Shown here in pieces: positions 1-34,549 of a stretch of DNA of 34,549 nucleotides (its first letter is position 1; the number at the start of each line of letters is the position of its first letter). Source of the DNA: Actinomycetota bacterium (lineage in GTDB: Bacteria > Actinomycetota > Acidimicrobiia > Acidimicrobiales > CADCSY01); NCBI GenBank assembly GCA_004366205.1, contig SIRW01000033.1, positions 1 to 34,549 of the forward strand, written 5' to 3'. Both the position numbers and the translations under genes were made by a program. Under the pieces are notes generated by a model that saw only the letters and a list, made by a program, of their open reading frames with translations, did no database searches and was not told the DNA's origin.

Positions 1-98
1 GTTGGTCGCAGCACAACCCCGAGCGGAGCGGAGCGAGCTCCTCCCACCGGTTAGCGGACGTGGGAGAGATCAAACAATCCGCAAAGGGGGTGCATCAC

Positions 99-188
99 AT
101 GAAGAAGGCACGCGTCCGCATGCTGGCGATCCTGTCCAGCGTCACCACGTTCCTCCTCGCTTCCGGTGCCGGTTGGGGCCTCCGGTAG
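99..188 (+). CDS. Small hydrophobic peptide, 29 residues, function unknown
   Basis: A short ORF begins with ATG at 99 behind a strong Shine-Dalgarno run (AAAGGGGGTG, about 6-8 nt upstream) and ends with TAG at 186-188. The product opens with a basic stretch (MKKARVRM) followed by a hydrophobic segment (LAILSSVTTFLLASGAGW), so it looks like an isolated signal peptide or single-pass membrane peptide. It lies 137 nt upstream of the HD-GYP gene on the same strand, in a stretch of visibly lower GC than the rest of the window. I do not recognise a family. It could be a secreted signalling peptide, a small membrane protein or a leader peptide. The ribosome-binding site is the main reason to believe it is translated; homology cannot be judged here. 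Confidence 0.5.
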   Translation: MKKARVRMLAILSSVTTFLLASGAGWGLR

Positions 189-325
189 CGCCCGTGGCTG
201 CGCGAGCTAGATCAGCTCACACGCAGCCTGCAACACGCAAAAGGAGCGCTGTATCCGCGCTGCGCCTTCGCCGCCTATTCCCTAGCTCGGTCGCCGCCAC
301 CCCTCGCAGGCACGGTGCAGACGAC

Positions 326-1693
326 TTGACCAGACTACGAGCACTCGAACTGGCGACTCTCGCCACCGCCGCCGGTGTGGTCCTCGCGGCCGTCCTCTTG
401 AGCGACGGCAGCGTCGATCTCCGCTACGTGCTCGCGCTCGGCGGGTTGGTCGTCATCGGCGAGAACTCCTCGATGCTGCTCCCCCGAGCCAGCAGCATCA
501 GCCCGACCTTCATGGTGATCATGGCGTCCGTGGCGGTATTCGCCAGCCTGGACGCTCCATTGATCCTCAGCGCCACCCTTGTCGGAGCGTTCGCAGGACT
601 GTACTGGCCACACGTCCGGCGCCTCAGGCTCCCGGAGATCGGCTTCAACTGCGGCCAGTTCGCGCTTTCGTCAGCGGCAGCCGCCCTCGCCTACCAAGCG
701 CTGCCAAGCGCGGCAGGGCCCTGGATCGTTCCAGCGGTGGCCCTGACAGCCCTCGCGTTCGCCCTTGTCAACACCAGCCTCATCGTGCCGGTCGTCGCCC
801 TGCACAACAACGAGAGGCCTCGGATGGTGCTGGCTCAGATGATGCCGGCCTTCCCGAACTACTTGGCGTTCGGGATGCTCGGGTTGGTCGTCGGTGAGTT
901 GGCCTCAGCACTCGGACTCGCCGTTGTCGGGCTACTCATCCTCCCGATGCTGATCGGACGCTTCGCGTACTCCTCGCTCATGAAGATCCGCGACGCCCAC
1001 GAGGCGACGATCGGGATCTTCATCCGGCTGATCGAGGCGAAGGACCCGTACACGGCGGGGCACACGGAGCGGGTGGCGAAGTACTCGCAGTACATCGCCG
1101 AGGAGCTGGACCTGCCGCCGTCGTGGTACGAGCACCTGCGGCACTCGGCGCTCATGCACGACGTCGGCAAGCTCGCCGTGCCGAACCGGCTGCTGAACAA
1201 GCCGGGCAAGCTCACCGAGGAGGAGTTCGCCGTCGTCCGCCGGCACAACGACGTGTGCATCAACATCCTCGGGCGCGTCGACTTCATGCGCACGATGGCG
1301 GTGACGGCCTCCGACAAGCACGGCCGCTTCGAGGACGCCACCGACATCGACCCTGCGAACCAGCTCGTGCTCGAGGCGCACATCGTGGCCGTCGCCGACT
1401 CCTTCGACGCCATGACCTCGACCCGGTCGTACCGCAGGGCGCTCGACCAGGACGTCGCCTTCGCCGAGCTCCGGCGCTGCGCCGGCACGCAGTTCAACCC
1501 GGCGTGCGTCGAGGCGCTGATCCGCGCCATCGAGAAGCGGGGCGAGCGCTACGGCGCCGGCTACGAGGTCGACGTCCACGACTTCGCCGTGCCCCCGCCC
1601 GAGGCAGGTGTGGGCTCGGCCGGCCTCGGCGACCTCGCGGACGACACCGAGGACGCCGGCGCCACGCTCCCGCGGGCAGAGGGGGGCTCGTGA
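326..1693 (+). CDS. Membrane HD-GYP-type phosphohydrolase with degenerate GYP motif
   Basis: The 455-residue product has about six hydrophobic segments (residues 1-225) followed by an HD domain of the HD-GYP type, a family that usually hydrolyses cyclic di-GMP at the inner membrane. The HD pair is present (H278-D279 in LMHDVGKLAVP), as is an HN motif at H307 and the late AVADSFDAMTSTRSYR stretch. The canonical HHExxDGxGYP block is replaced by SDKHGRFEDATD around residues 329-340, so activity is uncertain. The TTG at 326 is chosen because the membrane domain begins directly after it; the frame stays open upstream, but the translation there (Pro/Arg/His-rich) looks non-coding. Third-codon positions change abruptly near nt 1012, from about 16% A/T to about 1%, at the boundary between membrane and HD domains. 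The stop overlaps the next start (GTGA). Confidence 0.8.
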   Translation: MTRLRALELATLATAAGVVLAAVLLSDGSVDLRYVLALGGLVVIGENSSMLLPRASSISPTFMVIMASVAVFASLDAPLILSATLVGAFAGLYWPHVRRLRLPEIGFNCGQFALSSAAAALAYQALPSAAGPWIVPAVALTALAFALVNTSLIVPVVALHNNERPRMVLAQMMPAFPNYLAFGMLGLVVGELASALGLAVVGLLILPMLIGRFAYSSLMKIRDAHEATIGIFIRLIEAKDPYTAGHTERVAKYSQYIAEELDLPPSWYEHLRHSALMHDVGKLAVPNRLLNKPGKLTEEEFAVVRRHNDVCINILGRVDFMRTMAVTASDKHGRFEDATDIDPANQLVLEAHIVAVADSFDAMTSTRSYRRALDQDVAFAELRRCAGTQFNPACVEALIRAIEKRGERYGAGYEVDVHDFAVPPPEAGVGSAGLGDLADDTEDAGATLPRAEGGS

Positions 1694-2982
1694 GCACCCC
1701 GCGGCGGCGACTCGCCAGCACGCTGTTGCTGTGCGGAGCGGCGGTCGCCGCCGCGGGGGCGGTCCTCGCCGAAGGCTGGGGCGGCGTGGGCGTGTTCGCC
1801 CTCGCCGTGCTGATGGCGGCCGGCTTCGTGATCACGGTTCCGGTCCCGTTCGGCGGCGCCGTGCCGATCGGCCTCGCCCTCGTGATCAGCCTCGCCGTGC
1901 TGCTCGAACCCCGTGCCTTCGGGCTCGTCGCGACCGGCGGCGCCAGCGGCTCGGTGCTGATCTGGTGGATCCGCGCCGACCTGGCCACCGCCGCCCGAGA
2001 GGGGCTGCGGGTGACGGCAGCCCTCGGCCTCGCCGTGCTGAGCGCGGCGACGCTGTCCGACCTGACCACGACGGCCGGGCTCGGGGTCATCGGGCGGGTG
2101 CTGCTCGTGGGAGCCGTGGTGCTGCTCGCCGACGCCCTGGTGTCGCGGCGGACGACGGTCGGCCGCGAGCAGCTGCACTGGACGCCTGCCGCGCCCGTGT
2201 ACCTGACCTTGCTGTGCGCGGGGGCGCTGATCGCGGTCGCCTCCGACCGTCCCGCCGGGGCGTGGATGGCGGCCGTCGCCCTGTTCCCACTGGCGATCGT
2301 GCGGTTCGCGTTCGAGCGCCACGCCGATGCGCACCGGACCTTCACCCAGACGGTGCAGGCGCTCGGCATCGTGCCCGAGCTCGCCGGCCTCGCCCCGCTC
2401 GGCCACAGCGAGCGCTCCGCCGTCTACGCCGAGCGCCTCGGCCGCCAGCTGGGCCTCGTGAACCAGGACCTCGACCGCGTCGTGCTGGCCGCCCGCCTCC
2501 ACCACCTCGGGGCGGTCTCGTTCGACCCGATCGAGGCGACCGAGGCACCGGCACCGGTGACGCCCGACGACATGGCGGTGCAGGGCGCCGCCATCCTGCG
2601 CGAGAGCGGCTTCCCCGACGACGTCGCCGAGCTCATCGAGGCCGCCCGGGCCGGCACGCTCGACGGCGAGGCACCGACGCTCGAGGCCGCCGTCGTGCGG
2701 ATGGCCACGGCGTTCGACGAGCTGGTCGGGAACGACCCGCGCCAGGCGGACCGGGCCCTCGCGGTCGTCGCCGGCCACCCCCGCGACCCGATGAGCCGCC
2801 GGGCCGCCGCCGGCCTGCTCGCGCTCGTCGCCGCGGACCCCGGGATCGTCGAGGACGCCGTGGCGGCGGGCGCACGCTTCACCGACGCGGCCGCCGGTCT
2901 CGACCTCGACGAGCTCGTGGCCGGGTCGGCCGCCGGCGAGCTGCTCCCGTTCGGACGCCGCCGGACCCAGCCCGCCCACTGA
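1690..2982 (+). CDS. Membrane protein with degenerate HD-GYP-like domain
   Basis: The 430-residue product starts at a GTG whose bases overlap the upstream stop, so it is probably translationally coupled to the preceding HD-GYP protein. Residues 1-210 hold about six hydrophobic segments. The C-terminal half is HD-like: H239 in GHSERSAVYAERLG matches the first metal-ligand region, but the catalytic HD pair is HH (H271-H272, ARLHHLGAV) and no GYP block is visible. The architecture mirrors the upstream gene without close sequence identity, so this looks like a diverged partner or pseudo-enzyme that may bind a nucleotide or regulate its neighbour. A 27-bp repeat of its last codons lies just past the stop. 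Confidence 0.7.
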   Translation: MSTPRRRLASTLLLCGAAVAAAGAVLAEGWGGVGVFALAVLMAAGFVITVPVPFGGAVPIGLALVISLAVLLEPRAFGLVATGGASGSVLIWWIRADLATAAREGLRVTAALGLAVLSAATLSDLTTTAGLGVIGRVLLVGAVVLLADALVSRRTTVGREQLHWTPAAPVYLTLLCAGALIAVASDRPAGAWMAAVALFPLAIVRFAFERHADAHRTFTQTVQALGIVPELAGLAPLGHSERSAVYAERLGRQLGLVNQDLDRVVLAARLHHLGAVSFDPIEATEAPAPVTPDDMAVQGAAILRESGFPDDVAELIEAARAGTLDGEAPTLEAAVVRMATAFDELVGNDPRQADRALAVVAGHPRDPMSRRAAAGLLALVAADPGIVEDAVAAGARFTDAAAGLDLDELVAGSAAGELLPFGRRRTQPAH

Positions 2983-3009
2983 GGCGCCGCCGACCCAGCC
3001 CGCCCACTG
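2955..3009 (+). repeat. Imperfect tandem direct repeat spanning a stop codon
   Basis: The last 27 bases of the HD-like gene (from CGCCGCCGGACCCAG to CACTG) are repeated immediately downstream with one base missing in the second copy (CGCCGCCGACCCAG...CACTG). The first copy carries the stop codon; the second lies in the intergenic region. It looks like a recent slippage or replication duplication. Confidence 0.75.
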
Positions 3010-3131
3010 CGCGCGGATTCGGTCCGAACGGCCCATGCAGGACGGGCCGGAGCGGCCGACGGACCCCCATGAGCGAGCCACGCACGAACGACCAGGTAGC
3101 CCGGGTCCCCGACTCGGACGGCCCAGGGGGG

Positions 3132-3137
3132 TACCCT
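3132..3137 (+). promoter_or_regulatory. -10 hexamer TACCCT for a leaderless gene
   Basis: TACCCT matches the TAnnnT -10 pattern and ends 6 nt before the GTG at 3144. Transcription would start at or next to the start codon. There is no Shine-Dalgarno sequence in front of the GTG, which fits a leaderless transcript. Confidence 0.6.
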
Positions 3138-3143
3138 CCACCC

Positions 3144-3848
3144 GTGGACGAGGTCCTGACCGGTCTCGAGCGCGAGCTGTGCCGGATCCCGGAGGTCCGG
3201 GCGACGCGGATCGTGGCCAACGACCGCGGCGTGCCCGTCGAGGTGCACGTCCTCGCCGCACCCGGCAAGCACGCCAAGCAGCTCGTCCGCGACGTGCAGT
3301 CGGTCGCCATGGCGAGCGCCGGCATCGAGATCGACCACCGCATCGTCTCGGTCGTGCAGCTCGACGACGGCACGGGCTCGACCCCGGGCGCCGCCGGTGA
3401 CCCCGACACCGCCCACGGCGCGGCGCCGAACGGCACCGCGACGCATCCGGCGCCCGCCGACATGGAGCGGATCCGCGTCGAGCAGGTCACCGCCGTGCGC
3501 GCCGCGGGCGGCTACGAGGCGATGGTGACGCTCGTCCGGGGCGAGGACACGGCCACGGGCACGGCCTCCGGTCCGGCCGCCGGCAGCCTGGCGCTGCGCC
3601 TCGCCGCCCAGGCCACCCTCGCGGCGTTGCGGGAGCTCGAGCCGGCGGCAGCCCGGGTCGAGGTCGACGCCGCCCACCTCACCCGGATCGGCGAGCGTGA
3701 CGTGGCGCTCACCACGCTCGTGCTGGTGAACCCACCCAACGAGGAGGTCGTGGTGGGCTCCGCCGTGGTGCGGCCCGCGGGCGACCACGAGGCCGTCGCC
3801 CGCTCCGTGCTCGACGCCCTCAACCGGCGCCTCGTCCGCATCACCTGA
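3144..3848 (+). CDS. Two-domain protein of unknown function
   Basis: The 234-residue product is not recognised. Residues 1-73 form a compact alpha/beta module (VDEVLTGLERELCRIPEVRATRIV...) containing GKHAKQLVRDVQSVAMASAGIEIDHRIVSVVQL, a pattern resembling small ACT-like folds. A Gly/Ala/Pro-rich linker follows (about 74-108). A second alpha/beta domain ends in AVARSVLDALNRRLVRIT. There are no signal peptide or membrane segments, so it should be cytosolic. The GTG at 3144 is preferred over the ATG at 3069 because a -10 hexamer ends 6 nt upstream of it. Only 13 nt separate it from the glycosyltransferase, suggesting co-transcription. A regulatory role is possible from the fold impression but unproven. 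Confidence 0.75.
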   Translation: MDEVLTGLERELCRIPEVRATRIVANDRGVPVEVHVLAAPGKHAKQLVRDVQSVAMASAGIEIDHRIVSVVQLDDGTGSTPGAAGDPDTAHGAAPNGTATHPAPADMERIRVEQVTAVRAAGGYEAMVTLVRGEDTATGTASGPAAGSLALRLAAQATLAALRELEPAAARVEVDAAHLTRIGERDVALTTLVLVNPPNEEVVVGSAVVRPAGDHEAVARSVLDALNRRLVRIT

Positions 3849-3861
3849 GCGGACGGGCACC

Positions 3862-4893
3862 GTGCCCGTCGCCGCCCTCGTCTCGTTCCGGCTCGGGATG
3901 CCCGACGGCGTCTCGGTGGTCGCGGCGCGCTGGGCGAGGGCGCTGGCCGAGCTCGGGTTCGACGTGCGGACCGTCGCGGGCGACGGGGTCGCCCACGTCC
4001 TGCTCCCGGGCTTGGCGATCGACGCGCCCGCACCCCCGGCGCCCGGCGAGCTGGCCGCCGCGCTCGACGACGCCGACCTGGTCGTCGTGGAGAACCTGCT
4101 GTCGCTGCCGCTCAACCCCGACGCGGCGCACGCCGTCGCCGCCGCCCTCCGCGGCCGCCCGACCCTCGTGCACCACCACGACCTGCCGTGGCAGCGGGCC
4201 CGGTTCGCCCACGTCCGCGACCTGCCACCCGACGAGCCCGCCTGGCGGCACGTCACGATCAACGACCTCAGCCGGCGCCAGCTCGCCGAGCGCCACATCC
4301 GCGCCACCACGATCTACAACGGCTTCGACACCGACGAGCCCCCCGGCGACCGGGCGGCGACCCGCTCGGCGCTCGGCGTCGGCGACGGCGAGCGCCTGGT
4401 GGCGCACCCGGTGCGGGCGATCGAGCGCAAGGACGTGCCCGCCGCCCTGCGCCTGTGCGAGGAGCTCGACGCCACCTACTGGCTCTGGGGACCGGCCGAG
4501 GAGGGCTACGGGCCCACCCTCGCTCGCCTCCTCGAGCGCGCCCGCTGCCGCACGATCCACGGATCGCCCCCCGGCGGGGTGGCCGATGGCTACGCCGCCG
4601 CCGACGCCGTGGCCTTCCCCTCCACGTGGGAGGGCTTCGGGAACCCGGTCGTCGAGTCGGCGATCCACCGCCGGCCGATCGCCGTCGGCGGCTACCCCGT
4701 CGCCCGGGAGCTGGCGGCGTTGGGCTTCCGCTGGTTCGACCCGGCCGACGGCCGCGGGCTCGCCGCCTTCCTGAGGCGCCCCGACCCCGGGCTCCTGGAG
4801 CACAACCACCGCCTGGCCGCGCGGCACTTCTCGCACGCGGCCATGCGGGCGCGCCTCGCCCGACTGCTCGACGAGGCAGGCTGGCTGCCGTGA
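3862..4893 (+). CDS. GT-B fold glycosyltransferase (GT4-like)
   Basis: The 343-residue protein looks like a group 1/GT4 glycosyltransferase, which moves a sugar from a nucleotide-sugar donor. The N-terminal half has a glycine-rich acceptor-side loop (FRLGMPDGVSVVAARWARALAELGFDV) and the NDLSRRQLAERHIRATTIYNGFD segment typical at the domain junction. The C-terminal Rossmann half contains the donor-binding stretch FPSTWEGFGNPVVESAIHRRPIAVGGYPVARELAALGF with the family glutamates. It starts with GTG 13 nt after the preceding stop and its own stop overlaps the next GTG (GTGA). The acceptor cannot be inferred. It could act on a cell-envelope or small-molecule acceptor. Confidence 0.8.
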   Translation: MPVAALVSFRLGMPDGVSVVAARWARALAELGFDVRTVAGDGVAHVLLPGLAIDAPAPPAPGELAAALDDADLVVVENLLSLPLNPDAAHAVAAALRGRPTLVHHHDLPWQRARFAHVRDLPPDEPAWRHVTINDLSRRQLAERHIRATTIYNGFDTDEPPGDRAATRSALGVGDGERLVAHPVRAIERKDVPAALRLCEELDATYWLWGPAEEGYGPTLARLLERARCRTIHGSPPGGVADGYAAADAVAFPSTWEGFGNPVVESAIHRRPIAVGGYPVARELAALGFRWFDPADGRGLAAFLRRPDPGLLEHNHRLAARHFSHAAMRARLARLLDEAGWLP

Positions 4894-5174
4894 GCGAGGC
4901 CGCGCCGGCACCCCGACCCCGTCCCGACGACCCCGTCCGGGCCCGGCGCGCCCGGGCGGCGCGCGTCGCCTCGATCGGCCAGCGGGCGGGCGCCGCGCTC
5001 TTCGCCGGGGCGTTCGTGCTCGTGGTCGCCGGCCTGGCCACCACGTTCGCCGGCTGGCTCGCCACCATGGCGATCGCCGCGCTCGTGGTGGGGTCGGTCC
5101 TGCTCGCGCCGTCGATCGTGCTGGCGTTCGCCGTGCGGGCCGCCGAGCGGGAGGACCGCGAGCGCGGCGTGTGA
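4890..5174 (+). CDS. Small two-TM membrane protein
   Basis: The 94-residue product starts at a GTG overlapping the stop of the glycosyltransferase, so translation is coupled. A basic, Pro/Arg-rich N-terminus (residues 1-30) precedes two hydrophobic helices, about 32-52 (AGAALFAGAFVLVVAGLATTF) and 55-80 (LATMAIAALVVGSVLLAPSIVLAF). It ends in a charged tail (RAAEREDRERGV). I do not recognise a family. Position suggests a helper or membrane partner of the glycosyltransferase, but this is only inference. Confidence 0.65.
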   Translation: MSEAAPAPRPRPDDPVRARRARAARVASIGQRAGAALFAGAFVLVVAGLATTFAGWLATMAIAALVVGSVLLAPSIVLAFAVRAAEREDRERGV

Positions 5175-5264
5175 CGGCCCGGCTGCCGGGTTTGCCCGCC
5201 GTCGCGCCACGGTGGGACGATGCCGCCGCATCGCAACCGACGCCCTAGCAGGGGGAGTGCCCAC

Positions 5265-6374
5265 ATGCCCAAGGCCGCCGTGCTCACCGGGATCGACCAG
5301 CCGCTCGAGATCCGCGACGACCTCGAGCTCGAGTCGCCACGGGCCGGGGAGATCATGGTCCGGATGGCCGCGTCCGGGGTCTGCCACTCGGACCTGTCCG
5401 TGCAGAACGGCACGATCCCCAGCCCCACGCCGTGCGTGCTCGGGCACGAGGGGGCCGGCATCGTGGAGGAGGTGGGCGAGGGCGTCACGCACCTGAGCCC
5501 CGGCGACCACGTGGTGGTGACCTTCGTCCCCCGCTGCGGCGAGTGCTACTTCTGCCAGCGGGGCCAGGGCTTCCTCTGCGACAAGTACGGCGCCGTCGCC
5601 ACCGGCGGCCTCATCGACGGCACCCCCCGCTTCAGCAGCGGCGGCTCGCCCGTGTTCCAGATGTCGATGTGCGGCCTGTTCAGCGACCAGACCGTCATCC
5701 CCGCCATCAGCGCCGTGAAGATCGACCCTGACGTTCCCCTCAAGGCCGCCGCCCTCATCGGCTGCGGCGTGCTCACCGGCGTGGGCGCCGCCCTCAACAC
5801 CGCCGACATCAAGCCGGGAGACACCGTGGCCGTGCTCGGCTGCGGCGGCGTCGGCCTCAACGTGATCCAGGGTGCCCGCATCGCCGGCGCGTCGGAGATC
5901 ATCGCCATAGACATGAACCCCACGAAGCTGGAGATGACCAAGCAGTTCGGGGCCACCCAGACGGTCAACGCCGGTGAGGTCGACGCCGTCGGCAAGGTCA
6001 CCGAGCTCACCGGCGGCCGCGGCGCCGACGTGGCCTTCGAGGTGATCGGCCTCGGCCCCACCATCGACCAGACCATCAACATGACCCGCAAGGGTGGCCA
6101 GGCGGTGCTCGTCGGCGTCCCCCGCCTGGACGTCATGATCAACCTGCCGGCGGCCTTCGCCTTCCTCTACCTCGCCAAGACCGTCAAGGGGTGCTGGTAC
6201 GGCTCGTCGAACGTGCACGAGGACGTGCCCAAGCTGATCGACCTCTACCAGAAGGGTGAGCTGAAGCTCGACGAGCTCATCAGCCGGGAGATCAGCCTCG
6301 ATCAGGTCAACGACGCCTTCGAGGACATGAAGACGGGCGAGGTCGCCCGCTCGGTCATCGACTTCGGCGGCTGA
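5265..6374 (+). CDS. Zinc-dependent alcohol dehydrogenase (class III-like MDR)
   Basis: The 369-residue protein belongs to the zinc-containing medium-chain dehydrogenase family and should oxidise an alcohol or reduce an aldehyde with NAD(P). Catalytic-zinc ligands are visible in GVCHSD and LGHEGAG. The structural zinc loop is RCGECYFCQRGQGFLC. The cofactor Rossmann motif is GCGGVGLNVIQGARIAGA. ATG at 5265 is chosen over 5220 because an AGGGGGAG ribosome-binding site precedes it and the family core starts immediately. It stands alone, with a hairpin about 30 nt after the stop, next to the tetR gene. No copy of the TetR palindrome is seen in its 90-nt upstream region. The substrate is unknown; the family includes mycothiol- and glutathione-dependent formaldehyde dehydrogenases and general alcohol dehydrogenases. 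Confidence 0.9.
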   Translation: MPKAAVLTGIDQPLEIRDDLELESPRAGEIMVRMAASGVCHSDLSVQNGTIPSPTPCVLGHEGAGIVEEVGEGVTHLSPGDHVVVTFVPRCGECYFCQRGQGFLCDKYGAVATGGLIDGTPRFSSGGSPVFQMSMCGLFSDQTVIPAISAVKIDPDVPLKAAALIGCGVLTGVGAALNTADIKPGDTVAVLGCGGVGLNVIQGARIAGASEIIAIDMNPTKLEMTKQFGATQTVNAGEVDAVGKVTELTGGRGADVAFEVIGLGPTIDQTINMTRKGGQAVLVGVPRLDVMINLPAAFAFLYLAKTVKGCWYGSSNVHEDVPKLIDLYQKGELKLDELISREISLDQVNDAFEDMKTGEVARSVIDFGG

Positions 6375-6406
6375 CCGCCGGACGCCGCGGACCCTGCGGG
6401 CCGGGT

Positions 6407-6421
6407 GGGGCTACCAGCCCC
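6407..6421 (+). terminator. Hairpin downstream of alcohol dehydrogenase
   Basis: GGGGCT-ACC-AGCCCC forms a perfect 6-bp stem with a 3-nt loop 32 nt after the dehydrogenase stop. There is no T-tract, so it would be a non-canonical, GC-only terminator of the kind often seen in high-GC actinobacteria. Confidence 0.4.
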
Positions 6422-6581
6422 GCTCCCCCGCCTGGGGCGGCAGCACCCGCCGGAAGCGGCGCCGGCGAGCCCGCACGGCCAGCAGGCTGACGCCCGCGCG
6501 CCGCGCGGGGATCGGCCGGATCGGCTCGGGCGGCCGCTGCGTCTGCGACGCCGGGGTGTGGCGGGGTCGGCTCACGCCCAC
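6411..6581 (-). CDS. Possible small Arg/Pro-rich protein
   Basis: A 56-codon frame on the minus strand (GTG at 6581, TAG at 6411-6413) fills most of the 291-bp gap between the alcohol dehydrogenase and tetR. The translation is basic and Arg/Pro-rich with no recognisable domain, and there is no well-spaced ribosome-binding site. It overlaps the hairpin at 6407-6421. It may well be non-coding; it is listed because nothing else is seen in this gap apart from the hairpin and the TetR operator. Confidence 0.2.
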   Translation of the reverse strand: MGVSRPRHTPASQTQRPPEPIRPIPARRAGVSLLAVRARRRRFRRVLPPQAGERGW

Positions 6582-6648
6582 TGAGTTCGCCGGACCGGCA
6601 CCCGACTCCTGCTCGCGGCCCGGGGAAACCGGTGCGGGGGTCGCTCTT

Positions 6649-6664
6649 GTTACCCTGCGGTAAC
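6649..6664 (+). promoter_or_regulatory. TetR operator overlapping its own -10
   Basis: GTTACC-CTGC-GGTAAC is a perfect palindrome with 6-bp arms and a 4-nt spacer. It contains the -10 hexamer TACCCT (6651-6656), which ends 9 nt before the tetR ATG, so bound repressor would block its own promoter. The same arms and spacing occur at 10870-10885 upstream of the acyl-CoA dehydrogenase. Confidence 0.8.
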
Positions 6665-6665
6665 C

Positions 6666-7250
6666 ATGAACCTCCGGCTCCCCGCCGCCGACCGCCGCCG
6701 CCAGCTGCTCGACGTGGCGGTCGAGGTCTTCTCCCGCCGGGGGTTCCACGCCACGTCGATGAACGACGTGGCCAAGGCGGCCGGTGTGACCAAGCCGGTG
6801 CTCTACACGCACTTTGGGTCCAAGCGGGGCCTGTACCGGGCCCTGCTCGACGACGTCGGCGCCCGCCTCCGCCAGGACATCGAAGCGGCCGTGGCCACCG
6901 AGCCCGGGCCCCGCGCCCAGGTGGAGGCAGGCTTTCGGGCCTACTTCCGCTTCGTCGCCGAGCACCGGAGCGCGTTCGCCCTGCTCTTCGGCGGAGGCGC
7001 CCGGCGGGACACCGAGTTCGCCGAGGCCGTGCGCGCCGTCGAGGTGGCGCTCGCCGAGGTCATCGCCGCGCGCATCGACGCCCCCATCGAACCGGCGCAG
7101 CGGCTGCTGTTCGCCCACGGCATCGTGGGCCTCGCCGAGGCGACGAGCCGGCACTGGGTCAACGACGGCCTGGCGCGGGATCCCGACCAGCTCGCCGCCG
7201 ACGTGGCGGGCCTGGCGTGGGCCGGCCTACGGGGCGTCGGCGGCGGCTGA
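6666..7250 (+). CDS. TetR/AcrR family transcriptional regulator
   Basis: The 194-residue protein has the TetR-type N-terminal helix-turn-helix (RRQLLDVAVEVFSRRGFHATSMNDVAKAAGVTKPVLYTHFGSKRGLYRALL, residues about 8-57). A divergent all-helical C-terminal ligand domain follows. It starts at ATG 6666, one base after a perfect palindrome that overlaps its -10, which predicts autorepression. The same palindrome lies over the promoter of the acyl-CoA dehydrogenase at 9609-10829, so a fatty-acyl or related CoA ligand is a reasonable guess. Its last 24 nt overlap the end of the convergent AI-2E-family transporter gene. Confidence 0.9.
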   Translation: MNLRLPAADRRRQLLDVAVEVFSRRGFHATSMNDVAKAAGVTKPVLYTHFGSKRGLYRALLDDVGARLRQDIEAAVATEPGPRAQVEAGFRAYFRFVAEHRSAFALLFGGGARRDTEFAEAVRAVEVALAEVIAARIDAPIEPAQRLLFAHGIVGLAEATSRHWVNDGLARDPDQLAADVAGLAWAGLRGVGGG

Positions 7251-8372
7251 GGCCCGGTCACCGCCGCCGCCACTGTCACTGGTCTGGCTGCCGCGGTGGT
7301 GGCCGCCACCGTCGTCACCACCGTTCCGCTCGCGCACGTGGTCCACCGCCCGGGTGCCCGCGGCCAGCAGCGGCACGGCGACGAAGGCGCCGAAGATCCC
7401 GGCGGTGAGCACGCCGACGGTCACGGCCACGAGCACGGCCAAGGGGTGCAGGTGGACGACCCGGCCCACGATGAACGGCTCGAGCAGGTTGCTCTCGGCC
7501 TGTTGGACCACGACGATCAGCACGAGCACGGCGAGGGCCAGGCCGAGCCCGCCGTCGGCCAGCGCGACCATGACCGCCACCGTGCCCGAGGCGAACGCAC
7601 CGACGATGGGCACGAGGCCGCCGAGGAACACCAGCACGGCGAGGGGCAGCGCGAGCGGGACGCCGAGCAGGACCAGGCCGATGCCGATGAACACGGCGTC
7701 GACGGCGGCGACGATGAGCTGGCTGCGCAGGAAGGCGCCGAGGCCGTCCCACGCCCGGGCCGCCATCACGTCGGCATCGCCCCGCCAGCGCGGCGGCAGG
7801 AGGCGCCGGGCGGGTCGCACCAGCCGCCCCCCGTCCTTCAGGTAGAAGAAGAGGATCACCCAGAGCAGGATGAACGCGGTCACGCCCTCGACCGCCGCTC
7901 GGGTGGCGGCGAAGACCGTGCCGCCGACACCGTCCTGCTCGCCGAGCCACTGGCGCGCGCTCGCCACCAGCTCGTCGCCCGCCGGGAGCTCCGCGTCGAG
8001 CTGCTCGGCGACGAACCGGCGGATCTGCTCGTAGCCCTCGCTGATCGCCTCGCCCAGCTCAGCGGCCTGCTCGGCCACGGCGAAGCCGATGAAGACCAGC
8101 AGCCCGGCGAGCACGCCGAGCAGCCCCAGCACCGACAGCAGCGCCGCCACCGCCGACGGCACGCCCCGCGCTCTCAACCACCGGGTCACGGGCTCGATGA
8201 GGGCGGCGGGGAACATCGCCAGCACCAGGGGCACCACGACGACCCACAGGTACGTCGCCGCCCACACGGCGACGGCCGCGACCAGCACGATCCCGATCAC
8301 GCACCAGGCCACGACACCGGCCCGCACGACAGGGTTGCCTGCGAGCTGTTCAGGGGAGCGCCGGTCGGCCAT
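7227..8372 (-). CDS. AI-2E family membrane transporter
   Basis: The 381-residue protein matches the AI-2E exporter/TqsA family in length and layout. Two N-terminal helices (VAWCVIGIVLVAAVAVWAATY and the following VVVVPLVLAMF) are followed by another helix pair. A polar insert comes next (EQAAELGEAISEGYEQIRRFVAEQLD). A helical bundle then follows, with the family stretches FFYLKDGG, AFLRSQLIVAAVDAVF, LGGLVPIVGAFASG and ESNLLEPFIVGRVVHLHPL. The C-terminal tail is Gly/Ser/His-rich. Family members export signals or ions; the substrate is unknown here. A TAGGGC element 9 nt before the ATG could be an imperfect -10. Its 3' end overlaps tetR by 24 nt in opposite orientation. Confidence 0.85.
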   Translation of the reverse strand: MADRRSPEQLAGNPVVRAGVVAWCVIGIVLVAAVAVWAATYLWVVVVPLVLAMFPAALIEPVTRWLRARGVPSAVAALLSVLGLLGVLAGLLVFIGFAVAEQAAELGEAISEGYEQIRRFVAEQLDAELPAGDELVASARQWLGEQDGVGGTVFAATRAAVEGVTAFILLWVILFFYLKDGGRLVRPARRLLPPRWRGDADVMAARAWDGLGAFLRSQLIVAAVDAVFIGIGLVLLGVPLALPLAVLVFLGGLVPIVGAFASGTVAVMVALADGGLGLALAVLVLIVVVQQAESNLLEPFIVGRVVHLHPLAVLVAVTVGVLTAGIFGAFVAVPLLAAGTRAVDHVRERNGGDDGGGHHRGSQTSDSGGGGDRASAAADAP

Positions 8373-8448
8373 GCCGTCTGCGCCCTACCCAGCGTGCCCG
8401 CCCGGCACCCAGGGTTGCGGACCGGGAGATCAGGGAACAGAGGCCGGC

Positions 8449-8535
8449 ATGAACATCCTGTGGATCCTGCTCATCGTGCTCCTGGTGATCGCCCTCTTCG
8501 GGGGCATCGGCTACGGCCGGCGCGGGCGCATCTGA
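8449..8535 (+). CDS. 28-residue single-pass membrane protein
   Basis: This short ORF starts at ATG 8449 with an AGAGG element 6 nt upstream and encodes one hydrophobic helix (MNILWILLIVLLVIALFGGIGY) followed by a basic GRRGRI tail. The pattern resembles the short hydrophobic proteins of the DUF3309 kind, though assignment is uncertain. It lies between the divergent transporter gene and the Sua5-type gene, 41 nt before the latter. Function is unknown. Confidence 0.6.
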   Translation: MNILWILLIVLLVIALFGGIGYGRRGRI

Positions 8536-8563
8536 CCGGCGACGCCGCCGCAGGCTGGCTCCG

Positions 8564-8569
8564 TAGCAT
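8564..8569 (+). promoter_or_regulatory. -10 hexamer TAGCAT for a leaderless gene
   Basis: TAGCAT ends 7 nt before the GTG at 8577. No ribosome-binding site precedes that codon, so the transcript is probably leaderless. Confidence 0.65.
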
Positions 8570-8576
8570 CCGGCCA

Positions 8577-9569
8577 GTGACGACGCCCCGGGTGCTACCC
8601 GACTCCGAGGAAGCGGTGGCGGCGGCCGTCGACGTGCTCCGCGTGGGCGGCCTGGTGGCCATCCCCACCGAGACGGTCTACGGCCTCGCCGCCGACGCCT
8701 CGAACCGCCGCGCCGTCAGGCGGGTGTTCGCGGTGAAGGGCCGCCCGGCCGACCATCCGCTGATCGTCCACCTCGGCGCCCGCGAGCAGCTCAGGCGCTG
8801 GGCCGGCTCGGTGCCGCCCGTCGCGGAGCGACTCGCCGACGCCTTCTGGCCCGGGCCGCTCACCCTCGTCCTGCCCCGGGCGACCGGCGTGCTCGACGAG
8901 GTCACCGGCGGCCGGCCGACCGTCGCGCTGCGGGTGCCCGATCAGCCCCTGGTCCTGCGGATCCTGGCGCGCTTCGGGGGAGCGATCGCCGCACCGTCGG
9001 CCAACCGCTTCGGCCGGGTCAGCCCCACGCGGGCCGGCCACGTCGTGGCCGACCTCGGCGGCGACGTCGACCTCGTCCTCGACGCCGGGCCGTGCCCGGT
9101 GGGGCTGGAGTCCACGATCGTGGAGGTCGCGGACGACCAGCTGCGGGTGCTGCGGCCGGGTGTGCTGACGGCGGCGGAGATCGCTCGGGTGGCGGGTCGC
9201 GAGGTGCACGAGGACCCGGGGGGTCCCGCCCGCGCCCCGGGGATGCTGGCCTCCCACTACGCGCCGGCAGCCCGCGTGGTCCTCGTCCGGGCCGCCGAGG
9301 CGGTACCAGCAGTCGAGGGGCTGCTCGCCGCCGGGCGATCGGTCGCCGTGCTCGCCGAGACGCTCCCGCCGGGCCTTCCCGAGGGCACGGTCGCCCTCGA
9401 ACCGGTCGGGGACGCGACCGGCTACGCCCGCCACCTCTACGACCGCCTCCGCGAGGCCGACCGCCTCGGCGTCGACGTGGTGGTCGCCGTCGTCCCCGCA
9501 CCGACCGGCGCGGGGGTCGCCGTCCTCGACCGCCTGCGGCGCGCCGCCGGGCCCACCGCCGGCGGCTGA
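8577..9569 (+). CDS. tsaC: L-threonylcarbamoyladenylate synthase (Sua5/YrdC)
   Basis: The 330-residue protein makes threonylcarbamoyl-AMP from threonine, bicarbonate and ATP, the first step of the universal t6A37 tRNA modification. The YrdC domain covers residues about 8-195 and shows GGLVAIPTETVYGLAADA, KGRPADHPLIVHL, FWPGPLTLVLPR, VALRVPDQP and APSANRFGRVSPT. The C-terminal Sua5 domain begins after PGGPARAPGMLASHYAPAA, the characteristic linker with the conserved SHYAP. The length fits the two-domain Sua5 type rather than short TsaC. It is a lone gene with a leaderless-type promoter and runs convergent to the acyl-CoA dehydrogenase. Confidence 0.92.
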   Translation: MTTPRVLPDSEEAVAAAVDVLRVGGLVAIPTETVYGLAADASNRRAVRRVFAVKGRPADHPLIVHLGAREQLRRWAGSVPPVAERLADAFWPGPLTLVLPRATGVLDEVTGGRPTVALRVPDQPLVLRILARFGGAIAAPSANRFGRVSPTRAGHVVADLGGDVDLVLDAGPCPVGLESTIVEVADDQLRVLRPGVLTAAEIARVAGREVHEDPGGPARAPGMLASHYAPAARVVLVRAAEAVPAVEGLLAAGRSVAVLAETLPPGLPEGTVALEPVGDATGYARHLYDRLREADRLGVDVVVAVVPAPTGAGVAVLDRLRRAAGPTAGG

Positions 9570-9608
9570 CCATTCGCGGCTGCCGGGCTGCGCCGGCTCG
9601 ATGGGCCG

Positions 9609-10829
9609 TTACTCGATGCGCAGGCCCGAGATGGCCCGGGCGATCACGAGCTGCTGGATCTGCTCGGTGCCCTCGAAGATGTCGTAGATCTTGGCGTCGC
9701 GGTGCATGCGCTCGACGGGGTACTCCCGCGTGTAGCCGTAGCCGCCGTGGATCTGGATGGCCCGCTCGGTGACCCACACGGCCACCCGCCCGGCCTTGAG
9801 CTTCGACTGCGACCCCTCGGCGTTGGTGTAGCCGCCGTTGCGGGCGAGCCACGCGGCCCGCCAGACCAGCAGGCGGGCGGCGTCGATCTCGGTGATCATG
9901 TCGGCGAGCATGAAGGCGATGGCCTGGTTCTCGATGATCGGCTTGCCGAAGGCCACGCGCTCCTTGGCGTAGGCCAGCGCCTCCTCGTAGGCGGCGCGGG
10001 CGATGCCGATGGCCATGGACGCGACGGACGGGCGGGTCGACTCGAACGTGGCCATGGCCGGCTGCTTGGCCCCGGTGCGCTGACCCTCCCGGGCCTTGGC
10101 GAGCTTCTCGTCGAGCTTCTCCTTGCCGCCGAGCAGCATCCGCCCGGGGATCCGGCAGTCGTCGAGGACGACCTCGGCGGTGTGGGAGGCCCGGATGCCG
10201 TGCTTTTGGTACTTCTGGCCCTGCGAGATGCCCGGCGTGCCCTTGGGGACGATGAAGCTGGCCTGCCCGCGGCTGCCGAGCGTCGGGTCGACCGTCGCGG
10301 TCACGACGTGGATGTCGGCGATGCCGCCGTTAGTGGCCCACGCCTTGGTGCCGTTCAGCACCCACTCGTCCTTGGCCTCGTCGTACACGGCCTTGGTCTT
10401 GAGCGAGCTGACGTCGCTGCCGGCGTCGGGCTCGGACACGCAGTAGGCCCCGAGCTTGATGTCGTCGGGGCCCGACCCGAAGCACTGCGGCGCCCACTCG
10501 ACGACCTGCTCGGGCGTGCCCGTGCCGGCGATGCCGGCCGCGGCGAGGCCCGAACCGAAGATGGCGAGGCCGATCCCCGCGTCACCCCAGAACAGCTCCT
10601 CGAGCGTGATCGGCAGGGTGAGGCCGGTCGGGTCGCCCATGCTCGCCTGGGCGAAGAAGTCGAACGAGTAGAGGCCGATCTTGGCCGCCTCCTCGACGAT
10701 CGGCCACGGGAACTCCTCGCGCTCGTCCCACTCGTGGCCAGCGGGCCGCACGACGTCGGCGGCGAACTGGTGGACCCAGTCGCGGATCTGCTGCTGGTCC
10801 TCGTTGAGGGTGAGGGAGAACTCGGCCAT
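9609..10829 (-). CDS. Acyl-CoA dehydrogenase
   Basis: The 406-residue flavoenzyme oxidises an acyl-CoA thioester at the alpha-beta bond and passes electrons to ETF. The N-terminal helical domain begins FSLTLNEDQQQIRDWVHQFA. The middle domain has the FAD/substrate motif GAYCVSEPDAGSDVSSLKTKA and WVLNGTKAWATNGGIAD. The C-terminal domain has RVAFGKPIIENQAIAFMLADM and IHGGYGYTREYPVERMHRDAKI, with the probable catalytic base E386 in IFEGTEQIQ. ATG at 10829 is chosen because an AGGTG site precedes it and the family core starts at once. The promoter carries the TetR palindrome at 10870-10885. Chain-length specificity cannot be read from sequence alone. Confidence 0.92.
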   Translation of the reverse strand: MAEFSLTLNEDQQQIRDWVHQFAADVVRPAGHEWDEREEFPWPIVEEAAKIGLYSFDFFAQASMGDPTGLTLPITLEELFWGDAGIGLAIFGSGLAAAGIAGTGTPEQVVEWAPQCFGSGPDDIKLGAYCVSEPDAGSDVSSLKTKAVYDEAKDEWVLNGTKAWATNGGIADIHVVTATVDPTLGSRGQASFIVPKGTPGISQGQKYQKHGIRASHTAEVVLDDCRIPGRMLLGGKEKLDEKLAKAREGQRTGAKQPAMATFESTRPSVASMAIGIARAAYEEALAYAKERVAFGKPIIENQAIAFMLADMITEIDAARLLVWRAAWLARNGGYTNAEGSQSKLKAGRVAVWVTERAIQIHGGYGYTREYPVERMHRDAKIYDIFEGTEQIQQLVIARAISGLRIE

Positions 10830-10869
10830 GGGAGATGCACCTCGCGGACGCGGCGTGGACGGCGGCCAA

Positions 10870-10885
10870 GTTACCCACAGGTAAC
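10870..10885 (-). promoter_or_regulatory. Second copy of the TetR operator
   Basis: GTTACC-CACA-GGTAAC has the same 6-bp arms and 4-nt spacer as the operator in front of tetR (6649-6664). On the minus strand it overlaps a TAACTT -10 element (10868-10873), about 40 nt upstream of the acyl-CoA dehydrogenase ATG. It also lies in the shared upstream region of the divergent transporter operon, 218 nt from its first gene. Confidence 0.8.
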
Positions 10886-10988
10886 CACCGCAAGCAACCA
10901 GCTCGCCCCACCGTTCAGGTGGCGTCGGGTGCACGCCGATGTCGCGCTCGGGCAGGACCGGCGGGCCCCGACCGAGAAGTACCCAGGC

Positions 10989-11020
10989 ATGCCGACGTGT
11001 GACGTCGGGCATATCCCGAC
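10989..11020 (+). promoter_or_regulatory. Overlapping dyads upstream of transporter operon
   Basis: GTCGGG-CATAT-CCCGAC (11004-11020) is a perfect 6-bp inverted repeat. It overlaps a longer imperfect dyad with ATGCC-GACGT on the left and ACGTCGGGCAT on the right (10989-11012). A -10-like CATACT (11020-11025) follows, so the dyads would cover the spacer or -35 region of the operon promoter. They differ from the TetR palindrome and may bind another regulator. Confidence 0.45.
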
Positions 11021-11103
11021 ATACTGGTAGTAACCGAAGTAGCGACCGGCAACGCCCAGGTCACAGCATTCGACACATCAGCAGCGACGACAGGAGACGG
11101 CAG

Positions 11104-12513
11104 ATGCTTCGGAAGGCGGCGCAGAGCTTTCGGCGGACTGCGATCGCGGTGCTCGCCACCGCCCTCGCCCTCGGCACCGTGCTGGGCGCCGGCGCGGCGA
11201 CGGCGACGGCCGAGCAGGACGAGTTCATCGTGGGCAGCGGGCGCTCGGACGCCAAGATCCTGCGGGTGGGCCCCTCGGCGGCCCGCCTCGGGCTCGCCCC
11301 CTCGGTCGGCCTGGCCTTGTCCGACTTCCTCGGCACCCAGGGCCGGGGCGAGTCGCGCCTGTTCGACTACGCTGCCCTGGAGGGCACGTTCGAGGACCTG
11401 CTGCCCGAGGAGTGGTTCGAGCTCACGGGCCCCGTGCGGGTCGTGAGCACCGATGAGGGCGCCGCCGACGGCCAGACCGCCCAGCGGGGCCCGTTCCGCC
11501 AGGAGGCGCGGGCCACCGACGCCCCCTCGGGCTGGGCCGTGACCGCCGTCGAGGCCCTCTCGGTCCCGGGCGCGATCAGCGTCGGGGCCGGCTGGGCCAT
11601 GTCGTTCGCCCACGTCACCGAGCACAACGGCGAGCCCGTCCGCGAAGCCGGCGGTGCGGTCTCGATCAGCCGGGTGGACCTCGGCAACGGCGCCGTGGTG
11701 CTCGACGGCCTGCGCTGGGACGTGCTCCAGCGCACCGGCCGCGATGACACGGCCGAGCCGCACATGGAGGGTCGCTTCGTGGTCGGTGCGGCCCACATCG
11801 GCGGCCAGACCCACCAGGGCCCGCTCACGGCCGACGAGCTTCGCCAGCTCACCGACCCGATCAACCAGGCGCTCGCCTCGACCGGTCTCACGATCCGCAT
11901 GCCGGAGCTGCGCACCGACGCCGGCGTCGCCCGGCTGACGCCGCTGGCGGTGAGCATCATCGACTCCGACGCCGGCCGGACGGTGGTGGGTCCGCTTCTC
12001 GGTGCGCTCCAGCCCGTGCGCGAGGCCATCGTCAACCCGCTGCTCGAGGCCTGCGAGGACTGCTCGGCCGCCGTCCTGGTGGCCGACGTCCTCGTCGGCG
12101 TGCTCTCGGGCGCCGGGCGCCTGGACATCGAGCTCGGCGGCACCTTCGGCTTCACCGAGGGCGAGGACTTCGGCGACCCGTTCGCCTTCGACGCCCCGCT
12201 CCCCGTACTCGGCGACGTGGAGCTGCCGGGCGCGCCGGCGGGCGGTGCGACCGCCGGTACGCCCGGGACCCCGGGCACGCCGGGCACCCCCGGCACCCCC
12301 GGCGGCCCGGTGGGCGGCGCAGACGCCGCTCCCGGCGGCGCGGGCACCGGCACGGCCGCAGGACCGCTGCCGACCCAGCCGGCCACGAGCGGCTTCTCGG
12401 CCTCGCCTGCGAGCATGGCGCTGGCCACCGGGCTGTTCGGGCTCGGGCTCGCCGTGGCGTTCGGCCTGGCGGAGTACCGCCAGCTGCGGGCCCGGCGCAT
12501 CGGCCTCGCCTGA
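11104..12513 (+). CDS. Secreted, C-terminally anchored surface protein with Gly-Pro stalk
   Basis: The 469-residue protein has an N-terminal signal peptide (basic MLRKAAQSFRRT, then AIAVLATALALGTVLGAGAATATA). An extracellular domain of about 340 residues that I do not recognise follows, with a CEDC pair near residue 317. Next come a collagen-like Gly-Thr-Pro stalk (five GTP repeats near residues 385-400) and a C-terminal membrane helix (about 433-452) with a basic tail (EYRQLRARRIGLA). An AGGAG site lies 7 nt before the ATG. It heads the operon for a Liv-type importer whose binding protein has a similar stalk, so it may be an accessory receptor or envelope component. No LPXTG sorting signal is seen. 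Confidence 0.75.
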   Translation: MLRKAAQSFRRTAIAVLATALALGTVLGAGAATATAEQDEFIVGSGRSDAKILRVGPSAARLGLAPSVGLALSDFLGTQGRGESRLFDYAALEGTFEDLLPEEWFELTGPVRVVSTDEGAADGQTAQRGPFRQEARATDAPSGWAVTAVEALSVPGAISVGAGWAMSFAHVTEHNGEPVREAGGAVSISRVDLGNGAVVLDGLRWDVLQRTGRDDTAEPHMEGRFVVGAAHIGGQTHQGPLTADELRQLTDPINQALASTGLTIRMPELRTDAGVARLTPLAVSIIDSDAGRTVVGPLLGALQPVREAIVNPLLEACEDCSAAVLVADVLVGVLSGAGRLDIELGGTFGFTEGEDFGDPFAFDAPLPVLGDVELPGAPAGGATAGTPGTPGTPGTPGTPGGPVGGADAAPGGAGTGTAAGPLPTQPATSGFSASPASMALATGLFGLGLAVAFGLAEYRQLRARRIGLA

Positions 12514-12585
12514 GCGCCGCCGCACCCCACCACTCCGACGACGCAGCAGACCCCTCAGATCCGTAACCGAGAGGTGATCGACGCA

Positions 12586-14262
12586 ATGGACCCGGTGAAG
12601 ACCCGGCTGCTGAAGGGCTACGCCCCCCTGGTGGCCTTCGCGGTGCTCTTCGTGCTGATGGCCGGGCTGGTGCCCTCCATCGACACGACGCGCACCGACG
12701 CCGACGCCGTGACGATGGGGCCGGGCGCGCCCGGCGCACCGGGCACCCCAGGCGCGGTGGGCACCACCGACGGCAACGGCCAGCCGGGCGAGCCCGGCAC
12801 CCCGGGCGAGCCCGGCACGCCCGGCCAGCGGGCCGAGCCCGGCGGCGCCGGCGCCACCGAGGGCGGCCGCGTGGGCGGCTCGGGCATCACCGGCGAGTGC
12901 GAGGGCCGGGACCGTCAGGTTCCGGGCGATCCCTACTCGCCGCCCTGCATCGAGTTCGACGGCAACAACGGCGGCGCCACCCACCAGGGGGTGACCGAGG
13001 ACGCGATCACGGTGTCGTACCGGGTGCTCGACGAGCGGGGCTTCCAGCAGACCCTCGCCGCGCTCGCCGGCGCCGAGATCACCGACACCCCCGCCGACGT
13101 GCGCCGCACCGTCGAGGCCCTGACCCAGTACTTCAACGAGCGCTTCCAGTTCTACGGCCGCCAGATCGAGATCGCCTTCTACAACGGCCAGGGCTCCAGC
13201 ACCGACGAGCTGCTCGGGGGCGGCCAGGAGGGCGCCCAGGCCGACGCCGACACCGTCGCCCGCGAGATCCGGGCCTTCGCCGAGCTCAACGGCGCGAGCG
13301 CCCCGTTCACCGACGCGCTCGCCCAGCGGGGCGTCATCGCCTTCGGCACGCCGTACCTGTCGCGTGAGTGGCACATCGAGCGCCGGCCCTACAACTGGAG
13401 CGTGGCCACCGACTGCTCGATCGTCTCGGAGATCGCCGCCGAGTTCGCCGTCAAGCAGCTGCTCGGCAAGCCGGCCGCCTGGGCCGGGGGCAACCTCGCC
13501 AACCAGCCCCGCAAGCTGGCCGGCCTCTCGCCTGAGAACCCGTGGTACCAGGTGTGCCACGACGCCGCCATCCGCACGATCGAGGCCGCCGGCCACGACG
13601 CCGGCGCCAAGATCAACTACCGCCTCGACATCAACACCATGTCCAACCAGGCGGCCGGCGTGATCGCCCGCCTCAAGAGCGAGGGCGCCACAACCGTGCT
13701 GTGCGGGTGCGACCCGATCATGCCGGTGTTCCTCACGGCGCGCGCCCACGAGCAGAGCTACCAGCCGGAGTGGATCGTGCTCGGCACCGCCGGCACCGAC
13801 CTCGACATCGTCGGGCAGCTGATGCAGCCCGACCAGTGGACCCGGGCCTTCGGCGTCAGCTCGCTCGGCTCGCCCCTGCCGCAGCGGGCCTCCCCCGGCT
13901 ACGCCGCCTACAAGATGGTGCGCGACGACGAGCCCGCCTTCGCCGTCGACCTCATCTACGCCCAGATGTACATGCTGGCCGTGGGCATCCACATGGCCGG
14001 CCCGAACCTGAACCCGCAGACCTTCGAGCAGGGCATGTTCGCCTACCCGGGTGGCACGGGCCGGTTCGGCACCTGGGGCTTCGACGAGCGCAGCTACACG
14101 CCGACCCGTGACTACCGGATCATCTACTGGGACCCTGACGCCATCTCGATCGAGAACAACCGCCAGGGCGCCTACCAGGAGGCCTTCGACGGCCAGCGCT
14201 TCCCGCTCGGCCAGGTGCCCTCCCTGCCCCAGAACCAGCAGCCTCCGGTGTTCACCCGATGA
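12586..14262 (+). CDS. Liv-type ABC transporter substrate-binding protein, membrane-tethered
   Basis: The 558-residue protein carries a periplasmic-binding-protein type I domain of the branched-chain amino acid (Leu/Ile/Val) receptor family, from about residue 115 on (THQGVTEDAITVSYRVLDERG ... AYNGQ-like and QAAGVIARLKSEGATTVLCGCDPIMPVFLTARAHEQ ... EWIVLGTAGTDLDIV). Unlike typical lipoprotein receptors it has no lipobox; a single N-terminal helix (residues about 12-30) is the likely anchor. Residues 45-90 form a collagen-like Gly-X-Y stalk (GAPGAPGTPG, GEPGTPGEPGTPG). ATG at 12586 follows a GAGAGGTG site. The stop overlaps the permease ATG (ATGA). The ligand is unknown; the family binds amino acids, amides, urea and aromatic or lipid-like acids. 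Confidence 0.88.
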   Translation: MDPVKTRLLKGYAPLVAFAVLFVLMAGLVPSIDTTRTDADAVTMGPGAPGAPGTPGAVGTTDGNGQPGEPGTPGEPGTPGQRAEPGGAGATEGGRVGGSGITGECEGRDRQVPGDPYSPPCIEFDGNNGGATHQGVTEDAITVSYRVLDERGFQQTLAALAGAEITDTPADVRRTVEALTQYFNERFQFYGRQIEIAFYNGQGSSTDELLGGGQEGAQADADTVAREIRAFAELNGASAPFTDALAQRGVIAFGTPYLSREWHIERRPYNWSVATDCSIVSEIAAEFAVKQLLGKPAAWAGGNLANQPRKLAGLSPENPWYQVCHDAAIRTIEAAGHDAGAKINYRLDINTMSNQAAGVIARLKSEGATTVLCGCDPIMPVFLTARAHEQSYQPEWIVLGTAGTDLDIVGQLMQPDQWTRAFGVSSLGSPLPQRASPGYAAYKMVRDDEPAFAVDLIYAQMYMLAVGIHMAGPNLNPQTFEQGMFAYPGGTGRFGTWGFDERSYTPTRDYRIIYWDPDAISIENNRQGAYQEAFDGQRFPLGQVPSLPQNQQPPVFTR

Positions 14263-16481
14263 GCGACACCGCCACCACCGAAGCGCCGGCTCCCGGGCAG
14301 CCGGAGGAGCCGAAGCCGTCGCTGCGGGCGCAGGCCCGCGACGCCTACCGGCAGCTCCCGCGCCCCGCCCAGGCGGGGGTCGTGGCCGGCGGCGTGCTCG
14401 TCGCCTGGGTGCTCGCCGCCGCGCTGCTGCCGCAGGGCGCACCGCTGGAGATCGTGCTGCAGGGCGTCGTGCTGGGCACGGTGACCGCCCTGCTCGGCAT
14501 GGGCCTCATCCTCATCTACAAGACCAACCACATCATCAACTTCGCCTATGCGTCGATGGGGGGCGTGGGTGCGGTGCTGGCCGTCCACCTGTTCCTCATC
14601 TCCGAGTGGCCCTACCCGGCGGCGATCGTCGTGGGCCTGCTCACCGGCCTGGTGGTCGGCGCCATGGTCGAGCTGGTGGTCATCCGCCGGTTCGAGCGGG
14701 CGTCGCGCCTGATCCTCACGGTCGCGACGATCGGCCTCGCCCAGGTGCTCGGCGCCATCGAGCTATTGATCCCGGCGTGGTTCGGCGGCAGCGGCCTGAT
14801 CGGCGGCTTCGAGACGCCGCTCAGCCAGTACGGCACGAACATCGGCGTCGTGTACTTCAACGGCAACCACATGCTGATCGTCGCCGCCGTGCCGGTCGTG
14901 ATCGCCGCGCTGGCGTGGTTCCTGCTCAAGACCGACGCCGGCGTGGCCGTCCGCGCCGCGGCGGAGAACCGCGACCGGGCGGTGCTGCTGGGCATCCCGA
15001 TCCAGCGCCTCACGACGATCGTGTGGATCGTGGCGGGCGGGCTGGCCGCCCTCACGGCCATCCTCAAGGCGCCGTTCGCCGGTTCGGTGTCGACCGCCCT
15101 GGGCGGGCCCACGCTGCTGCTCCCCGCGCTGGCCGCGGCCGTGCTGGCGAAGATGGAGTCGCTGCCCCGGGCCTTCGTGGCCGGCATCGCCCTCGGCATC
15201 CTCGAGCAGGTCGTGTTCTGGAACACCGCGCGGGCCTCGACGATCGACCTGGCCTTCTTCCTCGTGATCCTGATCGGCCTGCTGCTGCAACGCGGCACGT
15301 TGAGCCGGGCCGAGGACAGCGGCGGCGGGGCGTGGTCCATGGCCGAGGCGGTGCGGGCGATCCCCACCGAGCTGCGGGCCCTCCCCGAGGTCCGGTTCGT
15401 GAAGTACGGGCTGCTCGCCGCCGTCGCCGTGCTTGCCCTGTGGCTCCCCACCACCTGGTCGATCTCGTCGATCAACATGGCGACGTTCGCCCTCATCTGG
15501 GGGATCGTGGCCATCTCGCTCGTCGTGCTCACCGGCTGGGGCGGCAACATCAGCCTCGGGCAGTTCGCCTTCGTGGGCGTGGGCGCCATGGTGGCCGCCA
15601 ACGTGGCGGTGCGCTGGAACATCGACCTGTTCGTCACGCTCGCCATCGCCGGCGTCGTCGGCGGCATCGTCGCCCTCCTCGTCGGGCTGCCGGCGTTGCG
15701 GATCCGGGGCCTGTTCCTCGCCGTGACCACCCTCGCCTTCGCCGTGGCCCTCGACTCCTACTTCCTCAACCCCACGAACTTCCCGGGCCTCATGCAGGGC
15801 ACGGTGCGGCGCCCGTCGCTGTGGCAGCAGTACGACCTGCACGAGGCTCGCCTCGGCATGTACTTCCTGTGCCTAGCGTTCCTGGTGCTCACGATCCTCG
15901 TCGTGCAGGCGGTGCGCTCGACCCGCTCCGGGCGGGTGCTCATCGCCACCCGCGACAACACGCGGGCGGCGGCCGCCTCGGGCGTGCCGACCACGGCCGT
16001 GCGCCTCATGGGGTTCGTGTTCTCGGGCGTGCTCGCCGGGATCGCCGGTGGGCTCTACGTGTTCCAGCTCCAGGGCGTGCGGGCCGGCCAGTTCATGCCG
16101 ACCCTGAGCCTCGAGGTGTTCTCCATGGCCGTCATCGGCGGCATGGGCTCGGTCACCGGTGCGCTCATCGGCGTGTTCAGCCTGCGCTGGCTGTCGAGCG
16201 TGCTCTCGGGTGAGCTGCGGCTGATCGTCACCGGCGCCGGCCTGCTGTTCATCCTCATGGCCCTGCCCGGTGGTCTCGCCCAGCCGCTGTTCGCCCTGCG
16301 CGACCGCTACCTGCGGCGGATCGCCGCCCGCCGGGGCATCCACGTGCCCAGCCTCCTCGAGGACCGCCGCATCGAGGAGGGCGCGGAGCACCCCGAGGAC
16401 GAGACCGCCGTGCTGGCGGGGGCCCTCGCCGACGCACCAAGCGACGGGGGGCGCACCGAGCGGGAGGTGGAGACCCGATGA
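14259..16481 (+). CDS. Fused LivH-LivM branched-chain-type ABC permease
   Basis: The 740-residue protein joins two permease subunits that are normally separate. The LivH-like half (about residues 60-355) contains GLILIYKTNHIINFAYASMG, AAENRDRAVLLGIPIQRLTTIVW and the GGPTLLLPALAAAVLAKMESLPRAFVAG loop. The LivM-like half (about 375-690) contains GWGGNISLGQFAFVGVGAMV, RTRSGRVLIATRDNTRAAAASGVPTTAVRLMGFVFSGVLAGIAGGLY and SLEVFSMAVIGGMGSVTGALIGV. A charged cytosolic N-terminus and a C-terminal tail of about 50 residues flank the core. It overlaps both neighbours by 4 nt (ATGA), so the binding protein, permease and ATPase are translationally coupled. Confidence 0.9.
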   Translation: MSDTATTEAPAPGQPEEPKPSLRAQARDAYRQLPRPAQAGVVAGGVLVAWVLAAALLPQGAPLEIVLQGVVLGTVTALLGMGLILIYKTNHIINFAYASMGGVGAVLAVHLFLISEWPYPAAIVVGLLTGLVVGAMVELVVIRRFERASRLILTVATIGLAQVLGAIELLIPAWFGGSGLIGGFETPLSQYGTNIGVVYFNGNHMLIVAAVPVVIAALAWFLLKTDAGVAVRAAAENRDRAVLLGIPIQRLTTIVWIVAGGLAALTAILKAPFAGSVSTALGGPTLLLPALAAAVLAKMESLPRAFVAGIALGILEQVVFWNTARASTIDLAFFLVILIGLLLQRGTLSRAEDSGGGAWSMAEAVRAIPTELRALPEVRFVKYGLLAAVAVLALWLPTTWSISSINMATFALIWGIVAISLVVLTGWGGNISLGQFAFVGVGAMVAANVAVRWNIDLFVTLAIAGVVGGIVALLVGLPALRIRGLFLAVTTLAFAVALDSYFLNPTNFPGLMQGTVRRPSLWQQYDLHEARLGMYFLCLAFLVLTILVVQAVRSTRSGRVLIATRDNTRAAAASGVPTTAVRLMGFVFSGVLAGIAGGLYVFQLQGVRAGQFMPTLSLEVFSMAVIGGMGSVTGALIGVFSLRWLSSVLSGELRLIVTGAGLLFILMALPGGLAQPLFALRDRYLRRIAARRGIHVPSLLEDRRIEEGAEHPEDETAVLAGALADAPSDGGRTEREVETR

Positions 16482-18259
16482 CCGCACGCACGACCGGCAA
16501 CGGCCACGCCGGCGAGCCCCTGCTGCGCTGCCAGGGCCTCGACGTGGCCTACGGGCCGGTGCAGGTGCTGTTCGGCGTCGACTTCGAGGTCACCCGGGGT
16601 GAGCTCGTGGCCCTGCTCGGCACCAACGGGGCCGGCAAGTCGACCCTGTTGAAGGCGATCTCGGGCCTGCAGAAGCCCCGGCGGGGCACGGTCGAGTTCA
16701 AGGGCCGCGACATCACCAAGGTGCCCGCCTACAAGATCGCGGCCGAGGGCATCATCCAGATGCCCGGCGGCAAGGGCATCTTCCCGACGCTCACCGTCGA
16801 GAACAACCTGCGCCTCGCCCAGTGGCTCATCAAGGACGACAAGGCCCTGTGCGAGCAGCGCCTCACCGAGCTGCTCGAGCTGTTCCCCATCCTCCGCCGC
16901 CGCTACCGCGAGATGGCCGGGAACATGTCGGGCGGTGAGCAGCAGATGCTCACCCTCGCCCAGGCGCTGATGAGCAAGCCCGACCTGCTGATGATCGACG
17001 AGCTGTCGCTCGGCCTCGCTCCCGCCATCGTCGGCGAGCTCATCGAGGTCGTGCACCAGATCCACGAGACCGGCGTGACGATGATCATCGTCGAGCAGTC
17101 GGTGAACGTGGCGCTCAACATCGCCGAGCGGGCCGTGTTCATGGAGAAGGGCGAGGTGCGCTTCGAGGGCCCCACCCGCGACCTGCTCGACCGGCCCGAC
17201 ATCCTGCGCTCGGTTTTCATCGCCGGGGCCGCCGCCCAGCACGGGGCGGACGGCGGGCAGACGACCGGCGAGCGCGGTGAGGCCAAGCCGGCGATGCCCG
17301 AGCGCACCCCGCCGGGACCCGACGCGCCGGTCGTGCTCGAGACCGTCGGGGTCGTGAAGCGCTTCGGCGGCATCCGAGCCGTCGACGGCGTGAGCCTGCA
17401 ACTGCGCGAGGGAGAGATCCTCGGCCTCATCGGCCAGAACGGGGCCGGCAAGACCACGCTGTTCGACTGCATCTCCGGGTTCCTGCCGATCGACGGCGGC
17501 AAGATCCTGATCAGGGGCAAGGACGTCTCGGCCTGGACCACCCACGAGCGGGCCATCGCCCGCCTGGGCCGGTCGTTCCAGGAGGCGCGGCTCTACCCGA
17601 GCCTCACCACCGCCGAGGTCATCGCCGTGGCGCTCGAACGGCACCTGGCGAACCGCGACATCGTGGCCGCCGCCTTCCGGCTGCCCGCCTCCTACGAGTC
17701 CGAGCTCGCCGCCGCCAAGCGGGTGCAGGAGCTCATCGAGCTCATGGGCCTGGAGGCGTTCCGCCAGAAGCCGGTGGGCGAGCTGTCCACCGGAAGCCGG
17801 CGCATCGTCGAGCTGGCGTGCATGCTCGCCCAGGACCCCGACGTGCTGCTCCTCGACGAGCCGTCGGGCGGCGTTGCCCAGCGCGAGACCGAGGCGCTCG
17901 GGCCGCTGCTGGTGCGCGTGCAGCAGCACACGGGCTGCTCGATCCTCGTGATCGAGCACGACATGCCCCTGCTGTCGAGCATCTGCGACCGCATGGTGTG
18001 CCTCGAGCTGGGCCAGGTGATCGCCGAGGGCACGCCCGAGGAGGTGCTCGAGAACCCGAGGGTCATCGAGTCGTACCTCGGAACCGACGAGAGCGCCATC
18101 ATGCGCTCGGGCAGCACCGACGCCGCAGGTTCGGGCCCCAGAGGCAAGGCGAAAGCCGGCACGAAGCCGAAGGCCACGACGCGGGCGAAGCAGGCGCCGG
18201 CGGCCGGGGGGCGTGGCGCCCGGCGCCGCCAGCCGCTCAAGGCCCGCCGCGACCCGTAG
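16478..18259 (+). CDS. Fused LivF-LivG ABC ATPase
   Basis: The 593-residue protein holds two nucleotide-binding domains that power the adjacent permease. The first (about residues 15-250) is LivF-like: Walker A GTNGAGKST at 48-56, signature NMSGGEQQM and Walker B LLMIDELSLGLAP. The second (about 285-540) is LivG-like: Walker A GQNGAGKTT from residue 319, an altered signature ELSTGSRRI in place of LSGGQ, Walker B VLLLDEPSGGV and switch IEHDM. A Lys/Arg/Ala-rich tail ends the protein. The two domains are joined by a linker of about 35 residues. With the fused permease, the whole transporter core is encoded by two genes. Confidence 0.92.
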   Translation: MTARTTGNGHAGEPLLRCQGLDVAYGPVQVLFGVDFEVTRGELVALLGTNGAGKSTLLKAISGLQKPRRGTVEFKGRDITKVPAYKIAAEGIIQMPGGKGIFPTLTVENNLRLAQWLIKDDKALCEQRLTELLELFPILRRRYREMAGNMSGGEQQMLTLAQALMSKPDLLMIDELSLGLAPAIVGELIEVVHQIHETGVTMIIVEQSVNVALNIAERAVFMEKGEVRFEGPTRDLLDRPDILRSVFIAGAAAQHGADGGQTTGERGEAKPAMPERTPPGPDAPVVLETVGVVKRFGGIRAVDGVSLQLREGEILGLIGQNGAGKTTLFDCISGFLPIDGGKILIRGKDVSAWTTHERAIARLGRSFQEARLYPSLTTAEVIAVALERHLANRDIVAAAFRLPASYESELAAAKRVQELIELMGLEAFRQKPVGELSTGSRRIVELACMLAQDPDVLLLDEPSGGVAQRETEALGPLLVRVQQHTGCSILVIEHDMPLLSSICDRMVCLELGQVIAEGTPEEVLENPRVIESYLGTDESAIMRSGSTDAAGSGPRGKAKAGTKPKATTRAKQAPAAGGRGARRRQPLKARRDP

Positions 18260-18392
18260 CCGACCAGCGTCACGCACCGACCGCTCGGCCGTCTCCACGG
18301 GCGGCAGGAGTTCCCGCGCCTCGTGACGAATACCTACGAAGCGTGCTGGGGGGTCCATCGGAACGACGGACGCTGGAGGAAGGGGGACACCG

Positions 18393-19937
18393 ATGACGGT
18401 GACGAGGCAGGAGATCGCCGGCCTGCGGAGCGACGCCGAGCTGGCCGCCCAGGCCGCCGCGGGCGTCGACGAGGCCTTCGCCGAGCTCTACCGGCGCCAC
18501 GCCCAGACGGCCTGGCGGGTCGCCCAGTCGGTCACCCACGACGCCCACGACGCGAGCGACGCCGTGTCCGAGGCCTTCACCCGGGTGCTCAAGGCGGTGC
18601 AGGAGGGCCGGCTCGCCGGGGTCTCCAGCTTCCGCTCGTACCTGCTCTCGGCGACCCGCAACGCCGCCATCGACGGCATCCGCAAGGGCGGGCGGGTCCA
18701 GTCCACCGACGACGACCGGGTGCTCGACCTCCGCTCCCCGTCCCCGGTCACCCCCGACGCCGACCTCGAGGCCGGATCCGACGCCACCATGGTCGTGGAC
18801 GCCTTCCGCGAGCTGCCCGAGCGCTGGCGGACGGTGCTCTGGCTCACCGAGGTCGAGGGACTGGCCCCGCGCGAGGCCGCCGAGGTGCTGGGGCTGTCGC
18901 CCAACGGCACGGCCCAGCTCGCCGTGCGCGCCCGCGCCGGGCTGCGGGAGCGCTACCTGCAGGCCCACCTGAAGGAGGCGCCCCAGGAAGGCTGCCGCTT
19001 CACCGTCGAACGGCTCGGTGCCTACGTCGGTGGCGGGCTGTCCGCCCGCGACCTGGCGAAGGTCGACCAGCACCTGGCGGGCTGCCCGGCGTGCCAGGCC
19101 CGGCGCGACGAGCTCGAGGACCTGGGCCGGCCCCTGCGGCGGGCGGTCCTGCCGATCCCCCTCGCGCTCGGCGGCAGCAGCCTGGCGGCATGGAAGGCCA
19201 CGCTCGCCGGCACCAGCGCGGCCGCCGGTTCGGCGGGCGTCGCCGGCGCCGGTGGCGCCGCCGCGGGCGGGCTCCGCAGCGTCCTGCGGACGCCGCCGCC
19301 GTGGATGGAGAAGGCGCTGGGCAGCGCCGCGGCCACCCTGCTCGTGCTCGGCGTGTTCGGCATCACGGTGCACGGCGTGGACGCGCCGCCGGTGCCCGAG
19401 CGCGAGCTGGCCGCCCCGGCCGCCGAGGCGCCGACCGACGGCGCCACCGAGACCACACCGATCGAGTTGCCCGAGGCCCCCGTGCCGGTGACGGCCGGCC
19501 CGACCGCTCCGGTGGCCGGCGCACCGTCCCCGCCGCCGGCCCCGGTGGCCGAGGCGCCCCCGGCGGGGCCCGCCCCGGCCCCGCCGGAGGAGCTTCCGGC
19601 CGAGCCCGCCCCCGCGCCCCACGTGCCCGGCCTCGACGGCGGGGATGATGCGGGCGGCGCGGACGGCGGCGACGGCGGTGTGGTGGACGGGGGCATCGGC
19701 GGCCGCTACGGCGACGCCGCCGGGGCGGCCAGGATCGAGGCCGGCGGCGACTGCACCGGCCTGCTGCTCGGCGGCACCGTCGTGGGCTGCGAGGTCCAGG
19801 CGCCCGGCGGCGACTGCACCGGGCTGCTGCTCGGCGGCACCGTCGTGGGCTGCGAGGTCCAGGCGCCCGAGGACGACGGCCTCGAGGTCACCGTCGGCGG
19901 GGCGATCATCCCCGAGACCACCATCCGCCTCCCGTAG
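18393..19937 (+). CDS. ECF sigma factor fused to zinc-finger, TM and extracellular tail
   Basis: The 514-residue protein starts with an ECF sigma factor: region 2 (AFAELYRRHAQTAWRVAQSVTHDAHDASDAVSEAFTRVLK and FRSYLLSATRNAAIDGIRKG) and region 4 (ELPERWRTVLWLTEVEGLAPREAAEVLGLSPNG). It continues into an anti-sigma-like zinc finger (HLAGCPAC, near residues 230-237), a Gly/Ala stretch, one membrane helix (about 309-327, SAAATLLVLGVFGITVHGV) and a Pro/Ala-rich tail. The tail ends in two near-identical 21-residue repeats with paired cysteines. The sigma domain would therefore be held at the membrane. ECF factors with such C-terminal extensions are known in actinobacteria. ATG at 18393 follows a strong AAGGGGG site. 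Confidence 0.88.
   Translation: MTVTRQEIAGLRSDAELAAQAAAGVDEAFAELYRRHAQTAWRVAQSVTHDAHDASDAVSEAFTRVLKAVQEGRLAGVSSFRSYLLSATRNAAIDGIRKGGRVQSTDDDRVLDLRSPSPVTPDADLEAGSDATMVVDAFRELPERWRTVLWLTEVEGLAPREAAEVLGLSPNGTAQLAVRARAGLRERYLQAHLKEAPQEGCRFTVERLGAYVGGGLSARDLAKVDQHLAGCPACQARRDELEDLGRPLRRAVLPIPLALGGSSLAAWKATLAGTSAAAGSAGVAGAGGAAAGGLRSVLRTPPPWMEKALGSAAATLLVLGVFGITVHGVDAPPVPERELAAPAAEAPTDGATETTPIELPEAPVPVTAGPTAPVAGAPSPPPAPVAEAPPAGPAPAPPEELPAEPAPAPHVPGLDGGDDAGGADGGDGGVVDGGIGGRYGDAAGAARIEAGGDCTGLLLGGTVVGCEVQAPGGDCTGLLLGGTVVGCEVQAPEDDGLEVTVGGAIIPETTIRLP
19743..19868 (+). repeat. 63-bp tandem repeat, two copies, in sigma-factor tail
   Basis: Two adjacent 63-bp units (19743-19805 and 19806-19868) differ by a single base (GGC versus GGG, both Gly). 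Each encodes 21 residues (GGDCTGLLLGG then TVVGCEVQAP) with two cysteines, at residues 451-471 and 472-492. The near identity at silent sites shows a recent duplication. Confidence 0.92.
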
Positions 19938-19948
19938 GGACCCCGCCT

Positions 19949-19976
19949 CCCGTCCGGGCATCGGTCGGTGGACGGG
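19949..19976. terminator. Hairpin between convergent sigma-factor gene and cysS
   Basis: CCCGTCC (19949-19955) pairs with GGACGGG (19970-19976) around a 14-nt loop. It lies in the 44-bp gap between two convergent genes, so it could serve both strands. There is no T-tract. Confidence 0.45.
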
Positions 19977-19981
19977 CCGGG

Positions 19982-21334
19982 TCAGGGGCGACGGACCTGG
20001 GTGCCCGCCGGGGTGTCCTCCACCACCCAGCCGCGGGCGGTGAGCTCGTCGCGGAGCTGATCGGCCGTCGCCCAGTCCCGTGCCGCCCGGGCCTCGTCGC
20101 GCCGGGACACGAGGGCGCGGGTCGCCTCGTCCACGTCGGCCTGCGCGTCCCGCAGCTCGAGGCCCAGCGCCCCGGCGATGGCGCGGGCCGCGGCCGCCAC
20201 CGGCGCGGCCTCGGTGGGTGAGCCGGCGTCGACAGCGGCGTTGGCCCGGCGCACCAGGTCGAACAGCAGGGCGAGGGCTGCGGGCGTGTCGAGGTCGTCG
20301 TCCATGCGCTCCCGGAACCGGGCGAGCGCCTCGCCGTCGGGCCCGCCGGCCGGCAGGGCGCGGGTGGTGCGGGCGAAGGCGTCCAGGCGGGCGAGCGCCG
20401 CCTCGGCGTCGGCGAGCGTGTCGCTCGTGACCTCGATGGGCGAGCGGTAGTGCGAGCGCAGCACGAGCAGGCGGTAGGCGCGGCCGTCGTGGCGCTCGAG
20501 CAGGTCGAGCAGGTTCACGAAGTTCCCCAGCGACTTCGACATCTTCTCGCCCTCGACCTCGACCCAGCCGTTGTGCATCCAGTGGCGCGCGAACGTCCTG
20601 CCCAGGGCGACGGCCTGGGCTCGCTCGTTCTCGTGATGGGGGAAGCGCAGGTCCTGCCCGCCGCCGTGCAGGTCGAAGCCCTCGCCCAGCAGGTCGAGGG
20701 ACATGACCACGCACTCGGTGTGCCAGCCCGGCCGGCCCGGGCCCCACGGCGAGTCCCACGTGGGCTCACCCGGCTTGGCCTTCTTCCACAGCACGAAGTC
20801 GAGCGGCGAGCGCTTCTCGTCGCTGACCTCCACCCGGGCGCCCGCCCGCAGGTCGTTGAGCGACTGGCGGGCCAGCAGGCCGTAGCCGTCGACCTTCTCG
20901 ACCGACAGGTAGACGCCGTCGGACGTCTCGTAGGCGACGCCCCGGTCGACGAGGGCGGCGACGAGCTCGACCATCCGGTCCACGTAGGCCGTGGCGTGCG
21001 GATCGTCGTGGGGCCGCAGCACCCCGAGCTCGTCCATCGCCCGGTACCAGACCTCCTCGCACTTCGCGGCGATCTCGGCGGGGTCGCGCCCCTCGCGCTC
21101 GCCCCGGGCGATGATCTGGTCGTCGATGTCGGTGATGTTGGAGACGTGGTGCACCTCGACACCCGTCCACTCCAGGTAGCGCCGCAGCACGTCGAACACC
21201 AGCGTCATGCGGGCGTGCCCGATGTGGGGCGGCCCGTAGACGGTCGGGCCGCAGACGTACATCGAGAACCGGCCGGCGTCGCGGGGCTCGATGTCGACGA
21301 CGCGTCCCAACGCGGTGTCGTGGAGGCGCAGCAC
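19982..21334 (-). CDS. cysS: Cysteinyl-tRNA synthetase
   Basis: The 450-residue class I synthetase charges tRNA-Cys. Visible landmarks are the zinc-ligand C28 in YVCGPTVY, the HIGH motif at 37-40 (PPHIGHAR), the second zinc region GWHTECVVMS, the HHENERAQ histidines and the KMSKS loop (GEKMSKSLGNF). The C-terminal anticodon domain ends with the LRDELTARGW motif typical of CysRS. The mycothiol ligase MshC is ruled out by the intact CysRS landmarks and full C-terminal domain. The GTG at 21334 lies 6 nt after a TACGGT -10 element on this strand, so the message is probably leaderless. It is divergent from valS with a 20-bp gap. Confidence 0.95.
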   Translation of the reverse strand: MLRLHDTALGRVVDIEPRDAGRFSMYVCGPTVYGPPHIGHARMTLVFDVLRRYLEWTGVEVHHVSNITDIDDQIIARGEREGRDPAEIAAKCEEVWYRAMDELGVLRPHDDPHATAYVDRMVELVAALVDRGVAYETSDGVYLSVEKVDGYGLLARQSLNDLRAGARVEVSDEKRSPLDFVLWKKAKPGEPTWDSPWGPGRPGWHTECVVMSLDLLGEGFDLHGGGQDLRFPHHENERAQAVALGRTFARHWMHNGWVEVEGEKMSKSLGNFVNLLDLLERHDGRAYRLLVLRSHYRSPIEVTSDTLADAEAALARLDAFARTTRALPAGGPDGEALARFRERMDDDLDTPAALALLFDLVRRANAAVDAGSPTEAAPVAAAARAIAGALGLELRDAQADVDEATRALVSRRDEARAARDWATADQLRDELTARGWVVEDTPAGTQVRRP

Positions 21335-21339
21335 GCCAC

Positions 21340-21346
21340 TACCGTA
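21340..21346. promoter_or_regulatory. Symmetric shared -10 for divergent cysS and valS
   Basis: TACCGTA reads as TACCGT on the plus strand (9 nt before the valS ATG) and as TACGGT on the minus strand (6 nt before the cysS GTG). The two -10 hexamers overlap almost completely within a 20-bp intergenic gap, so polymerase could load in either orientation but not both at once. Confidence 0.7.
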
Positions 21347-21354
21347 ACGGGGCG

Positions 21355-23913
21355 ATGCCGGCCAAGGTCCCCGACAAGCCGTCCCTGGACGGGCTCGAAG
21401 CGAAGTGGTCCGAGCGGTGGGAGGCCGACGGCACCTTCCGCTTCGACCGCACCAAGGCGCGCGCCGAGATCTTCTCGATCGACACGCCCCCGCCGACGGT
21501 GTCGGGCTCGCTGCACATGGGGTCGGTGTTCGGCTACGCCCAGACCGACGCCATCGCCCGCTTCCAGCGGATGCGCGGCCGCGAGGTCTTCTACCCCATG
21601 GGCTGGGACGACAACGGCCTGCCCACCGAGCGGCGGGTGCAGAACTACTACGGCGTCCGCTGCGACCCGTCGCTGCACCACGACCCCGACTTCGAGCCGC
21701 CCGAGCAGCCGGGCCCCGAGCCGGTGCCGGTCAGCCGGCGCAACTTCATCGAGCTCTGCCACCGCCTGACCGCCGAGGACGAGAAGGCCTTCGAGCACCT
21801 GTGGCGCACCCTCGGGCTGTCGGTCGACTGGAGCCTGACCTACGCCACCATCGACGACCACTCCCAACGGGTCGCCCAGCGGGCGTTCCTGCGCAACCTC
21901 GCCCGGGGCGAGGCCTACGCAACCGACGCCCCCACCCTGTGGGACGTCGACTTCCGAACCGCCGTGGCCCAGGCCGAGCTCGAGGACCGCGAGGTGCCCG
22001 GCGCCTACCACCGGATCGCCTTCCCGCTAGCCGACGGCGGGGGCGCCGTCCACATCGAGACCACCCGGCCCGAGCTGATCCCCGCGTGCGTCGCCCTCGT
22101 CGCCCACCCCGACGACGAGCGCTACCAGCGCCTGTTCGGCACCGACGTGCTGACCCCGCTGTTCGGTGTCCGGGTCCCGGTGGTCGCCCACGAGCTCGCC
22201 GACCCCGAGAAGGGGTCGGGCATCGCCATGATCTGCACGTTCGGCGACACGACCGACGTCACGTGGTGGCGCGAGCTCGACCTGCCGGTCCGGGCCGTCG
22301 TCCAGCGCGACGGTCGCCTCCAGACCGACACGCCGGCGTGGATCGAGGGGGACGCCGCCGTCGCCGCCTGGCAGGAGCTGGCGGGCCGCACGGTGAAGCA
22401 GGCCCAGCGCCGCATCGTCGAGCTGCTGGCCGAGGCCGGCGCCCTCGAGGGCGAGCCCCGCCCGATCACCCACCCGGTCAAGTTCTTCGAGAAGGGCGAC
22501 CGGCCCCTCGAGATCGTCACGAGCCGCCAGTGGTACATCCGCAACGGCGGCCGCGAACCCCAGCTGCGCAAGGCCCTGCTGGAGCGGGGCCGGCAGCTCA
22601 GCTGGCACCCCGAGTTCATGCAGGTCCGCTACGAGCACTGGGTCGAGGGCCTCACCGGCGACTGGCTGATCAGCCGCCAGCGGTTCTTCGGCGTGCCCAT
22701 CCCCCTGTGGTACCGGGTGCGCGACGACGGCACGGTCGACCACGACGACCCCATCGTCCCCGACGAGGCCAGCCTGCCCGTCGACCCCTCCGACGACGTC
22801 CCGCCCGGCTACACCGAGGACCAGCGCGGCCAGCCCGGCGGCTTCGTCGGCGACCCCGACGTCATGGACACCTGGGCCACGTCGTCGCTCACCCCCCAGA
22901 TCGCCACCGGCTGGGAGGAGGACGCCGACCTGTTCGGCCGAACCTTCCCCATGGACCTGCGGCCCCAGGGGCCCGAGATCATCCGCACGTGGCTCTTCGC
23001 CACCGTCGTGCGCTCGCACTTCGAGCACGACCGCCTGCCCTGGGCCCACGCCACGATCAACGGGTGGGTGCTCGACCCCGACCGCAAGAAGATGTCGAAG
23101 TCGAAGGGCAACGTGGTCACACCCCTGCCCCTGCTCGAGGAGTACGGCTCCGACGGCATCCGCTACTGGGCGTGCCGCGGGGCGCCCGGCACCGACACCG
23201 CGGCGGACCCCGGGATGATGAAGATCGGGCGCCGGCTGGCCATCAAGGTCCTCAACGCGTCCAAGTTCGCCCTCAACCTGCCCGGCGAAGGCGACGGCGA
23301 GGTCACCGAGGCCATCGACCGGGCGATGCTCGCCCGCCTCGCCGAGGTCACCGACGAGGCCACAGCGGCCTTCGAGCGCTTCGACTACACCCGGGCCCTC
23401 GACCGCACCGAGGCGTTCTTCTGGTCGTTCTGCGACGACTACCTCGAGCTGGTGAAGGGCCGGGCGTACGGGTCGGCCGGCGAGGCCGCCGCCGCCTCCG
23501 CCGTCACCGCCCTGCGCACCGCCCTGTCCACGCAGCTACGCCTGTTCGCCCCGTTCCTGGCCTTCGTCACCGAGGAGGTCTGGTCGTGGTGGCAGCCGGG
23601 CTCGGTGCACCGGGCCCCCTGGCCCGACGCCGCCGAGCTGCGGGCGCTGGCCGCCGGCGGCGACCCGGCCGTGCTCGCCGTCACCGCCGAGGTGCTGGCC
23701 GAGGTCCGCAAGGCCAAGACCACCCAGAAGCGCTCGCTGCGCCACCCGGTCGAGCGGCTCGTCGTGCGCGCCACCGACGAGCGCCTGGCCGCGGTCCGGG
23801 CCGCGGAGCACGACCTGCGCGAGGCGGGCCGCGTCCTCGACCTCGAGCTGACGGCAGCCGACGGCGAGGGCGCCGTCGAGGTCACGCTCGCCCCGGAGGC
23901 AGCCGCGGGCTGA
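21355..23913 (+). CDS. valS: Valyl-tRNA synthetase
   Basis: The 852-residue class I synthetase charges tRNA-Val. It has the ValRS-type entry IDTPPPTVSGSLHMG, the MGWDDNGLPTERRVQNYYGVRCDPS block of the archaeal-like ValRS lineage, the editing-domain stretch HIETTRPELIPACVALVAHP, DWLISRQRFFGVPIP, and the KMSKS loop (RKKMSKSKGNVVTPLPLL). The C-terminal anticodon domain follows. An oddity is HMGS (residues 54-57) where the HIGH motif normally ends in His; the S57 codon is TCG at 21523-21525. The ATG lies 9 nt after a -10 hexamer and has no ribosome-binding site. Confidence 0.95.
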   Translation: MPAKVPDKPSLDGLEAKWSERWEADGTFRFDRTKARAEIFSIDTPPPTVSGSLHMGSVFGYAQTDAIARFQRMRGREVFYPMGWDDNGLPTERRVQNYYGVRCDPSLHHDPDFEPPEQPGPEPVPVSRRNFIELCHRLTAEDEKAFEHLWRTLGLSVDWSLTYATIDDHSQRVAQRAFLRNLARGEAYATDAPTLWDVDFRTAVAQAELEDREVPGAYHRIAFPLADGGGAVHIETTRPELIPACVALVAHPDDERYQRLFGTDVLTPLFGVRVPVVAHELADPEKGSGIAMICTFGDTTDVTWWRELDLPVRAVVQRDGRLQTDTPAWIEGDAAVAAWQELAGRTVKQAQRRIVELLAEAGALEGEPRPITHPVKFFEKGDRPLEIVTSRQWYIRNGGREPQLRKALLERGRQLSWHPEFMQVRYEHWVEGLTGDWLISRQRFFGVPIPLWYRVRDDGTVDHDDPIVPDEASLPVDPSDDVPPGYTEDQRGQPGGFVGDPDVMDTWATSSLTPQIATGWEEDADLFGRTFPMDLRPQGPEIIRTWLFATVVRSHFEHDRLPWAHATINGWVLDPDRKKMSKSKGNVVTPLPLLEEYGSDGIRYWACRGAPGTDTAADPGMMKIGRRLAIKVLNASKFALNLPGEGDGEVTEAIDRAMLARLAEVTDEATAAFERFDYTRALDRTEAFFWSFCDDYLELVKGRAYGSAGEAAAASAVTALRTALSTQLRLFAPFLAFVTEEVWSWWQPGSVHRAPWPDAAELRALAAGGDPAVLAVTAEVLAEVRKAKTTQKRSLRHPVERLVVRATDERLAAVRAAEHDLREAGRVLDLELTAADGEGAVEVTLAPEAAAG

Positions 23914-23914
23914 C

Positions 23915-23944
23915 CCGGCCTCGGGCGCCCGGGCGGGGAGCCGG
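23915..23944. terminator. GC hairpin between convergent valS and mscS-type gene
   Basis: CCGGC (23915-23919) can pair with GCCGG (23940-23944), with further self-complementary GGGCGCCC inside. It sits in the 42-bp gap between two convergent stops. There is no T-tract and the fold is only modest. Confidence 0.3.
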
Positions 23945-23955
23945 CGACGCCGCGC

Positions 23956-25056
23956 TCAGGGTTCGTCGCGGGCGTCGGCCCAGCTGGGCCGGGTCCGCTC
24001 GTCCCCCGCGGCGGCGCCCGACCCGTCGCCCCCGCCCGCGTCGTCGTGCCCGGCCTCCTGGCGGATCCAGACCGTGCGCTGCGGGAACGGGATCTCGATG
24101 CCCTCCCGGTCGAAGGCCGCCTTCAGGCGGCGCCGCACCTCGCGCATCAGCTTCCACTGCACGGCCGGGCGCACCTTGATGACCAGCCGGATGGCGATGC
24201 CGTCGGCGTCGAAGCGCTCGACCCCCCACACCTCGGGCTCGGCCACGATCTCCTGGCCCCACATCTCGTCGCGCCAGACCTCGTCGGCGACCTCCTTCAC
24301 GACCCGGATGGCGTGGTCGAGGTCGGTGTCGTAGGCCACGTCGACGTCGATGAGGGCCCGGGACCACTCCTGGGACATGTTGCCGATGCGATGGATCTCG
24401 CCGTTGGGGATGTGCCAGACGACGCCGTTGACGTCACGGAGCCGGGTCGTCCGCAGGCTGATGCCCTCGACCACGCCGCTGGCCTCGCCGGCGTCGATGA
24501 TGTCGCCGACGCCGAACTGGTCCTCGATCAGCATGAACAGGCCGGTCAGGAAGTCCCGGACCAGGGTCTGGGCGCCGAAGCCGAGGGCGATGCCCAGGAT
24601 CCCCGCCCCGGCGATCAGCGGGCCCAGGTTGATGCCCAGCTCACCCAGGATCGTGAGGGCGGCGATGGACCACACGACGACCGTGACGACGCTGCGCAGG
24701 ATGGCGCCGATGGTCTCGGCCCGCTGAGCGGCCCGGATCGACGGCGTGGGGCTGGTGGCGAGCAGCACGCTGGGGGCCTTCTCGCGCAGCTTCCTCATGC
24801 GGGGGCCCGTGGGGGTCTGCATGCTCGCCACGAAGCGGCGGATGCCGCGCCGCCCGAGCCGGTTGACGACCAGCGCGAGCAGCAGGATGAAGGCGATCCG
24901 CAGCGGCCGGTCGACGAGGAAGTCGGTGGCACGCGCCGCGAGCTCGTTGTCGAAGGTGCGCAGCACCCACAGGCAGGCGAGCCCGCCACCCTCCCCGCAG
25001 ACGTCGATCTCGCGTTCGGTGAGCTCCTGGGCGACCAGGGCGAGGTCGGCACGCAT
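23956..25056 (-). CDS. MscS family mechanosensitive ion channel
   Basis: The 366-residue protein belongs to the small-conductance mechanosensitive channel family, which releases solutes on osmotic downshock. After an N-terminal segment with two cysteines and a first helix (PLRIAFILLLALVVNRLGRR), the pore region shows LGPLIAGAGILGIALGFGAQTLVRDFLTGLFMLIEDQF. The beta domain follows with VGDIIDAGEASGVVEGISLRTTRLRDVNGVVWHIPNGEI. The C-terminal alpha/beta domain ends in EIPFPQRTVWIR and a Gly/Asp-rich tail. An ATG at 25056 stands 9 nt after a TAAGGT -10 on this strand. Confidence 0.92.
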   Translation of the reverse strand: MRADLALVAQELTEREIDVCGEGGGLACLWVLRTFDNELAARATDFLVDRPLRIAFILLLALVVNRLGRRGIRRFVASMQTPTGPRMRKLREKAPSVLLATSPTPSIRAAQRAETIGAILRSVVTVVVWSIAALTILGELGINLGPLIAGAGILGIALGFGAQTLVRDFLTGLFMLIEDQFGVGDIIDAGEASGVVEGISLRTTRLRDVNGVVWHIPNGEIHRIGNMSQEWSRALIDVDVAYDTDLDHAIRVVKEVADEVWRDEMWGQEIVAEPEVWGVERFDADGIAIRLVIKVRPAVQWKLMREVRRRLKAAFDREGIEIPFPQRTVWIRQEAGHDDAGGGDGSGAAAGDERTRPSWADARDEP

Positions 25057-25065
25057 CGCCGGCCC

Positions 25066-25071
25066 ACCTTA
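25066..25071 (-). promoter_or_regulatory. -10 hexamer TAAGGT for the mscS-type gene
   Basis: On the minus strand TAAGGT ends 9 nt before the ATG at 25056. No Shine-Dalgarno sequence is visible in between, which suggests a leaderless or nearly leaderless transcript. Confidence 0.6.
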
Positions 25072-25163
25072 CCGACCGGGCGCTGACCACCGACCGGGCC
25101 GGCCCGGTTCGTCGCTCACGCCCGCGGCCGTGTTGAATTGGCGGCCGTGTGGAGCGGCCGACG

Positions 25164-26162
25164 ATGACCGTGCCCGAGTGGCTCCAGGCCGTGGTGCTCG
25201 GCGTCGTGCAGGGCGTCACCGAGTTCGTGCCGGTGTCGAGCTCGGGCCACCTCGTGCTGGTGCCGTACTGGTTCGGCTGGGAGAAGCCGAGCCTGGCCTT
25301 CGACGTGGCGCTGCACGCGGGCACCGCCGTCGCGATCCTCGCCTACTTCCGCGCCGAGCTGTGGGGGATGGCCCGAGGCGTGCTCACGGGCAACCGGGCG
25401 CCCGACGGGGCGGCGTACCGCCGGCTGGCCCTGCTGCTCGCCCTGGCCAGCGTGCCGGTCGCGGTCCTCGGCCTCGTGCTGCACTCCACCGTCGAGCAGG
25501 CCTTCGAGACGCCGCCCGTCGCCGCCGCGCTGCTGGTGGTGACCGCGGCCATCCTCGTCGGGGGCGAGCGCTGGCGGCTGCGCCGCGTGCGGCTGGCCAC
25601 CGGCTCGCTCGCCCCCACCACGGCCGCCTCCGGTTCGCCCGGCGCGCCCCGTACCCCGGCCACCACACCCGGCGGCCGAGCCGGGGCCGCGGGCCGGCCG
25701 GGCCACGACCAGGAGGGGCTGCACGCCGAGCGCGCCGCGGGGGTGGACCACGCCGACCCCGCGGGCGTCACCTTGCCGGACATGACCTGGCGCCACGCCC
25801 TGGCGGTCGGCTTCGCCCAGGTGCTCGCCCTGTTCCCGGGCATCTCGCGGTCGGGGTCCACGATCACGGGCGGCCTGCTCGCCGGCATGACCCGCCCCGC
25901 CGCCACCCGCTTCGCCTTCCTGCTCGCCCTGCCTGCCCTGGTGGGGGCGTTCCTCGTCAGCCTCCCGGACCTCGCCGAGCCCGGCATGTTCTCGGGCCCC
26001 GAGATCCTGCTCGGCGTCACCGTCTCGTTCGCGAGCGGCTACCTGGCGATCGCCCTCCTGATCCGGCTGGTCGCCCGCGCCGGCCTGCACGTGTTCTCGG
26101 GCTACCTCGTGGTGGCGGGGGCCGGCACGTTGCTCATGTACGCGGTCGTGGGACCGCGCTGA
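25164..26162 (+). CDS. uppP: Undecaprenyl-diphosphate phosphatase
   Basis: The protein (332 residues from this start) recycles the lipid carrier undecaprenyl diphosphate for peptidoglycan synthesis. Family motifs are GVVQGVTEFVPVSSSGHLVL near the N-terminus and the catalytic PGISRSGSTITGGLLAGM in the second half, with multiple membrane helices. Between them is an unusually long hydrophilic, Pro/Gly/Ala-rich insert of about 65 residues (after RRVRLATGSLAP, up to DPAGVTLPDM). ATG at 25164 is preferred because GGAG lies about 9 nt upstream and the N-terminus matches the family; a GTG at 25149 is an alternative. It is followed 21 nt later by the SURF1 gene. Confidence 0.92.
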   Translation: MTVPEWLQAVVLGVVQGVTEFVPVSSSGHLVLVPYWFGWEKPSLAFDVALHAGTAVAILAYFRAELWGMARGVLTGNRAPDGAAYRRLALLLALASVPVAVLGLVLHSTVEQAFETPPVAAALLVVTAAILVGGERWRLRRVRLATGSLAPTTAASGSPGAPRTPATTPGGRAGAAGRPGHDQEGLHAERAAGVDHADPAGVTLPDMTWRHALAVGFAQVLALFPGISRSGSTITGGLLAGMTRPAATRFAFLLALPALVGAFLVSLPDLAEPGMFSGPEILLGVTVSFASGYLAIALLIRLVARAGLHVFSGYLVVAGAGTLLMYAVVGPR

Positions 26163-26167
26163 GCCGG

Positions 26168-26173
26168 TAGCGT
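26168..26173 (+). promoter_or_regulatory. -10 hexamer TAGCGT for the SURF1 gene
   Basis: TAGCGT ends 10 nt before the ATG at 26184, immediately downstream of the uppP stop. No ribosome-binding site is visible, so the SURF1 gene may have its own short or leaderless transcript. Confidence 0.55.
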
Positions 26174-26183
26174 CGGGCAGGCC

Positions 26184-26999
26184 ATGTACCGCTTCGTCCT
26201 GCGGCCCCGCTGGATCGCCGGCCACGTGCTGGTCGGCCTGCTCGTGGTGCTGATGGTCAACCTGGGCTTGTGGCAGCTGCGGCGCCACGACGAGCGGGCG
26301 GCGGTGAACGCCGCCGTCGCCGAGCGCAGCACGGGTCGCCCGGCGGCGCTGCCGGCGGACCCGACCGGCCTCGAGTGGCAGCTGGTCGAGGTGCGGGGCA
26401 CCTACGTCACCGGCGAGGAGGTGCTGGTCCGCAACCGGTCGTTGGGGGGCCAGCCCGGCAGCATGGTGCTCACCCCTCTCGCCCTCGACGACGGCCGGAC
26501 GGTCGCCGTCGCGCGGGGGTGGGTCCCGCTGCGTCCCGCCGAGGGCCACGACGGCGCGCTGGTGGCGCCGCCACCGGGCGAGGTCGTGGTGCGGGGCGTG
26601 TTGCGCCCCACCGAGCGGCGCGAGGGCTTCGGCCCGGCCGACCCGCCCGAGGGCCGGCTCGCCGAGCTGAACCGGGTCGACCTCGACCGCCTCGACCAGC
26701 AGCTCGACGCCCGCCTGTACCCGGCCTGGGTGCAGCTGCTCGAGCAGGAACCGGCTCAGACCGGTGGCCTGCCGGCCGCCTTCCCGCTGCCCGCGCCCGA
26801 CAGCGGGCCCCACCTGGGGTACGCCGGGCAGTGGTTCATCTTCGCCGTGCTGGCGGTGGTCGGCTGGGGTGTGCTGATCCGCCAGTCCGCCCGGGGCCGG
26901 GCCGTCGCCGGGTCCGGCGTCAGCCCGCCAGGGCCAGCCAGCCCCGAGGAGCGAGGGTCGCCAGGTCGCTCGCCAAGAGACCCGACTCCGACAGGGTGA
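26184..26999 (+). CDS. SURF1 family cytochrome oxidase assembly protein
   Basis: The 271-residue protein matches the SURF1/Shy1 family, which helps insert heme A and assemble aa3-type cytochrome c oxidase in the membrane. It has the two-helix topology: an N-terminal helix (WIAGHVLVGLLVVLMVNLGLWQLRR) with the family WQLRR signature, then a large extracytoplasmic domain. That domain carries VRGTYVTGEEVLVRNRSLGGQPGSMVLTPL and VARGWVPL. A C-terminal helix follows (HLGYAGQWFIFAVLAVVGWGVLI). The last roughly 40 residues are low-complexity Pro/Ser/Gly. Its last 80 nt overlap the 3' end of the convergent beta-propeller gene. Confidence 0.88.
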   Translation: MYRFVLRPRWIAGHVLVGLLVVLMVNLGLWQLRRHDERAAVNAAVAERSTGRPAALPADPTGLEWQLVEVRGTYVTGEEVLVRNRSLGGQPGSMVLTPLALDDGRTVAVARGWVPLRPAEGHDGALVAPPPGEVVVRGVLRPTERREGFGPADPPEGRLAELNRVDLDRLDQQLDARLYPAWVQLLEQEPAQTGGLPAAFPLPAPDSGPHLGYAGQWFIFAVLAVVGWGVLIRQSARGRAVAGSGVSPPGPASPEERGSPGRSPRDPTPTG

Positions 27000-28980
27000 A
27001 CACCCGGTCCCCCACGACGAGGGACCGGCGGATGCCGGCTTCGCTGAACGCCTGGGCGGCAGCCTCGACCTCGGGGGTCCACTCGACGTCCCACGACCGC
27101 TCGTAGCTCCCGCCCGGGTGGGTGACGGTGCCCACCTCGACGATGCCCGCGGCCGGGTCGACCCGGAACCCCACCGCCCCGACGAACCCGGCCTCGACCC
27201 GGGCGCGCTCGTCCCAGATGTGCCGGTGCAGGGGGAGCACGGTGAGGCCGGTCGGCGCCCAGTACAGGAACGCCCGGTGGTCGTACTCGGCCTCCGAGCC
27301 CGCCTGCTCGATCGTGTGCTGGTGGACGCGGGTCGGGGCGGCGAGGTCGCGCACGTCGAAGACCGAGAGCTGGGTGCCGAGGCGCATGCCCTCCTCGGTG
27401 GCGTCCTGGCCGACGCCCAGCAGGTAGCCGTCGCCGAGAGGGTGGAGGTAGGCCGAGTAGCCCATGATCTTCAGCTCGCCCAGCACCCGCGGGTCGGCGG
27501 GGTCGGCGAGGTCGAGCGTGTACAGCGGGTCGGTCTCCCGGAACGTCACCACGAACCCGACGTCGCCCATGAAGCGCACCGAGTAGATGCGCTCGTCGCG
27601 CCCGAGCCCGCCCACCTGGCCGACCTGGTGGAGGGCGCCGTCGCGCTCGGCGAGCACCGTGACGAAGCTCTCGGAGCCGCCCCCCCACGGTGACCCCTCG
27701 GTCGTGGCCACCCGCAGGTGCCCCTCGTGCTCCGACAGGGCCCACTGGTTGAGCACGTGGCCCCGCACCGTTCCCGAGCCACGGTACGCCGCGGTGTCGG
27801 GGGCGGTGATGTCGAAGCGGTGGATCTCGGTGCTGTAGTGCTCCTCGACCGGTGCGAGGGCGGCGGCGCCGCCCTCGGCGATGCGCCGCTCGACCTCGGG
27901 GCTCATCCACCGGTTGGTGGCCACGTAGAGCCCCGCCGCCGAGGCGTAGACCACCTCGGCGTCGGCCAGCACGGCGGTCGAGCCGGTGAGGGTCATGGGC
28001 CCGTCCACGTCGACCGTCAGCACCGTGACCGTGCCGAGGCCCGCGGGCTCGGCCGGGTGGTGCACGTCCTCGCAGGCGACGGCCGGGCCCTCGGCGACGA
28101 CCACATCGCCGTCGGTGACGGTGAGCGCCGGCAGCCAGTCCGCTGCGGTGGTGGCGGCGACGGCCGCCCGGTTCTGCTCGCGCGCCTCGTCCTCGGAGGT
28201 GCCCCGACCGTCGGGGACGACGGCCGGTCCGAGCGCCGCCGGGTGGCTGCGCACCACGACCCGGGCGGCGCCGTCGACGAGGCGAGCCGTGACGTAGTCG
28301 CCGTCGACGGCGATGCTGCCCGTGACCGCGAGCGCGTCGAGGTCGACCTCGGTGAGCGTCGTGCGCGTCGTGCCGCCGTAGGGTCCCGGGGGGCCCGCCA
28401 GCGGCTCGACCACGTCGTCGCTGATCGGCGCGTCCCCGTCGACGACGGTGCCGCCCTCGAAGCCCGGCTCGGCGCGCACGCCCACCGGGCCGCCGCCGTC
28501 CACGCCGGTGGAGAGCACGATGGCGCGGTCGCCGGCCAGGAACAGCTCGTGGCGCCACCCGGCGGGGAGGGCGACGGACCCGACCGCCACGGGGCCCTCG
28601 GTGCCGGGGTCGATCACGTGCAGGCGACCCTTGGCGACGGCGACGATCCGCCGCCCGTCGGTCTTCACAACGTCGGGCTCGTCGACGCCGGCCTCCTGCA
28701 CGTTGGTGCCGGAGTAGTCGACGCCGGCCTGGGGGGTGGGCGCCGCCGGTGCCGCGCCCGGCGCCGGCGCACCAGCCGCGGCGTCGCCCGCGCCCAGCGC
28801 CTCCGTCATCGCCCGGGCGCCCCCGACGGCGAACCCGGCGAGGCCGGGCCCCTCGAAGCCCCAGGGTCCGACCCGGGGAAGGGCCGCCTCCTGCGCGAAC
28901 CCGACGAGCTCGTCACAGGCCTCGAACGAGACGAGCCGGGCGGCGGTCAGGTCCATGGGCCCGATGCCCGCGGGCGCCAC
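26920..28980 (-). CDS. Beta-propeller domain protein, lipoprotein signal lost by frameshift
   Basis: The 686-residue ORF matches the secreted beta-propeller family (PF09826 type). Landmarks are DYSGTNVQEAGVDEPDVVKTDGRRIVAVAKGRLHVID, GSVALPAGWRHELFLAGDRAIVLST and EADPLYTLDLADPADPRVLGELKIMGYSAYLHPLG-like blade repeats. From GTG 28980 it has no signal peptide, although it begins like a mature chain (LTAARLVSFEACDELVGFAQEAAL). A perfect lipoprotein signal peptide with a good ribosome-binding site lies directly upstream in the +1 frame (28913-29062), so one indel near 28996-28999 probably separates them. The gene lies 68 nt after the histidine kinase stop on the same strand. Its function is unknown; a sensory or envelope role is possible. 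Confidence 0.8.
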   Translation of the reverse strand: MAPAGIGPMDLTAARLVSFEACDELVGFAQEAALPRVGPWGFEGPGLAGFAVGGARAMTEALGAGDAAAGAPAPGAAPAAPTPQAGVDYSGTNVQEAGVDEPDVVKTDGRRIVAVAKGRLHVIDPGTEGPVAVGSVALPAGWRHELFLAGDRAIVLSTGVDGGGPVGVRAEPGFEGGTVVDGDAPISDDVVEPLAGPPGPYGGTTRTTLTEVDLDALAVTGSIAVDGDYVTARLVDGAARVVVRSHPAALGPAVVPDGRGTSEDEAREQNRAAVAATTAADWLPALTVTDGDVVVAEGPAVACEDVHHPAEPAGLGTVTVLTVDVDGPMTLTGSTAVLADAEVVYASAAGLYVATNRWMSPEVERRIAEGGAAALAPVEEHYSTEIHRFDITAPDTAAYRGSGTVRGHVLNQWALSEHEGHLRVATTEGSPWGGGSESFVTVLAERDGALHQVGQVGGLGRDERIYSVRFMGDVGFVVTFRETDPLYTLDLADPADPRVLGELKIMGYSAYLHPLGDGYLLGVGQDATEEGMRLGTQLSVFDVRDLAAPTRVHQHTIEQAGSEAEYDHRAFLYWAPTGLTVLPLHRHIWDERARVEAGFVGAVGFRVDPAAGIVEVGTVTHPGGSYERSWDVEWTPEVEAAAQAFSEAGIRRSLVVGDRVFTLSESGLLASDLATLAPRGWLALAG

Positions 28981-29062
28981 CGACCGCCGGCGGGTCCCCG
29001 CCGCGGGCGCACCCCACGGACAGGAGCCCCAGCACAGCGGCGATCAGCGTGATCCTTCGCAT
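28913..29062 (-). other. Out-of-frame lipoprotein signal peptide of the beta-propeller gene
   Basis: ATG at 29062 follows a GGGGAGG site and encodes MRRITLIAAVLGLLSVGC with a lipobox cysteine at residue 18, then runs out of frame to a stop at 28913. Removing one base from the C4 run at 28996-28999 (G4 on the coding strand) would give C-A-R-G-G-T-R-R-R-S-V-A-P-A-G and continue directly into the propeller ORF. It is therefore best read as the true 5' end of that gene, broken by a frameshift in this assembly or strain. Confidence 0.75.
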
Positions 29063-29130
29063 CCCGGCCTCCCCGGTCGGTGTCGATCCGCGGGGTTGGA
29101 CGTCGCCCCTGCGCCGCTGGTTCCCGCCGG

Positions 29131-31767
29131 TCAGGCGCGCTCGCGCCGGGCCTCGACGGTCACGCCGCCGTCGGCTCCCTCGCGCTCTCCGCCGGGCGCG
29201 ACGGTCGCGGCGAGGAAGACCTCGAAGCGGGCACCACCCTCCGGGCGGTCGAGCACCCGGGCCCAGCCCGAGTGCAGCTCGGCGAAGCGGGCCACGAGCG
29301 ACAGCCCGATCCCCACACCCGCGGTCGTGGGTGCGTCCCCCCGCCGGAACGGCTCGAAGATCGAGCCCCGGAGCTGCGCGGGCACGCCCGGGCCGGCATC
29401 CTCCACGGCGAGCAGGATGCCGCCGTCGACCACCTCGCCCTTCACCCAGATGGGGGTGCCCGGCTCGGTGTGGCGCAGGGCGTTGCGCAGCAGGTTCTCG
29501 ACGATGCGCTCCACCTTCGGCCCGTCCAGGTCCGCCGTGACCGGCGGGACCTCGACCGTGATCGGGCGGTCCGCACCGCCCTCCACCCCCTCGACCACCG
29601 CCCGGACCAGCGCCGTCAGGTCGGTGAGCCGGCGGACGGGCTCGAGGATGCCGCGGTTCAGCCGGTCGAGATCGAGGAGCTCGTCGAGCAGGCGGTGCAG
29701 CTTGCGGGCGTTGGCGACCGTGCGGTCGAGCAGCAGGCGGCGCTCGCTCTCGCCGAGCTCGTCGCCGTGGGTGACGAGGGTCTCGGCCATGCCCAGCACG
29801 ACCTGCAGCGGGGTCCGCAGCTCGTGCGACACGGCGTTGAGGAACGTGTCCTTGAGCTGGTCCGCCGCCTGCAGGCGCGCCAGCAGCTCGTGCTCGCGGC
29901 TGAACACCGATGCGACCTCCAGCACCTCGGCGGCGTAGACCCCGAGGCTCGCCGCCACCGCCGCGTCCACGTCGTCGAAGGTGGCCCCCCGCCGGCGCTC
30001 GTCGTCGTCGCGGGGCCCCATGAGCACCAGGCGGCCGACGGTCCGGTCCGCGTGCACGAGGGGAACGTCGAGACGGTCGAGCCCCGCCGCCGCCGGGTCG
30101 CCGGAGGTGGCCTCCCGGACCGGCTGGCCGTCGGCCTCGGTCAGGGTCACGACGACGGCGTCGCAGCCGAAGACCAGTCGGGCGCCGGCGGCGATGGCGG
30201 GAAGCAGCTCGTCGGGCTCAAGGGTCCGCCGCGTGAGCTCGAGCATCACCGACGCCATCGTGGCGAGCTGCATCGCCCGCCGGCGCTCGGCCTGCTGGGC
30301 CCGCCGCCGCTCGGTGACGTCGCTCACCAGCGCGATGACGCGCCGGCCCGCCTCGGCGACCTGGGCCGAGATCTCCACGGTCACCGTCGTCCCGTCAGCG
30401 CGCAGCAGCCGGGCCTCGTGCGGGCTGGGCGCGGCGGCCGCGGCCGCCGCCTCGTCCAGGCGGCGCTCGATCTCGCGAGCGTCGGCCGGGTCGAACAGGT
30501 GGCGGTACGACGGCAAGGCCAGCAGCTCGTCCTCGCTGTAGCCGGTGATCTCGACGACCGCCCGGTTGACGTACCGGAACCGCCTGGTGAACGGGTCCAC
30601 GACGACGAACCCCTGGCCCACGTCGCTCAGCGCGTCGAGCAGCTTCTCGTCGCGCTCCCGCTGGGCGGCGAGCGCCTCGGTGAGCCGCACCCGCTCGAAC
30701 GCCGCCGCAACGGACGTGGCGTACCGGGTCAGGCGCTCCCGCTCCTCCGCGCCGAGGAGCGGGGTGAAGGGGCCCGACAGCACCACGAGGGCGCCGGCGG
30801 TCTCACCCGACGGTAGAGGGGCCACCACTGCGAAGCGCAACGGTCGCTCACCCATCCGGACGAGGCGGGCAGGGGCCGGCCACCCGGTCGCCTCCCGCGC
30901 CAGGGCGACGGCCTCGTCGGCCTCTTGCCCGACGGTGGCATGGACCTCGCCCGCGGCGTCCACCAGCGCGCCGGCGCCACCCCCGAGGAGCCGCACGGCC
31001 CAGCCCAGGGCGCGCTCGGCGACCGTGGCCGAGTCGTGGGGCCGCAGCAGGAGGTCCTCGAGCGCCTCGTGCATGGCCTGTTCCTCCGGCTCCCGCCAGG
31101 CCCGGCGGAGCCAGGCCGGGGGCGACACCGCCACGTACATGACCGGCAGCAGCACCATGGCCAGCAGGTAGACGGCGGCCGTGAGGGACGCGGGCGCCTC
31201 GTGGCCGATGGCCAAGCCCACACCCAGGATGAACACGACGAGGGCGGCGACCCCGCCGTAGAAGGTGCTCAGGCCGCGCAGCCGGGCGCGCTGGACGCGA
31301 GGCCGGGTCGACGACAGGCGCCAGAAGCGGACCGCGGGCTCGAGCACGCACGCAGCCCACAGGGCCAGCAGGGCGGCCGCCGCGAGCCGGGCCGAACCGG
31401 CGGCGGTGACGGCGGGATCGGGCCCCCGGTCGCGGGCCGCGAGCACGATGGCGGTCGTTGCCGCCATGGTCGCCCCGGCAGCGACCAGCGCACCCCGGCG
31501 CAGCGGCAGGAAGGCGTGGCGGGCCGCCAGCGCCGCCAGGCCGGAACAGGCGAAGGCGACGATCGTGGCGTCGACCAGCGGGCCGGGGTGGCCGGTCGCG
31601 TCCGAGATCCGGTTGAGGGCCACGACGAAGGCCAGCGCACCGACGGTGACGGCCACGTACAAGAGGCTGCGCTCGCCGTCGAGCCGCCACCGGCGCAGGG
31701 TCGCGACCGTGACCACGACCAGCCCAGCGAGGGCGACGAGCCTGAGCGCATCCACCGCCGCCGCCAT
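29131..31767 (-). CDS. Orphan sensor histidine kinase (7TM-PAS-GAF)
   Basis: The 878-residue protein is a membrane sensor kinase. Seven hydrophobic helices (residues about 5-235) are followed by a GAF-like region. A PAS domain comes next (DALSDVGQGFVVVDPFTRRFRYVNRAVVEITGYSEDELL), then a second GAF domain (LPAIAAGARLVFGCDAVVVTL), HisKA with phospho-acceptor H648 (FLNAVSHELRTPLQVVLG) and HATPase_c (N box ENLLRNALRHTEPG, G1 box DAGPGVP, G2 box GVGIGLSLVARF). ATG at 31767 lies 8 nt after a TACGGT -10. No response regulator is encoded in the window, so the partner is elsewhere. The longer open frame reaching 32691 is a shadow of the neighbouring gene. Confidence 0.9.
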   Translation of the reverse strand: MAAAVDALRLVALAGLVVVTVATLRRWRLDGERSLLYVAVTVGALAFVVALNRISDATGHPGPLVDATIVAFACSGLAALAARHAFLPLRRGALVAAGATMAATTAIVLAARDRGPDPAVTAAGSARLAAAALLALWAACVLEPAVRFWRLSSTRPRVQRARLRGLSTFYGGVAALVVFILGVGLAIGHEAPASLTAAVYLLAMVLLPVMYVAVSPPAWLRRAWREPEEQAMHEALEDLLLRPHDSATVAERALGWAVRLLGGGAGALVDAAGEVHATVGQEADEAVALAREATGWPAPARLVRMGERPLRFAVVAPLPSGETAGALVVLSGPFTPLLGAEERERLTRYATSVAAAFERVRLTEALAAQRERDEKLLDALSDVGQGFVVVDPFTRRFRYVNRAVVEITGYSEDELLALPSYRHLFDPADAREIERRLDEAAAAAAAPSPHEARLLRADGTTVTVEISAQVAEAGRRVIALVSDVTERRRAQQAERRRAMQLATMASVMLELTRRTLEPDELLPAIAAGARLVFGCDAVVVTLTEADGQPVREATSGDPAAAGLDRLDVPLVHADRTVGRLVLMGPRDDDERRRGATFDDVDAAVAASLGVYAAEVLEVASVFSREHELLARLQAADQLKDTFLNAVSHELRTPLQVVLGMAETLVTHGDELGESERRLLLDRTVANARKLHRLLDELLDLDRLNRGILEPVRRLTDLTALVRAVVEGVEGGADRPITVEVPPVTADLDGPKVERIVENLLRNALRHTEPGTPIWVKGEVVDGGILLAVEDAGPGVPAQLRGSIFEPFRRGDAPTTAGVGIGLSLVARFAELHSGWARVLDRPEGGARFEVFLAATVAPGGEREGADGGVTVEARRERA

Positions 31768-31775
31768 ACGTTCCG

Positions 31776-31781
31776 ACCGTA
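31776..31781 (-). promoter_or_regulatory. -10 hexamer TACGGT for the histidine kinase
   Basis: On the minus strand TACGGT ends 8 nt before the ATG at 31767. No ribosome-binding site is visible, which is again consistent with a leaderless transcript and with the kinase having its own promoter. Confidence 0.65.
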
Positions 31782-31916
31782 CGGGGGTCGGCCCGACGGA
31801 GCCATAGCGCGAACGGGTGGTTCTGACCGTGCTGTCATCCCCCGTTCGGCTCACACCCCCCGGACGGAGGGTGGCGACGGCGGGACGGTCAGCGCTTGGG
31901 GCCGCGCCCCGTGCTC

Positions 31917-32729
31917 TCAGATCATGAACGCCATGGCGCGCACCACGGCCTCGCCCAGGGCACCGTCGCCGTCGATGCGCACCCGACCCTCGGCGAGGGT
32001 GGCGTCGGGGTCCCAGCGGCCGTTGCCGAGGCACGTGAACGTCTCGACGTCCATGGTGAGCCGGACCGTCGGCTCGTCGGGCGCCTCGTCGAGCGGGCGG
32101 GCCCGGCCCCCCTCGACGCCGATGGCGATGGTCCGGCCCGCGTCGCCCTCGACGGCGAACACGACGGTGGCGCCGTCCGGCGCGCCGGCCTTCTTGCCCA
32201 CGACGAAGGGCATGGCCAGGGCGCACCGGCCCACGCTGTGCTCGGCGACGGGGCCCTCGAGGTGCCCGGGCCGGCCCGTGGCCCGGCGCATGTCCTGCTC
32301 GTGCACCCAGGCGTCGAAGGCGCGGATCGCCAGCAGGTCGCGGACCGTCCCGGGTCCGGTCGGCGTCCACGACTCGGCCGCAAGGCCCTCCTCGCCGAGG
32401 GCGTCGAGCTGGGCGATGCGGGCGGCGGTCACCTCCTCGAACTCGGCCAGCACCTTCTCCGGCGGCCACGACCGGCGGTAGTCGACGTCGGCCTCGTTCG
32501 CCTGGCCGATCGGGTTCTTCACGTGGCTGGTGTCGGCGGGCGTGTGCGCCGGCCGCTCGCGGCCGAGGAAGCCCACCTCGGGGCCGACCAGGTGCGAGAG
32601 CTGGTCCTGCACCGTCCAGCCAGGGCAGTCGGTGGGGCGCTGCCAGTCCTCGGGTCCGAACGTCCGGCAGAGCTCGGCGATCGACGCCCACTCGGTTGCG
32701 AGCAGCTCGACGGCGGGGTCACGGGCCAT
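31917..32729 (-). CDS. Maleylpyruvate isomerase family mycothiol-dependent enzyme
   Basis: The 270-residue protein has the DinB-like/MDMPI N-terminal fold: CPGWTVQDQLSHLVGPE carries the first metal-ligand histidine and AFDAWVHEQDMRRATGRPG carries the HxxxD-type remainder. A C-terminal domain ends in LTMDVETFTCLGNGRWDPDATLAEGRVRIDGD, a sterol-carrier-like ending typical of the family. Such proteins use mycothiol, the actinobacterial thiol, in isomerase or transferase reactions. ATG at 32729 follows an AGGAG site that overlaps the stop codon of the upstream thiol oxidoreductase gene, 9 nt away. The two are therefore one operon with a common thiol theme. The substrate is unknown. Confidence 0.85.
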   Translation of the reverse strand: MARDPAVELLATEWASIAELCRTFGPEDWQRPTDCPGWTVQDQLSHLVGPEVGFLGRERPAHTPADTSHVKNPIGQANEADVDYRRSWPPEKVLAEFEEVTAARIAQLDALGEEGLAAESWTPTGPGTVRDLLAIRAFDAWVHEQDMRRATGRPGHLEGPVAEHSVGRCALAMPFVVGKKAGAPDGATVVFAVEGDAGRTIAIGVEGGRARPLDEAPDEPTVRLTMDVETFTCLGNGRWDPDATLAEGRVRIDGDGALGEAVVRAMAFMI

Positions 32730-32738
32730 GGTGCGCTC

Positions 32739-33425
32739 CTAGTCGACGTGGTGTTGGATGGTCTGCCAGCGGCGGGCCCGAAGGTAGGGCTCGAACACCG
32801 TCGCGATGTGGCGGTGGTCGGCCGCCGTCTTGGGCGTTCTGAGCTCGTAGAGGTGCGGGAAGCGCCGCCAGGCGAGCACGAGCTCCCACAGGCGCAGGGC
32901 CTCGTCGCCGGTCGGGGCGGGGACGACGTTGGGCCCAAACACCACGCCGCCGTCGGAGAAGACGAGCGTGGGCACGCCGAAGGCGCCGTGAGCGCCGGTG
33001 ACCTCGTCGTGGTCGGCGCGCACGTCGTCGTGGGTGGTGGGGTCCTCGATGGCCTCGGCGACCGTCGCAGCCGGAAGCCCCATCGCCGCGACGTGGGCCT
33101 CGGCCCGCTCGCGCTCGAACACGGGCTCGCCCTGCTCGTGGAACGCCCGGCCGATGCGCTCGTACCAGGCGTCGAGCAGGTCGGGGTCCTTGCGGCGCAG
33201 CAGCGCGCCGACGCGCATCAGCGACCACCCCCAAGCCCACTCGCGCTCCCAGGGGTGCTTCTTGCCCTCGGGCCGGTTGACCTCCTCGAGGCTGAAGAAG
33301 CGCCACCGGATGCGCACCCCGGTGGCGGCGCGCACCTCCCGCATCCAGAGGGAGGTCTGGTAGGCCCACGGGCAGATGGGGTCGAAGTAGAAGTCGACGG
33401 CGTCGGGCTGGTCGCTCAGGTCCAC
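32739..33425 (-). CDS. DsbA-family mycothiol-type oxidoreductase with monothiol CPWA site
   Basis: The 228-residue protein has the thioredoxin/DsbA fold with a helical insert and resembles the mycobacterial mycothiol-dependent oxidoreductase Rv2466c (FYFDPICPWAYQTSLWMREV, GVPTLVF with the cis-Pro, FGPNVVPAPTGDEALRLWEL, FPHLYELRTPKT). Its active site reads CPWA; the second cysteine of a CxxC is replaced by Ala, so it should work by a monothiol mechanism. GTG at 33425 follows a GGGAGG site about 8 nt away. It is the first gene of an operon with the mycothiol-type isomerase and is divergent from arsR, with overlapping -10 elements between them. Confidence 0.85.
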   Translation of the reverse strand: MDLSDQPDAVDFYFDPICPWAYQTSLWMREVRAATGVRIRWRFFSLEEVNRPEGKKHPWEREWAWGWSLMRVGALLRRKDPDLLDAWYERIGRAFHEQGEPVFERERAEAHVAAMGLPAATVAEAIEDPTTHDDVRADHDEVTGAHGAFGVPTLVFSDGGVVFGPNVVPAPTGDEALRLWELVLAWRRFPHLYELRTPKTAADHRHIATVFEPYLRARRWQTIQHHVD

Positions 33426-33463
33426 GCCGCCATCCTCCCAGCGTGACGTCCCGGCCGTCGAGC

Positions 33464-33473
33464 ACGGTACGCT
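33464..33473. promoter_or_regulatory. Overlapping divergent -10 elements, arsR and thiol oxidoreductase
   Basis: ACGGTACGCT contains TACGCT on the plus strand (33468-33473) for arsR and TACCGT on the minus strand (33469 down to 33464) for the oxidoreductase operon. The two hexamers share the central TA. Each would give a short leader of about 30-46 nt that ends in a clear ribosome-binding site. Confidence 0.6.
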
Positions 33474-33474
33474 C

Positions 33475-33490
33475 ATCGACACCTGTCGAT
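33475..33490 (+). promoter_or_regulatory. ArsR-type operator palindrome
   Basis: ATCGACA-CC-TGTCGAT is a perfect palindrome with 7-bp arms. It starts 2 nt after the arsR -10 and covers the expected transcription start, and lies 6 nt from the opposing -10. Binding by the encoded ArsR protein should repress arsR and probably the divergent operon. Confidence 0.75.
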
Positions 33491-33525
33491 AGATGGCCGT
33501 CGTCAAGGCCCGGTCGGAGGAGCCC

Positions 33526-33855
33526 ATGGACGTCCGCGAGATCACGGCGTGCTGCGACCCGGTGCTGGCCGCCCCGCTCGACGAGGCCGCCGCCGGCGAG
33601 CTGGCGGCGGCGTTCCGCGTGCTCGCCGATCCCGTGCGCCTGCGGCTGCTGAGCCTGGTGGCCAACGCCCCGGGCGGCGAGCTGTGCGCCTGTGACGCCG
33701 TCGAGCCGTTGGGCCGGAGCCAGCCCACGGTGAGCCACCACCTGTCGGTGCTCGTCGAGGCCGGCCTGCTCACCCGAGAGAAGCGGGGCCGGTGGGCGTG
33801 GTTCCGGGTGGTGCCCGAGCGCCTCGCGGTGCTGCGTGACGCCCTGAGCGGCTGA
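33526..33855 (+). CDS. ArsR/SmtB family metalloregulator
   Basis: The 109-residue winged-helix repressor has the ArsR core LADPVRLRLLSLVANAPGGELCACDAVEPLGRSQPTVSHHLSVLVEAGLLTREKRGRWAWFRV. Candidate metal or metalloid ligands are the CC pair near the N-terminus (ITACCDP) and the CAC in ELCACD, as in actinobacterial arsenic- or cadmium/lead-type sensors. ATG at 33526 is preferred because GGAGGAG lies just upstream and the family N-terminus begins there; an in-frame ATG at 33493 has no ribosome-binding site. It is divergent from the thiol oxidoreductase with a 100-bp gap that holds both promoters and a palindromic operator. No arsenite pump is seen in the window, so the inducer is uncertain. Confidence 0.9.
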   Translation: MDVREITACCDPVLAAPLDEAAAGELAAAFRVLADPVRLRLLSLVANAPGGELCACDAVEPLGRSQPTVSHHLSVLVEAGLLTREKRGRWAWFRVVPERLAVLRDALSG

Positions 33856-33867
33856 TCGCCCCGCTGG

Positions 33868-34549
33868 TCAGCCGTCGACGGCGGCGAGGAACGCCCGGAT
33901 CTCGGCGATCACCCGGTCGGGGTGCTCCTCGTGGGGCAGGTGCCCGCAGGCGTCCAGCTCGACCAACCGGGCGTCGGGGAGACCGCCCGCCAGGCGCCGG
34001 CACCGCTCGAGGGGCACGACCCGGTCCTGGGCGCCGGCGATGACGAGCGCCGGGGCCCGCACCTCGTCGAGCCGGTCCACCACCTCGCTGGGGCGCCGCA
34101 CCAGGCTCATCTCGGTGAGCGCCTCAGCCCAGCCGGGGCCCTGCACCGCCCTCCGGTAGCCGGCGACCACGTCGGGGGTCACCCGGCTCGGGTCGTGCCA
34201 CGTCCGCCGGAGCGCCCGGGCGAAGGCGGGCGCGCCGAGCCGCAGTCCGGCCGGGAGCAACCGGCGAGCGCCGGGCAGGCGCAGCAGCGCCGCCACCGCC
34301 GGGGGCGGCCCCGACGCCACGACGGCCGGAGCGAGCAGGCCGAGGGCGGCGACCCTGCCGGGATGGGCGAGGGCCACGTCGAGGGCGACGAGTGCACCGG
34401 CTGAGTGCCCGACGAGGGCCGCCCGGTCGACACCGGTGCCGTCGAGCACCGCGACCGTGGCCCGCACGGCCGCCTCGGCCGTGTAGGGGTTGCGTGCTTC
34501 GTCGCCGTCCCACGCGGCCCGTGCGGGCCGGGCGGAGCGGCCGAACCCG
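33868..34549 (-). CDS. Alpha/beta hydrolase, 5' end outside window
   Basis: The frame stays open to the window edge on the minus strand, so the N-terminus is missing; an internal GTG at 34467 is not the start, because the upstream codons read like the family (GFGRSARPARAAWDGDEARNPYTAEAAV). The visible part has the nucleophile elbow GHSAG, the acid region LVIAGAQDRVVPLERC and the histidine region ACGHLPHEEHPDRV. These give a complete Ser-Asp-His triad. A cap-like helical insert lies between LGLLAPAVVASG and VRAPALVI. The substrate is unknown. It is convergent with arsR, 12 nt apart. Confidence 0.88.
   Translation of the reverse strand, partial: GFGRSARPARAAWDGDEARNPYTAEAAVRATVAVLDGTGVDRAALVGHSAGALVALDVALAHPGRVAALGLLAPAVVASGPPPAVAALLRLPGARRLLPAGLRLGAPAFARALRRTWHDPSRVTPDVVAGYRRAVQGPGWAEALTEMSLVRRPSEVVDRLDEVRAPALVIAGAQDRVVPLERCRRLAGGLPDARLVELDACGHLPHEEHPDRVIAEIRAFLAAVDG

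Follow-up and report, generated by a model that had tools for sequence, protein, structure and literature searches.

The gene at positions 326-1693 of the window (the whole stretch of 34,549 nt analysed, which is an entire contig) encodes a membrane sensor joined to an HD output domain, and lies behind a conserved leader RNA that encloses a small open-reading frame. Our favoured reading, to which we give slightly better than an even chance, is that this leader gates the translation of a microprotein, which would in turn act on the sensor. The 325 bp upstream of the gene, whose low GC a first-pass annotation had ascribed to recombination along with the sensor half, belong to this conserved RNA/ORF leader and are not imported filler: leader GC is 0.61-0.67 in all seven relatives measured, so the low value upstream needs no recombination. 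'Low-GC upstream DNA' can, in other words, mean a conserved RNA and not a foreign origin. The break in codon usage within the gene is a separate and recent event confined to this genome, for which the best explanation is that a short stretch came in from a close relative, or that drift produced it.

The window starts inside the leader. Its first 127 nt are identical to the last 127 nt of contig C77, the neighbour across an assembly-graph junction, which carries the missing upstream part of the leader. The parts of the locus, in window coordinates, are:

1..12, + strand: 3' end of the 5' arm of P1, the remaining ~38 nt of which lie on contig C77 at about 5505-5542
22..31, + strand: junction motif AGCGGAGCGG (consensus AGCGRAGCGG)
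41..66, + strand: hairpin P3, stem CTCCCAC/GTGGGAG, with UUAGCGGA within the loop
83..92, + strand: Shine-Dalgarno-like AAAGGGGGTG serving the small ORF, largely base-paired in the fold prediction
99..188, + strand: 29-codon ORF MKKARVRMLAILSSVTTFLLASGAGWGLR, with a basic start, hydrophobic core, invariant Ala and five-residue tail
248..296, + strand: 3' arm of P1, pairing with the 5' arm on C77 and window 1..12
326..1003, + strand: membrane sensor half, MASE9-like, under the Pfam cut-off, with 16% A/T-ending codons (AT3)
1004..1693, + strand: HD half (HD_5), AT3 under 2%, HHE..DGxGYP degenerate
1690..2982, + strand: second HD protein (HD2), in tandem, degenerate
3072..3848, + strand: conserved protein P3, without a Pfam or NCBIfam family

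Leaders at this place in 14 further genomes of the order have the same layout: a long 5' arm, then AGCGRAGCGG, a hairpin whose loop is UAGCGRA, ribosome-binding site, ORF, 3' arm and sensor gene. A consensus fold by RNAalifold on a MAFFT alignment contained no pairs because hairpin P3 was misaligned there, so we tested pairing in each sequence separately with cross-genome and shuffled controls. The 5' arm of P1 pairs with window 248-296 at 43 of its 50 positions, and the overall complementarity of the two arms averaged 48.6 within the own genome, 25.6 across genomes and 26.7 after shuffling. Within three clades, own versus cross-genome scores were 75.7 vs 44.1, 38.0 vs 24.5 and 43.2 vs 28.8 (p = 8e-10, 4e-13 and 4e-12 for the three clades); P1 is weak in some instances, and exceeds the 99th percentile of shuffles in 26 of 69. 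The predicted fold for the genome of the window (G000) contains 39 P1 pairs, with z = -5.6 relative to dinucleotide shuffles. The stem of hairpin P3 scored 12.6 within its own genome, 8.8 across genomes and 8.7 when shuffled, and stems of different sequence still pair: CTCCCAC/GTGGGAG in G000, CTCTCGC/GCGAGAG in L232, CTCCAGGT/ACCTGGAG in L229 and CAGCGG/CCGCTG in L091. These comparisons show P1 and hairpin P3 to be a covarying structure. The unpaired motifs recur as well, the UAGCGRA loop of hairpin P3 in 43 of 70 leader instances and the junction motif as AGCGGAGCGG in 40 and AGCGAAGCGG in 14 of the 70, the others being variants by 1-2 bases. By eye, many Bacillota leaders also show pairing of the Shine-Dalgarno region with the segment just 3' of the junction motif, as ATATAGCC/GGCTATAT or as altered forms of this pair.

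In G000 the two P1 arms contain a 30-nt inverted repeat joining C77 5510-5539 with window 262-291. We rejected an invertible or MITE-like element as its identity, as other genomes have the same arms with the sequence changed and the pairing kept. An upstream TTGACA was likewise discarded as a -35 box: it sits within the P1 arm or next to it and, by eye, has no -10 at the right distance. Rfam covariance models gave no leader match in any locus tested, at E-values up to 1 or 5, and a known riboswitch identity was dropped on this basis. The leader shares with c-di-GMP riboswitches and other Rfam leaders the position of a structured 5' leader before c-di-GMP-type output domains, but it differs from them in having no Rfam match to E 5 and in enclosing a conserved ORF.

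To survey the distribution of the leader we used a sequence model built on 21 leaders, with G000, G024, G766 and G772 being training members among the genomes with hits, and analysed 70 instances from Actinomycetota and Bacillota. Strong hits occurred as one copy each in 15 of 298 genomes of the order, and all 15 of these fall within the 17 genomes found to carry the sensor half in a search of 397 genomes. Across the phylum 39 of the 396 genomes searched carried the leader, as did 24 of 291 in the class to which a Clostridiaceae MAG belongs, and it was also present at Coriobacteriia and Bacillota loci. Nearly all of the 70 instances lie directly 5' of an HD-GYP protein, in which a MASE9 sensor can often be recognised, and tblastn placed a homologue of gene 326-1693 downstream in 69 of them; among the 27 hits in the phylum, 26 have an HD domain downstream, nearly all with an HHE..GxGY signature. 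In three loci the leader comes with the same sensor, but the output differs or is uncertain: GAF-GGDEF-EAL follows leader and sensor in G018 and G024, and in G077 the contig breaks off after a weak GAF match 3' of the sensor. At the syntenic place in G024 (beside glycosyltransferase, ADH and TetR genes) lies an HD-GYP protein that has lost both sensor and leader. The leader therefore follows the sensor and not the output, since the GGDEF-EAL copies keep both leader and sensor and the syntenic HD-GYP of G024 has neither. Many MASE9 proteins have no leader that the sequence model can detect, with MASE9 in 122 genomes vs the leader in 39, and among the MASE9 loci L266-L270 the model found none in L268 and L270. 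In genome G421, contig C28 carries two leader-like hits (39223-39320 and 42095-42227), about 2.8 kb apart and on opposite strands.

The small ORF is mostly 24-31 codons long among the leader instances. In 65 distinct peptides (a tally that includes L238 in the wrong frame, the right frame being used for dN/dS) we observed a basic start, Leu at -5, -7 and -10 within a hydrophobic core, and an invariant Ala preceded by the small residues G/S/A, followed in 61 of the 65 by a tail of 4-6 residues; Trp occupies +4 in 26. Among 39 related ORF pairs, 61% of substitutions fell at third positions and dN was below dS in every pair (median dN 0.07, dS 0.77, dN/dS about 0.1). This substitution pattern argues for strong purifying selection on the coding sequence, and the microprotein is almost certainly translated. 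Neither Pfam nor NCBIfam has a family that reached its cut-off for the microprotein, the curated Phr, PhrK and NprX models gave no more than 13.6 bits compared with cut-offs of 25-75, and AgrD models did not match; a known pheromone family was rejected as its identity on these scores. The resemblance to Phr/NprX precursors and AgrD peptides lies in a tiny, secreted-like ORF beside a regulator, with a basic start and hydrophobic core, whereas the microprotein differs from them in lacking a conserved Cys or a recognised processing gene and in scoring far under the cut-offs.

The sensor half of gene 326-1693 scores 14.8 bits against MASE9 (PF20972), under the cut-off of 24.3, which six scanned relatives exceed (L228, L230, L231, L236, L239 and L091). 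Alignment with relatives, the tblastn matches in 69 of 70 loci and the shared leader nevertheless show the sensor half to be homologous to MASE9 proteins. In the HD half (HD_5, 92.7 bits) the metal motif HDVGK stands at residues 278-282, and the HHE..DGxGYP signature is absent, with KHGRFEDATD where G021 has HHSRFDGGGYGG. The protein is thus like MASE9 + HD-GYP proteins in having homologues behind other leaders that exceed the MASE9 cut-off and carry the full HD-GYP motifs, but unlike them in falling under that cut-off and in lacking HHE..DGxGYP. This signature is lost in G000, G004 and G007 and in the group of G154, G179, G203, G225 and G262, and is kept in G021, G035 and G100; as the HD half has lost it, the output in G000, G004 and G007 may be regulatory rather than catalytic. 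In an AlphaFold model of the sensor protein, of low confidence (pLDDT 65, from five sequences), the sensor half superposes on TmRibU and on the biotin S-component at target-normalised TM values of 0.56-0.62 (E 0.09-1.2). At these E-values and this pLDDT the likeness to the S-components of ECF transporters (RibU, BioY) is a lead only; if real, it would suit the binding of a small ligand by the sensor.

In the mechanism that we propose, the RNA would gate translation of the microprotein, as suggested by the frequent pairing of its Shine-Dalgarno sequence, and the microprotein would act on the sensor as a membrane partner or, once cut by signal peptidase at the invariant Ala, as a peptide of 4-6 residues, tuning the HD or GGDEF-EAL output. 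We infer the link between microprotein and sensor from their co-occurrence. A leader RNA with an embedded ORF is a known type of arrangement, and there is a real chance that this one belongs to a new signalling module. In its fullest form, which we consider plausible though somewhat short of an even chance, such a module would span at least two phyla and consist of an RNA-controlled microprotein of ~25-30 residues, membrane-bound or secreted, acting as dedicated partner or ligand to a sensor of MASE9 type, possibly ECF-S-like, that controls an HD-GYP or GGDEF-EAL output, together with protein P3.

Taken as a secreted peptide signal, cleaved by signal peptidase after the invariant Ala and with its tail of 4-6 residues sensed by the adjacent membrane domain, the small ORF would account for the signal-peptide anatomy, with small residues at -3 and -1 and a tail of this length in 61 of 65 peptides, and for a similarity to Phr and NprX pheromone precursors that is sub-threshold only. 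We nevertheless regard this as distinctly unlikely: the hydrophobic core is more conserved than is normal for signal peptides, no exporter or maturation gene was recognised, and the sensor model resembles vitamin-binding S-components and not a peptide receptor. Rather less doubtful, though still improbable in our judgement, is that the leader regulates the downstream gene as an ordinary attenuator or riboswitch does: the ORF would be no more than a leader peptide, the fold would switch with its translation or stalling, and the peptide itself would have no function. Partial pairing of the Shine-Dalgarno sequence and loop motifs conserved as in ligand-binding RNAs would fit such a device, but the hydrophobic core and invariant GA are kept across phyla with dN/dS about 0.1, and the leader associates with the sensor rather than the output. 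Stalling peptides, moreover, usually conserve their C-terminal residues, whereas those of the microprotein vary.

To return to the reading that we favour, a mostly single-copy RNA with an embedded microprotein is kept in two phyla and moves with the sensor domain, not the enzyme, and this offers a concrete candidate for the stimulus of MASE9 sensors, an open question in c-di-GMP signalling. Neither the RNA nor the microprotein has a family in Rfam, Pfam or NCBIfam, and the literature on MASE9 or HD-GYP genes describes no leader or microprotein in the papers that our search covered, which left aside preprints and most subscription papers.

The codon-usage break within the gene had been counted by hand, and our recount bears it out, with 36 A/T-ending codons in codons 1-229, none in the next 100 and five, stop codon included, in the rest of the frame. 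Divided at the domain border, A/T-ending codons number 36 of 226 before nt 1003 vs 4 of 229 after. A change-point fit is best at codon 211 (nt ~958), with a log-likelihood gain of 17.1 compared with a maximum of 9.7 over 1000 permutations; no A/T-ending codon occurs from 212 to 342, so the border at codon ~226 (nt 1003), where the break had been placed, falls inside the uncertainty of the change point. The lower GC said to be shared by the upstream DNA is likewise present (0.658 at 1-325, 0.656 at 326-1003 and 0.709 at 1004-1690). Adjusted for amino-acid content with the genome's own codon usage, the N half has 36 A/T-ending codons observed vs 11.3 expected, and the C half 4 vs 13.1. Codon statistics were drawn from 686 kb of the 3.44 Mb genome (400 called genes), in which the median AT3 is 4.7% and 4.8% of genes have an AT3 of at least 0.159; the downstream neighbours HD2 and protein P3 have 4.4% and 5.0%. 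The N half is thus the unusual one, and the HD half is near or slightly under the local baseline. By log-likelihood the step ranks ~34th among the 400 genes, and its true rank is higher because most of the larger steps are over-extended gene starts. Constraint in the membrane domain was excluded as the cause, as membrane codons are A/T-ending in 4.2% of cases genome-wide vs 6.3% for soluble ones. Nor do homologues have the step in common: N exceeds C in 26 of 45, with a median difference of 1.3 points, and the AT3 step log-odds is 2.98 in G000 and 1.06 in the next homologue. The step is real and specific to the G000 genome rather than a property of the family.

The first-pass annotation had explained the step by recombination that put the sensor half of another lineage, with its upstream DNA, onto a resident catalytic half. 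A sharp AT3 step confined to G000 and close to the domain border would suit such a swap, as would the joint change of outputs by leader and sensor at the family level. Against it, maximum-likelihood trees of 13 proteins built separately for the two halves do not conflict: both place G000 beside (G004, G007), with bootstrap values of 96/89 for the N half and 92/100 for the C half. G004 and G007 also have the same architecture, leader and neighbours, with a DUF5317 protein, small ORF, sensor-HD, second HD protein and protein P3 in synteny, followed 3' by a glycosyltransferase in G007 and by ADH and TetR in G004, and leader GC is just as low in all relatives measured. On the trees and synteny we reject a sensor swap across lineages, and we give it very little probability. 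What survives of the recombination claim is that the step is neither family-wide nor due to membrane constraint, and movement of the sensor half and upstream DNA as a unit is something we see over long times at the family level, not in gene 326-1693.

A tentative explanation, to which we give a little less than an even chance, is that a short tract was imported from a near, unsampled relative of lower GC3. The tract would include the leader, the sensor half to codon ~211 and the following gene:

Contig C77, 3753-5213: DUF222-HNH gene (locus L059), between the DUF5317 gene and the leader, matching DUF222 and HNH

Import of this tract by homologous recombination, perhaps as a co-conversion driven by the HNH endonuclease, would explain the codon break and is compatible with the leader module; the gene adjoining the leader resembles DUF222-HNH proteins in both domains, and a homing role here is conjecture, as is the co-conversion. 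AT3 is 13% in the DUF222 gene and 16% in the N half vs 3-4% in the flanking upstream genes, and drops to 1.7% in the HD half, with 4-5% for HD2 and protein P3, whilst G004 and G007 have no DUF222 gene at the same place. On the other side, no donor was found, and the divergence of the N half is not clearly above the branch-length ratios seen in other lineages. An assembly chimera of strains in this metagenome-derived genome has, in our estimate, a very slim chance indeed of having produced the step: the 127-nt k-mer overlap at the contig start, 1 kb upstream, marks a branch in the assembly graph, but the break is well inside the contig, and the listed completeness of the genome is 100% and its contamination 1.88%.

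Downstream of the sensor gene, HD2 has HHLG in place of HDxGK and is likely a degenerate paralogue of the first HD protein. A homologue of protein P3 adjoins the leader in 62 of 70 loci, and its C-terminal end may resemble the LeuA dimerisation domain.
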